Source: an uncultured Actinomycetes bacterium
Lineage (GTDB): Bacteria; Actinomycetota; Acidimicrobiia; Acidimicrobiales; Microtrichaceae
Direction: 5' to 3'
NCBI GenBank assembly: GCA_903873135.1
Contig: CAIQNH010000052.1
Span: forward strand, 1-49,751
DNA length: 49,751 nt
Below, piece after piece: positions 1 to 49,751 of the stretch; position 1 is the stretch's first letter, and every line of letters begins with the position of its first letter. Under the pieces are notes generated by a model. It saw only the letters and a list, made by a program, of their open reading frames with translations, made no database searches and was not told the DNA's origin. Both the position numbers and the translations under genes were made by a program.

Positions 1-318
1 CAGCGATGCCCGGTCGACGCTCTGCCAGCACCAGACCCGGTCGGCGACGAGTCGCACCTTGTTGGACTGCAACCGACCGATGAAGTGCCACCGGACGTCG
101 GCGGCGATCGACGTCGGGAGGACCCGATCGCGGAGCTCCTGGGCGTAGTTCTCCCCGAGGTCGACCAGTCCGGCGGCCAGGGCGGCCGCGACCAGGTCGT
201 CGCCGTGGGTCTTGGTCACACCCACGATCCGGACCTCGCGGTCGGTCAGCTCACCGATGCTCCGCCGAACCTCCTGGAGCCGTGCCGCGACGAGCTCGGC
301 GTCCACCGGGTCGCTCAC
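1..318 (-). CDS. yggS: PLP homeostasis protein YggS/PLPBP (partial, 3' end beyond the window)
   Basis: This is the N-terminal 106 codons of a YggS-family pyridoxal-phosphate-binding protein, a fold-type III PLP protein without known catalysis that buffers PLP in the cytoplasm. The reading shows VGVTKTHGDD, containing the expected PLP-binding lysine, then GENYAQEL and WHFIGRLQSNK, all hallmark blocks of the family in the right order. The GTG start at 318 overlaps the pgeF stop by four bases (GTGA), so it is translationally coupled to pgeF. yggS behind ftsZ and pgeF is the usual Gram-positive order, and sepF would be expected next, outside the window. The C-terminal half is cut off by the left edge. 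Confidence 0.93.
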   Translation of the reverse strand, partial: MSDPVDAELVAARLQEVRRSIGELTDREVRIVGVTKTHGDDLVAAALAAGLVDLGENYAQELRDRVLPTSIAADVRWHFIGRLQSNKVRLVADRVWCWQSVDRASL

Positions 319-1010
319 GGCGCCGACCGCCCGGCCGCCGGGTCACGCCAGACCACCGTGGCCTGCCGGGCGGAGTCCCGCCGCGCCCGCCACGAGTACC
401 AGTCGTCGCCGACCGTCGTGCACGGCACGTCGAGGGCGCCCTCGGGCACCTCGAGTCCGCACTCCGACAGCGCCACACCGACGCCGGCCCGCAGGTCGAG
501 CGCCGGTCGACCCTCCGTCGTGCGGCTGCGCACCGAGGGTCCGAAGCGCTCCACGAGCGGGTCCAGGTCCTCCGGGGAGAACTCGTTCGCCGCCGGCGAG
601 ATGCAGGGACCGAGGCGCCAGCCGATCCGATCCGCACCGAGCGAGCGCATGGCGTCGACGCAGGCCTGCAGCACGCCCGCAGCGAGTCCGCGCCAGCCGG
701 CGTGGGCCACGCCGACGACACCCTCGTCGGACCAGAGGGCGACCCCGGCACAGTCGGCGGTCAGGACGCAGAGCACCGCCCCCGGCTCACGGGTGACCGC
801 AGCGTCCGCCGGAGCCCCGCACCGGTCGCCCGGGTGCTCGACCACGACCACGTCGGCGCCGTGGACCTGGTCGAGCCACGTCCAGGCTCCGGCAGCGATC
901 CGAGCCCGACGCGCCGCCAACTCCTCCGGTGGGGCCGACCGACCCAGATCACCGTCGGCGGCGCCGGTGCACACCACGTGGGTGCCGACGGGCACCGGGG
1001 GCGGGAGCAC
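315..1010 (-). CDS. pgeF: Purine nucleoside phosphorylase/laccase-domain protein (YfiH family)
   Basis: The protein is about 231 aa of the multicopper polyphenol oxidoreductase (YfiH/PgeF) family. Members have been reported to act as purine nucleoside phosphorylase or adenosine deaminase, and as editing factors that remove misincorporated L-Ser from UDP-MurNAc-peptides in E. coli. The metal-site residues are visible: DQVHGADVV, LTADCAGVAL and HAGWRGLAAG, followed by GPCISP. I chose the GTG at 1010, just past the ftsZ stop at 1024, because the open frame further upstream only runs antiparallel through ftsZ codons. The location between ftsZ and yggS fits a cell-wall-linked role. No strong Shine-Dalgarno is seen, so expression probably depends on ftsZ read-through. 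Confidence 0.9.
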   Translation of the reverse strand: MLPPPVPVGTHVVCTGAADGDLGRSAPPEELAARRARIAAGAWTWLDQVHGADVVVVEHPGDRCGAPADAAVTREPGAVLCVLTADCAGVALWSDEGVVGVAHAGWRGLAAGVLQACVDAMRSLGADRIGWRLGPCISPAANEFSPEDLDPLVERFGPSVRSRTTEGRPALDLRAGVGVALSECGLEVPEGALDVPCTTVGDDWYSWRARRDSARQATVVWRDPAAGRSAP

Positions 1011-1023
1011 CGCAGGGCTGGGG

Positions 1024-2118
1024 TTACTTGAGGAAGGACGGGACGTCGAAGTCGTCGTCGCCACCGAAGAGGTCGTCGTCCTCGGAGTCGAAGACCTTCG
1101 GCGCCCCGGCCGGGGCGTCGCCCGACGGTGCCGACGAGGACCCGCCGCGGCGGGGCGGGCGGGACTCGTCCCAGCGCTCGAAGCCGGCGGCGATCACCGT
1201 GACGCGCACGGCGTCGCCGAGGTCGTCCTCGATGACGGTGCCGAAGATGATGTTGGCCTCGGGGTGCGCCACCTCGTGGATCACCTGGGCGGCGGCGTTC
1301 ACCTCGAGCAGGCCGAGTTCGGAACTGCCCGAGATGTTCAGCAGGATGCCGCGGGCGCCGTCGATGGCCGCCTCGAGCAACGGCGAGGAGATGGCGTGGC
1401 GAGCGGCGTTGAGCGCCCGGTCCTCGCCGCTGGCCTCGCCGACGCCCATGAGGGCGCTGCCGGCGTCGGTCATGATCATCCGCACGTCGGCGAAGTCGGT
1501 GTTGATGAGGCCCGGCGTGGTGATCAGGTCCGTGATGCCCTGCACACCCTGGAGGAGCACCTCGTCGGCCATCCCGAAGGCGTTGAGGACCGAGGTCTTC
1601 TCGTTGGCGACCGACAGCAGCCGGTCGTTGGGGATGACGATCTGCGTGTCGACCTTCTCCTTGAGGCGGTTGATGCCGTTGTCGGCCTGGACCGCCCGAC
1701 GCCGACCCTCGAAGTTGAACGGTCGGGTCACCACGGCGATCGTGAGCGCCCCCTGACCCTTGGCGATCTCGGCGACGACGGGAGCTGCGCCCGTTCCGGT
1801 GCCGCCACCCTCACCGGCGGTCACGAACACCATGTCGGCGCCGCGCAGCACCTCCTCGATCTCGGCCCGGTGGTCCTCGGCGGCCTGGGCGCCCACGTCC
1901 GGGTCGGAACCGGCACCGAGGCCGCGGGTCAGGTCACGGCCGATGTCGAGCTTGATGTCGGCGTCGCTCATCAGGAGCGCCTGGGCGTCGGTGTTGATGG
2001 CGATGAACTCGACACCACGGAGCCCGGCGTCGATCATCCGGTTGACAGCGTTGCAACCGCCGCCGCCGATCCCCACCACCTTGATGACGGCGAGGTAGTT
2101 GGTGGGGTTGGTGGCCAT
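1024..2118 (-). CDS. ftsZ: Cell division protein FtsZ
   Basis: FtsZ is the tubulin-like GTPase that polymerises at mid-cell to form the Z ring. At 364 aa it is slightly short for the family. Visible features are the N-terminal nucleotide loop ([16 protein letters not shown]), the tubulin signature [19 protein letters not shown], and the T7-loop region with NTDFADV. An acidic linker rich in D/E/G (about residues 320-355) ends in DFDVPSFLK, the conserved C-terminal peptide that binds partners such as SepF. The ATG at 2118 is preceded by a strong AGGAGG, one of the few good Shine-Dalgarno sites in the cluster. It also has its own promoter region at 2186-2257, separating it from ftsQ. No ftsA lies nearby, as is normal for Actinobacteria. 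Confidence 0.99.
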
Positions 2119-2185
2119 GGGGTCCTCCTGCAGGCAGGCGGTCGGTGCGGCGCCGGGTCAGCGCGTCACGAGTCGGGACGTCGAG

Positions 2186-2212
2186 GTCGAGTTGAGCTCG
2201 ACGGGACTCAAC
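2186..2212. repeat. Overlapping palindromes in the ftsZ leader
   Basis: Two inverted repeats overlap here: GTCGAG-TTGAG-CTCGAC at 2186-2202 and GTTGAG-N10-CTCAAC at 2191-2212. They lie between the proposed ftsZ promoter and the ftsZ Shine-Dalgarno, so on the minus-strand transcript they would form two mutually exclusive hairpins, or else serve as a protein-binding site at the transcription start. The arms are exact. The function is inferred. Confidence 0.5.
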
Positions 2213-2227
2213 CTCTGGTGCGGGTAG

Positions 2228-2257
2228 ACACTACGGCTCCAGCAGAGGTGGATGCAA
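2228..2257 (-). promoter_or_regulatory. Candidate ftsZ promoter
   Basis: On the minus strand a TTGCAT (-35, 2252-2257) is followed after 18 bp by TAGTGT (-10, 2228-2233). This places a start site near 2220, about 100 nt before the ftsZ ATG. The 145-bp ftsQ-ftsZ gap is the largest in the cluster, and a separate ftsZ promoter is common in bacteria. Confidence 0.5.
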
Positions 2258-2263
2258 CGATCC

Positions 2264-3115
2264 TCAGCCCCCGGGCTCGCAACTGCGCTCGATCGTCGGA
2301 CGGTCGGGGCGGCGCACGTCGAGCACCTCGAGGCACCGCAGGTCCACGTTCCCGACCAGCATCGCCTCGGCGGCCGCGGTCTTGGCGGGCAGCAGCTCAG
2401 GTCCACCGAAGCGGACGATCGCCTGCCCGGCGAGCTCGGGGAGTCGGAACTCGAGCTCCCCGCCTCCGTCGAGACGGGCGTCGGCCAGCAGGGGGCGCAG
2501 CCCCGGGGGCAACTGCTCGACGGCCGCCACGGCCGTCCGGACGGGCTCGTCGAGCAGGGCCCCGGTGGCCGGGGGCCCGGCGGGCAGGAGCCTCGGATCG
2601 ACGCGGACCGTCGGGGCTGCACCTGGTGGACCGTCCGCCGTGACCGGGCCCAGCACCCGCCCGCCGGGACCCACGCCGAGACGGACCTCGTCCCGGCCCG
2701 GCACCACCACCACGGCGACCGTCCGGCGAGGTGCCACGTCGATCGTGACCTCGCGGGGCCAGACCCTGCGCACCCGGACCGACAGCGGGTCGATCTCGGC
2801 GGCGATCCGGTTCCTGACGGCTCCGGGATCGACGAGCAACCACGGATCGCCCGGCCGGACGGCGGCGGCGTCGAGGACGGCTCGGACGACCTCCGGGTCG
2901 TCGCCGCCCGCGACCACCACGTCGACCCGATCGACTGCGGTCGCAGGTGCGAACACGACTGCGGCGACGGCCCCGCCAGCCACCACGGCCACGGCGAGCA
3001 GCACCAGGACGCGGCGGGGCCACCGGCCCGACCGGCGCGACGGGTCGGTCGGGCGTCGGGCGTCTGACCGGTCGACCCGTCGAGCTGCCCGGTCCGGGAC
3101 CAGCGTGCCGGTCAC
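2264..3115 (-). CDS. ftsQ: Cell division protein FtsQ/DivIB
   Basis: This bitopic membrane protein of 283 aa is the FtsQ component of the FtsQBL divisome subcomplex. It has a basic cytoplasmic tail (about residues 1-34, Arg-rich), a single membrane segment (about 35-58), then an extracytoplasmic POTRA-like domain beginning AVDRVDVVVAG. The downstream block RVRRVWPREVTIDVAPRRTVAVV matches the FtsQ beta domain, in which the WP motif precedes beta strands. The GTG at 3115 overlaps the murB stop by GTGA. Its position between murB and ftsZ supports the call. The primary sequence is divergent, as is typical for FtsQ. Confidence 0.9.
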   Translation of the reverse strand: MTGTLVPDRAARRVDRSDARRPTDPSRRSGRWPRRVLVLLAVAVVAGGAVAAVVFAPATAVDRVDVVVAGGDDPEVVRAVLDAAAVRPGDPWLLVDPGAVRNRIAAEIDPLSVRVRRVWPREVTIDVAPRRTVAVVVVPGRDEVRLGVGPGGRVLGPVTADGPPGAAPTVRVDPRLLPAGPPATGALLDEPVRTAVAAVEQLPPGLRPLLADARLDGGGELEFRLPELAGQAIVRFGGPELLPAKTAAAEAMLVGNVDLRCLEVLDVRRPDRPTIERSCEPGG

Positions 3116-4092
3116 CCGGAGCCACCCCCACCGGCGAGCGCCCGGTCGAGCGCGTCGTCGAAGTCCTCGAAGCCCACCAGGCAGGTCTCCGGGTGGAGCC
3201 GGACCCCCGTGGTCCGCTCCACCTCGGCGGCGACCTCGACCATCAGCGCGAACACGTCGTCGGCCGCACCACCGTCGTCGACGACGATGAAGTTGGCGTG
3301 CTTGGGCGACACCACGGCCGAACCGTGTCGGCGCCCCTTGCAGCCGGACGCATCGAGGAGCGCACCCGCCGAGTCGCCCGGCGGGTTGGTGAACACGGAG
3401 CCGGCGTTGCGACCGCCCGGCTGGTTGGCCCGACGCCAGGCCACGATCTCCCGCAGGGTGGTCGCGCCGTCGGCGCCCGGCGCGGGGACGAGCGCCAGGT
3501 CGGCCCGGACCACCACCTGGTGCGGCCGCAGTCCCGAGGTGCGGTAGCCGAGGTCGAGGGCGGACGCGTCCACCTCCACATCCTCACCCGTCGCCAGGTC
3601 GACGACGCGGACCCCGACGAGCGAGGCGGCCGTGTCCGAGCCGTGCCCTCCGGCGTTCATCCGGACCGCACCGCCCACGGAACCGGGGACACCCTTGGCC
3701 CACTCGAACCCCGAGAGGCCGGCGGCCACGGTCTGCTCGGCGAGGACCGGGAGCTTCACGGCCCCACCGGCGCGGACCACCACCTCCGGCGCACCCGGCT
3801 CCCAGGTGGGGATCTCCACCCCCGAGAAGCCCTCGCCCAGCCGGAGGGCGAACCCGTCGAAGCCCCGGTCCGACACGAGGGTGTTGGAGCCCTGCCCGAG
3901 GACGAGGGTCGGCACGCTGCCGCCGTCGGCCCCGGCGATCGCAGTGGCGACCGCCGCCAGTTCGTCAGGGTCGTCGACGGTCACGAACCAACGGGCACGT
4001 CCACCGACCCGGTAGGTCGTCAGGGTGCCGACGGGGTGGTCGTGATGCAGCCGGCTGCCGAGGAACCCGAGCGCGTCGTCCAGCGAGGTCAC
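3112..4092 (-). CDS. murB: UDP-N-acetylenolpyruvoylglucosamine reductase MurB
   Basis: MurB is an FAD-dependent enzyme that reduces UDP-GlcNAc-enolpyruvate to UDP-MurNAc in the cytoplasm. The protein is about 326 aa. FAD-binding blocks are clear: TYRVGGRARWFV, LGQGSNTLVSDRGFDG and GVPGSVGGAVRMNAGGHG. The catalytic region NAGSVFTNP (with the proton-donor Ser) and the C-terminal HPETCLVG (with the Glu) are both present. The GTG start at 4092 overlaps the murC stop by four bases, and the stop overlaps the ftsQ start in the same way. It sits in the usual dcw order murC-murB-ftsQ. Confidence 0.98.
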   Translation of the reverse strand: MTSLDDALGFLGSRLHHDHPVGTLTTYRVGGRARWFVTVDDPDELAAVATAIAGADGGSVPTLVLGQGSNTLVSDRGFDGFALRLGEGFSGVEIPTWEPGAPEVVVRAGGAVKLPVLAEQTVAAGLSGFEWAKGVPGSVGGAVRMNAGGHGSDTAASLVGVRVVDLATGEDVEVDASALDLGYRTSGLRPHQVVVRADLALVPAPGADGATTLREIVAWRRANQPGGRNAGSVFTNPPGDSAGALLDASGCKGRRHGSAVVSPKHANFIVVDDGGAADDVFALMVEVAAEVERTTGVRLHPETCLVGFEDFDDALDRALAGGGGSG

Positions 4093-5495
4093 GGCGACCG
4101 CTCCGCCAGACCGTCGAGCACCCGCGGACCCACCGTGGTCACGTCCCCGGCGCCCACGGTGACCAGCACGTCGCCGTCCCGCAGCTCGTCGAGCAGGTAC
4201 CCCACCACGTCGTCGAGGGTCGGCTGCCACACCAGCGGCGACCGACGACCCGTCGACGCCACCGCCTCGAGCAGCAGCTCCCCGCTCACACCCGGCCGGG
4301 GGGCCTCGCCCGCCGGGTAGAGCTCGCAGAGGACGAGCACGTCGGCGTCGTCGAAGGCCGCACCGAACTCGTGCCAGTGACGCTGGGTCCGCGAGTAGCG
4401 GTGCGGCTGGAAGACCGCCACCACCCGGGACCAGCCGCCGCTGCGACACGCGGCGAGCACCGACCGGACCTCGGTGGGCAGGTGTGCGTAGTCGTCCACG
4501 ACCGTCACCCCTGCTGCGGTCCCGAGCACCTCGAAGCGACGGGCGACGCCGGCGAACTCCCTGAGCGACTCGGCGGCAGCCGGGAGGTCGGCGCCGACGA
4601 CCGTGGCCACGGCCAACGCACCGGCCGCGTTCCTGGCGTTGTGCAACCCCGGGAGCGGCAGGTCCACCGGCACCCGGGCACCGTCGGGATCGACCAGCTC
4701 GAAGCGGACGCCGGAGCGACCGAGTTGGAGTCCGTCGATGCGGAACGACGCGTCCGGCGCCGTGCCGTAGGTCGACGCGTCCACGGCGAGCCCGAGTCGT
4801 CGGGCGACGGGGTCGTCGGCGCAGACCACGCAGGGCCCGTCGGTGCCCTCCAGGAAGGCGGCGAAGCCGTCCTCGAGCGCCTCCATCGAACCCCAGTACT
4901 CCAGGTGGTCGGCCTCCACGTTGGTCAGCAACGACGCCGCACGAGGGCCGACGAGGAACGTCCCGTCGCTCTCGTCGGCCTCGAGGACGAGGAGTCGGCC
5001 CGACCGGATGCCGGCCGCGGCCCCGAGCGACCCGACGGGGGCCCCGATGAGGAACGACGGGTCGAGCCCTGCGCCGCGCAGGGCCACGGTCGCCAACGCC
5101 GCCGTCGTGGTCTTGCCGTGGGTCCCGGCGACGGCGACGAACGGGTGCCGCTCCCCCACCGCCGGGAGCAGGTCGAGTCGGCGGAGCACCGGGATCCCGG
5201 CAGCGCGCGCCGCCACGACCTCGGGGTTGTCCTCGGGCACCGCCGTGGAGGCGAGGACGGCGTCCACCCCGGCGACGAGCGCCCCGTCGTGCCCCACGGT
5301 GACGTCGACCCCGGCGGCACGGACGCTGGCGAGGGCTGCGGTCTCGTGCCAGTCGCTGCCCGACACGCGGTGGCCGTCCTCGGCGAGCAGGACCGCGCAG
5401 GCGCTCATGCCCGGGCCGCCGACACCGACGACGTGGAGACGTCGAGGCCGGCCCAGGTCCACCGGGACCGCCTCGGTGTCAGCGGGTCCGGCCAC
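4089..5495 (-). CDS. murC: UDP-N-acetylmuramate--L-alanine ligase MurC
   Basis: MurC is the ATP-dependent ligase that adds L-Ala to UDP-MurNAc. The protein is about 468 aa with three domains. The N-terminal Rossmann fold reads LHVVGVGGPGMSACA, the central domain has AGTHGKTTTAAL and EADESDGTF, and the C-terminal domain has HNARNAAGALAVA and VVDDYAHLPTEV. In most MurC proteins I recall the last motif reads DDYxHHPTE; here the second His is Leu. I chose the GTG at 5495 because GGAGGAGG lies about 8 nt upstream. This start overlaps the murG 3' end by 17 nt. A later GTG at 5462 is a weaker alternative. Confidence 0.97.
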   Translation of the reverse strand: MAGPADTEAVPVDLGRPRRLHVVGVGGPGMSACAVLLAEDGHRVSGSDWHETAALASVRAAGVDVTVGHDGALVAGVDAVLASTAVPEDNPEVVAARAAGIPVLRRLDLLPAVGERHPFVAVAGTHGKTTTAALATVALRGAGLDPSFLIGAPVGSLGAAAGIRSGRLLVLEADESDGTFLVGPRAASLLTNVEADHLEYWGSMEALEDGFAAFLEGTDGPCVVCADDPVARRLGLAVDASTYGTAPDASFRIDGLQLGRSGVRFELVDPDGARVPVDLPLPGLHNARNAAGALAVATVVGADLPAAAESLREFAGVARRFEVLGTAAGVTVVDDYAHLPTEVRSVLAACRSGGWSRVVAVFQPHRYSRTQRHWHEFGAAFDDADVLVLCELYPAGEAPRPGVSGELLLEAVASTGRRSPLVWQPTLDDVVGYLLDELRDGDVLVTVGAGDVTTVGPRVLDGLAERSP

Positions 5496-6621
5496 CGGCG
5501 GCCACCTCCTCCACGAGCTCGGCGACCGCCGCGGCCGCGTCCGGGCGCCCGAGGGCGCGGGCGGCCCGGGCGCGATCGGGCAGCGATCCGTCGGCGACCC
5601 ACGACTCGACGATCTCTGCCACCACGTCGGCGGTGACGTCGGCGTCGTCGACCAGCGTGGCCGCACCGGCGTCGACGAGCGCCGCAGCGTTGGCGCGCTG
5701 GTGGTCCCGGGTGGCGATCGGCAGCGGGACGAGGATCGCCGGTACGCCCACGACCGCGAGCTCGGCGACGGTCGTGCCTCCCGAGCGGCACAGGGCCAGG
5801 TCGGCGGCCTCGAGCACGACCTCCATGTGGGCCTCGTAGGCGACGGAGCGGTACCAGAGCCCCTCGGGTGCAGGGTCCGACTCGAGCTCCCTCGCCGACG
5901 CCGGGCGCTGGTCGTGGTCGCGCTCGCCGACCACGTGGTAGACGGCCAGGTCGCTCCGGTCGGACCACCGGTCGAGCACGTCCCACACGGCCCGGTTGAC
6001 GCTCCGAGCCCCCAGGCTGCCGGCGAACACGACCAGCAGGGTCCGGCCGTCCGGCACGCCGAGCGTGGCACGCGCCGCCACCTGGTCACGTCCCTCGGCC
6101 GCCCGGAGGATCTCGTCCCGCACCGGGTTGCCGGTCACGACCTGCTCGGGCAGGTCGGTGCCCGCGAACGCCACGGCGCAGGCCCGGGCCCAGCGACCCG
6201 TGAGCCTGTTCACCGCACCGGCGCGGGCGTTCTGCTCGGCGACCACGACCGGCACCCGCCAGACCAGCGCCGCGAGCGAACCTGCGAGGCTGGCGAACCC
6301 TCCGACGGCGAGCACCACCTCCGGCCGCCGCCGGCGGACCAGTCCGATCGAGCGGCCCACGGCCCGCACGAGACCGATCGCAGCGACGACGTTGTCCCAG
6401 GTCAGCCGTCGCTGCAGTCCCCGACCGGGCAGCAGGACGACCTCGTACCCGGCCTCGGGGACCAGCCGGGCCTCGATCCCGCGCTCGGCACCGACGAACA
6501 GCACCCGGTCGCGGTCGAGTCCGCGGGCCTCCAGCGCCCGGGCCACGGCGATGCCCGGCAGGACGTGCCCGGCGGTCCCACCGCCGGCGATCAGGACGGT
6601 GGGTGCCGACGCATCGCTCAC
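5479..6621 (-). CDS. murG: UDP-GlcNAc:lipid I GlcNAc transferase MurG
   Basis: MurG converts lipid I to lipid II at the inner face of the membrane. The protein is about 380 aa with GT-B architecture. The N-terminal glycine loop is GGGTAGHVLPGIAVARAL, the inter-domain region carries VFAGSLGARSVN, and the C-terminal donor-binding block is CRSGGTTVAELAVVGVPAILVPLP, followed by DHQRANA. The GTG at 6621 forms a GTGA overlap with the ftsW stop. The C-terminus overlaps the murC start by 17 nt. Confidence 0.97.
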   Translation of the reverse strand: MSDASAPTVLIAGGGTAGHVLPGIAVARALEARGLDRDRVLFVGAERGIEARLVPEAGYEVVLLPGRGLQRRLTWDNVVAAIGLVRAVGRSIGLVRRRRPEVVLAVGGFASLAGSLAALVWRVPVVVAEQNARAGAVNRLTGRWARACAVAFAGTDLPEQVVTGNPVRDEILRAAEGRDQVAARATLGVPDGRTLLVVFAGSLGARSVNRAVWDVLDRWSDRSDLAVYHVVGERDHDQRPASARELESDPAPEGLWYRSVAYEAHMEVVLEAADLALCRSGGTTVAELAVVGVPAILVPLPIATRDHQRANAAALVDAGAATLVDDADVTADVVAEIVESWVADGSLPDRARAARALGRPDAAAAVAELVEEVAAGGRTR

Positions 6622-7808
6622 CGTCCGGCCGCCCTCCCGGTGGACGACTCCTCCATCGCCACGCGGATCAGGAGACCGACGCCGACGAACGACAGCACCA
6701 TCGAGCTGCCCCCGTAGGACACGAACGGGAGCGTGATGCCCTTGGTGGGGAGCAGACCGACGGTGACGGCCACGTTGATGAACGCCTGCACCCCGAGCCA
6801 GATCGTGACCCCGAAGGCGACGAGCTGACCGAACCGCTCCGGGCAGCGCCGGGCGATCGCCAGCCCGCTCAGGACGATCAGACCGATGAGCGCCACCACA
6901 CCGACCGTGCCCACCAGGCCGTACTCCTCGCCGACGACCGACAGCACGAAGTCGGTGTGGGCCTCGGGCAGGTAGCCCCACTTGTTGCGCGACGACCCGG
7001 GTCCCAGACCGAGGAGCCCGCCCGTCGCGAGCCCGATCTGCGACTGGATGATCTGGTACCCGGCGCCGTCGGCGTAGGCCTCGGGGTCGAGGAACGCGGC
7101 GAGCCGGGCAGCCCGGAACCCCTCGAGGAACCGGACCGCCAGGTACGCGACGGCGGCGAGCACCGACACGATCGCCGCCAGGACGCGACCCGGTGCGTCG
7201 GCCAGGAGCATCACGCCGAGCAGGATCACCCCGAGGAGCACCGTCGTGCCCAGGTCGTCGCCGACCATGACCAGTGTCGCCAGCAGGCCGGCCACCCCCA
7301 ACGGAGCGGTCAGCCCCCGTCGGGTGGCCAGGTCCCGACCCGGCTCGGAGAGCAACCTGGCCAGACAGATCACCAGGGTCAGCTTGGCCAGTTCGGAGGG
7401 CTGGAACTGCACCGCTGGCACGCCCAACCAACGGGTCGACCCGTTGCGTTCCAGGGCGAACGGGAGCACGCCGGTCCCGAGTCGCCGGCTGACCTCGGAC
7501 AGTGCGATGTAGCCGAGCAGGACCGAGGTCACCACCAGGAGCGGGAGCGCGAGCCGGTCCCGCCAGACCCGGAGCGGGATCCGGGTGACCACGACCGCAG
7601 CGACCAGCCCCGCCACCAGCCACACCGCCTGGCGCACCACGTAGAACCAGGGCGACTCACCCTCCTCGACGGCCAGCACCTGGGACGCGGAGTAGACGGT
7701 GAGGAGGCCGAGGGCGCAGCACACGCCGACGGCAGCGACGAGCACGCGCCGGGGCTCGGGCAGCGTCGAGGTGGAGCCCGACCGCTCCACCGGTCGGATG
7801 GCGGTCAC
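6618..7808 (-). CDS. ftsW: Septal peptidoglycan polymerase FtsW (SEDS family)
   Basis: FtsW is a SEDS-family peptidoglycan glycosyltransferase working with FtsI at the septum. It is about 396 aa and almost entirely hydrophobic, consistent with about ten membrane segments. Family blocks are present: RWLGVPAVQFQPSELAKL, MVGDDLGTTVLLG, a GPGSSRNKWGYLPEAHTDF block before the conserved VVGEEYG, and the C-terminal GLLPTKGITLPFVSYGGSS. The GTG at 7808 forms GTGA with the murD stop, and the end forms GTGA with murG. RodA is the close paralogue, but the dcw location favours FtsW. Confidence 0.96.
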   Translation of the reverse strand: MTAIRPVERSGSTSTLPEPRRVLVAAVGVCCALGLLTVYSASQVLAVEEGESPWFYVVRQAVWLVAGLVAAVVVTRIPLRVWRDRLALPLLVVTSVLLGYIALSEVSRRLGTGVLPFALERNGSTRWLGVPAVQFQPSELAKLTLVICLARLLSEPGRDLATRRGLTAPLGVAGLLATLVMVGDDLGTTVLLGVILLGVMLLADAPGRVLAAIVSVLAAVAYLAVRFLEGFRAARLAAFLDPEAYADGAGYQIIQSQIGLATGGLLGLGPGSSRNKWGYLPEAHTDFVLSVVGEEYGLVGTVGVVALIGLIVLSGLAIARRCPERFGQLVAFGVTIWLGVQAFINVAVTVGLLPTKGITLPFVSYGGSSMVLSFVGVGLLIRVAMEESSTGRAAGR

Positions 7809-9172
7809 GAGCTCACCGCCCGTCCCAGCCGACCGACCTCCGCGACGAAGTCGTCGCCCCGCTCGGCGTAGGAGCCGTACCAGTCGAACGACGCACACGC
7901 GGGCGAGAGGAGCACCGTGTCGCCCGGTCGGGCGAGCGCGGCCGCCTCGGTCACGGCCTCGGCCATCGAGGAGGCGACCACACCGGGACGGCCGGGGAAC
8001 GCAGCGACGACCTGTCCGGCCGCCTCGCCGATGCCCACGACGGCTCGAACCCGGTCGGCCACGCTGCCGAGCACGCCGAGGTCGAGGCCCTTGTTCCGGC
8101 CGCCCGCCACGAGCACCACCGAGTCGAAACCGGACACCGCGGCCACGGTGGCGTGCGGCGCAGTGGACTTGGAGTCGTCGACGAATCGCACCCCGTCGAC
8201 CACGGCGACGAACTCGACGCGGTGCGGTGGCGCGTGGGTGGACCGCAGCGCCTCGGCGACCCCCTCGACCGTGCCGCCTGCGGCGAGCGCGGCAGCGGCG
8301 GCGGCGAGCGAGTTGGTCACGTCGTGCGGGAGGGACCGGGGCAGCTCGTCGGCGGCGACCAACGTGGTGCACTCGCCGCCCGAGGGCGTGTGGTCGACCA
8401 CCAGCCGACCGTCGGTCACCGTGGCCCACGCGTCGACCGGGCGGCCGGGCGGCGCACCCGAGGTGACGCCGACCACGCGCACGCCCGGACGGACCTCGGC
8501 GGCAGCGACGACCGGATCGTCGAGCACGAGCACGGCGGTGTCCCCGGCCGACTGGTCGGCGAGGATCCGCGCCTTGGCCCGCCGGTAGGCGTCGAGGTCG
8601 GCGTGGAGGTCGAGGTGGTCGGGGGCGAGGTTCAGCCACACCGCGACCCGCGGTGCGAACCGTTCGCTGTGTGCGAGCCGGAACGACGAGGCCTCGACCA
8701 CGAACCACGACGGCGCCGGGTCCTCCACCGCCTCGACCAGCGGGACCTCGAGGTTGCCCACGGCCCGACACGCCACCCCGGAACGCTCGAGCATCTCGGT
8801 GGCGAGGAGCGTCACCGTGGTCTTGCCGTTCGTCCCGGTGACCGCCAGCACGGGGCGGTCGTCCAGTTCGGCGGCCAGGTCGAACTCCGAGCGGACGGGC
8901 ACGCCGAGCTCTGCGGCGAGCAGCAGCACCGGGTGGCGGTCCCCCAGCACCGGGGCCGGGACGACCACGTCCACCCGGCCGAGCAGGTCCCGGCGGCCGG
9001 CGTCGTCGAGCCCGGTGTGCACGGGGAGTCCGAGCTCCTCCCCCAGGGCCCGGGCCCGCTCGGACGGGTCGTCGTCGGCCAGGACGACCCGGGCGCCGTG
9101 CCGCAGGAGCACCCGGGCGGCGGCGGCGTTGGTGACCCCGAGCCCGTACAGGAGGTGGCGGACCCCGTTCAC
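7805..9172 (-). CDS. murD: UDP-N-acetylmuramoylalanine--D-glutamate ligase MurD
   Basis: MurD adds D-Glu to UDP-MurNAc-L-Ala. The protein is 455 aa, normal for the family. The ATP loop is VTGTNGKTTVT, followed by GNLEVPL, VVEASSFRLAHSE, APDHLDLH and FVDDSKSTAPHAT, with GGRNKGLDL in the C-terminal domain. It is coupled at both ends by GTGA overlaps with mraY and ftsW. Confidence 0.97.
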   Translation of the reverse strand: MNGVRHLLYGLGVTNAAAARVLLRHGARVVLADDDPSERARALGEELGLPVHTGLDDAGRRDLLGRVDVVVPAPVLGDRHPVLLLAAELGVPVRSEFDLAAELDDRPVLAVTGTNGKTTVTLLATEMLERSGVACRAVGNLEVPLVEAVEDPAPSWFVVEASSFRLAHSERFAPRVAVWLNLAPDHLDLHADLDAYRRAKARILADQSAGDTAVLVLDDPVVAAAEVRPGVRVVGVTSGAPPGRPVDAWATVTDGRLVVDHTPSGGECTTLVAADELPRSLPHDVTNSLAAAAAALAAGGTVEGVAEALRSTHAPPHRVEFVAVVDGVRFVDDSKSTAPHATVAAVSGFDSVVLVAGGRNKGLDLGVLGSVADRVRAVVGIGEAAGQVVAAFPGRPGVVASSMAEAVTEAAALARPGDTVLLSPACASFDWYGSYAERGDDFVAEVGRLGRAVSS

Positions 9173-10227
9173 CCGATGCCTCCGTTGCGGATGTACTCAC
9201 GGAAGAACAGACCGAGTCCGACCACGGCGCAGCCGGCGGTGAGGATCCAGAGTCGGATCGTGACCGTCGGTTCGATGCGGTCGCTCTCGATGCCCCGGGC
9301 CCTGGCCTCTCGGGCCTCCAGGTCGTGGTGGATCGGCGCGTGGAAGGGGCGCTTGCCGAACAGGCGGAAGGAGGTGACGAGGCCGATCACCGACAGCGTC
9401 TCGATGACGAACAGTCCACCGATGATGGGCAGGAGCAGCACGGTGGAGCTGCTGAGCGCCAGGACGGCGAGACCGGTGCCGATGGCCAGGGAGCCGGTGT
9501 CACCCATGAAGATGCGCGCCGGCGGCGCGTTCCACCACAGGAACGCCGCGCACGCGCTCATCATGGCGGCGGCGACGATCGCCAGGTCGAGACCGACGTT
9601 GATCTCGTAGTCCCCGAAGTGTCGGAAGATCCAGTAGCCCACGAACACGTAGGCCCCGAACACGATCGCTCCGGAGCCGGCGGCCAGCCCGTCGAGCCCG
9701 TCGGTCAGGTTGACGGCGTTGGCTGCGGCCGAGATCACGAGCACCGCCCACACCACCCACGCCACCTCGCCGAGGTCCCAGCCCACGTCGTCGAACCGGG
9801 CGAAGCTGATCGTGGTGTAGACGTCGGACCGCCAGAGCATCGACGTGGCGAACCCCACCCCGACGAGGATCAACCCGATGCTCTTGGTCCGCTTGGTGAC
9901 CCCCTTGTTGCGGGCGTCGCGCACCTTCACGAAGTCGTCGATGAACCCGACCAGACCGGCGCCGGCGATCGCCGCCACGCACATCATCCCCGTCCAGGTG
10001 AAGATGCCCTTCGGGGTCAGGTTGGCGGCCAGGTAGCCGAATCCGACACCTGCCACGATGGCGATGCCCCCGAAGGTCGGCGTCCCGGCCTTGCCGGCGT
10101 GACCGGCGGGGACGTCCTCGTTGATCGGCTGGGCCACCCCGCGTCTGGACAGCAGACCGATCAGGACCCGGGTGACGACCCAGGCCACCACGGCGCTGAC
10201 ACCGGAGGCGAGCAGGAGTTGGATCAC
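9169..10227 (-). CDS. mraY: Phospho-MurNAc-pentapeptide transferase MraY
   Basis: MraY transfers phospho-MurNAc-pentapeptide to undecaprenyl phosphate to make lipid I. This 352-aa polytopic membrane protein has many hydrophobic segments. Catalytic-loop motifs are visible: HAGKAGTPTFGG near the N-terminus, FIDDFVKVRDARNKG with the DD pair, AVNLTDGLDGLAAG, and FMGDTGSLAIG. HAPIHHDLE near the C-terminus matches the conserved HHHFE-like loop. The GTG start overlaps the murE stop directly, leaving no room for murF between them. Confidence 0.98.
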   Translation of the reverse strand: MIQLLLASGVSAVVAWVVTRVLIGLLSRRGVAQPINEDVPAGHAGKAGTPTFGGIAIVAGVGFGYLAANLTPKGIFTWTGMMCVAAIAGAGLVGFIDDFVKVRDARNKGVTKRTKSIGLILVGVGFATSMLWRSDVYTTISFARFDDVGWDLGEVAWVVWAVLVISAAANAVNLTDGLDGLAAGSGAIVFGAYVFVGYWIFRHFGDYEINVGLDLAIVAAAMMSACAAFLWWNAPPARIFMGDTGSLAIGTGLAVLALSSSTVLLLPIIGGLFVIETLSVIGLVTSFRLFGKRPFHAPIHHDLEAREARARGIESDRIEPTVTIRLWILTAGCAVVGLGLFFREYIRNGGIG

Positions 10228-11693
10228 CGGCCACCTCCCCGCTCCGACCGGGCGCGGAGCTCGTCGACGGCGACGACGCGGTCGTCGAACGGCACCGTGA
10301 CCCCGGCCGCGGTCTGCCCCGTCTCGTGCCCCTTGCCGGCGATCACCACCACATCACCTTGGCCCGTGGCGGCGACCGCGTCGCGGATCGCGGCCCGGCG
10401 GTCCCCGACCTCGACGACCGCCGACCGCAGCTCCGACGGCACCCCCGCCAGGACCTGCCGTCGGATCTCGGCCGGGTCCTCGCTGCGGGGGTTGTCGTCG
10501 CACAGGTAGGCGACGTCGGCCAGACGTGCGACGACCCCGCCCATCTGCGGCCGCTTGGTGGCGTCCCGGTCCCCGCCGCAGCCGAACACCACGACGAGCC
10601 GCCCGCCCGGTCCCACCAGCCTGCGACCGGCCGCCAGCGCACTGGCGAGGGCGTCCGGGGTGTGCGCGAAGTCGACGACGACCACCGGCAGCTCCGGGTC
10701 ACCCACCCGGTCGTCGACCCGCTCGAAGCGGCCCGGAACCCCCGGCGCCCCGGACACGGCAGCGGCGACGGCCGCCGGGTCGTGGCCGAGGGCCACGAGG
10801 ATCTCGCAGGCCACGAGCGCGTTGGCCACGTCGTGCTCACCGGGTCGGGCCAGGCTGACGGGTCGGTCGCGCCAGACCCACCGCCACTCCCGGCCGTCCC
10901 AGGTCCGCTCGAGGGCGTCGGCGAACGACACGCGGACCAACTCGACGGCCCCCTCCGCCTCCACGGCCTCGGCCAGCCGACGCCCCCACGGGTCGCCGAC
11001 CCACACCACCGCCCGGCGGCACCGATCCGGGGTGAACAACGACGCCTTGGCCGCGAAGTACTCCTCGACGCTGCCGTGGAAGTCGAGGTGGTCGACACCG
11101 AGGTTGGTGAACGCCGCCACGTCGAAGCGGATCCCGTCGACCCGGCCGAGGACGAGGGCGTGCGAGGAGACCTCGAGCGCCACGACCTCGACCCCTGCGT
11201 CGACGTCCCGGGCGATCCGCTCCTGCAGGTCGCTCGCCTCCGGGGTCGTGCGCGCTCCCGTGAGGGTCCCCACGACGTCGGCCGTCCCGCCGCAGCGGTC
11301 GACGAGGTGGCCGACGAGCGTGACGACCGTGGTCTTGCCGTTGGTGCCGGTGACGCCGACGGTCCGCAGGCGCTCGGCGGGGCGGCCGAGGACGAGGGCC
11401 GCGGCCGGACCGACGACGGCGCGGACGTCGGCCACGACCACCTGGGGCACGTCGACGGTCAGCTCGTGTTCCACCAACAGGGCGACCGCACCGGCTGCGA
11501 CCGCACCGGTCGCGTGGTCGTGTCCGTCGTGTCGCTCCCCCCGGATGCAGCAGAACAGCGCACCCGGCCCGACCCGCCTCGAGTCCTGCGCCACCGAGGT
11601 CACGACCACGTCCGGGTCGCCGACCAGGCGTCCGCCGACCTCCCGGCAGAGGGCTCCGACGTCGGGGTGGGCGGGGGCGGGAGGGGGAACCAC
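10224..11693 (-). CDS. murE: UDP-MurNAc-tripeptide synthetase MurE, probably meso-DAP specific
   Basis: MurE adds the third stem-peptide residue to UDP-MurNAc-L-Ala-D-Glu. The protein is about 489 aa. The ATP loop is VTGTNGKTTVVTL; other blocks are ALEVSSHAL, NLGVDHLDFHGS, VVDFAHTPDAL and IAGKGHETGQ. The specificity motif DDNPRSEDP contains DNPR, which marks meso-diaminopimelate-adding enzymes rather than lysine-adding ones, so the wall is probably DAP type. It starts 24 bp after ftsI and overlaps mraY by GTGA. The usual murE-murF-mraY order is broken here. Confidence 0.97.
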   Translation of the reverse strand: MVPPPAPAHPDVGALCREVGGRLVGDPDVVVTSVAQDSRRVGPGALFCCIRGERHDGHDHATGAVAAGAVALLVEHELTVDVPQVVVADVRAVVGPAAALVLGRPAERLRTVGVTGTNGKTTVVTLVGHLVDRCGGTADVVGTLTGARTTPEASDLQERIARDVDAGVEVVALEVSSHALVLGRVDGIRFDVAAFTNLGVDHLDFHGSVEEYFAAKASLFTPDRCRRAVVWVGDPWGRRLAEAVEAEGAVELVRVSFADALERTWDGREWRWVWRDRPVSLARPGEHDVANALVACEILVALGHDPAAVAAAVSGAPGVPGRFERVDDRVGDPELPVVVVDFAHTPDALASALAAGRRLVGPGGRLVVVFGCGGDRDATKRPQMGGVVARLADVAYLCDDNPRSEDPAEIRRQVLAGVPSELRSAVVEVGDRRAAIRDAVAATGQGDVVVIAGKGHETGQTAAGVTVPFDDRVVAVDELRARSERGGGR

Positions 11694-11717
11694 GGCTCGG
11701 GACCGACCGGGGTGGGC

Positions 11718-13727
11718 TCAGCCTGCGGGCTGGTCGGTCGACTCGGACGATGTTGCCCCACCGTCGTCGTCCGCCGGTGTCACCGCCGGGGCCGACCGGA
11801 TCAGGTCCTCGGACGGGGCGACGGCCACCGTGGGTGCCACCCCGAGCTCGCGGATGCTGAGCCGGGCCAACTCGGAGAACACCGGTCCTGCGGTCGCGGC
11901 GCCGCTGCTCCCCTGCGGGGTGTCGAACAGCAGGACCGTGATGGACACCTGGGGTCGGTCCGCCGGGAAGTAGGCGGCGAAGGTCGTCACGTAGTGGTAC
12001 GACCTGTCGGGCCAGATGTAGTCGTCGGTGGGCACCACCCGGACGGGACTCGGCATGCGCCCGGTACCGGTCTTGGCGGCCAGCGTGAACCCGGGGATCC
12101 CGAGCCCCTCGGCGGTACCTCCCTCCACCACGGCCCGCAGGGCCCGGTCCACCCGCGCCGCCGAGAGCTCGGAGACGACCTGCCGGGAGGCAGGCGCCTC
12201 GACCGGGCGGCGGGACCCGTCGGGGGCGACCACCGCCGAGACCAGTCGCGGCGCCACGTAGGTCCCGCGATTGGCGATCACGTTGTAGGCGGCCCAGAGC
12301 TGCACGGTGGTGGCGGACTGGAAGGTGCCGATCGAGGCGGCGGCCAGGTCCGGCTCGGTCCACTCGGCGGCGTCCGGCAGGAGTCCGCTGCTCTCCGCCG
12401 GGTGACCGACCTCGGTCCGGGCCCCGAAACCGAAGTCGTGCAGGGCCTGCTCGAGTCGCTCTGCCCCGACGAGCTGACCGATCTTGATCGTGCCGACGTT
12501 GGAGGAGTCGGCCACGATGCGGTCCACGTTCATGCGCTCCGTGGCGTGCTGGTGGTGGTCCTGGAAGTTCCGGTCGGTGACGTCGAGCTGCCACGGGACG
12601 ACGAACTCGCTCGTGTCGTCGACCACCCCGTGCTCGTAGGCGGCGGCTGCGGTCACGAGCTTGAACACCGACCCCGCCTGGTAGGAGCTGGCGAAGGCGA
12701 GCGGGCTCGTGGACGGGCGGACCTCCTCGGACTCGTCGTCGTGCTCCATGCCCGCGACGGCGAGCAGCTCGCCGGTCGCCGGACGGCCGATGATCGCGAT
12801 CCCACCGGCGGCCCCGGACCGGGCCACACCGGCGGCGAGGATCCCCTCGGCCTCCGCCTGGAGCACGCGGTCGATGGTCAGCTCCACGTCGTCACCGGGG
12901 ACCGCGGCCTGCTGCAGCCGCTCGGACCCGACGATCGTGCCGCCCTGTCGGGACCGCTCGGCCACCCGGATCCCGTCGACCCCCGACAGCTCGGCGTCGA
13001 AGGTCTTCTCGATGCCGCCCATCTCGGTGGGCCGGCCGTCCACGTCGAGGTGCCCCACGACCGCCCGGATCGAGTCACCCGACGGGTGGACCCGACGCTG
13101 GGCGACGTCGATGCCCATGATCCCCTGCAGGTTCTCCTCCGCCAGTGCGAGTCGGGCCTCCTCGGCGGCGCTCACCGGGATGCCGCTGACGATCTCCACG
13201 TGGTCGTCGTCGCTGTCGGCGCGACGGAGGGTCGCGGCCACCCGCCGCTCGGTCAGGCCCAACGGACCGGCCACCGCCGCCGCCACCGCCGTGAGTCGCT
13301 CCGGGTCGTCCAGCCCGGCGACCGTGAGCGCGCGACGACTGATGGCGACCGAGGCCTCGGGCACCGTCACGGCCAGGTCCACCCCGTCGCGGTCCAGGAT
13401 CGATCCACGGACGGCCGGGATGGTCTGCGAGAACGTCCGGTCCCCGGCCCCCCGAGCTGCGAGCTGCGCCGCCGAGCCGAGCTGGACCTGGGCCAGCTTG
13501 GCGACGGACCCCGCGACCATGAGGGCGAGGCAGCCCACCAGGATCCACCACCGCTTCGTGCTGACCGTCGCCCCGGACCGGGAACGGCGGGCCCGCCGCT
13601 CCCCGAGGTCGACGACGGTGTCCCGTGACGCCCTGTTCCGGTTCCCCCCGTTCCGGGCCGTGCTGGACCGGGCCGCGCTGGAGCGGGCCGGTCGGGGCCG
13701 GGCGGGGCGGGTCCGGGTGGAGGTCAT
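11718..13727 (-). CDS. ftsI: Septal transpeptidase FtsI/PBP3 (class B PBP)
   Basis: FtsI is the divisome D,D-transpeptidase that crosslinks septal peptidoglycan. It is about 669 aa, with a long basic cytoplasmic tail (about residues 1-55) before a single membrane helix (WWILVGCLALMVAGSVAKL). The class B dimerisation region begins IPAVRGSILDRDG. The acyl-enzyme site is SVFK within SYQAGSVFKLV, the second motif is SSN in DSSNVGTIKIG, and the third is KTGT in AAKTGTGRM. A C-terminal acidic, low-complexity tail of about 35 residues follows the catalytic domain. The ATG at 13727 overlaps the ftsL stop by ATGA. Confidence 0.97.
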   Translation of the reverse strand: MTSTRTRPARPRPARSSAARSSTARNGGNRNRASRDTVVDLGERRARRSRSGATVSTKRWWILVGCLALMVAGSVAKLAQVQLGSAAQLAARGAGDRTFSQTIPAVRGSILDRDGVDLAVTVPEASVAISRRALTVAGLDDPERLTAVAAAVAGPLGLTERRVAATLRRADSDDDHVEIVSGIPVSAAEEARLALAEENLQGIMGIDVAQRRVHPSGDSIRAVVGHLDVDGRPTEMGGIEKTFDAELSGVDGIRVAERSRQGGTIVGSERLQQAAVPGDDVELTIDRVLQAEAEGILAAGVARSGAAGGIAIIGRPATGELLAVAGMEHDDESEEVRPSTSPLAFASSYQAGSVFKLVTAAAAYEHGVVDDTSEFVVPWQLDVTDRNFQDHHQHATERMNVDRIVADSSNVGTIKIGQLVGAERLEQALHDFGFGARTEVGHPAESSGLLPDAAEWTEPDLAAASIGTFQSATTVQLWAAYNVIANRGTYVAPRLVSAVVAPDGSRRPVEAPASRQVVSELSAARVDRALRAVVEGGTAEGLGIPGFTLAAKTGTGRMPSPVRVVPTDDYIWPDRSYHYVTTFAAYFPADRPQVSITVLLFDTPQGSSGAATAGPVFSELARLSIRELGVAPTVAVAPSEDLIRSAPAVTPADDDGGATSSESTDQPAG

Positions 13728-14236
13728 CCCACGTCGACGGGCGCGACGACGGCGAGCTGGGAGCCGGCCGCCGGCGGGGCCTGCGGCCCTGGTGACGGCG
13801 CGGTCGGCGCAGGGGCGGGCAGGGTCGGGACGGGTGCAGCGGGGACGGCGGCCACCTCGACCGGCGCCACCAGACCGGCGCGGGCCGCTCCGGTGGCCAC
13901 GGCCTCGGGGGTCTCGGCACGGACCAGTTGCACGACCAGGTCCCGCTGCTCGGTGCGGGCCAGGTCGATCTCGGCGGCCAGGCCGTCCGCCGTCCGCTGG
14001 GCCGTGATCCGCTCGCCCTGGACGTACACCGCAGCGCCACCGACGACGGCGAGGCCGACCAGGCAGCAGGTCAGGGCCGAGGGCCAGCGCGGGCGCCACC
14101 GGCGACGAGCTCGCGGCCCGGCCGACTCCTGGGGGAGCGGCCGGGCCGACGATCGGGCCGCCCGGGGGGACTGCTCGACGGCCCGAGGACGCGCGCGACG
14201 ACGGCGCTCGAGGGACTCGGCGCGCACAGCGCTCAC
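13724..14236 (-). CDS. ftsL: FtsL-like septum protein
   Basis: This small bitopic protein of about 170 aa lies between rsmH and ftsI, the canonical ftsL site. An Arg-rich cytoplasmic tail (about residues 1-55) precedes one membrane helix (ALTCCLVGLAVVGGAAVYV). A short amphipathic stretch follows (AQRTADGLAAEIDLARTEQRDL), then a Pro/Ala-rich extracytoplasmic tail. FtsL proteins share topology more than sequence, so the assignment rests on position, topology and size. The Pro-rich C-terminal extension of about 45 residues is longer than in the short FtsL proteins I know. The GTG start overlaps the rsmH stop by GTGA. Confidence 0.75.
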   Translation of the reverse strand: MSAVRAESLERRRRARPRAVEQSPRAARSSARPLPQESAGPRARRRWRPRWPSALTCCLVGLAVVGGAAVYVQGERITAQRTADGLAAEIDLARTEQRDLVVQLVRAETPEAVATGAARAGLVAPVEVAAVPAAPVPTLPAPAPTAPSPGPQAPPAAGSQLAVVAPVDVG

Positions 14237-15240
14237 GCCGGTTCCCCGAGCTTCTCCACGGCACGCAGACGGACGCTCTCGGCTCGGCGGTTGACCTCGA
14301 CCTCGTCCGAGGTGGCCTTCCACGCGCCGCTCCGGAGCAACCGGACGGTGGGCTCGGCACCGCAGGCGCAGGGCAGACCGGGCGGACAGGTGCACCCGCC
14401 GGTGGCGTCGTCACGGAAGTGGTCCTTGACGGCCCGGTCCTCCAGCGAGTGGTAGGCGAGCACAGCCAGACGCCCGCCGGGCTGCAGGAGGGCGACGGCG
14501 TCGTCGAGTGCGGCGGCGAGCTGGTCGAGCTCGGCGTTGACCTCCATGCGGATGGCCTGGAAGGTCCGCTTGGCCGGGTGCCCACCGGTGCGGCGGGCCG
14601 CAGCCGGAATGGCGTCCCGGACGACCCGGGCCAGGTGGCTCGAGTCCTCGATCGGCCGGGCCTCGACGATGGCTCGGGCGATCCGACTGGCGAACCGCTC
14701 GTCGGCGTTGTCCCGGATCACCCGGGCCAGCGTGGCGTAGTCGTAGTGGTTGACGACGTCGTCGGCGGTGAAGCCCTGTCGACGGTCCATCCGCATGTCG
14801 AGCGGGCCGGCCGAGCGGTAGGAGAAGCCGCGGTCGGCCCGGTCGAGTTGCGGTGAGGAGACTCCGAGATCGAGCAGCACGGCGATCACTCCTGTTCCTG
14901 GGGTTCGGTGGTGGATCGGTGGGTGGGCCCGGACGAGTCCGGCGAGGTCGCCGGCTGCGCCCCGGACGAGCTGGACCCGTTCCCGGTAGGGCGCCAGCCG
15001 CTCCGCCGCAGCGGCGAGCGCTGCGTCGTCGCGGTCGATGCCGAGCAGCTCCAGACCCGGGTGCGCAGCCAGGACGGCGGCGGCGTGGCCACCGCCGCCG
15101 AGCGTGGCGTCGACGAAGCGGCCGTCCGGAACGGCGGCGAGGAGCTCGACCACTCGGTCGACGAGCACCGGGACGTGGTGGAACGCGTCATCGTCCACTC
15201 CGGTCCTCGCACCTCTGGTCCGGGCGACGGGGGCAGGCAC
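14233..15240 (-). CDS. rsmH: 16S rRNA (cytosine1402-N4)-methyltransferase RsmH
   Basis: RsmH (MraW) methylates N4 of C1402 in the 30S P site using S-adenosylmethionine. The protein is 335 aa. Motifs: HHVPVLVDRVVELL at the N-terminus, the SAM loop DATLGGGGHAAAVL, IDRDDAAL, LLDLGVSSPQLD and RGFSYRSAGPLDMRMD. AKRTFQAIRMEVNAEL and LAYHSLEDRAVKDHF follow. A Cys-rich patch (CTCPPGLPCACG) near the C-terminus is common in this family. GTG start at 15240, 6 nt after mraZ. Confidence 0.98.
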   Translation of the reverse strand: MPAPVARTRGARTGVDDDAFHHVPVLVDRVVELLAAVPDGRFVDATLGGGGHAAAVLAAHPGLELLGIDRDDAALAAAAERLAPYRERVQLVRGAAGDLAGLVRAHPPIHHRTPGTGVIAVLLDLGVSSPQLDRADRGFSYRSAGPLDMRMDRRQGFTADDVVNHYDYATLARVIRDNADERFASRIARAIVEARPIEDSSHLARVVRDAIPAAARRTGGHPAKRTFQAIRMEVNAELDQLAAALDDAVALLQPGGRLAVLAYHSLEDRAVKDHFRDDATGGCTCPPGLPCACGAEPTVRLLRSGAWKATSDEVEVNRRAESVRLRAVEKLGEPA

Positions 15241-15246
15241 GGTGGG

Positions 15247-15681
15247 TCACAGGAAGTCGAGCTCCTGCAGCTCCTCGGCCAGGGACAGGTGTCCCTCGGC
15301 CGGCTCCTCGACCCGCTCCTCGAACTGCTCCCAGACCGCCCGGTCGTAGATCTGCGCGTACAGCCGCTGTCCGACGATGGCCACGTCGCGGTCGAGTCGC
15401 AGCTTCTGACGGAGACGGGGGTTGATCGAGATGCGGTGCTGGCTGTCGGGGTGCACCGGCGAGACCGAGGCGATCATGTACTGGAGGTTGGAGCGGCTGA
15501 CCTTCCGGCTCTGCTGAACCTTGCGCAGCCAGGGCTCCCACTCCGAGGCCGGGAACAGCCCGAGCGCCGGCCGCATGTTGACCAGGTACCCGCCCTCGGC
15601 GAACGCCGGGCGGTACTGGGCGGGCATGACGAGTCGACCCTTGGCGTCGAGGGTGTGTTCGAACGTGTCGTACAGGTCCAC
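15247..15681 (-). CDS. mraZ: Transcriptional regulator MraZ
   Basis: MraZ is the AbrB/SpoVT-fold DNA-binding protein at the head of dcw clusters, and it represses its own promoter in the species studied. The GTG at 15681 gives 144 aa, the usual family length, starting just before YDTFEHTLDAKGRLVMPA. Both DxxxR motifs are present: DAKGR in the first half and DSQHR in the second. An in-frame GTG at 15774 would add 31 residues; it lies 8 nt downstream of the proposed -10, so a leaderless longer form is possible. No convincing Shine-Dalgarno precedes 15681. The promoter and likely operator are at 15771-15825. Confidence 0.93.
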   Translation of the reverse strand: MDLYDTFEHTLDAKGRLVMPAQYRPAFAEGGYLVNMRPALGLFPASEWEPWLRKVQQSRKVSRSNLQYMIASVSPVHPDSQHRISINPRLRQKLRLDRDVAIVGQRLYAQIYDRAVWEQFEERVEEPAEGHLSLAEELQELDFL

Positions 15682-15770
15682 TCGTCGGTCCGGGGCCGGG
15701 GCCGCACGAGGGCGACCGGGTTGGTCAGGAGCGGAGAGCTCCGAGGGGGCCACGCCGCCCCCCCGGTGCT

Positions 15771-15825
15771 CCACTTCGGACCACCCTATGACATTTCGTC
15801 ACCCCAGACAACCACTTGGCCCCAC
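15771..15825 (-). promoter_or_regulatory. mraZ promoter flanked by two MraZ-box-like repeats
   Basis: On the minus strand GTGGGGCCAAGTGG (15812-15825) and GTGGTCCGAAGTGG (15771-15784) match at 11 of 14 positions (consensus GTGGKSCSAAGTGG) and are 41 bp apart. Between them lie TTGTCT (-35, 15806-15811) and TAGGGT (-10, 15783-15788) with 17-bp spacing. The upstream repeat abuts the -35 and the downstream repeat overlaps the -10 by two bases. Known MraZ operators are tandem GTGG/TGGGN-type repeats spaced by one helical turn, and the two GTGG units inside each repeat are 10 bp apart. An autorepression site is inferred. Confidence 0.65.
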
Positions 15826-15832
15826 CTTCAGC

Positions 15833-16531
15833 TCACGGTGGCACCTCCGCGACCAGTCGTGCCACCAGATCGACCCGATCGTCGACCGCCCCGACCCCGG
15901 CCCGGAGCAGCGGATCCACCAGGTCCGCCGCTGCCCGGTCGGCGAGCAGGCCGGTGAGCGCTCCCGGGTCCCACCGGCGGTACGCCAGCGTCTGGAACCG
16001 GGCCCCGAACCGGTTCCGACGCTGGGACACCCCCACGAGCTTCCGACCGTCGGCATCGAGCACCTCACCCGGACCGACGGCGGCGAAGCACGCCACGGCG
16101 CCGGCCGGGCGGTCCGTCAGCGGAGCCCGGTGCACCGTCGCCGACGCCCCGATCGCCGAGGCCCACCACTCCCCCACCCACCACGCCGCCCGCTCCACGT
16201 CGTCGTCCCAGAGCCGGTCGCCGACCGGGACGAGGACGTCGACCCACAGGTGCTCACCGGGCCGGAGCAGCACGGCGCCGCCGCCGGAGCGCCGACGCAC
16301 CGTGGCGAGACGGGCGTGACCGACCGCTACGGCGTCGAGCAGGTCCGCACGCTGCGTCGACCCGAGGACCACGGCGGCGTCGGTCGCCTCGCAGATGCGC
16401 AGGACCCGAACCGGGGGGAGCTCCGCAGCGTGCAGGTCCGCGACGGTGCCCCGAGCCCGTTCGAGCCGCCACCCACCCGGGAGGTCACCGAGCACCTCGA
16501 CGTCGTCAGCGGGTCCGGGCTCCGGGGGCAC
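15833..16531 (-). CDS. Lipoate--protein ligase A family protein
   Basis: This is a cytoplasmic protein of about 232 aa in the BPL/LplA/LipB superfamily, which attaches or transfers lipoyl or octanoyl groups to acyl-carrier lysines. The diagnostic RRSGGGAVLL block (about residue 75) and the catalytic-lysine block DADGRKLVGVSQRR (about residue 155) are both visible. The C-terminus is short and lacks a clear accessory domain. Whether it is a true lipoate ligase, an octanoyltransferase (LipM-like) or another member cannot be told by eye. The GTG start at 16531 follows CAGGAT by 6 nt, a leaderless arrangement. It is divergent from a NUDIX gene and tail-on to the mraZ promoter. Confidence 0.8.
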   Translation of the reverse strand: MPPEPGPADDVEVLGDLPGGWRLERARGTVADLHAAELPPVRVLRICEATDAAVVLGSTQRADLLDAVAVGHARLATVRRRSGGGAVLLRPGEHLWVDVLVPVGDRLWDDDVERAAWWVGEWWASAIGASATVHRAPLTDRPAGAVACFAAVGPGEVLDADGRKLVGVSQRRNRFGARFQTLAYRRWDPGALTGLLADRAAADLVDPLLRAGVGAVDDRVDLVARLVAEVPP

Positions 16532-16537
16532 CGTCCG

Positions 16538-16543
16538 ATCCTG
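16538..16543 (-). promoter_or_regulatory. -10-like element of the lipoate ligase-like gene
   Basis: CAGGAT on the minus strand ends 6 nt before the GTG at 16531. No good -35 is seen. It fits the leaderless pattern of this window. Confidence 0.35.
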
Positions 16544-16561
16544 CCACCGATCACCAGGTCG

Positions 16562-16567
16562 TAGTCT
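16562..16567 (+). promoter_or_regulatory. -10 element of the NUDIX gene
   Basis: TAGTCT ends exactly 6 nt before the GTG at 16574, so transcription would begin at or next to the start codon. Confidence 0.5.
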
Positions 16568-16573
16568 GGCGCT

Positions 16574-17104
16574 GTGAGCTCCTGGGGTCGGCGACGCGCC
16601 GCACGCGTGGTGGTCTTCGACCCGTCGGACCGGGTCCTGCTGATCGAGGGTCGCGACCCGGCTGGCCGCGTGCCCGGCCAGTGGTGGGAGATCCCGGGCG
16701 GCGGCATGGACCCGGGCGAGGACTCCGCCACCACTGCCCGTCGAGAGCTCTGGGAGGAGGCCGGGATCCGGGACGCCGAGGTGGGACCGTGCGTGTGGGT
16801 GCAGCGGGTCGAGTACACCTTCGGCGGGTTCCACTTCGACCAGGACGAGTTCATCCACGTGGCGCGGTGCGACGGCACCTCGAGCGGGCCGGGCGGCCTG
16901 GAGCACCTCGAGGCGCTGGCGTTCGGAGAACAGCGGTGGTGGGCGGTCGAGGACGTCCTGGACCACGGCCCGCGGACGATCCCGTACCGCATGCTCGAGT
17001 TCCTGGCCGACCTGGCGAGCGGGGACCTGCCCGCCCAGCCGATCGACATCACCCCGGAGGACCACCACGTCGAGCAGTGGCGGCGATCCGGTCTGACCGG
17101 TTGA
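16574..17104 (+). CDS. NUDIX hydrolase
   Basis: The protein is about 176 aa with one NUDIX fold. The NUDIX box is complete: G-GMDPG-E-DSATTAR-REL-WEEAGI fits GX5EX7REUXEEXGU, with the metal-binding glutamates present, so it should be active on a nucleoside diphosphate linked to another moiety. The substrate is not predictable from the sequence. The flanking motifs RVVVFDPSDRVLLIEG and VPGQWWEIPGGGM are common in small actinobacterial NUDIX proteins. It is leaderless by its TAGTCT-N6-GTG upstream context, and convergent with menC (13 bp between stops). Confidence 0.93.
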   Translation: MSSWGRRRAARVVVFDPSDRVLLIEGRDPAGRVPGQWWEIPGGGMDPGEDSATTARRELWEEAGIRDAEVGPCVWVQRVEYTFGGFHFDQDEFIHVARCDGTSSGPGGLEHLEALAFGEQRWWAVEDVLDHGPRTIPYRMLEFLADLASGDLPAQPIDITPEDHHVEQWRRSGLTG

Positions 17105-17117
17105 GACGACCGACCGG

Positions 17118-18248
17118 TCAGCGGCGGACGATCTCGACCCGCTCGACCTCTGCCGCGGTGAGCCGCTCGGGTACCGGGTGCAGGGCGCAGCCCGGCCCGT
17201 CCGGCACCACCAGTCGACCTGCGTCGTCGACCACGGGCTCGGTCACGTCGAGCGCCACGTAGCGGGCGCTCGGCCCCAGGTCCGTCGGCAGGTCGAACCA
17301 CGGCGCGCCGGCCAGTCGCAGCGCCGAGGACCGCCCGACTCCCAGCTCGAACATGCCCCCCACGAAGCAGGACGCACCCAGCGACGACAGCTCCGAGGCC
17401 GCCCTCGCCGCTGCGGCCAGGCCTCCGAGCCGTGCGGGCTTGATCGACACCACCGAGCAGGCCCCGTCGAGGACCAGTCCTCGCACGGCCTCGACGGAGG
17501 TCGCCGACTCGTCCACGGCGAGCGGGACCCCGCCCCGGGCGGCGAGCTCCGACCACGCCGACTGCGGAACCGACGGGCCGAAGGGTTGCTCGAGGTAGCG
17601 CAGCGGCGCTGCGAGGAGCCGGGCGAGGATGCCGTCGTGCTCGCCCGGCTCGAACGAGCCGTTGGCGTCGAGCGCGAGCGGGACCGGACCGACGGCGTCG
17701 AGCACGGCGTCGACGACCTCGAGGGCGGTGGCCGGCACCACCTTGACCTTCACCACGGCCGAGCCCGTCGCCACCACGGCCAGGGTCGCAGCGGCCACGT
17801 CGGTCGGATCGTCGCCGACCGACGCCACCACGCCGGTCCCGGGCAGGGTCGCCGGGGCGCCGACCAGTCCGCCGAGCCCCACGCCGTCGACGCGGAGGCG
17901 GGCGTCGAGGCGGGCGTCACGCAGGGCGCCGCAGGCGGCGGGTCGGGCGGGGTCGGCGGCCACCCGCCCGGACGCCAGCGCCTCGGGGAGCAGCCGGTCG
18001 ACCAGCGCGGCCCAGGCCTGGTCCGTGGTCTCGGTGGCGTAGCCGGCAGACACCAGGGTCGGGCACTCACCCCATCCGACGTGGCCGTCGGACCGCTCCC
18101 AACGGACGAGGATCGACTCCCGGTCCCGGACCGTGTGGTGGGCGCTGCGGTGGGGACGGACGAGGGCGATCCGGACGCGGTGGAGCCCGATCCGGACGGG
18201 CGGCTCGTCCCCGTCCGGCTCGTCGGTCCAGCTCAGTGGCCCGGCCAC
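17118..18248 (-). CDS. menC: o-Succinylbenzoate synthase-like enolase-superfamily enzyme
   Basis: MenC dehydrates SHCHC to o-succinylbenzoate in menaquinone synthesis. The protein is about 376 aa. It shows the muconate-lactonising-subgroup signature: AVVKVKV (the KxK catalytic lysine), LALDANGSF and YLEQPFGP for two metal ligands, PLAVDESATS for the third ligand, and VVSIKPARLGG for the opposite catalytic lysine. This constellation also occurs in N-acylamino-acid racemases and dipeptide epimerases, and no other men gene is in the window, so the exact reaction is not certain. I chose the GTG at 18248, which overlaps the preceding 95-aa gene by 16 nt. Confidence 0.8.
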   Translation of the reverse strand: MAGPLSWTDEPDGDEPPVRIGLHRVRIALVRPHRSAHHTVRDRESILVRWERSDGHVGWGECPTLVSAGYATETTDQAWAALVDRLLPEALASGRVAADPARPAACGALRDARLDARLRVDGVGLGGLVGAPATLPGTGVVASVGDDPTDVAAATLAVVATGSAVVKVKVVPATALEVVDAVLDAVGPVPLALDANGSFEPGEHDGILARLLAAPLRYLEQPFGPSVPQSAWSELAARGGVPLAVDESATSVEAVRGLVLDGACSVVSIKPARLGGLAAAARAASELSSLGASCFVGGMFELGVGRSSALRLAGAPWFDLPTDLGPSARYVALDVTEPVVDDAGRLVVPDGPGCALHPVPERLTAAEVERVEIVRR

Positions 18249-18520
18249 CGACGGCACCACTCGAGGTAGGTCACGAGATCCCCTGCCAGGTCCACGCCCT
18301 CCTCCGGGCGTGGCTCGCTGCCGTAGGCGGTGAGCAAGCGGAACTCCAGGTACGCCCGGGACGGCACCGGGAGGAACGGCCGGCGCCGCCACCACCCGTC
18401 GGGGACCATCCGGAACCACTGGAGGACGGCGGTGGGCCACAGGTCGACGCGGCGCAGCACGGCGGCCACGGCTGCCCACACGTCGGCGGACCGGACCGTG
18501 CCGGAGGAGCCGCGTGCCAC
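18233..18520 (-). CDS. Small conserved-looking protein of unknown function (95 aa)
   Basis: This short aromatic- and Arg-rich protein has ADVWAAVAAVLRRVDLWPTAVLQWFRM and WRRRPFLPVPSRAYLEFRL blocks and ends in TYLEWCRRWPGH. I do not recognise a family with certainty. Its codon use and third-position GC match the neighbours, it overlaps menC by 16 nt, and TAGGTT (18527-18532) ends 6 nt before the GTG at 18520, all supporting a real gene. No signal peptide is seen, and no clear membrane segment. Confidence 0.7.
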   Translation of the reverse strand: MARGSSGTVRSADVWAAVAAVLRRVDLWPTAVLQWFRMVPDGWWRRRPFLPVPSRAYLEFRLLTAYGSEPRPEEGVDLAGDLVTYLEWCRRWPGH

Positions 18521-18526
18521 GCCGTG

Positions 18527-18532
18527 AACCTA
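18527..18532 (-). promoter_or_regulatory. -10 element of the 95-aa gene
   Basis: TAGGTT on the minus strand ends 6 nt before the GTG at 18520. It overlaps the last bases of the ROK gene stop codon region (18530-18532). Confidence 0.5.
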
Positions 18533-19390
18533 CTCCCGGAGTCCCACGGCGGCTGCACCCAGCAGCGGACCGGCGTCACCGACACCACACCCTGCGGGCA
18601 CGACGCGCGCCCCCCGGGAGAACTCGAGCCGGGCGCACCGGTCCAGCTCGGCGTTCGCAGCGTCGAGGAAGTCCGAGCCGTAGCCGAGGGCCACCGATCC
18701 GGCGACCACGGCCAGACGCAGGTCGAGGAGGTTGCACACCGAGGCGACCGCCCGGCCGACGAGTCGTCCGGTGCGGACGCGGACCTCGACCGGAGCGACC
18801 GCGGCGGGAGCACCGGTCGTGGCCGCGATCGCCGTCCCCGAGGCCTCGGCCTCGAGGCAGCCGCGTGCGCCGCAGACGCACGCCCGACCCAGCGGCTCGA
18901 CGATCACGTGGCCGACGTGACCGGCGTTGGCGGCCCGACCGTCGAGCAACCGTCCGTCGAGGACCACGCCACCGCCGACCCCGGTCGAGACCACCATCGC
19001 CAGGTAGTCGTCGACGCCCACGGCTGCACCCCACCGACCCTCACCGAGCGCCAGGGCCTTGGCGTCGTTGTCGATGCGGACGGGCAGTCCCGTCGCCGAC
19101 CGGAGCCGGTCGAGCAGCGGGAACGCCCGCCACTGGGGGATGTTCAGCGGCGACACCGTGCGTCCGCCCCGCTCCATCGGGCCACCACAGCCGACGCCGA
19201 GGGCCACCGGTTCCTCGCCCCCGACGTCGGACCGGACCTCGTCGAGCAACGACACCACGTGGGCGAACAGGGCCTCACCGTCGTCCCCCACGGTGGCCCG
19301 TCGGGCGGAGCCGAGGATCTCGCCGTCCTCCCGGACGACGGCGGCGGCGAGCTTGGTCCCGCCGACGTCGAGCGCCAACACGGTGGTCAC
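18530..19390 (-). CDS. ROK-family sugar kinase/glucokinase-like
   Basis: The protein is about 286 aa of the ROK (repressor, ORF, kinase) family without an N-terminal HTH, so it is an enzyme type that phosphorylates a hexose with ATP. The phosphate-1 loop is LALDVGGTKLAAAVV, the catalytic block is RIDNDAKALALGEG, and the zinc motif is CVCGARGCLEAEASG. In many ROK kinases the residue before xGH is Glu (ExGH) and contacts the sugar; here the block reads AGHVGH with His at that position, so substrate choice may differ. The GTG at 19390 follows TACCCT by 7 nt (leaderless). It is divergent from the MoxR operon. Confidence 0.88.
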   Translation of the reverse strand: MTTVLALDVGGTKLAAAVVREDGEILGSARRATVGDDGEALFAHVVSLLDEVRSDVGGEEPVALGVGCGGPMERGGRTVSPLNIPQWRAFPLLDRLRSATGLPVRIDNDAKALALGEGRWGAAVGVDDYLAMVVSTGVGGGVVLDGRLLDGRAANAGHVGHVIVEPLGRACVCGARGCLEAEASGTAIAATTGAPAAVAPVEVRVRTGRLVGRAVASVCNLLDLRLAVVAGSVALGYGSDFLDAANAELDRCARLEFSRGARVVPAGCGVGDAGPLLGAAAVGLRE

Positions 19391-19397
19391 GGCCCGC

Positions 19398-19403
19398 AGG
19401 GTA
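19398..19403 (-). promoter_or_regulatory. -10 element of the first ROK gene
   Basis: TACCCT on the minus strand ends 7 nt before the GTG at 19390. Confidence 0.5.
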
Positions 19404-19432
19404 CCCGGAGCGGATCGCAGTCGGAGCGGTGG

Positions 19433-19438
19433 CAGACT
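19433..19438 (+). promoter_or_regulatory. -10-like element of the MoxR operon
   Basis: CAGACT ends 6 nt before the GTG at 19445. It differs from TAnnnT at the first base only. It faces away from the ROK -10 in a 54-bp divergent gap. Confidence 0.35.
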
Positions 19439-19444
19439 CTCCCG

Positions 19445-20428
19445 GTGACCGCCACCGAGCCGAGCACGTCCCGGACCTTCGCTTCGGTGTTCGACGGGAT
19501 CCGCCGCAACGTGGCCCGGGTGCTGCGTGGCAAGGACGACACGATCGACCTGGCGGTGACGTGCCTGGTGGCCGGAGGTCACCTGCTGGTGGAGGACGTC
19601 CCCGGCGTGGGCAAGACGACGCTGGCCAAGGCGCTGGCCCAGTCGATCGCGGCCCGCTTCGGACGGGTCCAGTTCACGCCCGACCTCCTGCCCTCCGACG
19701 TGCTCGGTGCGTCGGTGTGGAACCAGCGCGACGGCACCTTCGAGTTCCGGCCCGGCCCGGTGTTCGCCAACCTCCTGCTCGGCGACGAGATCAACCGGGC
19801 CTCCCCGAAGACGCAGTCGGCGCTGCTCGAGGCCATGGCCGAGGAGCAGGTCACGGTCGACGGGACGAGCTACCAGCTGGCCCGACCGTTCATGGTCGTC
19901 GCCACCCAGAACCCGGTGGAGCACCACGGGACGTTCCCGCTGCCCGAGTCCCAGCTCGACCGGTTCACCATGCGACTGTCGCTCGGGTACCCGGGACGCG
20001 ACGAGGAGCTGCAGCTGCTCCGCGGCGGTCGGGCCGGCGACACCTCCGACCTCCAGCCGGTCGCCACCGCCCAGGACGTCGCGGCGATGACGCGACACGC
20101 CGCCACGATCCACGTCTCCGACCCGTTGGCCGCGTACGTCGCCGACCTCGCCGACCGCAGCCGGAACGACGGCAGGTTCGCGCTGGGGATCTCGCCCCGT
20201 GCAGCCCTGGCACTGGTCCGGTGCGCCCAGGTGCGGGCCGCTGCGGCCGGACGCGACTTCGCGACCGCTGACGACGTCAAGGCCCTCGCGCAGCCGGTGC
20301 TGTCCCACCGGGTGGTGGCGGCGTCCCGGTCCGGAGGCGGTCCCCACCGGACGGCCGAGCTGCTCGACGAGCTCCTGGGTGCGACGCCGGTGCCGATGGC
20401 CGGAGGTCCGACCGCGGCAGGTTCGTGA
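19445..20428 (+). CDS. MoxR-family AAA+ ATPase
   Basis: The protein is about 327 aa of the MoxR branch of AAA+ ATPases, chaperone-like proteins that act with VWA or DUF58 partners. Walker A is EDVPGVGKTTLAKAL (about residue 55), Walker B LLLGDEINRASPKTQ, sensor 1 VVATQNPVEHHGTFPLPESQLDRF, and the arginine-rich lid RFALGISPRAAL. The GTG at 19445 is set by the upstream -10-like CAGACT. The gene overlaps the DUF58 gene by GTGA, forming a three-gene operon with the transglutaminase. The client process is unknown. Confidence 0.95.
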   Translation: MTATEPSTSRTFASVFDGIRRNVARVLRGKDDTIDLAVTCLVAGGHLLVEDVPGVGKTTLAKALAQSIAARFGRVQFTPDLLPSDVLGASVWNQRDGTFEFRPGPVFANLLLGDEINRASPKTQSALLEAMAEEQVTVDGTSYQLARPFMVVATQNPVEHHGTFPLPESQLDRFTMRLSLGYPGRDEELQLLRGGRAGDTSDLQPVATAQDVAAMTRHAATIHVSDPLAAYVADLADRSRNDGRFALGISPRAALALVRCAQVRAAAAGRDFATADDVKALAQPVLSHRVVAASRSGGGPHRTAELLDELLGATPVPMAGGPTAAGS

Positions 20429-21627
20429 GTCGCCGCAGGGCCGTGGGCCCCGGATCGGTGCGACCGACCCGCAGCGGCGCGCTCCTCGTCGCCGTCGCCC
20501 TCGTGGCCGGCGCCACCGGGTGGCTGCTGGGTCAGCCCGAGCTGAGCGCGATCGCCGCCACTGCGCTGCTGGCCACGGCGGTCGCACTGTGGTGGGTCGT
20601 GGCCGCCCCGCGGGAGACCACGATCGTCCGGACGCTGATGCCTCCCCGGACCCGGGTCGGCGACGACGTGCTGGTGCGGGTCCGGATCACCAACGGCGCC
20701 GCGCGCCGGACCCCCGTCCAGCGGATCGGTGAGCGAGCCGGTGTGCACGGCACCGTCGACCTGACGGTGGCGCCCATCCCGTCGGGTGCCGTCCGCGACC
20801 TCACCTACCGCTACCCCGCTCGCCACCGCGGCCTGCACCGGATCGGGCCGGCGCACGTGACCGTCGAGGACCCCTTCGGTCTGGTGCGCAGCACCCGGCC
20901 CGGGAGCCGGACCGACGAGCTGGTCGTCCTGCCCAGGACCTGGCGGCTCACGCCGCTGCCCGGGGCCGTCGGCGGACACGCCCTCGAGCGCCGGACCCCG
21001 CTCCCGAGCCGGGAGCGCCACGACGACGACCTGGCGTCGCTGCGGAGCTACGAGCCGGGCGACGACCTGCGCCGGGTCCACTGGCGGACCTCGGCGAGGC
21101 AGGGACGCCTGGTCGTGCGGCAGCACGACCCCCCGTGGACCCGGCGTACCACCGTGGTCCTCGACGTCCGCAGGTCGTGCCACGACGACGACTCGTTCGA
21201 GCGGGCCGTGTCGGTCGTCGCCAGCCTGGTCGAGCTCGCCGCCGAGCGGGGCGAGCTGGTCCGCGTGATCACCACCGACGGCACGGACAGCGGGATCGTG
21301 GGCGAGGAGGCCACCGACGCGCTGCTGGATCAGCTCGCACTGGTCTCGCTGCGCCCCGACGGGTCGCTGGCGGCCACCCTGGACCAGCTCGGACGCGACC
21401 CCGACGGCCGGCTCGTGGTCTGCACCGGCGCGCTCGGTGCGCCGGGCCACGCCGCCGTCACCGGCGCCACCCGGGCGTGGGACCGGTGCGTGCTCGTCAC
21501 CACAGCTTCGGCGACGGCGTCGGACGAGCCGGACCCTCCCGTGCTCGTGACGTGGACCGGGGGCGATCTGGACCGGGTGTGGGCCGAGTCCACCGGCCCG
21601 GCGATCCGGTCGGGGGTGCGTTCGTGA
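20425..21627 (+). CDS. DUF58 domain protein
   Basis: This membrane-associated protein of about 400 aa has two hydrophobic segments near the N-terminus (about residues 12-58), then a long cytoplasmic region. The diagnostic DUF58 core SYEPGDDLRRVHWRTSARQG is followed by LVVRQHD, and the C-terminal part resembles a VWA fold (TVVLDVRRSCHDDD). DUF58 proteins are frequent partners of MoxR ATPases and of membrane transglutaminases, and that gene order is exact here. Coupled by GTGA on both sides. Confidence 0.93.
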   Translation: MSRRRAVGPGSVRPTRSGALLVAVALVAGATGWLLGQPELSAIAATALLATAVALWWVVAAPRETTIVRTLMPPRTRVGDDVLVRVRITNGAARRTPVQRIGERAGVHGTVDLTVAPIPSGAVRDLTYRYPARHRGLHRIGPAHVTVEDPFGLVRSTRPGSRTDELVVLPRTWRLTPLPGAVGGHALERRTPLPSRERHDDDLASLRSYEPGDDLRRVHWRTSARQGRLVVRQHDPPWTRRTTVVLDVRRSCHDDDSFERAVSVVASLVELAAERGELVRVITTDGTDSGIVGEEATDALLDQLALVSLRPDGSLAATLDQLGRDPDGRLVVCTGALGAPGHAAVTGATRAWDRCVLVTTASATASDEPDPPVLVTWTGGDLDRVWAESTGPAIRSGVRS

Positions 21628-23828
21628 GCGGCGAACCTCGGCAGCGCATCCCACTGGTGGCCGCCGAGCTCGGTCTCCTGGCGCTGGCCCTCGGGACCGT
21701 CCTCACGTTCACCCGACTCTTCCAGGGCACGGCGTTCGTGGCCTCGCTGGCCGTGCCGCTCGTGACGTCGTGGCTCACGGCCGTGGTGCTGCGTCGACTC
21801 GGCCTCGGACCGGGGTGGAGCACCCTGGCCTCCGCCGTCCTCGGTGTCGCGGTGCTCACGTGGTGGTTCGTGCCCGGCACGACCTGGTTCGGACTGCCGA
21901 CGGGTCGGACCGTGGAGGCGGTGGCCGACGCCGTGGCGACGTCGTTCGGCGGCTTCTCCGAGCAGGTCGCCCCGGTGCCGGCGACGGACGGGTTCGTCGT
22001 CACCATCGCAGCCCTGCTCTGGCTGTTCGTCCTCTTCGCCGACACCAGCGCGCTGCGGTACCGCGCCCCGGTCCAGGCCGTCCTCCCCTACGCCGCCATG
22101 GTCGTGGCGAGCGGGATCCTGGCCCGCGACGCCGGACGGGTGGGCGCCACGGTGGCGTTCGTCGCCGGGCTGGCCGTCTACGCGGTCACCCAGCGGGTCT
22201 GGCAGGCGAGCGAGGAGCCGTGGCGACCGGGCGACGCGCCCGCCGGAGTCCGCGCCCTCGCCGGGTCGACCTCGGCGATCGCGGTCGGGGTGCTGGCGCT
22301 CGGCGTGCTGGTCGCCCCGTTCCTCCCGGGAGACCAGGAGGCCGTGGTGGACCTGCGGTCGCTCGGTCGCGGCGAGGGGCCCCGCACGGTCGTCAGCCCG
22401 TTCGTGGGGGTGACGTCGCTGCTCGGGGAGCGCAGCGACGAGGTCGTCTTCACCGTGACCTCACCGGCGGCGAGCTACTGGCGGCTGACGGCCCTGGAGC
22501 AGTACGACCCGTCCCGCAGCATCTGGACCTCACGTGGCACCTACCGGTCGACCGACGGCGCGCTCGCAGCTCCGGTCGACGGAGCGACGGCGCTCGACCA
22601 GTCGTACGAGCTCGCCGGCCTGGGCGGGCTGTGGCTGCCGGCGGCCTTCGAGGCGACGACGGTCGAGACCGACATCCCCGTGGGCTTCGACGAGTCGTCG
22701 TCCTCGATCATCGCCCGGGACGACGCCAACGTCCCGGGGACGACCTACCGGGTCCGCTCGATCCGGCGGGACGTCCGGGTCGGAGCGGTGACCGGAGACT
22801 CCGAGGCTCCCGTGCCCGGGATCGACGAGGTGTCGCCGGCCGCCGCCCGCACGGCGGGTCTGGTCGTCGGCGACGAGCCCGACCCGTTCCGCAGGGCGCT
22901 GCTGCTGCAGGACTGGCTGCGAGGACCGGGAGCGATCTACGACACCGCGGTCGACTACCGGGGGGCCGAGGACCCGGTCGCCGCGTTCCTGGCCGAGCGC
23001 CGGGGCTTCTGCCAGCAGTTCGCGTCGGCGTTCGCGCTCATGGCCCGGAGCCTCGGTCTGCCCAGCCGGGTCGCGGTCGGGTTCACCCCGGGCGACCAGG
23101 ACCCCGACCGACCCGACCGGTTCGTCGTCCGCGGCCGGCACGCCCACGCCTGGCCCGAGGTCGAGCTCCCCGGCCTCGGCTGGGTGGCGTTCGAGCCGAC
23201 CCCGGGACGTGGCGACCCCACGACCACCGGCTACACCGGGGTGGCCGCGGCCCAGGCCTCGCCGCCGCCGGAACAGTCGGCCGGGAGCACGTCGACGTCG
23301 ACCACCTCGACCGTCCCGACGTCGGGTCCCACCACCGTCCCGACGTTCGACGCGTCCGGCGAGACTCCGGAGCGGCCCGACGGGGTCGCTGCAGCCGAGG
23401 ACGGGTCGGCCGACCGGACCCGGCTGCTGCTCGGGCTGGTGGCGGTCGCACTCGTCGCCGTCGGGGCCGAGTCGATCCGGCGCTGGCGGCGCAGCCGACG
23501 CCGCACCCGGGACCTGACCGACCCTCGCCTCGGACCGGTGGCCGTGGCCTGGTCACGCGCCTCCGACGCGCTCCGGATCCTCGGCCACCCGGCGCGGCCC
23601 GAGGAGACCCCGCTCGAGTTCGCCGACCGGATCGGCAGGACCGACGGCCTCGGGGACGTCGCGGCCGACCTGCTCACGCTGGCCCGGATCGAGACCTACC
23701 GCCGCTACGGGCGCTCGGCGTTGTCCGAGGACAGCGTGGAGCTCGCCGGGCAGCTCGCCGACCACGTCCACGCAGCAGCGCTCGAACGCCTCGATCGTCG
23801 GCGACGGATCGTGGAACGGATCCGCTGA
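21624..23828 (+). CDS. Membrane transglutaminase-like protein (TgpA type)
   Basis: The protein is about 734 aa. About six N-terminal membrane segments (residues 10-225) correspond to the DUF3488/TgpA_N region, followed by an extracytoplasmic transglutaminase-like domain. The thiol site is RRGFCQQFASAFALMARSLG with the catalytic Cys, and GRHAHAWPEVELPG carries the His; the last block ends in VAFEPTPG. A Ser/Thr/Pro linker (about residues 550-590) leads to another membrane helix and a DUF4129-like cytoplasmic tail. Peptide crosslinking or cleavage at the cell surface is likely, but the substrate is unknown. It is the last gene of the MoxR operon. Confidence 0.93.
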   Translation: MSGEPRQRIPLVAAELGLLALALGTVLTFTRLFQGTAFVASLAVPLVTSWLTAVVLRRLGLGPGWSTLASAVLGVAVLTWWFVPGTTWFGLPTGRTVEAVADAVATSFGGFSEQVAPVPATDGFVVTIAALLWLFVLFADTSALRYRAPVQAVLPYAAMVVASGILARDAGRVGATVAFVAGLAVYAVTQRVWQASEEPWRPGDAPAGVRALAGSTSAIAVGVLALGVLVAPFLPGDQEAVVDLRSLGRGEGPRTVVSPFVGVTSLLGERSDEVVFTVTSPAASYWRLTALEQYDPSRSIWTSRGTYRSTDGALAAPVDGATALDQSYELAGLGGLWLPAAFEATTVETDIPVGFDESSSSIIARDDANVPGTTYRVRSIRRDVRVGAVTGDSEAPVPGIDEVSPAAARTAGLVVGDEPDPFRRALLLQDWLRGPGAIYDTAVDYRGAEDPVAAFLAERRGFCQQFASAFALMARSLGLPSRVAVGFTPGDQDPDRPDRFVVRGRHAHAWPEVELPGLGWVAFEPTPGRGDPTTTGYTGVAAAQASPPPEQSAGSTSTSTTSTVPTSGPTTVPTFDASGETPERPDGVAAAEDGSADRTRLLLGLVAVALVAVGAESIRRWRRSRRRTRDLTDPRLGPVAVAWSRASDALRILGHPARPEETPLEFADRIGRTDGLGDVAADLLTLARIETYRRYGRSALSEDSVELAGQLADHVHAAALERLDRRRRIVERIR

Positions 23829-23858
23829 ACAGCGGCGTGCGACACCCGGGACGGTCGG

Positions 23859-24239
23859 TCAGATCTCGTCGTCGCGACGGAACCGGTCGCGTGCCCGCTC
23901 GCCCGCCTCGTTGAAGTACGAGCGGATGCCGGAGGAACGGAAGGCCCGGGTGGCCTCGTTGATCCCGGCCCGACCCATGCGACGGGCGTTCGACTCGATC
24001 ACCAGCGCAGCGACGACCATGCCGACGAACCCGATGAAGCCCAGTGCGTAGTGCTGGGTCAGGAGGACGATCGTGAGCACGAGACTGGCGACGAACGCCA
24101 CGATGCCCCAGCGGAGCTTGCGGAGGGAGTCGGAGTAGACCGTCGTCGAACCGACGTGCTCGGCCAGACCCGGATCGGACTCGCGGAGCTGCGACTCGAT
24201 CTCGCTGAGGATGCGCTGCTCGTCCTCTGACAACGGCAT
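23859..24239 (-). CDS. DUF3040 small membrane protein
   Basis: The protein is about 126 aa. The N-terminal MPLSEDEQRILSEIESQL is the DUF3040 signature, and two membrane segments follow (about residues 46-86). The C-terminal basic stretch ends DRFRRDDEI. I chose the ATG at 24239 over a longer in-frame start because of this signature and a GAGGGG about 13 nt upstream. DUF3040 proteins are frequent in Actinobacteria and have no assigned function. Confidence 0.92.
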   Translation of the reverse strand: MPLSEDEQRILSEIESQLRESDPGLAEHVGSTTVYSDSLRKLRWGIVAFVASLVLTIVLLTQHYALGFIGFVGMVVAALVIESNARRMGRAGINEATRAFRSSGIRSYFNEAGERARDRFRRDDEI

Positions 24240-24360
24240 GTGATCCAACCCCTCAGATGCGGTGCCGGTCGGTGGTCTGCTGTCCGTGCCGAACCCGATC
24301 TCCCGTGCTCGGCGTCTGCATGTTGCCACACCCTACCGGGTGCCGTCACGAGTCGCGCCG

Positions 24361-25572
24361 TCACCCCCGGGGGTCCGTCGGGGGTGGGACGACCGGGGCG
24401 ATGGCCGACTCCCCGAACCGCTCCCGGACCCGGTCGGCGGCCCGCAGCGCCGCCGACCGGTCGGCCGACTGCGACGCGCTGCCGCCGAGGTCCAGGCGCA
24501 GCTGGGTGGCCCCACCCGCCGGGACGAGGGCGCTGATCCCCACGCCGAGCAGCCGCACCCCCCGCTCGACCGGGAGTCCCTGGAGGAGCTCCCGGGCGGT
24601 CCGGGCGACGACCAGGCCGTCGGCGGTCGGCTCGTCGAGCGTCCGGGACCGGGTCGTGGTGACGAAGTCCGCCCAGCGGAGCTTCAGGTGGACCGTCCGA
24701 CCCTCGAGGTCCCGCCGGCGGGCGCGGCGCGCGACGCGCTCGGCCATGCGGACGAGCTCGGGGTCGAGCTCCGACAGGCTCGTCCGGTCACGGGCGAAGG
24801 TCTCCTCCTGGGAGATCGACTTGACCTCCAGGTCGGCCACGACGGGACGATCGTCCCGACCGTTGGCCAGGTCGTGGAGCTGCCGCCCGACGGCGGGACC
24901 GAGGTGCGACACCAGCGCGTCGAGCGGGAAGACGGCCAGGTCCGCCACGGTGTCCACGCCGAGCGCACGCAGCCGGTCGCCCGTGACCGGACCGACACCC
25001 CACAGGTCGGCGGCAGGCCGGTCCTGCAGGAAGCGGAGCTCGTCGGCGGGTTCGACGACGCACACCCCGTCCTGCGGTGCGTCCGACCCCGGCAGCGGCT
25101 TGGCCGCCTCGGAGGCGAGTTTCGCCACGAGCTTCGTGGAGGCCACCCCGACCGACGACCAGAGCCCCTCCCGCTCGTGCAGTCGGCGTCGGAGCTCCGT
25201 GGCCAGCTCCCGGTCGGTGCCGAACAGTCGGCCGGCTCCGGAGACGTCGAGGAACGCCTCGTCGAGCGCCAGCGGTTCCACCAGGGGGGTGAACTCCGAG
25301 CAGCACGCCATGATCCGGGCCGAGATCCCGGCGTAGTGGGCGTGGTCCGGCGGGACGACCACCAGGTCCGGGCACAGGCGGCGCGCCCGGGCCGTGGCCA
25401 TGGCCGACCGCACGCCGAACACCCGTGCCTCGTACGAGGCGGCGGCGACGACCCCCCGGTCGCCACCTCCGCCCACCACGACCGGTCGCCCGGCGAGCTC
25501 GGGGTGACGGAGGAGCTCGACGGACGCGAAGAACGCGTCCATGTCGACGTGGAGGATCCGCCGGCCGCTCAC
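24361..25572 (-). CDS. dinB: DNA polymerase IV (Y-family)
   Basis: This is a translesion DNA polymerase of about 403 aa. The N-terminal catalytic block RRILHVDMDAFFASVELL has the metal-binding Asp residues and the steric-gate aromatic. Other blocks are SYEARVFGVRSAMATARARRLCP, the second acidic site LALDEAFLDVSG, KLVAKLASEAAKP and LWGVGPVTGDRLRALG in the thumb/HhH. The little-finger domain (EETFARDRT) follows. The C-terminus ends in basic, low-complexity residues and I see no clear QxSLF-like clamp motif. GTG start at 25572. I found no LexA-like palindrome in the 50-bp promoter region. Confidence 0.95.
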   Translation of the reverse strand: MSGRRILHVDMDAFFASVELLRHPELAGRPVVVGGGGDRGVVAAASYEARVFGVRSAMATARARRLCPDLVVVPPDHAHYAGISARIMACCSEFTPLVEPLALDEAFLDVSGAGRLFGTDRELATELRRRLHEREGLWSSVGVASTKLVAKLASEAAKPLPGSDAPQDGVCVVEPADELRFLQDRPAADLWGVGPVTGDRLRALGVDTVADLAVFPLDALVSHLGPAVGRQLHDLANGRDDRPVVADLEVKSISQEETFARDRTSLSELDPELVRMAERVARRARRRDLEGRTVHLKLRWADFVTTTRSRTLDEPTADGLVVARTARELLQGLPVERGVRLLGVGISALVPAGGATQLRLDLGGSASQSADRSAALRAADRVRERFGESAIAPVVPPPTDPRG

Positions 25573-25610
25573 GGGGCACCGGCGGGACAGCGGCTCGTCG
25601 GGGACGGCGC

Positions 25611-25616
25611 TACCGT
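25611..25616 (+). promoter_or_regulatory. -10 element of the second NUDIX gene
   Basis: TACCGT ends 6 nt before the GTG at 25623 in the 50-bp divergent gap with dinB. Confidence 0.5.
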
Positions 25617-25622
25617 CGGGGC

Positions 25623-26141
25623 GTGGGAGACGAGGTCCGCCGGTGGCTGGTCGGAGGTGCGATCGTCGAGTCCGAGCGGGGGCTCGCACTGGTGCGGAAC
25701 GTCCGCCGCGACGGCCGGTTCGACTGGACCACACCCGGCGGGGTCATCGAGCCCGACGAGGACGTGCTCACCGGTCTGGGCCGGGAGGTGACCGAGGAGA
25801 CCGGTCTCGTCGTGGAGCGGTGGCGTGGCCTCAGCTACGAGGTGCGGGTCCACGCCGTCGACCTGGGCTGGTTGCTGTCGGTGGAGGTGCACCACGCCGA
25901 GGTGTTCTCGGGCGAGCTGTGCACGGGCGACGATCCCGACGGAATCGTGGTCGACGCCGAGTGGACGACGGTGGAGGAGGCGACCGACCGGCTCGACTCC
26001 ACCCAGCCGTGGGTCCGGGAGCCGCTGGTGGAGTGGATGCGTCACCGCTGGGTGGATCCACGACGGTTCGGGTACCGCGTGGTCGGGACGGATCTGGCCA
26101 CGATGACCGTCGAGCAGGTCCCCTGGCACGAGCTGGGCTGA
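25623..26141 (+). CDS. NUDIX hydrolase
   Basis: The protein is about 172 aa. The NUDIX box is intact: TPGGVIEPDEDVLTGLGREVTEETGL fits GX5EX7REUXEEXGU with the metal-binding glutamates. The C-terminal half contains an acidic, Trp-rich segment typical of small NUDIX enzymes. Divergent from dinB, which would suit a nucleotide-pool sanitising role, but that is inference from position only. Leaderless by its TACCGT-N6-GTG context. Convergent with the HTH-membrane gene. Confidence 0.92.
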   Translation: MGDEVRRWLVGGAIVESERGLALVRNVRRDGRFDWTTPGGVIEPDEDVLTGLGREVTEETGLVVERWRGLSYEVRVHAVDLGWLLSVEVHHAEVFSGELCTGDDPDGIVVDAEWTTVEEATDRLDSTQPWVREPLVEWMRHRWVDPRRFGYRVVGTDLATMTVEQVPWHELG

Positions 26142-26148
26142 GCCCACC

Positions 26149-26892
26149 TCAGTCGTTGGTGATCTCCGGCCCGGGTGAACCGTCGGGCAGCCGCTCCTGG
26201 CTGATGCCCGCGGGACCGACGTCGGCCACGGGTGCCGGGGGCAGCTGGTCGAGCGGCACGGCCTGGTCGGCCTGCGGTGCGGGAGCCGGGGTCGGTGCCG
26301 GTGCGTCCGAGGAGGTCTGGGCGAACACCAGGGCTCCGACGGCGGTCACGGCGACGAGCACGCCGGCGGCGGGCACCAGCACCCGGGCCGACAGCCACGA
26401 GCGCTCCGACTCGATCGCCGGTGCCTCACCGGCGATGAGGCGCCGCAGGTCGGACTCGATGTCGTTCGCCCTCGTGTCGAACACGTCGGCGAGCACCTCC
26501 ATGTCCTCCACCCTGAGGGACAGGTCGCTGCCGGGCGGCTGCTTGCGCATCTCGTAGACCAGCGCCAGGTAGCGCCGCAGGGTCTCGTCACGCTCGGGGG
26601 CGACCTGGAACGCAGCCTGCGTCCGCTCGTCCTGGATCACGCCCTCGCTGAGGTCCACGACGAGCCGGCTGCGGCTCGGGACGAGGGAGCTCGTCTCGAC
26701 GCCGTAGACGTCGGCGACCCGGGCGAGCTGTGACTCGTCGAGCTGCACCTGTCCGGCCTCGACCCGGGTGAGGTCCACCCGAACGCCCTGGCGCTCGAGC
26801 TCCTCGGTCAGCACCTCGAGCGACGTGCCGCTGGCCTGCCGGGCCTCGGCGAGCAACTGTCCGAGCCGCCTCGGTGGAACGACGTTGTCCAT
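26149..26892 (-). CDS. Membrane-anchored XRE-type HTH protein
   Basis: The protein is about 247 aa. Residues about 8-60 (RRLGQLLAEARQASGTSLEVL through LDESQLARVADVYGVE) look like an XRE-type helix-turn-helix. A linker with DMEVLADVFD and DIESDLRRLI follows, then a single membrane helix (about 164-187) and a Pro/Ala-rich extracytoplasmic tail. The layout (cytoplasmic HTH, one helix, outer tail) recalls RodZ, but the HTH does not match the RodZ block closely. The ATG at 26892 has a purine-rich GAGGAAAGG upstream. The promoter region carries three exact CCCACACCGT repeats (26929-26990), so autoregulation is plausible. Confidence 0.75.
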   Translation of the reverse strand: MDNVVPPRRLGQLLAEARQASGTSLEVLTEELERQGVRVDLTRVEAGQVQLDESQLARVADVYGVETSSLVPSRSRLVVDLSEGVIQDERTQAAFQVAPERDETLRRYLALVYEMRKQPPGSDLSLRVEDMEVLADVFDTRANDIESDLRRLIAGEAPAIESERSWLSARVLVPAAGVLVAVTAVGALVFAQTSSDAPAPTPAPAPQADQAVPLDQLPPAPVADVGPAGISQERLPDGSPGPEITND

Positions 26893-26928
26893 GGTGCCCT
26901 GCCTTTCCTCGGGCCTGCCTGTGCCCAC

Positions 26929-26990
26929 CCCACACCGTCACACCCCCACACCGTCGGTCCCGGCGGCGGAGGATGCAGCACCCACACCGT
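26929..26990. repeat. Three exact copies of CCCACACCGT in the HTH/membrane-protein divergent region
   Basis: The decamer occurs at 26929-26938, 26945-26954 and 26981-26990, all in the same orientation. The third copy overlaps a TACGGT -10-like element (minus strand 26986-26991) that would drive the HTH gene. The copy offsets are 16 and 36 bp. The rest of the 177-bp gap holds only the promoter for the plus-strand gene. Confidence 0.6.
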
Positions 26991-27034
26991 ACCGGAGCGC
27001 GGTCCGCCGGGCGTGCCGGCGCCGCCCGTCGGCC

Positions 27035-27063
27035 TTGGAACGCCGGACGACAGGCCGTAGGTT
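27035..27063 (+). promoter_or_regulatory. Promoter of the small membrane protein/IMPase operon
   Basis: TTGGAA (27035-27040), 17 bp, TAGGTT (27058-27063), then 6 nt to the GTG at 27070. Both boxes are near consensus for the principal sigma factor, and the geometry predicts a leaderless transcript. Confidence 0.65.
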
Positions 27064-27069
27064 CGGGCC

Positions 27070-27330
27070 GTGGAACCGTCACGAGGCCCCGAGTCGGCGC
27101 TGCCTCCGGTGGGAGCGCGGATCCTGGCGTTCGTCGCCGTCCTCGTCGGCGGCGTGGCCGGCGGCACCATCGGGTACGCGTTCGGCGACCTCGGCGGATC
27201 GAGCACGCTGGTGACCGGGCTCCTGCTGCTCGGCGGGGCGGTGCTGGCCGCCGGCGGCGTGGCGGTCGTCGCCGTGCTCACGCTCCGGGCACTCGGCGAG
27301 TGGGAGACGATCCGGAACCGCTCGACGTGA
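27070..27330 (+). CDS. Small two-helix membrane protein of unknown function (86 aa)
   Basis: This short protein has two hydrophobic stretches (about residues 16-38, ILAFVAVLVGGVAGGTIGYAF, and 46-70, LVTGLLLLGGAVLAAGG). A short charged C-terminus overlaps the next gene by GTGA. I do not recognise a family. The GTG start is fixed by the promoter 6 nt upstream. Translational coupling to the inositol monophosphatase gene suggests a shared transcript but not a shared function. Confidence 0.75.
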   Translation: MEPSRGPESALPPVGARILAFVAVLVGGVAGGTIGYAFGDLGGSSTLVTGLLLLGGAVLAAGGVAVVAVLTLRALGEWETIRNRST

Positions 27331-28145
27331 GCGGATCCGTTCCGGCCGGGGTCGATCCGCCGGAACTGCTGGACGTGGCCCTCCGGGCCGCCGCGTCGGC
27401 CGCCGAGCTCATCACGACCGGGCGACCGGCCCGGCTGGCGATCGACACGAAGTCCTCGCCCACCGACCTGGTCACGGAGATGGACCGCAGGGCCGAGGCG
27501 CTGATCGCCGAGGTGATCCACGCCGAGCGACCCGACGACCTGATCCACGGGGAGGAGGACGTCGGGGGGACCGGGACCCGGACCGGCGACCCGGACACGG
27601 TGACGTGGTGGGTGGACCCGATCGACGGCACGACGAACTACGTCTACGACCACCCCGGCTACGCCGTGTCCGTCGCAGCGACGGTCGGGGACGTGGCGAT
27701 CGCCGGGGTCGTGGCCGATCCGACCCACGGGCGCACCTACCGGGCGTCGCTCGGCGGCGGGGCGTGGTGCGGCGACGTCCGCCTCCACGTCCCCGACCCA
27801 CCGGAGCCGGCACACGCCCTGGTGGCCACCGGCTTCTCCTACGTGGCCGCGGAACGGCGACTGCAGGTGGAGCGGCTCAGCCGGGTGGCCGACCGGATCC
27901 GGGACGTCCGACGGATGGGGGCCGCGGCGCTGGACCTCTGTTCGGTGGCCTCCGGGCGGGTCGACGCCTACTTCGAGGCGGGGCTGTCCCGGTGGGACTA
28001 CGCCGCCGGCGCGCTCGTGGCCACCGAGGCCGGTGCGGTCGTGTGCGGTCTGGACGGCGGCCCCGTCCGGCCAGGCTCGGTGCTGTGCGCCCACCCGCGT
28101 CTCGCTGCCCGGCTCGTCGACCTGCTGGCCGACGCCGGGTACTGA
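27327..28145 (+). CDS. Inositol monophosphatase family protein
   Basis: The protein is about 272 aa of the Mg-dependent, Li-sensitive phosphatase family (IMPase/CysQ/HisN-like). Metal-site motifs are clear: KSSPTDLVTEMDRRAE, IHGEED, WWVDPIDGTTNYVY (the WxDPIDGT signature) and WDYAAGALVATEAGA. In Actinobacteria members of this family act on inositol phosphates, histidinol phosphate or fructose bisphosphate, and I cannot choose between them by eye. The start overlaps the previous stop by GTGA. Confidence 0.93.
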   Translation: MSGSVPAGVDPPELLDVALRAAASAAELITTGRPARLAIDTKSSPTDLVTEMDRRAEALIAEVIHAERPDDLIHGEEDVGGTGTRTGDPDTVTWWVDPIDGTTNYVYDHPGYAVSVAATVGDVAIAGVVADPTHGRTYRASLGGGAWCGDVRLHVPDPPEPAHALVATGFSYVAAERRLQVERLSRVADRIRDVRRMGAAALDLCSVASGRVDAYFEAGLSRWDYAAGALVATEAGAVVCGLDGGPVRPGSVLCAHPRLAARLVDLLADAGY

Positions 28146-28154
28146 GGCCGCTCC

Positions 28155-28170
28155 CCCGCCGCCCGGCGGG
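28155..28170. terminator. GC hairpin behind the IMPase gene
   Basis: CCCGCC-GCCC-GGCGGG forms a perfect six-base-pair stem with a 4-nt loop (a seven-pair stem with a 2-nt loop is also possible) 10 nt after the IMPase stop. No U-tract follows. In high-GC Actinobacteria such hairpins can still pause or end transcription; the assignment is tentative. Confidence 0.4.
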
Positions 28171-28200
28171 CCGTGGCAGGCGAGGCCCCCGCCGATGGGC

Positions 28201-28206
28201 GACAAT
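28201..28206 (+). promoter_or_regulatory. -10-like element of the response regulator operon
   Basis: GACAAT ends 6 nt before the GTG at 28213 and helps choose that start over the ATG at 28195. Confidence 0.4.
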
Positions 28207-28212
28207 GTCGCC

Positions 28213-28893
28213 GTGGCTACGCGCATCCTGACGGTCGAAGACGACGAACGCATCCGGACCTCGGTCAAGCTCGCCCTCGAGGACGAGGGGTGGCAGGTCA
28301 CCGAGGCCGAGACGGGCGAGCAGGCGATCGGTGCCTTCGCCGAGCAGGCCGCCGACGTCGTCCTCATCGACATCATGCTGCCGGGCATGGACGGCTTCGA
28401 GGTGTGCCGGTCGATCCGCCGGCTGAGCGACGTCCCGATCGTCATGGTCACCGCCCGGGCCGACACGCACGACGTGGTGGCCGGCCTCGAGGCCGGGGCC
28501 GACGACTACCTGACCAAGCCCTTCGCACCCAAGGAGCTCTCGGCACGGATCCGCGCGCTCCTGCGCCGGGCGCGACCGGTCGTGACCGGGAACCCGCGAC
28601 TGTTGTTCGGGAACCTCGAGGTCATCCCCCAGGAGGGTGTGGTCACGATGGACGGCGAGCCCGTGCACCTGACCAAGACCGAGTTCCGGCTGCTGGTCGA
28701 GTTGGCCAACCACCCGGGCACCGTGTTCTCGCGGGAGGACCTGCTCGACAAGGTCTGGGGCCACGGGGTCGACGGCGACAGCCGACTCGTCGACGTGCAC
28801 GTCCGTCGACTGCGGACGAAGGTCGAGACCGATCCCGCCAACCCCCAGCACGTGGTCACCGTCCGGGGACTCGGCTACAAGCTCCAGCCCTGA
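28213..28893 (+). CDS. OmpR/PhoB-family response regulator (MtrA-like)
   Basis: The protein is about 226 aa. The receiver domain has the acidic pair in TVEDDERIR, the phosphorylation Asp in VLIDIMLPGMDGFEV, the switch Thr in IVMVTARAD and the Lys in YLTKPFAPKEL. The C-terminal winged helix reads LTKTEFRLLVELANHPGTVFSREDLLDKVWG, then VDVHVRRLRTKVE and VRGLGYKL. The order regulator-kinase-GerMN lipoprotein matches the actinobacterial mtrA-mtrB-lpqB operon, which controls division and wall genes. An alternative ATG at 28195 would add six residues. Leaderless by GACAAT-N6-GTG. Confidence 0.95.
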   Translation: MATRILTVEDDERIRTSVKLALEDEGWQVTEAETGEQAIGAFAEQAADVVLIDIMLPGMDGFEVCRSIRRLSDVPIVMVTARADTHDVVAGLEAGADDYLTKPFAPKELSARIRALLRRARPVVTGNPRLLFGNLEVIPQEGVVTMDGEPVHLTKTEFRLLVELANHPGTVFSREDLLDKVWGHGVDGDSRLVDVHVRRLRTKVETDPANPQHVVTVRGLGYKLQP

Positions 28894-28897
28894 GGCG

Positions 28898-30490
28898 GTG
28901 AGCACCACCGACGAGGAGCCGCTCGCCGGCAGCGCCCGGGGCTCGGGGGCCGGACTCGAGACCGGGCTGCGGACCCGGATCACCCTGGCCGTGGTCCTGG
29001 TGACCCTCGTGCTGTCGGTCGCGCTGGGCGTCCTGACGGTGACCATCACCCAGCAGACGCTCGTCAACCAGCGCGAGGAGTCGGTCTCGAGTCGGGCCGT
29101 GGCGAACGCTGCAGTGGTCGACGCCGCGCTGGGCTCCTCCACCGACACCCAGGCGGTGCTCTCGTCGCTGTCGGACGCCGGCAAGCCGTCGCTCGTGACC
29201 GCCGGACCCGACGGTCGGGCCGTGTCGGTCTCGGTCGACCAGCGGTTCGGTTTCGACGTCCTGCCCCGACAGCTCAAGGACCAGGTCGTCGAGGTCAGGA
29301 ACCCGGCGATCATGCGGTTCGAGCTCGAGGGGCAGACCCTCGTGGCCGTGGGCGTGCCCCTGGGCGCCGCCCAGTCCGGGTACTTCGAGGTCTACCGGCT
29401 CGACGACATCACGAGCGGGCTGCGGAGCCTGATCGTGGCGCTCGCCCTCGCCACGTTCGTCACGACCGTGGCAGCGGGGATCCTCGGGTACTGGGCGAGC
29501 GGCCTGACGCTGCGCCCGTTGTCCCGGATCAGCGAGGCGGCCGAGGCGGTGGCCGTGGGCCAGCTCGACACGCGGATCGACGAGCGCGACTACGCGAGCG
29601 ACCGTGACCTGGCTCCCCTGGCCCGGAACTTCAACGCCATGGTCGACGCGCTGCAGGAGCGCATCGACCGGGACGCCCGGTTCGCGAGCGACGTCAGCCA
29701 CGAGCTCCGGTCGCCGCTCACGACGCTCAACGCCGGCATCCACGTGCTGCAGAACAACCGTGACGAGATGCCCGACCGGGCCCAGCACGCCCTGGACCTC
29801 CTCGCCGCCGACGTCGACCGCTTCACGCAGCTCGTCGAGGACCTGCTCGAGATCTCCCGGTTCGACGCCGGCGCCGTCCGCTACGAGCCGGAGGAGGTGG
29901 CGATCCTCCCGCTGGTCCGGGCGACGGTCTCGAACCTCGGCTACCCCGACCTCGAGATCGAGTCCGACGCCGAGCTCGACGACCTGGTCATCTCCTGCGA
30001 CAAGCGACGGCTCGTGCGGATCCTCGCCAACTACCTCCACAACGCCGACCGCTACGCCGACGGCCCCACCCGGGTGTGGGTCGAGCGGCACGACCCCGAC
30101 CCGTTCAACCCGTTCGACGAGCTCACCGTCCGGGTGGGCGTGGAGGACTCCGGGCCGGGCGTCCCGCCCGACGAGCGGGAGCGGATCTTCGACCGGTTCA
30201 ACCGGGGTGACCAGGGCGGGAGCCGGGGCGCCGACGTGGGCGTCGGACTCGGGCTCGCGCTGGCCGCCGAGCACGCCGCGCTGCAGGGCGGGAGGGTGTG
30301 GGTCGAGGACCGCACCGACGGCGGCGAGGGAGCGTGCTTCGTGGTCGAGCTCCCCTACCTCGAGGTCGACGAGCACGAACCCGACGAGGACCTGGCCGCC
30401 GCGACCCCGGAGGCGGCGAGCGCGCTCACCCTCACCGGCGAGCACGAGGTGGTCCGAGCCGGGGATCCGCCGCCGGGGAGCGACCGGTGA
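28898..30490 (+). CDS. Sensor histidine kinase (MtrB-like)
   Basis: The protein is about 530 aa. Membrane helix 1 spans about residues 28-50, an extracytoplasmic sensor region about 51-172, helix 2 about 174-195, then a HAMP linker. The phospho-acceptor H is in SDVSHELRSPLTTL (about residue 268). The ATPase domain shows the N box (ILANYLHNADRYADG), G1 box (VEDSGPGVPPDERERIFDRF) and G2 box (GLGLALAAEHAAL). Its GTG start is 4 nt behind the regulator stop. It is probably the cognate kinase of the upstream regulator, sensing an envelope signal. Confidence 0.95.
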   Translation: MSTTDEEPLAGSARGSGAGLETGLRTRITLAVVLVTLVLSVALGVLTVTITQQTLVNQREESVSSRAVANAAVVDAALGSSTDTQAVLSSLSDAGKPSLVTAGPDGRAVSVSVDQRFGFDVLPRQLKDQVVEVRNPAIMRFELEGQTLVAVGVPLGAAQSGYFEVYRLDDITSGLRSLIVALALATFVTTVAAGILGYWASGLTLRPLSRISEAAEAVAVGQLDTRIDERDYASDRDLAPLARNFNAMVDALQERIDRDARFASDVSHELRSPLTTLNAGIHVLQNNRDEMPDRAQHALDLLAADVDRFTQLVEDLLEISRFDAGAVRYEPEEVAILPLVRATVSNLGYPDLEIESDAELDDLVISCDKRRLVRILANYLHNADRYADGPTRVWVERHDPDPFNPFDELTVRVGVEDSGPGVPPDERERIFDRFNRGDQGGSRGADVGVGLGLALAAEHAALQGGRVWVEDRTDGGEGACFVVELPYLEVDEHEPDEDLAAATPEAASALTLTGEHEVVRAGDPPPGSDR

Positions 30491-31119
30491 GCCGGCGGCT
30501 GCGACCGCTCGGTCCGGTGCTGCTCGTCACCGTGCTGGCGGCCTGCGGCATCCAGACCGACGAACGACCACGGGCCCTCCCGGTGGCCCCCACCTCGACC
30601 ACCACGACCTCCACGCCCGAACCGACCGGTCCGCTCGAGGCGGTCCTGTGGTACGTGGAGGACCAGAACCTGGTCCCGGCGAGCCGGCCGGTGTCCGACC
30701 GTCGGCTCGCCACCGCGCTCGAGGCCCTGGTCGACCCGACCGCCAACCTGGAGGGGAACCTGTCCAACTCCGTGCCGATCGGCACCGAGCTGCTCGGCGT
30801 CGAGCAGTCCGCCTCCGGGATCAGGATCGACCTGTCGGGCGCCTTCGACGAACTCGCCGGTACCTCGCGGCAGCTCGCGCTGGGCCAGCTCGTCCTCACC
30901 GCGACCCAGGACCGTGACGTCGAGGAGGTCCGGTTCCTCGTCGACGGCGAGCCCGTCCGGGCCAGCACCCCCGAGCGGGGCGACGTCGACGCAGCCACGG
31001 TGTGCGACTTCGTGTCGCTGCTGCCGACCGGGGACGAGCTCGCCGGCGAGTCGCTCGCTCCCGCCACCCTCGACCAGCTCGTCCGTCGTCGGGCCGAGGT
31101 CGAGGCCGAGTGCGGCTGA
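30487..31119 (+). CDS. GerMN-domain lipoprotein (short LpqB-like)
   Basis: This secreted lipoprotein of about 210 aa has a short signal peptide with lipobox VLAAC (Cys about residue 20), a Thr/Pro-rich linker, and a GerMN domain (TALEALVDPTANLEGNLSNS and IRIDLSGAFDEL). In the mtrA-mtrB-lpqB operon the third gene encodes LpqB, about 580 aa with an N-terminal GerMN domain and a C-terminal beta-propeller. Here only the GerMN part is present. The start overlaps the kinase stop by GTGA, so it is probably part of the same signalling unit. It ends 7 bp from the convergent phosphofructokinase gene. Confidence 0.85.
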   Translation: MSRRLRPLGPVLLVTVLAACGIQTDERPRALPVAPTSTTTTSTPEPTGPLEAVLWYVEDQNLVPASRPVSDRRLATALEALVDPTANLEGNLSNSVPIGTELLGVEQSASGIRIDLSGAFDELAGTSRQLALGQLVLTATQDRDVEEVRFLVDGEPVRASTPERGDVDAATVCDFVSLLPTGDELAGESLAPATLDQLVRRRAEVEAECG

Positions 31120-31126
31120 GGACGGC

Positions 31127-32161
31127 TCAGGAGGCGAAGAACGGCCGGGCGACCCGTTCGTACAGCTCGAGGTCGATCGGCTTCCGACGCTTGGTCACCT
31201 CGCCGAGCGGGACCTCCACGATCCGGTCGGCCTGCAGCCCGACCATCACGCCCCACGATCCGGACGCCGCGGCCTCCGCCGCCGCCGCACCGAGCCGCGT
31301 GGCGAGCACCCGATCGAACGCCGTCGGCGACCCACCACGCTGCACGTGGCCGAGGATCGTGACCCGCGTCTCGATCCCGGTCCGGTCCTCGATCGCGTCG
31401 GCGAGCACCTGGGAGATCCCGCCGAGCCGCTGGTGACCGAACTCGTCGACGCCGTGGTCGGGCACCTCGAGCGTCCCGGGGAGCGGCTCGGCCCCCTCGG
31501 CGACCACGACGATCGAGGCGAAGCTCAACCCGGCGTGTCGCCGACGGAGCGCCTCGGCCACCTCGTCGATGTCGAAGGGCACCTCCGGGACCAGCACCAT
31601 CGTGGCGCCGCCGGCGATGCCGGCGCGCAGGGCGATGTGACCCACGTGGCGACCCATGACCTCCACCACCATCACGCGGTCGTGGGCCTCTGCGGTCGTG
31701 TGCAAGCGGTCGATCGCCGCCGTGCAGATGCTGACGGCGGTGTCGAACCCGAACGTGAGCTCGGTGCCGACCACGTCGTTGTCGATGGTCTTGGGGACGC
31801 CGATGCAGGGCACCCCGTCCGCCACCAGGTCCGCCGCGCAGCTCAGGGACCCCTCGCCACCGATCACGACGAACCCGTCGAGCGAGTGACGCTGCACGGA
31901 CCGACGCACCAGGTCCACGCCGTCGGGCCGACTGTACGGCTGGATGCGTGACGTCCCGATGATCGTGCCGCCCCGGGGCAGGATGCCCCGACAGCGGGCC
32001 ACGTCGAGCACCTCCCAGTCGTCCTCGAGCACGCCCTGCCACGCGTTGCGGAACCCCACGACCGAGCCGCCGTGGGTCCGCTCGACCACTCGGACCAGCG
32101 CCCGGATGACCGCGTTCAGCCCCGGACAGTCTCCGCCAGAGGTCAGGACACCGATGCGCAC
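31127..32161 (-). CDS. pfkA: 6-phosphofructokinase
   Basis: The protein is about 344 aa of the phosphofructokinase A family, phosphorylating fructose-6-phosphate in glycolysis. Motifs: the N-terminal VLTSGGDCPGLNAVIRALV, the phosphoryl-donor loop VVIGGEGSLSC, the catalytic block PKTIDNDVVGTELTFGFDTAV and MVVEVMGRHVGHIAL. GGEGS has Gly at the position that is Asp in PPi-dependent enzymes, which favours ATP. PKTIDND has Lys where E. coli PfkA has Gly. The mixed Gly/Lys signature resembles the clade III actinobacterial enzymes. The GTG start at 32161 is leaderless by TAGCCT-N6. Confidence 0.94.
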   Translation of the reverse strand: MRIGVLTSGGDCPGLNAVIRALVRVVERTHGGSVVGFRNAWQGVLEDDWEVLDVARCRGILPRGGTIIGTSRIQPYSRPDGVDLVRRSVQRHSLDGFVVIGGEGSLSCAADLVADGVPCIGVPKTIDNDVVGTELTFGFDTAVSICTAAIDRLHTTAEAHDRVMVVEVMGRHVGHIALRAGIAGGATMVLVPEVPFDIDEVAEALRRRHAGLSFASIVVVAEGAEPLPGTLEVPDHGVDEFGHQRLGGISQVLADAIEDRTGIETRVTILGHVQRGGSPTAFDRVLATRLGAAAAEAAASGSWGVMVGLQADRIVEVPLGEVTKRRKPIDLELYERVARPFFAS

Positions 32162-32167
32162 GATCGG

Positions 32168-32173
32168 AGGCTA
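32168..32173 (-). promoter_or_regulatory. -10 element of pfkA
   Basis: TAGCCT on the minus strand ends 6 nt before the GTG at 32161, inside a 36-bp divergent gap shared with glpK. Confidence 0.5.
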
Positions 32174-32184
32174 CCCGGGCGGGC

Positions 32185-32190
32185 TATCGT
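32185..32190 (+). promoter_or_regulatory. -10 element of glpK
   Basis: TATCGT ends 7 nt before the GTG at 32198. Only 11 bp separate it from the opposing pfkA -10, so each -35 region must fall close to or inside the other gene. Confidence 0.5.
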
Positions 32191-32197
32191 CCCCGCC

Positions 32198-33694
32198 GTG
32201 CCGGTCGTCATCGCCATCGACGAGGGGACCACGGGGGTCCGGGCCCTCGCGGTGGACACCTCCGGCCGGCCGGTGGCCACCAACTACCGCGAGTTCACCC
32301 AGCACTTCCCCCGACCGGGCTGGGTCGAGCACGACGCCGCCGAGATCCTCGACGCCACGCTCGAGGTGCTGGCCCGGACCGTCGAGCAGGTCGACGAGCC
32401 CGTGGCGGCGGTGGGCATCACCGACCAGCGCGAGACCGTGGTCGCCTGGGACCGCCGGACCGGTCGGCCCCTGCACCGGGCGCTGGTGTGGCAGGACCGG
32501 CGCACGACCGAGCGCTGCGACGAGCTCACCGCCGCTGGCGAGCTGCCCCGCATCCGGGCACTGACCGGGCTCGTCCTGGACCCGTACTTCTCGGCCACCA
32601 AGATCGAGTGGCTCCTCCGGCACGGCGACCTCGACCCGTCGGCGGACATGGCGGTGGGCACGATCGACTCGTGGCTCGCGTGGAACCTCACCGGCGAGCA
32701 CGTCACCGACCCCTCCAACGCCAGCCGGACGATGCTCTACGACATCCGACGGGGCGAGTGGTCCGAGGAGCTCTGCGACCTCTTCTCGGTACCCCGCTCC
32801 GCCCTGGCCGAGGTGCGCCCGTCGGCCGGTGTCGTCGGGCGGGTTCGGGCGGGTGGACCCCTCCCCGAGGGGACCCCGCTCAGCGGGATCATCGGCGACC
32901 AGCAGTCGTCGCTGTTCGGGCAGGCGTGCACCGAGCCGGGCATGGCGAAGAACACCTACGGGACCGGCTCCTTCGTCCTGCTCAACGTGGGCGAGACCTG
33001 CCCGGACCCGGCCGAGGGCCTGCTCACCACCGTCGCCTGGGAGGTCCCCGGCGCCGTCCTCGGACAGCCGGAGCGATCCAGCGTCACGCACCACGCGCTC
33101 GAGGGGGCGATCTTCTCGACGGGTTCAGCCGTCCAGTGGCTGCGCGACGGACTCGAGATCCTCGACGACGCGGCCGAGTGCGGGCCGCTGGCCGAGTCGG
33201 TGCCCGACAGCGGCGGCGTGGTCCTCGTCCCGGCGTTCACCGGACTCGGCTCCCCCTTCTGGGATCCCCGGGCCCGAGGGTCGGTGCTCGGGATCACCCG
33301 AGGCACCACCCGGGCCCACCTGGCCCGGGCGACGGTCGAGGCGATGGCGTTCCAGACCCGCGACGTGGTCGACGCCATGACCGAGGCGTCCGGTCGGACG
33401 CTCGAGCGACTCCGGGTCGACGGCGGCGCCAGTGCGATGGGGCTGCTCCTGCAGCTCCAGGCCGACCAGCTCGGCGTGACGATCGAACGCTCGGCCACGC
33501 AGGACTCCACCGCCCTCGGGGCCGCCTACCTGGCCGGTCTCGGGGCCGGGGTCTGGGCCGACGCCGGCGAGATCGCCGCCACGTGGACACCGGACGCCGT
33601 GGTCGACCCTGCGCCGGACCGCACGGCGGCCGACGAGGCGTACCGACGCTGGCTCGCCGGGGTCGAACGGTCCCGGGGCTGGAGCACCGACTGA
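32198..33694 (+). CDS. glpK: Glycerol kinase
   Basis: GlpK makes sn-glycerol-3-phosphate from glycerol and ATP. The protein is about 498 aa, normal for the FGGY family. Blocks: IAIDEGTTGVRALAVD at the N-terminus, AVGITDQRETVVAWD, LVWQDRRTTE, KNTYGTGSFVLLNVG, GLGSPFWDPRARG, and the C-terminal VDGGASAMGLLLQLQAD with the catalytic Asp. Where most GlpK proteins read DQGTTSSR, this one has DEGTTGVR. glpD lies at 47515, so the window encodes both catabolic steps, though not in one operon. Confidence 0.95.
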   Translation: MPVVIAIDEGTTGVRALAVDTSGRPVATNYREFTQHFPRPGWVEHDAAEILDATLEVLARTVEQVDEPVAAVGITDQRETVVAWDRRTGRPLHRALVWQDRRTTERCDELTAAGELPRIRALTGLVLDPYFSATKIEWLLRHGDLDPSADMAVGTIDSWLAWNLTGEHVTDPSNASRTMLYDIRRGEWSEELCDLFSVPRSALAEVRPSAGVVGRVRAGGPLPEGTPLSGIIGDQQSSLFGQACTEPGMAKNTYGTGSFVLLNVGETCPDPAEGLLTTVAWEVPGAVLGQPERSSVTHHALEGAIFSTGSAVQWLRDGLEILDDAAECGPLAESVPDSGGVVLVPAFTGLGSPFWDPRARGSVLGITRGTTRAHLARATVEAMAFQTRDVVDAMTEASGRTLERLRVDGGASAMGLLLQLQADQLGVTIERSATQDSTALGAAYLAGLGAGVWADAGEIAATWTPDAVVDPAPDRTAADEAYRRWLAGVERSRGWSTD

Positions 33695-33711
33695 GCGAGG
33701 GCGCTGCGGGC

Positions 33712-34314
33712 TCAGGCCAGCCGGCCGAGCGCCCGGACCAGGTCCCGCTCCCGGCTGCGGAACGGGGCCGAGGAGCGACCGGCGACGACGATCCCGCCCG
33801 AGGTCAGCGGACCGACGACGAGTTCGGGAACGCCCGCCGGGTCGGCGCCCGTGGAGACCCCGGACGCGAACGCGACGATCCACGCCTCCGCCGGCAGGTC
33901 GACCCCGGTGGAGGCGACGAGCACCCCGGCGGCGTCGACCACCGCCACCCAGTCGGCGTGCACCAGCTCGACCACTCCGTCGACCAGCGCGGCGAGTCGC
34001 ACGTCGTCGGTCGACGCCGTCGTCACGCCGAGGGCGACCTCGAGGGCCACCACGGCCAGGTCGGGCGGCGGTCCGTCGAGCCCCCGCACGTCCTCGACGT
34101 CGACGCCGTCGACCTGGTTCACCTCGTGGAGCAGCAGTTCGAGCAGGTCCTCACCGGGGATGTCGACCACGAGGTCGTCCACCGCACGACCACCGCCACG
34201 CTCCACGATCTCGATGCCGATCACGTCGCCGCCCACGGCGCCGACCCGGGACGCGACGGCACCCAGTCCACCCGGCCGATCCGGGAGCCAGACACGGAGG
34301 ACGTAGACGGCCAC
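33712..34314 (-). CDS. ACT-domain protein
   Basis: The protein is about 200 aa with an N-terminal ACT-like regulatory fold: VLRVWLPDRPGGLGAVASRVGAVGGDVIGI carries the conserved PGxLG turn. The C-terminal half resembles no enzyme I can name. ACT domains bind amino acids or other small ligands. The protein could be a free-standing sensor or a partner of the neighbouring aminotransferase, which is inference from position. The GTG at 34314 follows TAGGGT by 8 nt. It is convergent with glpK (17 bp between stops). Confidence 0.78.
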   Translation of the reverse strand: MAVYVLRVWLPDRPGGLGAVASRVGAVGGDVIGIEIVERGGGRAVDDLVVDIPGEDLLELLLHEVNQVDGVDVEDVRGLDGPPPDLAVVALEVALGVTTASTDDVRLAALVDGVVELVHADWVAVVDAAGVLVASTGVDLPAEAWIVAFASGVSTGADPAGVPELVVGPLTSGGIVVAGRSSAPFRSRERDLVRALGRLA

Positions 34315-34322
34315 GGGCGGGC

Positions 34323-34328
34323 ACCCTA
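34323..34328 (-). promoter_or_regulatory. -10 element of the ACT-domain gene
   Basis: TAGGGT on the minus strand, 8 nt before the GTG at 34314. Confidence 0.45.
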
Positions 34329-34379
34329 GCGACCGAGTGTGACGGCACCGTGTCGCGCCCGTCACGGGCGACGGTGGCC

Positions 34380-35555
34380 TCAGCCCAGCTTGGGCAGGGC
34401 GCGCTTGAGGTTGCGGACCGCCTGGTTGATCCGCTGCTCGTTCTCGATCAGCGCGAACCGGACGTGCCCCTCGCCCCCGGGCCCGAAGCCCACACCCGGG
34501 GAGACCGCCACCTGGGCCTCCTGGACGAGCATCGAGGCGAACTCGACCGACCCCAGGTCCCGGTAGGGCTCCGGGATGGGCGCCCACGCGAACATCGTCC
34601 CCATGGGCGGTTCGATCTCCCAGCCGATCCGGGCCAGGCCGTCGCAGAGTGCGTCCCGACGGACCTGGTAGACGGCGTTGGCCTCGGCCGGGTAGTCGAC
34701 CGCTTCGTTGAGCGTGACCGTGGCCGCGATCTGGATGGGCTGGAAGGTCCCGTAGTCGAGGTACGACTTCAACTTGGCGAGCGCTGCGACGACCTCCCGG
34801 TTGCCGACCAGGAACGCGACACGCCAGCCGGCCATGGAGTACGACTTGGTCATCGAGTAGAGCTCGACGGCGACCTCCTTGGCCCCCTCCGCCTGCAGGA
34901 TCGACGGCGGTCGGTAGCCGTCGAACCCCAGGTCGGCGTACGCGTTGTCGTGCACCAGGACCACGTCGCGCTCCCGAGCGAAGTCGACCACCCGCTGCAT
35001 GAACGCCAGGTCGACGCACGTCGTCGTGGGGTTGTGCGGGAACGACAGGACGATCACCCGGGGCTTGGGGTGGCTGTACTCCCAGGCCCGCACCATGTTG
35101 TCGAAGAACTCCTCGCCCACTCCGAGGGGAATCTCCCGCACGTTGGCCCCAGCGAACAGCGGCGCGAAGATGTGGATCGGGTAGCTGGGTGCCGGGACCA
35201 GCGCGGCGTCGTGCGGCTGCACCAGCACCCACATGAGGTGGCTGAAGCCCTCCTTGGCGCCGATGGTGTTGATCACCTCGGTCTCCGGGTCCAGCTCGAC
35301 CCCGAACCGCCGTCGGTACATGTCGGCGGCCGCCTCCCGCAGGCGCGGGATGCCGCGGGACGCCGAGTACCGGTGGTTGCGGCTGTTGTGGGCCGCCTCG
35401 GCCAGCTTGTCGACGGCCACCTGGGGCGACGGCAGGTCCGGGTTGCCGAAGCCCAGGTCGATGATGTCCTCACCGCTCCGACGGGCCGCCACCTTGAGGC
35501 TGTCGATGATCGTGAAGACGTACGGGGGCAGCTGGTTGATCCGCCGGAAGTCCAT
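34380..35555 (-). CDS. PLP-dependent aminotransferase class I/II (AlaC-like)
   Basis: The protein is about 391 aa of fold-type I aminotransferases. IIDLGFGNPDLPSP, NRNHRYSASRGIPRLREA, SFPHNPTTTCVD, VLVHDNAYADLGFDGY and the PLP lysine in SMTKSYSMAGWRVAF are all present. The MDFRRINQLPPYVF start and the overall pattern are those of alanine-synthesising transaminases (AlaC) and LL-diaminopimelate aminotransferase-like enzymes; which applies is uncertain. The ATG at 35555 fits TAAGGT-N7; a GTG at 35561 is possible. The upstream ROK stop codon TAA is part of that -10. Confidence 0.92.
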   Translation of the reverse strand: MDFRRINQLPPYVFTIIDSLKVAARRSGEDIIDLGFGNPDLPSPQVAVDKLAEAAHNSRNHRYSASRGIPRLREAAADMYRRRFGVELDPETEVINTIGAKEGFSHLMWVLVQPHDAALVPAPSYPIHIFAPLFAGANVREIPLGVGEEFFDNMVRAWEYSHPKPRVIVLSFPHNPTTTCVDLAFMQRVVDFARERDVVLVHDNAYADLGFDGYRPPSILQAEGAKEVAVELYSMTKSYSMAGWRVAFLVGNREVVAALAKLKSYLDYGTFQPIQIAATVTLNEAVDYPAEANAVYQVRRDALCDGLARIGWEIEPPMGTMFAWAPIPEPYRDLGSVEFASMLVQEAQVAVSPGVGFGPGGEGHVRFALIENEQRINQAVRNLKRALPKLG

Positions 35556-35562
35556 CTGCACC

Positions 35563-35568
35563 ACCTTA
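35563..35568 (-). promoter_or_regulatory. -10 element of the aminotransferase gene, containing the ROK stop
   Basis: TAAGGT on the minus strand lies 7 nt before the ATG at 35555. Its first three bases are the TAA stop of the ROK kinase gene (35566-35568). Confidence 0.5.
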
Positions 35569-36555
35569 GGCCCCGACCCGCAGCAGGCCGAGGCGGCGAC
35601 CGGCGAGGACCGCCGCGCCGATCGCTCCCGCAGCGGGTCCGCCGGGCGCGAGCACCAGCTCCGGCGGATCCTCCCCCACCACGACGCCGTGGCGGAGCAC
35701 GAGCTGGCCCCGGACCGCGTCGAGCAGGCCGTCGCCGGCTGCGGTGACGCCGCCGCCGACGGCCACCACGTCCGGATCGAGGAGGGCGACGAGTCCCGCG
35801 AGACCCAGCGCGACCCACGCTGCGAAGTCACCGAGGACGGCCTCGGCGGCCGACACACCGCGCGACGCCGCGGCGAGCAGGTCCGAGGCCGTGTCGGTCG
35901 GCACCTCGGCGCGGTCGAGGGCACCCGAGTCCACCGCCCGTCGGATGGAGGCGGACAGGGCGCTGCCCGAGGCGTAGCGCTCCCAGCACCCCCGTTGGCC
36001 GCACGGGCACCTGGGGCCGTCGGGGTCGACCACCACGTGACCGGGCTCACCCGCCCAGCCGCGCCGGCCCCGGACCAGCTCGCCACCCACGACGATCCCG
36101 CCACCGATGCCGGTGCCGAGAGTCACGGCGACCAGGTCGGTGACCCGGGGGCCGAGCGCGGCGTGACAGGCGACCGCCACGCAGTTGGCGTCGTTGTCGG
36201 CGACGCAGTCGAGACCGAGCCGCTCCGCCACCGTCAGGGCGACGTCGAGATCGACGAGTCCCGCCGCGTTGGGGGCGACACGCACCACGCCGGACGGATC
36301 GACGAACCCGGCGAGCCCGAGCCCCACTCCGGCGGCTCCCGACGCACCGTCGGCGAGGGCCTGCACCGCAGCGACGATGACGTCGAGCACCTCGGAGCCG
36401 TGGGCGACCGAGGGGAGCTCGACGGTGTCGAGGACCTCCGGAGCCGACGACCCGTCGCGAACCCGGACGCGGACCCCGAGGACCTTCGTCCCGCCGACGT
36501 CGACGCCGATCAGCTCGATTCCGCTGCGCTCACCACTCGACGACACGGCCCGCAT
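35566..36555 (-). CDS. ROK-family glucokinase-like protein
   Basis: The protein is about 329 aa without an HTH. IELIGVDVGGTKVLGVRV is the phosphate loop, CVADNDANCVAVACH carries the catalytic Asp, and TLGTGIGGGIVVGGELVRG precedes GWAGEPGHVVVDPDG, which has the sugar-binding ExGH. The zinc motif is CPCGQRGCWERYASG. This is the more canonical of the two ROK kinases in the window and the better glucokinase candidate. ATG at 36555 (or 36558) overlaps the 3' end of the coiled-coil gene by about 26 nt. Confidence 0.92.
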   Translation of the reverse strand: MRAVSSSGERSGIELIGVDVGGTKVLGVRVRVRDGSSAPEVLDTVELPSVAHGSEVLDVIVAAVQALADGASGAAGVGLGLAGFVDPSGVVRVAPNAAGLVDLDVALTVAERLGLDCVADNDANCVAVACHAALGPRVTDLVAVTLGTGIGGGIVVGGELVRGRRGWAGEPGHVVVDPDGPRCPCGQRGCWERYASGSALSASIRRAVDSGALDRAEVPTDTASDLLAAASRGVSAAEAVLGDFAAWVALGLAGLVALLDPDVVAVGGGVTAAGDGLLDAVRGQLVLRHGVVVGEDPPELVLAPGGPAAGAIGAAVLAGRRLGLLRVGA

Positions 36556-38164
36556 CATCGCCGATGGCCCGCCACGACGACGAGGACCCCTCGCACACGA
36601 CGAGGCACTGCACCCGGTCGGCGACCTCGGCGAGCCGGCGACCCAGCCCGACCGGCGGCTCCTCGTCGACGAGCAGCACCAGCGGGAGCACCGCCGTCGA
36701 GGACGGGTCGTCGACCTCCAGGGCGGCGGCCCGCTGGACCACCTCCGTGACCGCCGGAGCGTCGCCGGCCACCACTCCCGCCAGCGGCACACCGACCGGG
36801 AGCTGGTCGTCGCCGTCGACAGCCGCCAGCAGGACGTCCAGGAGTCGCTCCTGCTCGGCGAGTTCGGCCCGGAGTCGCTCCCGTCGCTCCTCGAGCGGGT
36901 CGACCCCCCCGGGGCTCGCCCCGGGGCCGGGATCGACCGGTTCGGCCTGTCCGGCCGGAGCGGCGGCGGCCAGCCGACGACGCGCAGCGGCGAGGAGCTC
37001 GATCGGATCCCCCGACCCCATCGGCGGCTCGGCACCGACGGCGGCGAGCGCCCGCACGAGCCGGCCCACTGCGGCGCCGAGTCCGACGTCGGCGTCCGGT
37101 GCGTCGGACCGCTCCCGGAGCAGGTCCGCCACCTCCCCCACCGTCAGGCGCCGGATCGTCTCCACGTCGAGACCCAGGAGCCCCGCAGCCTCGGCCTGGA
37201 GGCGGCTGCGCTCCCGGAGCGAGGCGTGGGCGTCGACCTCGCCCGGCAGACTGCGGCGCAGCCGGTCGAGTTCCTCGTCGAGGAGCTCCCGGCGCACCGC
37301 CTGGACCCGCTCACGCCGACCGGGTCGCCCGGGCGCCCCCTCGATGCCCTCGAGGAGGAACACGACGTAGTCGTCGTAGCCGAGCTCGTCGAGGAGGAGC
37401 GCGGCCCGGGCCCGGAGGGTCGCGAGACGGTCGCGTTCGCCCGAGACGACGGCGCCGCGACGATCGAGCTCGAGCAGCTCGGCCCGGACCGCCTCGAGCT
37501 CGGCGACGAGCACCGACCGTTCGGCATCGTCCTCCACCGACCCGCCGGTGCGGGCCTGCTCGGCGCGCAGCTCCTCGATCCGCCAGGTGGTGGCCTCGGC
37601 CCGGATCGCCGCCTCGTCGGCGGCGTGGGTCAGGCCCCGGAGCCGCTGCTCGAGCTCGCAGAACTCGTCGAGGCCGTCGGCGTGCGGGCTCAACAGCGCG
37701 AGGGACAGCTGGTCGGCAGCCGCCTCCAGCTCGCCGAGCGGCTCGACGCCCCGGTCGGACGCCGCCGAGCGGGCCCGGACCGATCGCAGCTCGGCCTCGA
37801 CCTCGGCGAGCTCGGCCTGCAGCTCCGCGATGCGACGGGCCGAGCGGCGGCGGGCGTCGGCGCCCGGGTCGACCGGGAGGGAACCGGAGGCCACCACGCC
37901 GAGCGGCGGCGGGCGGCGAGCTGCCCGGAGCTCGACGACGGGGTCGGCCCCCGGGGCCGACCCGTAGGCGGCGATCGCCGCGACCGTGCGGTCCACCTCC
38001 ACCAACCCGACCGGGGGACCCACCATCGGGTCGCCCAGCGCCCGGACCGCGTGGATCAGCGCCGCAGCGGTCGTCGCGGGGACACCGAGCAGCACGCTCA
38101 CGCGCGGGTCGAGGTGGAGGTCGCTGCCGTCCGGCCCCCAGCCGTCCAGGCGGATCAGTCGCAT
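36530..38164 (-). CDS. Coiled-coil SMC/RecN-like protein with degenerate ATPase head
   Basis: The protein is about 544 aa. The N-terminus resembles an SMC/RecF head strand pair (MRLIRLDGWGPDGSDLHLDP) leading to VSVLLGVPATTAAALIHAV. At the Walker A position this has GVPATTAA, with no GK(S/T). The middle (about residues 95-440) is rich in Glu, Arg, Leu and Ala, with long heptad-like coiled coils and short breaks (SLPGEVDAH, GAEPPMGSGDP). The C-terminus has a Walker B-like LPLVLLVDEEPP followed by VQCLVVCEGSSSSWRAI, the strand seen at the end of SMC heads. ATP binding by the canonical loop is unlikely. It is coupled to the ROK gene and follows the ArsA gene set. I do not know a named family. Confidence 0.7.
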   Translation of the reverse strand: MRLIRLDGWGPDGSDLHLDPRVSVLLGVPATTAAALIHAVRALGDPMVGPPVGLVEVDRTVAAIAAYGSAPGADPVVELRAARRPPPLGVVASGSLPVDPGADARRRSARRIAELQAELAEVEAELRSVRARSAASDRGVEPLGELEAAADQLSLALLSPHADGLDEFCELEQRLRGLTHAADEAAIRAEATTWRIEELRAEQARTGGSVEDDAERSVLVAELEAVRAELLELDRRGAVVSGERDRLATLRARAALLLDELGYDDYVVFLLEGIEGAPGRPGRRERVQAVRRELLDEELDRLRRSLPGEVDAHASLRERSRLQAEAAGLLGLDVETIRRLTVGEVADLLRERSDAPDADVGLGAAVGRLVRALAAVGAEPPMGSGDPIELLAAARRRLAAAAPAGQAEPVDPGPGASPGGVDPLEERRERLRAELAEQERLLDVLLAAVDGDDQLPVGVPLAGVVAGDAPAVTEVVQRAAALEVDDPSSTAVLPLVLLVDEEPPVGLGRRLAEVADRVQCLVVCEGSSSSWRAIGDDAGRVVEW

Positions 38165-38168
38165 ACCC

Positions 38169-38189
38169 CCGTCCCGTCGGCAGGGACGG
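38169..38189. repeat. Inverted repeat at the start of the coiled-coil gene
   Basis: CCGTCCC-GTCGGCA-GGGACGG (seven base pairs, 7-nt loop) ends 4 nt before the ATG at 38164. On the minus-strand transcript the purine-rich side (GGGACGG) overlaps the likely Shine-Dalgarno. It may end upstream transcription or mask ribosome binding. The remaining 37 bp of the gap to the 138-aa gene show nothing else. Confidence 0.45.
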
Positions 38190-38226
38190 CCCCGATGTGA
38201 GGAACCCCGGGGTCGGTGGACGCAGA

Positions 38227-38643
38227 TCAGTCGACCGGGATCCGGCGGACCCGACCCGTCCGAGGCGGGTCCCGGTCCGGACGCCCCTCGGTGGGAGGGG
38301 CGGTCGGCCGGTCGGTCGGCGGGTCGACGGGGCCGCTGACGGGCGCCTCGTCCCGCCCGGTCGCCGACCCGGACCCGTCGTCGGTCGGATCGAACCGGAC
38401 CGCCTGACCCCACGGGGTCCGGTCGCCGCCGCGTGCGGTGTCGATCAGCTCCCCCACGAACCCGGTGAAGGACTCGGCCAGCTCGCCGAGCCGGGAGCGG
38501 TCCTCCACGACGGACTCGACGGCGTCGAGGAACGACCGGGCCGCAGCGACGAACTCGCGCCCGGCCGCCTGCAGGTGGTCGACGCCGGCTCGCGGGTCGG
38601 CCCCGTCCTGGGCCTCGGTGGGATCGTCCACGCCCGTCATCAT
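38227..38643 (-). CDS. Uncharacterised 138-aa protein
   Basis: A helical N-terminal part (GVDHLQAAGREFVAAARSFLDAV and RLGELAESFTGFVGELIDTA) is followed by a Pro/Asp/Gly-rich disordered tail ending RTGRVRRIPVD. I recognise no family. The ATG at 38643 overlaps the ArsA stop by ATGA, so it is translated with the ATPase. Composition matches the neighbours. A role as a partner of the ArsA-type ATPase is inferred from coupling only. Confidence 0.72.
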   Translation of the reverse strand: MMTGVDDPTEAQDGADPRAGVDHLQAAGREFVAAARSFLDAVESVVEDRSRLGELAESFTGFVGELIDTARGGDRTPWGQAVRFDPTDDGSGSATGRDEAPVSGPVDPPTDRPTAPPTEGRPDRDPPRTGRVRRIPVD

Positions 38644-39887
38644 GGACGACCGGAGCCCGCCGGGCGAACGGGGTCGGCACCGGGCACGTCGGGCGGGTCG
38701 GTCGCCGGCACCGAGAACACCACCCGCAGCTCGCCGTCGACCAGCGACGCAGCCGCGACCTCCCGCCGGCGGAGCGCGGAGGGGAGTGGCAGGCAGCGTC
38801 GGAGCGCGCCGAGCGTCACCACCAGCTCGTCGCCGACGACGGCCACGTCGAGCTGGCCGCGCTCGGCGAGCGGGAGCTCCACGACGAGCGTCGGCTCGGC
38901 GCCGTCCTCGAAGCGCAACGGCCGACCCTCGACGAGACGGGCGGCGGGGTCCACCTCGCCCCAGGTGAGACGGGCCACCTCCGCCAGCGCTCCCACGCCG
39001 ATCGGCCCGACCGGGTGGGCCTCGGCGACCAGCACCGGGAGCGGAGCGAAGTCGGCCTCGGCCGCCCGCAGGTGCGGCTCCTGGGCCGCTCGGGACCGCT
39101 CCAGGAACGAACCGTCGGCGCCCTCGGGCAGCACCCGGTTCACCACGACGGCGTCGACGGAGTACCCGAAGAGCGACAGCGAGGTCCACGTGCGGCGCGC
39201 CTCGGCCAGCACGACGCGCTCCGGCTGGACGACGAGACGGACCGATGTGGTCGCCGGGTCGGCGAGCAGGGCCCGCACCGACTCGAGCCGGTCGAGGAAG
39301 TCGGCACCACTGGCCAGCACCCGGTCGTCGGCGACCGGGACGCTCGTGAGGCGACCGAGGACCGGCCGGACGATCCGGTGCAGCCGTCGGGTCACCGGGA
39401 AGCACCGCTCGGCGTACCAGCCGAGCAGGTCGGGCAGGGACAGGAGCCGCACGGTCTCGGCGGTCGGACCGCAGTCGACGACCACCACGTCGTGCTCGCC
39501 GGACCGGCAGAGCGACTCGATCTCGAGGAGCGCCACCACGTCGTCGAGTCCCGGGAGGACGGCGAGCTCCTCGGCCTCGACCGACCTGACCCCGGCCCAG
39601 TCGAGCACCTCCACCATCCAGTCCCGCACCTCGCCCCAGTGCTCCTCCAGCCGTCGCCGGGCGTCCACCTGCTGCACCCGGAGGTTCGGAGCCACCTCGA
39701 CCAGCTCGGTGCCCAGCTCCACGTCGAGGACGTCGGCGAGCGAGTGCGCCGGGTCCGCCGAGGTGAGCGCGACCCGGCGACCGGACCCGGCCAGGAGGGC
39801 GGCGGTGGCGGCTGCCGTGGTCGTCTTGCCGACCCCTCCCTTGCCGGTGAACACCACGATCCGGGTGCCGGTGGCGGTCGCCGTCAC
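38640..39887 (-). CDS. ArsA/Get3-family ATPase with C-terminal HSP20-like domain
   Basis: The protein is about 415 aa. The deviant Walker A reads VVFTGKGGVGKTTTAAATAALL; ALTSADPAHSLADVLD follows, and the switch II block DCGPTAETVRLLSLP corresponds to the DTAPTGHT motif of ArsA/Get3. The last about 80 residues (LVVELPLAERGQLDVAVVGDELVV) look like the ArsA HSP20-like domain. Actinobacterial ArsA-like proteins often occur as tandem pairs; here there is one. No arsenite Cys triad is apparent, so an arsenical-pump role is unlikely. It is coupled by overlaps to a membrane protein upstream and a 138-aa protein downstream. Confidence 0.9.
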   Translation of the reverse strand: MTATATGTRIVVFTGKGGVGKTTTAAATAALLAGSGRRVALTSADPAHSLADVLDVELGTELVEVAPNLRVQQVDARRRLEEHWGEVRDWMVEVLDWAGVRSVEAEELAVLPGLDDVVALLEIESLCRSGEHDVVVVDCGPTAETVRLLSLPDLLGWYAERCFPVTRRLHRIVRPVLGRLTSVPVADDRVLASGADFLDRLESVRALLADPATTSVRLVVQPERVVLAEARRTWTSLSLFGYSVDAVVVNRVLPEGADGSFLERSRAAQEPHLRAAEADFAPLPVLVAEAHPVGPIGVGALAEVARLTWGEVDPAARLVEGRPLRFEDGAEPTLVVELPLAERGQLDVAVVGDELVVTLGALRRCLPLPSALRRREVAAASLVDGELRVVFSVPATDPPDVPGADPVRPAGSGRP

Positions 39888-40429
39888 CGCCCCTCCCCCG
39901 CTGCGCGCGGCGGGAACACGCCGTGCCGGGCTCCCCACAGACCGCACAGCGCCAGGGGCAGGATCGGAGCCAGCGTCGCGAACGCCAGCGGTGTGAACGG
40001 GCGGACGGCGGCCCCCGCCACGGCGACGACGACCTGCAACGCCAGCGACGCGAGGAGCGGGTTCCGCCGGACGGGCGGAGCGGAACCGAGGAGCAGGAAC
40101 AGGCCGCCGATGCCGATCTCGACCTCGCGGCTCCGACCGGCGGCGAGCACCAGGTCGACGGTGAACACCACGCAGCCGAGCGCGAACCACACCAGCGACA
40201 CCACGAAGCAGCCCACGACGAACCGCTCGGGCCACACGGCGGCCAGCAGGGTCACGACGGCCAGCACACCCGTGGAGGCCCACGAGGCGACCACGATCCC
40301 CCGGCCCGGCACCTCGTCGCCGAAGGTCTCGGCGAAGCGGCGGTCCCGCTCGGCCCGCACCTGGTCGCGCTGCGCCTCGACCCTGGCGCGGGCCTCGGCG
40401 GCGGTCTCACGGGGTGTCACGGTCGACAT
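39884..40429 (-). CDS. Polytopic membrane protein of unknown function (181 aa)
   Basis: A charged N-terminal segment (about residues 1-45, rich in Arg, Glu, Ala) precedes about five hydrophobic stretches (from GIVVASWASTGVLAVV to the C-terminal APILPLALCGLWGARHG). I do not recognise a family. The ATG at 40429 overlaps the queG 3' end by 23 nt, and the stop overlaps the ArsA start by GTGA. Tight coupling to the ATPase suggests, but does not prove, a membrane partner. Confidence 0.75.
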   Translation of the reverse strand: MSTVTPRETAAEARARVEAQRDQVRAERDRRFAETFGDEVPGRGIVVASWASTGVLAVVTLLAAVWPERFVVGCFVVSLVWFALGCVVFTVDLVLAAGRSREVEIGIGGLFLLLGSAPPVRRNPLLASLALQVVVAVAGAAVRPFTPLAFATLAPILPLALCGLWGARHGVFPPRAAGEGR

Positions 40430-41573
40430 CCTCCCAGCAGGCCAGCTCGCTGGCCACCGACGGACGGTCGGCCACCCCCGCCTCCGTGAGCAGGTGGACC
40501 CTGCCGAGCCGGAGCGCGGCCCACGTCGCGTGGCTGGCCAGCAGGTCGTCCGCCCGCAGGTGCGTCCGCAGCACGGCGTCGGTCCGCTCCCAACCGTCGG
40601 GCACACGGTCGATCGCCGTGGCGGCGTTGCCGAGCGCGAGCAGTGCGTTGCGCCGCACCACGTCGACGTCCCGGTCGGGGATGTACCAGTGACCGACGGC
40701 GTCGAGCAGCTCGGTCTCGTCGGCGGTGAGGAGCCACCAGAGGTCGATCAGGCCCGGCCTCGTGGCCGAGACCGTGCGTCGACCGCCGACGCGACCGTTG
40801 GGTGGACACACCTCCTGACACTCGTCGCACCCGTAGATCCGGGTCCCGAGCGCCGTGCGCCACGCCCGCGGGAACTCCCCCGGCATCTGGACGAGCCACG
40901 CCAGGCAGCGGCGGGCGTCCAGCACCCCCGGGGCCACGATGGCCCCGGTGGGGCACCCGTCGATGCACCGGCGGCAGGTCCCGCACCCGTCGGCGACCTC
41001 ACCGGCGTTCGGCACCAGCCAGGCGTCGGTCACGACGGAACCGAGGACGAACCAACTGCCCTCGCCCGGCAGGAGGACGTTCGCGTTGTGCCCCGACCAC
41101 CCGAGGCCGGCCCGGACCGCCACGGCCCGGTCGACCAGGGCGTTGTCGTCCGCCAGGACCAGCGCCCGGTGCCCCTCGGACCGCAGCAGATCGGCCACGA
41201 CCTCGAGCGCCGTCCGCAGCGGTCGGTACGCGTCGACGCGGGCGTACCGGGCGACCACGCCGACCGGACCGTCCGACACCGGCGCCACCGCCTCGCCCGT
41301 CGCCGCGTACCGCCACGCCGCCGCCACGATGGACCGGGCACCGGGGACCGATCGCGACGGGTCGGTGGACCGGGCCGGGTTGCGGTAGGTGAAGGCCATC
41401 CCACCGTGGAGCCCGTCCGCCTTTCGCTTTTCGAGGATCTCCCGCGTAGCGTGGAACACAGCAGCGTCAGTGACGCCGACGTGGTCGATCCCAGCGACCG
41501 CAGCGGCATCGGTGACACGACGGGTCAGGACGGCGTCCGGCCCGGTCGGCGACGAGGAGACAGACGTGGGCAC
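40407..41573 (-). CDS. queG: Epoxyqueuosine reductase QueG
   Basis: QueG reduces epoxyqueuosine to queuosine in tRNA, using cobalamin and two [4Fe-4S] clusters. The protein is about 388 aa. GCGTCRRCIDGCPTGAI and YGCDECQEVCPPN are the two Cys-rich cluster-binding blocks, and DARRCLAWLVQMPGEFP lies between them. The C-terminal half has HEAT-like helices (VRRNALLALGNAAT). The GTG at 41573 is a choice among several in-frame starts (41579 also possible). It is divergent from an uncharacterised membrane-anchored gene. No other queuosine gene is seen in the window. Confidence 0.92.
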   Translation of the reverse strand: MPTSVSSSPTGPDAVLTRRVTDAAAVAGIDHVGVTDAAVFHATREILEKRKADGLHGGMAFTYRNPARSTDPSRSVPGARSIVAAAWRYAATGEAVAPVSDGPVGVVARYARVDAYRPLRTALEVVADLLRSEGHRALVLADDNALVDRAVAVRAGLGWSGHNANVLLPGEGSWFVLGSVVTDAWLVPNAGEVADGCGTCRRCIDGCPTGAIVAPGVLDARRCLAWLVQMPGEFPRAWRTALGTRIYGCDECQEVCPPNGRVGGRRTVSATRPGLIDLWWLLTADETELLDAVGHWYIPDRDVDVVRRNALLALGNAATAIDRVPDGWERTDAVLRTHLRADDLLASHATWAALRLGRVHLLTEAGVADRPSVASELACWEDVDRDTP

Positions 41574-41654
41574 CTCCACATGGTTGCCGCTCGAGTTCGG
41601 AGCGGACGATTCAGATGACCGCGGCCGCAGCCGCCCGCACCGGGAGCGGCGGCC

Positions 41655-42656
41655 GTGAGCATCCCGCTGGCCGCTGCCGTCATCGGCGGGGCGATGGTGC
41701 TCCTCGTCGTGGTGTCGATGCTCCTGGAACAGGACGGCCGGGTGGTCCAGCGCCTGATCCTCGGTGACCGCACCGAGGGACGACCCGACACTCCGGCGGT
41801 CGCGCTCGCCGCCGTCCGTCCGCCCGCCGACACTCCGGCGGTGGTGGCGCTCGAGGCTGCGGCAGGCCCCGCGATCGGGTCGGGACCGACCGACCCGGCG
41901 CCGACGCCGACGCCGGAGACTGCCCCGGTGGAGGTTCCGGAGGTCGAGCCGGCAGTCGCCGACGCCCCGGTCGAGGTGCCGGCAGCCGAGGAACCGGCGG
42001 CCGAGGAACCGGCGGCCATGGCACCGGCGGCCGGACTCCGCTGGGGGGTGCTGAGCACCGGGCCGAGCTCGATCTCGCTGCGCGACGCCGACGTGGCCGA
42101 CACCATGAGCGGCGTCCTGTTCGGCGCCTACGTGGCCTCCGGCGGTCCCGCAGCCAAGCGCGTCTCGGGGTGGGTGTCGGTCCGGGCCACGCCGCCCTCG
42201 CTCGACGCCGAGCAGTTCGCGCCGGGTGCCGACCTGCGGGGCAAGGTCGGACGAGTGACGGCGATCCTCGACTGCGACGACCTCGACGCCACCTGGGTCG
42301 TCCTGCAGCCGCGGGTCGACATCGCACGCGGCCTGGTCCGCTCCCCCGTCACCGACCCCGTGCTCGAGGGCCTGCTCGTGTGGTGGCGCGCCGTGCGCTC
42401 GCTGCCCACCGTGCTCAGCGCCCAGGAGGCCGGTGACCTGGCCGCCTCGATCGCCGCGATCGAGGAGCGACTGGCCGACCACCCGTGGTCGGGCTCCGTG
42501 GCCCGACTGCGCGCCGCGCTGGTGGACGGCGTGGTCAACGACCGGGAGGTCCTGCTGGGCATCGCCGGCGGCGACGAACTCCCGGCACAGTCCGCCTCCG
42601 AGCGAGTCAGCCCCGAGCCGACTCCTGCCCCCAGGCCCACAGCTCCTCGCTCCTGA
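41655..42656 (+). CDS. Membrane-anchored protein of unknown function (333 aa)
   Basis: An N-terminal membrane helix (LAAAVIGGAMVLLVVVSMLL) is followed by a Pro/Ala/Glu-rich linker (about residues 45-125) with a short tandem repeat (EEPAA twice, then a related AMAPAA). A globular C-terminal domain follows, with WGVLSTGPSSISLRD, VSGWVSVRATPPSLDAEQF and TDPVLEGLLVWWRAV. I recognise no family. Start GTG at 41655 with GGGAG about 8 nt upstream. The 3' end overlaps the convergent NYN gene by 50 nt. Confidence 0.72.
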   Translation: MSIPLAAAVIGGAMVLLVVVSMLLEQDGRVVQRLILGDRTEGRPDTPAVALAAVRPPADTPAVVALEAAAGPAIGSGPTDPAPTPTPETAPVEVPEVEPAVADAPVEVPAAEEPAAEEPAAMAPAAGLRWGVLSTGPSSISLRDADVADTMSGVLFGAYVASGGPAAKRVSGWVSVRATPPSLDAEQFAPGADLRGKVGRVTAILDCDDLDATWVVLQPRVDIARGLVRSPVTDPVLEGLLVWWRAVRSLPTVLSAQEAGDLAASIAAIEERLADHPWSGSVARLRAALVDGVVNDREVLLGIAGGDELPAQSASERVSPEPTPAPRPTAPRS

Positions 42657-43881
42657 GGACGTTGGCGCCGCTGCGGCGGACACCGTCGCGCACCCGTCGG
42701 TCGCTGCTGACCACGACCACCGGACGCGCCACGGGGAGGTCGGCGACCACGTCGATCAGCACGTCGTCGGCCTCGACCCCGGTCGGGCTGTAGAGGGTCC
42801 GTACCCCGAGCGGCGCCGCCACGGCGAGCCGTTGCCCCACGTCGCCGCCGTCGAAGACGACCACGACCTCGGCACCGGTGCGGGTGGCGACGTCGGTGAG
42901 GAACCCGACCGTCCGGTCCCGGAGCGCCGCGGGTGCGAGCGACCGCCACACCGTCATGCCCAGGTTGTAGCCGTCGACGAACACGACCACCCCCGGCACC
43001 CGAAGCAGCTGGTCCACGGCTGAGGGCGATCCCTCCAGCACGCCCCGCCGCAACTGGATCGGACGCCGACGTTCGCTGCGGGCCTGCCGGGTAGGGTCGG
43101 GCGCCGGGGCGGCCGACGACGTCGCCGGCGGTCCACCCACCGGCTCGGATCCACCCTCGCCACCGGCCGTCTCGGACAGGTCGTCGGACAGGGCGACGAG
43201 GTCCTCCTCCACCCGGGCCAGCTCCGACAGCACGCCGCTGAGCGCGGCCCGGAGCGCCGCGACCGACTCGAGCCGACGCTCCCGGCCGGCGACCGTCTCC
43301 GGGTCGACGCCGCTGCGGACCGCCCGGAGCTCGTCGTGGAGCTCGGCGAGCGAGCGTCGACTCGCGGCGAGCTCCCCCACCGCACGGTCCCGTTCACCGA
43401 CCGCGGTGCGCAGGTCGGCGGTGACCTCCTCGAGGCGTCGGGCGAGCTCGACCCGCTCGGATCGCTCGGCGTCGACCGTCGCGCGCAGACCGGCCAGGTC
43501 GTCCCGGAGCGCATCCAGCTCGTCGCGCTGGCGGGCCAACCGGGTGGCGGCGGCGTCGGCACGTCGCGACGCCTCGAGCTCGGCCTGGTGCTCACCCCGA
43601 CGTCGATCCTCGGCCTCGGCATCGGCGAGGAGCTCCGACCACTCCTCCTCCCATCCGGGTGGACGTCGGAGGAACAGCTCCGTCACCCGGTCGACGTCGT
43701 CCCCGTCCGGGATTCCCTCCCCGGACGGACCAGCGGTCGGATCGGCGACGGACCCGGCGGTCGCGTCCCCGGTCGGATCGATCGTCGCCAGCACGCGACG
43801 ACGGAACTCCTCGTCGGTGTCGAGCACGCGTCGCACGGTGTCGATCGTCCGCTCGGCGAGCCGACCCCGGAAGCGGAGCAA
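42607..43881 (-). CDS. NYN (PIN-like) domain RNA/nucleic-acid-binding protein
   Basis: The protein is at least 424 aa. A long coiled coil (about residues 75-240, rich in Arg/Glu/Ala/Leu) precedes a C-terminal NYN domain: VVVFVDGYNLGMTVWRSL, VVVVFDGGDV, DDVLIDVVAD and VVVVSSDRRVRDG hold the acidic PIN-like residues. NYN domains are predicted nucleases of the YacP/Rae1 group. The TTG at 43881 is the only ATG/GTG/TTG in frame after the upstream TGA at 43993, but the in-frame residues between 43992 and 43882 look like the family's N-terminal block, so a CTG start (43959, about 450 aa) or another non-canonical start is possible. Confidence 0.83.
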   Translation of the reverse strand: MLRFRGRLAERTIDTVRRVLDTDEEFRRRVLATIDPTGDATAGSVADPTAGPSGEGIPDGDDVDRVTELFLRRPPGWEEEWSELLADAEAEDRRRGEHQAELEASRRADAAATRLARQRDELDALRDDLAGLRATVDAERSERVELARRLEEVTADLRTAVGERDRAVGELAASRRSLAELHDELRAVRSGVDPETVAGRERRLESVAALRAALSGVLSELARVEEDLVALSDDLSETAGGEGGSEPVGGPPATSSAAPAPDPTRQARSERRRPIQLRRGVLEGSPSAVDQLLRVPGVVVFVDGYNLGMTVWRSLAPAALRDRTVGFLTDVATRTGAEVVVVFDGGDVGQRLAVAAPLGVRTLYSPTGVEADDVLIDVVADLPVARPVVVVSSDRRVRDGVRRSGANVLRSEELWAWGQESARG

Positions 43882-43992
43882 CGGCGCCAGCGCGGCCGGC
43901 GGTGGAGGCGGGTCGGCCTCGAGCCCACCGCGGGCGACGGCGAGCGAGCGCTGCGTCAGCGGGACGAGGAGGCGGTGCTCGGCGTCGACGGC

Positions 43993-44241
43993 TCAGCCCT
44001 CGACGGCGGCGTCGTCGTCCTCGAGCTCGACCACGGCGTCCCCGGTGCCGCACCAGTGGCACACGACGGACTCGACGGACTCGTCGAGGACCTCGACGTC
44101 CTCGACCTCGAGCTCGCCGCCGACGGTGTAGTGGTGGAACGCCCGGGTCCGGCGTGTGGTGGTGACGTCGAACCGGGTCAGGTTGCCGCACGAGGTGCAG
44201 CGGTAGCGGACGCTCGGACTGGAGGAGGCCGTGTCGGACAC
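43993..44241 (-). CDS. Small zinc-ribbon protein
   Basis: The protein is about 82 aa with two Cys pairs, YRCTSCGN near residue 15 and CHWCGTGD near residue 62, and an acidic C-terminus (ELEDDDAAVEG). It looks like a zinc ribbon with a long insert between knuckles. The function is unknown. GTG at 44241 follows TACGCT by 6 nt (leaderless). It is followed in the same frame by the NYN gene. Confidence 0.82.
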   Translation of the reverse strand: MSDTASSSPSVRYRCTSCGNLTRFDVTTTRRTRAFHHYTVGGELEVEDVEVLDESVESVVCHWCGTGDAVVELEDDDAAVEG

Positions 44242-44247
44242 GCCCCG

Positions 44248-44253
44248 AGCGTA
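44248..44253 (-). promoter_or_regulatory. -10 element of the zinc-ribbon gene
   Basis: TACGCT on the minus strand ends 6 nt before the GTG at 44241. Confidence 0.5.
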
Positions 44254-44290
44254 ACCCCGGCCGGTGCGGACGCCCGGGAGTGGCGGGTGC

Positions 44291-44319
44291 TTGACCCCGA
44301 ACGCACGTTCGACTCAGAT
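44291..44319 (+). promoter_or_regulatory. Promoter of the exonuclease/GIY-YIG gene
   Basis: TTGACC (44291-44296), 17 bp, TCAGAT (44314-44319), then 6 nt to the GTG at 44326. The spacer contains a LexA-like palindrome (44297-44312). Confidence 0.6.
44297..44312. promoter_or_regulatory. Candidate LexA (SOS) box
   Basis: CCGAAC-GCAC-GTTCGA matches the actinobacterial SOS box TCGAAC-N4-GTTCGA at 11 of 12 conserved positions, with a perfect CGAAC/GTTCG inverted pair. It lies exactly in the -35/-10 spacer, where LexA would block RNA polymerase. Confidence 0.7.
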
Positions 44320-44325
44320 GTGGTG

Positions 44326-46059
44326 GTGGGAGCGACCGGGGCACGGCGGGCGGCGACACAGGGGTCCCTCGAGGACCTGGGCGACCCGCTGGTCGACACC
44401 ACCTTCGTCGTCGTCGACGTGGAGACCACCGGAGGCTCGCCGGGAACCGACCGGCTCACCGAGGTGGGGGCGGTCCGCCTCCGGGGTGGAGTGGTCGAGG
44501 GCACGTTCGCGACGCTGGTCAACCCCGGCCGGGCCCTCCCGCCGTCCATCACCGTGCTCACCGGCATCACGGAGTCGATGGTCGTCCGGGCGCCGCGCAT
44601 CGAGACGGTCCTGCCGTCGCTGCTGGAGTTCATCGGTGACGCCGTGGTGGTGGGCCACAACGTGCGCTTCGACCTGGGCTTCCTCGAGGCGGCGCTTGAG
44701 CGCTCGGGTCGGCCGCCGCTGCGACCCCGCTCGGTGTGCACCCTCGCCCTGGCCCGGCGTCTGCTGCGCGACGAGGTGCCCAACTGCAAGCTCGGCACGC
44801 TCGCGGAACGCCTGCGACTCCCGCACCGTCCGGCGCACCGAGCGCTGGACGACGCCCTGGCGACGGCCGACCTGCTGCACGTGCTGCTCGAACGGGCCGG
44901 ACGGCTCGGCGTGCGCGGCCTCGACGACCTGCTGTCGCTCCCCGGGATGGCGGGACACCCACAGGCGGCGAAGCTCCGCCTGACCGACCGGTTGCCCCGC
45001 TCCCCCGGCGTCTACCTCTTCCGGGACGGCCGGGGCGCGGTGCTCTACGTGGGCAAGGCGACCAACCTGCGGGCCCGGGTCCGGAGCTACTTCTCGAGCG
45101 ACGACCGACGGAAGGTGGGCGCACTGCTCCGCGAGACCGCCCGGATCGACCACAAGTCGTGCCCGTCCACGCTCGAGGCCGAGGTCCTCGAGGCCCGGCT
45201 GATCCGCGACCTGCTCCCCCGCTACAACCGGCACGGCACCAACTGGCAGCGGTCCCCCTACGTGAAGCTGACCCTGGGTGAGGACTTCCCCCGGCTCGCA
45301 GTGGTCCGGCAGGTCCGCGACGACGGCGGCCACTACCTGGGGCCGCTGCGCTCCCGGTCCCAGGCGCAGCAGGTCGTCGAGGCCGTCGAGTCCGTCGTCC
45401 CCCTCCGGCGGTGCCGGCAACCGGTCCGAGCCGGCACCGCCCGACCCGCACCGTGCACGTCGGCCCAGCTCGGCGTGTCCACCTGCCCGTGCGCCGGCGG
45501 CACCACGCCCGAGGAGTACGCGCAGCACGTCCGGACCGCACTCAGAGGTCTGACGTCGGACCCGGCGGTGCTCGTCGAACCGCTCCGCCGCCGCATGGCC
45601 GACCTGGCGGCGGACCACCGGTTCGAGGAGGCGGCGCTGGTCCGGGAGCGTCTCGCCGGCCTGACCCGGGCGCTGCAGCGTGACGCCGTCCTCCACGCGT
45701 CGGTGGACTGCGCCCGGTTGGTCGTCGACCTGCCCGACGGCGGCGCTGCGGAACTCCGCCACGGCGTGCTCTGGCAGGTGTGGGCGCCCGGTCCGACGCC
45801 GCTCGGCGGCGACCGGTCCGAGCTGGCTGCGCGTGCGGTCGAGGTCCGACCGGAACGGCTGCCGGTGCCCGGCGAACCGGTGCCCCTCGAGCTGGCCGAC
45901 GAGCTCGTCACCGCAGCTGCGTGGCTGACCCGACACGCCGGGGACCTGCGCGTCGTGGACGTCGACGGCGTGCTCGCCTCACCGTGGCCGCGGGTGGAGG
46001 TGGTGCGTCCGGTGCCGGCCGCCGGTGACGGGGCTAGGCGTCGGCCGCGGGCGGCGTGA
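44326..46059 (+). CDS. DEDDh exonuclease fused to a Cho/UvrC-like GIY-YIG nuclease
   Basis: The protein is about 577 aa. The N-terminal DEDDh 3'-5' exonuclease has FVVVDVETTGG, GHNVRFDLGFL and HRALDDALATADL, so all catalytic residues are present. A short linker leads to a GIY-YIG domain: GVYLFRDGRGAVLYVGKATNLRARVRSYF and the catalytic Glu in TLEAEVLEARLIRD. A C-terminal UvrB-contact-like region (RMADLAADHRFEEAALVRERL) follows, but the UvrC RNase H-like and HhH domains are missing, as in E. coli Cho. It is probably a DNA-repair nuclease. The GTG at 44326 is set by the -10 box 6 nt upstream; 44287 and 44320 are in-frame alternatives. Convergent overlap of 26 nt with trpD. Confidence 0.92.
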   Translation: MGATGARRAATQGSLEDLGDPLVDTTFVVVDVETTGGSPGTDRLTEVGAVRLRGGVVEGTFATLVNPGRALPPSITVLTGITESMVVRAPRIETVLPSLLEFIGDAVVVGHNVRFDLGFLEAALERSGRPPLRPRSVCTLALARRLLRDEVPNCKLGTLAERLRLPHRPAHRALDDALATADLLHVLLERAGRLGVRGLDDLLSLPGMAGHPQAAKLRLTDRLPRSPGVYLFRDGRGAVLYVGKATNLRARVRSYFSSDDRRKVGALLRETARIDHKSCPSTLEAEVLEARLIRDLLPRYNRHGTNWQRSPYVKLTLGEDFPRLAVVRQVRDDGGHYLGPLRSRSQAQQVVEAVESVVPLRRCRQPVRAGTARPAPCTSAQLGVSTCPCAGGTTPEEYAQHVRTALRGLTSDPAVLVEPLRRRMADLAADHRFEEAALVRERLAGLTRALQRDAVLHASVDCARLVVDLPDGGAAELRHGVLWQVWAPGPTPLGGDRSELAARAVEVRPERLPVPGEPVPLELADELVTAAAWLTRHAGDLRVVDVDGVLASPWPRVEVVRPVPAAGDGARRRPRAA

Positions 46060-47107
46060 GCCGCTTCGTCACCGCCACGAGCGACTCGAGCGTCGAGCGG
46101 GCCGCACCGGAGTCGACTGCGGCGGCCGCCAGCTCCACACCCTGGGCGAGCGAACCGGCCACGTCGGCCACGACGAGCGCAGCCGCAGCGTTGAGCACGA
46201 CCGTGTCCCGGATCGGGCCGAGCTGCCCGTCGAGCACCCGGCGGGCCGCCTCGGCGTTGGCCGACGGGTCGCCGACGGCCAGCTGCTCGGTCGTCGCGAC
46301 GGCCAGACCGACGTCACCCGGCTCGAGCACGAAGCGGTCCACCACCTCGCCGTCGCGGACCTCGACGACACGGGTCGTCGTCGTCGTCGTGATCTCGTCG
46401 AGCCCGTCGTCGCCGCGGACCACCCACGAGTGGATCGAGCCCCGACGCGCCAGCACCCCGGCCACCAGCTCCACCAGCCGAGGGTCGGCGACTCCGACCA
46501 CCTGACGGCGGACGTGCCCCGGGTGCGAGAGCGGCCCGAGCACGTTGAACACGGTCGGCACGCCCAGCTCGGCACGGACCGGCGCCACGTGGCGCGCCGC
46601 CGGGTGGAACGTGCGGGCGAACGCGAACCCGACGCCCACCTCCCGGACGCACGACGCCACGGCCGGACCGTCGAGGTCGACCACCACGCCGAGCGCCTCC
46701 AGCACGTCGGTCGATCCGGAGGTCGACGACGCCGCCCGGTTGCCGTGCTTGCACACCGGTGCACCCGCCGCCGCCGCCACGATCGACCCGATGGTCGACA
46801 CGTTGAACGCCTGGCCGCCCAGCGCGGTCGAACCGCCGGTGCCGACCAGGTCGACCACCCGGTCCGGTTCGTCGAGCACGAGCGGCGCCGCCGCGGCGAG
46901 CATGGCGTCGACGAGCCCGCTGACCTCGGCGGGAGTCTCCCCCTTGATCCGCAGGCCGACGATGAAGGCGGCGATCTGGGCGTCGGTGGCCTCGCCGCCG
47001 AGGATCCGCTCGAGGGCCCCACGGCAGACGTCGGCGTCGAGGTCCTCCCGGTCGAGCAGGCGGCGGAGCACACCCGGCCACGCCCCGGCGGCGGCGAAGG
47101 CCCCCAC
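46034..47107 (-). CDS. trpD: Anthranilate phosphoribosyltransferase
   Basis: TrpD transfers phosphoribosyl to anthranilate in tryptophan synthesis. The protein is about 357 aa. VDLVGTGGSTALGGQAFNVST carries the GTGG PRPP loop, and CKHGNRAASSTSGSTDVLEALG is the anthranilate/PRPP region (usually SSKSGSADVLE; here Thr replaces Lys). GVGFAFARTFHPAARH, NVLGPLSHPGHVRRQVVGVAD and NAAAALVVADVA complete the pattern. The GTG at 47107 is 5 nt after the whiB stop, so it is probably co-transcribed with whiB. No other trp gene is in the window. Confidence 0.94.
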   Translation of the reverse strand: MGAFAAAGAWPGVLRRLLDREDLDADVCRGALERILGGEATDAQIAAFIVGLRIKGETPAEVSGLVDAMLAAAAPLVLDEPDRVVDLVGTGGSTALGGQAFNVSTIGSIVAAAAGAPVCKHGNRAASSTSGSTDVLEALGVVVDLDGPAVASCVREVGVGFAFARTFHPAARHVAPVRAELGVPTVFNVLGPLSHPGHVRRQVVGVADPRLVELVAGVLARRGSIHSWVVRGDDGLDEITTTTTTRVVEVRDGEVVDRFVLEPGDVGLAVATTEQLAVGDPSANAEAARRVLDGQLGPIRDTVVLNAAAALVVADVAGSLAQGVELAAAAVDSGAARSTLESLVAVTKRLTPPAADA

Positions 47108-47112
47108 CCGGA

Positions 47113-47367
47113 TCAGCCGGCCGAGGCCCGGGCGAGTGCCCGCTGGCGGCGGCGACGACGGATGATCCGCTGACGCTCACGCTCGGTGGCCCCACCCCAG
47201 ACGCCGTTGTGCTCGCGCTCGTCGATGGCGTGCTCGAGGCAGGCCGTCTGGACGGGACACCCGGCACAGATCTCCTTGGCCTGCTCGGCCTCCTCGTCGG
47301 TCGACGGGTAGAAGATCATCGGGTCGAGGCCCCGACAGGCGGCTTCCTCAGCCCAGGCGATGTCCAT
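47113..47367 (-). CDS. WhiB-family transcriptional regulator
   Basis: The protein is 84 aa. The four cluster-binding cysteines are C11, C34, C37 and C43 (ICAGCPVQTAC block), followed by the GVWGG turn (about residues 55-59) and a basic C-terminus with RERQRIIRRRRRQR that contacts DNA. WhiB proteins hold a [4Fe-4S] cluster and partner with the principal sigma factor in Actinobacteria. The short length and turn fit a WhiB1/WhiB2-type member; I cannot assign the subgroup. The ATG at 47367 has a promoter TTGGAC-18-CAGAAT ending 7 nt upstream. Confidence 0.96.
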   Translation of the reverse strand: MDIAWAEEAACRGLDPMIFYPSTDEEAEQAKEICAGCPVQTACLEHAIDEREHNGVWGGATERERQRIIRRRRRQRALARASAG

Positions 47368-47374
47368 GCGCCGG

Positions 47375-47404
47375 ATTCTGGCAACTGTGTCTGGGACTGT
47401 CCAA
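47375..47404 (-). promoter_or_regulatory. whiB promoter
   Basis: On the minus strand TTGGAC (47399-47404), 18 bp, CAGAAT (47375-47380), then 7 nt to the ATG at 47367, so the whiB-trpD transcript is probably leaderless. Confidence 0.55.
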
Positions 47405-47502
47405 GCGGAATGCCCGCCGTCACCGAGTGTTCACGCGCCGTGCACCAGCACGGGGCTTCCCGGGGGTTCGCGGCCACCGGCCTGCGGGACGGGGCGACGG
47501 CG

Positions 47503-47508
47503 TATCCT
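47503..47508 (+). promoter_or_regulatory. -10 element of glpD
   Basis: TATCCT ends 6 nt before the ATG at 47515. No clear -35. The rest of the 147-bp whiB-glpD gap shows nothing else I can name. Confidence 0.5.
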
Positions 47509-47514
47509 GAGCCG

Positions 47515-49206
47515 ATGGCGCACCAACCCTTCGTCCGGGCCACGTCCCTCGAGGCCCTCCGGGACCGTGAGTTCGACCTCCTCGTCGTGGGCGGTGGCAT
47601 CACCGGGGCCGGCGTCGTGCTCGACGCGGCTGCCCGGGGCATGCGGGCGGCCCTGATCGACCGTGGCGACTTCGCCTCGGGGACGTCGTCGAAGTCCTCC
47701 AAGCTGGTCCACGGCGGGCTCCGGTACCTCCAGCAGGGCGAGATCGCGCTGGTCTACGAAGCCCTCGCCGAGCGTCAGCGCCTGCTGCGCAACGCACCCC
47801 ACCTGGTGCGGACCCTTCCGTTCCTGATCCCCATGTTCGGCAAGGGCGGCGTGATCCCCGCCAAGATCTCCCGGCTGCTCGGCACCGCCATGTGGGGCTA
47901 CGACCTGACCGGCGGGTGGAGGGTCGGCAAGGTGCACCGTCGCCTGTCGCAGGCCGAGGCGCTCGGCTACATGCCGACGCTCCCGCAGGAGCGGCTCGTC
48001 TCCGGCTACCTGTACTACGACGCAGCCGCCGACGACGCCCGGCTCGTGCTGGCCGTGCTGCGTACGGCGGCGCTCGAGCACGGCGCCGTGGTGGCCAACC
48101 GGGTCGCCGCCGTCGGCGTCACCAAGGACCGCACCGGCCGGGCGAACGGCGTCGACGTCTCCGCCGACGGCGAGGAGTTCACGATCCGGGCCCGGGCCGT
48201 GGTGAACGCAGCCGGGGTCTGGGCCGACGAGGTCCGTGCCTTCGACGAGGGCCGCCACCCCGACTCGATCCGTCCCGCGAAGGGGGTCCACCTGACCGTC
48301 CCGTGGGAGCTCGTGCGCAACCAGATCGCCACGGTCATCCCCGTGCCGTCGGACCGCAGGTCGGTGTTCGTCGTGCCGAACGGACGGTTCACGTACATCG
48401 GCACGACCGACACCGACTACGACGGCCCCGTCGACGATCCGCAGTGCACCCCCGAGGACGTCGAGTACCTGCTCGCCGCCATCAACGCGTCCTGCACCAC
48501 CGAGATCACGCCGTCCGACGTGACGGGCACCTGGGCCGGCCTCCGGCCACTGGTGAAGTCCGCCTCGTCGGGTCGCACGGCCGACCTGTCCCGGCGCCAC
48601 AAGGTGGCCACCTCACCCTCGGGAGTGGTGACGATCACCGGCGGCAAGCTCACGACCTACCGGGAGATGGCCGCCGACACGGTCGACGAGATCGTCGAGT
48701 CGGTGCTCGCCTCCGGTTCGGGCTTCGCGGGCTACCCCGCGAGCAGCACCAAGCGGCTGCGGCTCCGCGGCGCGGCCGGCTACGACACCCTCGGCCTGGC
48801 CGCCGAGGCGTTCCCCGCCGTCCCGCTCGACGTGGTCGAGCACCTCGGCACCCGCTACGGCGGCGAGGCCCGGGAACTGATGGCCGCCATCCAGCGGGAC
48901 GAGTCCCTGCTCGAGACGGTGGTGGACGGCCTCCCCTACACCCGGGCCGAGATCGAGTTCGCGATCGAGCACGAGATGGCGACGGACGTCGACGACGTGC
49001 TCAGCCGGCGCACCCGAGCTCGGCTCCTCGCCCGGGACGACTCGGCCGAGGCCGCCGACGAGGTGGCGGCCCGGCTCGTCGAGCTGCTGGGCGTGGACCA
49101 CGTCGCCGCCCAGGCGCAGGTCGAGGAGTACCAGTCGTCGGTGCACCACGAGCGCACCTCGGCGAACCTGCCCGAGACGCACCTCGAGGCGCTCATCGGG
49201 ACCTGA
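47515..49206 (+). CDS. glpD: Glycerol-3-phosphate dehydrogenase (FAD, GlpD)
   Basis: GlpD oxidises sn-glycerol-3-phosphate to dihydroxyacetone phosphate and feeds electrons to the quinone pool at the membrane. The protein is about 563 aa. The FAD loop is LLVVGGGITGAGVVLDAAARG, then GDFASGTSSKSSKLVHGGLRYL, VVNAAGVWADEV, RFTYIGTTDTDYDGPV and VTITGGKLTTYREMA. The C-terminal DAO_C-like helical domain follows (about residues 430-555). The ATG at 47515 fits TATCCT-N6. With glpK at 32198 it gives a full glycerol catabolic route. Confidence 0.97.
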   Translation: MAHQPFVRATSLEALRDREFDLLVVGGGITGAGVVLDAAARGMRAALIDRGDFASGTSSKSSKLVHGGLRYLQQGEIALVYEALAERQRLLRNAPHLVRTLPFLIPMFGKGGVIPAKISRLLGTAMWGYDLTGGWRVGKVHRRLSQAEALGYMPTLPQERLVSGYLYYDAAADDARLVLAVLRTAALEHGAVVANRVAAVGVTKDRTGRANGVDVSADGEEFTIRARAVVNAAGVWADEVRAFDEGRHPDSIRPAKGVHLTVPWELVRNQIATVIPVPSDRRSVFVVPNGRFTYIGTTDTDYDGPVDDPQCTPEDVEYLLAAINASCTTEITPSDVTGTWAGLRPLVKSASSGRTADLSRRHKVATSPSGVVTITGGKLTTYREMAADTVDEIVESVLASGSGFAGYPASSTKRLRLRGAAGYDTLGLAAEAFPAVPLDVVEHLGTRYGGEARELMAAIQRDESLLETVVDGLPYTRAEIEFAIEHEMATDVDDVLSRRTRARLLARDDSAEAADEVAARLVELLGVDHVAAQAQVEEYQSSVHHERTSANLPETHLEALIGT

Positions 49207-49213
49207 GGTCGAC

Positions 49214-49705
49214 TCAGCTCAGGCCGGACGACGATCCACCGAGCATCGACAGGCCGAGGACGACGACGAGCAGCACCGACAGCGCCACGCCGATGCCGCC
49301 CGTGACCATGCCGGCGATGGCCACTCCCCGGCCGGAACCGGCGAACTCGTCGGTCCTCCGGAGCCCCACGTAGCCGGTGACCAGCGCAGCGACTCCCGAG
49401 GCGACGCCCAGCGGCCAGCAGCACACCAGCACGGCGATCGAGACGACCCCGAGCACCAGCGAGACGATCGCCCACACGTTCTGCCGGGAGCCGGAGGACG
49501 CCGCTGCCACGTAGGGCTGGGCCGGAGGCGGCAGGTACCCGCCGGGAGGGGGTGCGACCCCGCCGGGGGTCGGGACCGACCCCGGCGGTGGGAGGAAGCC
49601 ACCGGACGGAGGCGGGGTGGCCCCGGGCGGACCGGACACGGGCGGCACCCCGGGTGGGCCGGTCGGTGGGCCGGTCGGCGGCTGCTGGTCGGGGTGGTCG
49701 CTCAA
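49214..49705 (-). CDS. DUF4190 membrane protein with Pro-rich N-terminus
   Basis: The protein is about 163 aa. The first about 70 residues are Pro/Gly-rich and probably disordered and cytoplasmic. Two membrane segments follow (VWAIVSLVLGVVSIAVLVCCWPLGVASG and GVAIAGMVTGGIGVALSVLLVVVLG), the layout of DUF4190 proteins. The TTG at 49705 has GAGGGAG about 10 nt upstream. The function is unknown. Convergent with glpD (7 bp). Confidence 0.82.
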   Translation of the reverse strand: MSDHPDQQPPTGPPTGPPGVPPVSGPPGATPPPSGGFLPPPGSVPTPGGVAPPPGGYLPPPAQPYVAAASSGSRQNVWAIVSLVLGVVSIAVLVCCWPLGVASGVAALVTGYVGLRRTDEFAGSGRGVAIAGMVTGGIGVALSVLLVVVLGLSMLGGSSSGLS

Positions 49706-49751
49706 CTCGTCACGCTCCCTCGGTCCGACGCCGTGACCGCGACAGCCGTCC

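Follow-up and report, generated by a model that had tools for sequence, protein, structure and literature searches.

A predicted LexA operator within the core promoter of a Cho-like+Exo nuclease gene of Acidimicrobiia, and its probable exchange for a PafBC-type promoter in class Actinomycetes

The window—the whole stretch of 49,751 nt that was analysed—harbors a gene for a protein fusing two nucleases, a compact promoter directly before it and a small gene that diverges from it across 78 bp of intergenic DNA. The relevant features are the following.

43993–44241, minus strand: conserved open reading frame for an 82-aa protein with two CxxC pairs, divergent from the nuclease gene
44291–44296, plus strand: −35 element TTGACC, read from the sequence
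44297–44312, no strand assigned: predicted LexA (SOS) box CCGAACGCACGTTCGA, called from the own-genome motif match and orthologue conservation
44314–44319, plus strand: −10 element TCAGAT, read from the sequence
44326–44328, plus strand: likeliest start codon, a leaderless GTG, called from the peak of orthologue starts 12–15 nt past the box
44326–46059, plus strand: Cho-like+Exo protein (DEDDh exonuclease, GIY-YIG nuclease, Cys-rich region and putative UVR motif), called from profile matches
44407–44877, plus strand: DEDDh exonuclease domain (RNase_T, Pfam), residues 30–186
45004–45228, plus strand: GIY-YIG endonuclease domain (Pfam), residues 229–303
45571–45663, plus strand: UVR (UvrB-binding type) motif, weak Pfam match, residues 418–448

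Profile matches established the two-nuclease architecture, with RNase_T and GIY-YIG domains and a score of 556 bits (cut-off 454) for NF005907, the DEDD exonuclease model of NCBIfam. The catalytic residues of both domains, numbered from position 44320, were invariant in 85/85 sequences: D33, E35, D118, H173 and D178 of the DEDDh exonuclease and G230, Y243, R253, E291 and N303 of the GIY-YIG nuclease. Further downstream, the UVR motif matched Pfam at E=0.0038, below the gathering score, and no other C-terminal Pfam domain was detected. An orthodox Cho was ruled out, given the exonuclease domain and the absence of a Cho model among the profile matches. Of the original description as a DEDDh exonuclease/Cho-like nuclease, the fusion thus stands, but the protein is no true Cho; it is rather a Cho-like+Exo protein with a putative UVR motif, a published actinobacterial subfamily (PMC1564403). 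The mechanically listed reading frame 43336–46059 is an over-extension, the gene starting at about 44326.

The original reading of the promoter as TTGACC-17-TCAGAT, followed 6 nt later by a GTG start, was borne out. The −10 element is trailed by three in-frame GTG codons (44320, 44323 and 44326), and it is the third that lies at this distance, 13 nt past the box; we prefer it because in-frame starts of orthologues peak 12–15 nt after the box. CCGAACGCACGTTCGA fills the 17-bp spacer save for a single base before TCAGAT and agrees, as had been stated, with TCGAAC-N4-GTTCGA at 11/12 bases. It is the only site in the window with at most one mismatch to this pattern (expected, 0.18), a count not significant by itself, with 17/100 shuffled windows also containing such a site. 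What renders CCGAACGCACGTTCGA credible despite the weak count is its location, together with its conservation and the boxes that lexA and recA carry in this same genome. The dinB gene of the window (motif at 25545, minus strand) lacks a box, as had been noted. Sites with at most two mismatches (10 in the window, 580 in the genome) were uninformative, because TCGA is common in this genome's DNA, and the exact GAAC-N4-GTTC core, a far cleaner search pattern, was used instead.

The original prediction had been staked in advance on the lexA and recA promoters of this very genome, and the attempted refutation failed: both carry the same motif as CCGAACGCACGTTCGA. There is one clear full-length copy of lexA and one clear copy of recA, both on contig C60, and the LexA protein displays an Ala-Gly cleavage site and the protease Ser/Lys pair. 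Upstream of lexA, in a region that also serves a divergent LysM gene and nrdR (L034 1889–2007, G000:C60), there are four GAAC-N4-GTTC sites, while the recA box ACGAACACCTGTTCGT sits between TTGA- and TACGCT-like elements, 97 nt ahead of the recA reading frame. Further clean boxes precede dnaE2, imuA', uvrA and ruvC, with that of ruvC overlapping the start; upstream of uvrB, the exact box was not found. Genome-wide, there were 42 core sites as compared to 0 for the reversed pattern, the remaining ones mostly falling within coding sequence. Because the same motif stands before the genome's own lexA, recA, dnaE2, imuA', uvrA and ruvC, we take GAAC-N4-GTTC, on this sequence evidence, to be the SOS box of the organism.

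Inspecting the core sites also turned up three loci of separate interest. A perfect SOS box, TCGAACATGTGTTCGA, lies where an HNH-endonuclease-like protein starts (L360 near 1196, G000:C210:9995); the protein ends GCCFPGC...LHH...HHHGIVH, has no Pfam match and resembles the 13E12-type SOS genes of mycobacteria. Another box (L361 1619–1634, G000:C28:6818) precedes a MoxR-type AAA+ ATPase with a VWA/DUF2201 protein behind it, a pair that possibly constitutes a new SOS operon. The third (L359 2145–2160, G000:C104:24144) is located ~45 nt ahead of a 175-aa protein without Pfam match.

We gathered orthologues from named genomes and from other genomes of the class and phylum, many of them metagenome assemblies, and compared their upstream regions, counting a box wherever an exact GAAC-N4-GTTC fell in the 350 nt that precede the conserved domain. 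The exact core was present in 43/54 Acidimicrobiia promoters (shuffle mean 0.60), in 38/40 further Acidimicrobiia from other orders (0.27) and in 32/60 promoters from other classes (0.27), bearing out the expectation that orthologues retain the palindrome upstream. The promoter of Aquihabitans, a cultured relative, has two boxes. Among 24 named Actinomycetes, there was none (shuffle mean 0.03). Shuffling yielded 0–2 exact cores per orthologue set; permuted half-sites gave no more than 2, and the reversed pattern was never found (0). Most of the 13 Acidimicrobiia without an exact core retain a one-mismatch core within ~65 nt of the domain, and one-mismatch cores in Acidimicrobiia often follow TTGACA directly. 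The spacer of nearly all boxes, that of the window included, reads R-N-N-Y (purine at position 1, pyrimidine at position 4), and box presence tracks the protein tree, with 8 changes as opposed to 27 in shuffles.

The geometry of the window promoter recurs in these orthologues. Of 136 orthologue boxes, 42 have a TTGAC starting 5–8 nt ahead of them and 55 a TANNNT starting 0–2 nt behind them, and in-frame start codons form a sharp peak 12–15 nt past the box, consistent with a leaderless mRNA. As these elements are in register with the box, the predicted operator falls within the nuclease gene's core promoter.

In all probability, then, the palindrome is a LexA operator between −35 and −10 that would control a damage-induced, leaderless nuclease mRNA. 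SOS control of the Cho-like+Exo gene is very likely, and very likely old, because own-genome motif, conservation and promoter geometry coincide; the proposal of SOS control of this two-nuclease fusion thereby gained support from the lexA/recA motif and the orthologues alike. We infer LexA binding and induction, and likewise substrate and reaction, along the following lines. In the undamaged cell, LexA on the box would block RNA polymerase. Upon DNA damage, RecA on single-stranded DNA would trigger LexA self-cleavage and, with LexA gone, a leaderless mRNA would be made from GTG 44326, encoding the GIY-YIG endonuclease fused to a 3'–5' exonuclease. The enzyme would likely nick 3' of a lesion and then trim back the damaged strand, supplementing UvrABC when induced. 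Such a repair role is likely in view of the domain identity and an older published proposal for the mycobacterial fusion.

Could the operator chiefly serve the small zinc-ribbon gene that diverges from it (44241, minus strand), with the nuclease gene a mere neighbor? The two genes do have their intergenic region in common and adjoin each other in 20/54 Acidimicrobiia loci. However, the box is kept in 26 of the 34 loci without the zinc-ribbon neighbor, and the −35 and −10 elements and the start codon all line up with the nuclease gene, making this reading very unlikely; the small gene could nonetheless share the operator.

Alternatively, the box might be real yet a minor modulator, with PafBC, as in mycobacteria, the main route of damage induction. 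The window genome does encode PafB- and PafC-like WYL proteins beside pafA (L358 3353–5250, G000:C45). The PafBC promoter motif has been given as tTGTCRgtg-8-TannnT (PMC5656591) and as TGTCGG-N10-TA-N3-T and variants (PMC8151990). Against a PafBC-driven promoter, TGTC[AG]G-N10-TANNNT had 0 sites in the entire window genome, nuclease promoter included, and its exact form occurred in 0/65 promoters of tree members outside the Actinomycetes clade. This genome's PafBC may read another motif, but as an account of the nuclease promoter we regard the PafBC reading as every bit as improbable as the preceding one. A coincidental match, in DNA that is high in GC and rich in TCGA, though in keeping with the shuffled windows above, is hardly conceivable and is refuted by the conservation of the box at the same place in 113/154 orthologue promoters (Acidimicrobiia and other classes) versus ~1 expected from shuffles, with promoter elements in register across them.

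Control by LexA, the reading we retain for the window gene, is not universal for the family: as judged from the promoters, it is absent in class Actinomycetes, which appears to use a PafBC-type promoter instead. Every named Actinomycetes in the protein tree (Actinomadura, Blastococcus, Allokutzneria and others) falls within one fully supported clade of 20 members, where the box is found in 1/20; elsewhere, it is present across deep clades. TGTC[AG]G-N10-TANNNT occurs in this clade exactly in 14/20 promoters and with at most one mismatch in 19/20. Overall, it precedes 28/52 box-less as compared to 2/112 box-bearing genes (Fisher p = 4e-15, ignoring relatedness), and of the gaps from 5 to 17 that were tried, box-less promoters showed the motif at exactly 10 only. 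Whole Actinomycetes genomes contain many such sites. In at least one genome (G656; L298, G656:C31), the LexA box TCGAACTAGTGTTCGC extends across the −10 of a RecA-NDp promoter, which may represent an intermediate under dual control. Some long-branched, distant members carry neither LexA box nor PafBC motif. Separately, a RecA-NDp-like site lies just upstream of uvrC in one family member (G009:C1:899379–899400, minus strand), which points to a possible role of PafBC at further repair genes there.

Taken together, LexA repression is probably the older state in Actinomycetota, swapped for PafBC activation from a RecA-NDp promoter in the ancestor of class Actinomycetes. The simplest reading is that PafBC control took the place of LexA control once, in a direction that the quick, midpoint-rooted tree does not prove. 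If true, the handover between these two unrelated damage regulators would imply strong selection against producing the enzyme in undamaged cells, whatever the sensor. Predicted SOS control would also indicate when this puzzling fused nuclease is produced.

The SOS box and the protein type are each known separately. E. coli Cho is an SOS-induced UvrC-like nuclease. Like the window protein, for which this is predicted, it is a UvrC-type GIY-YIG nuclease under LexA; unlike it, Cho lacks an exonuclease domain and has a Cho-specific C-terminus, whereas the window protein has an N-terminal DEDDh domain and a putative UVR motif, and operator and phylum differ as well. We take Rv2191 to be the mycobacterial exonuclease/GIY-YIG fusion, and our literature searches returned nothing linking Rv2191 with UvrC. 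Rv2191 is listed among stress-activated genes (PMC10178195), and PafBC membership of the mycobacterial orthologues may already be tabulated in the original RecA-NDp/PafBC regulon lists.

The Cho-like+Exo subfamily (PMC1564403, a paper that also discusses E. coli Cho) has the domain order ExoIII/DEDDh, GIY-YIG, Cys-rich region, UVR, which the window protein shares as far as its putative UVR motif holds; the portion of that paper available to us does not describe regulation, to which our analysis adds predicted LexA control and its apparent replacement. The actinobacterial LexA/SOS regulon, as known from M. tuberculosis, S. venezuelae and C. glutamicum, uses the same operator as the window genome—tCGAAC-N4-GNNCGa in S. 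venezuelae (PMC9380542)—and its targets lexA, recA, ruvC, dnaE2 and uvrA overlap. Within the accessible text of these papers, Cho-like+Exo is not named as a target, and that of the S. venezuelae LexA ChIP-seq study (PMC9380542) names no exonuclease or UvrC-type target; our literature searches likewise returned no paper combining the SOS box and LexA with Acidimicrobiia. For that class and other early-branching ones, by comparison, the gene is a conserved predicted target, by which the SOS regulon would gain a member across a large and little-studied section of Actinomycetota. After a switch to PafBC, LexA studies in mycobacteria and Streptomyces would be expected to miss the gene. The PafBC/RecA-NDp response (PMC5656591, PMC8151990, PMC8223512) is, like LexA/SOS, damage-induced and ssDNA-sensed, and its motif precedes the Actinomycetes orthologue while being absent from the window genome. 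PafBC is an activator acting through sigma adaptation, LexA a repressor; the apparent switch from one to the other at one and the same promoter provides a tractable case of regulon rewiring.
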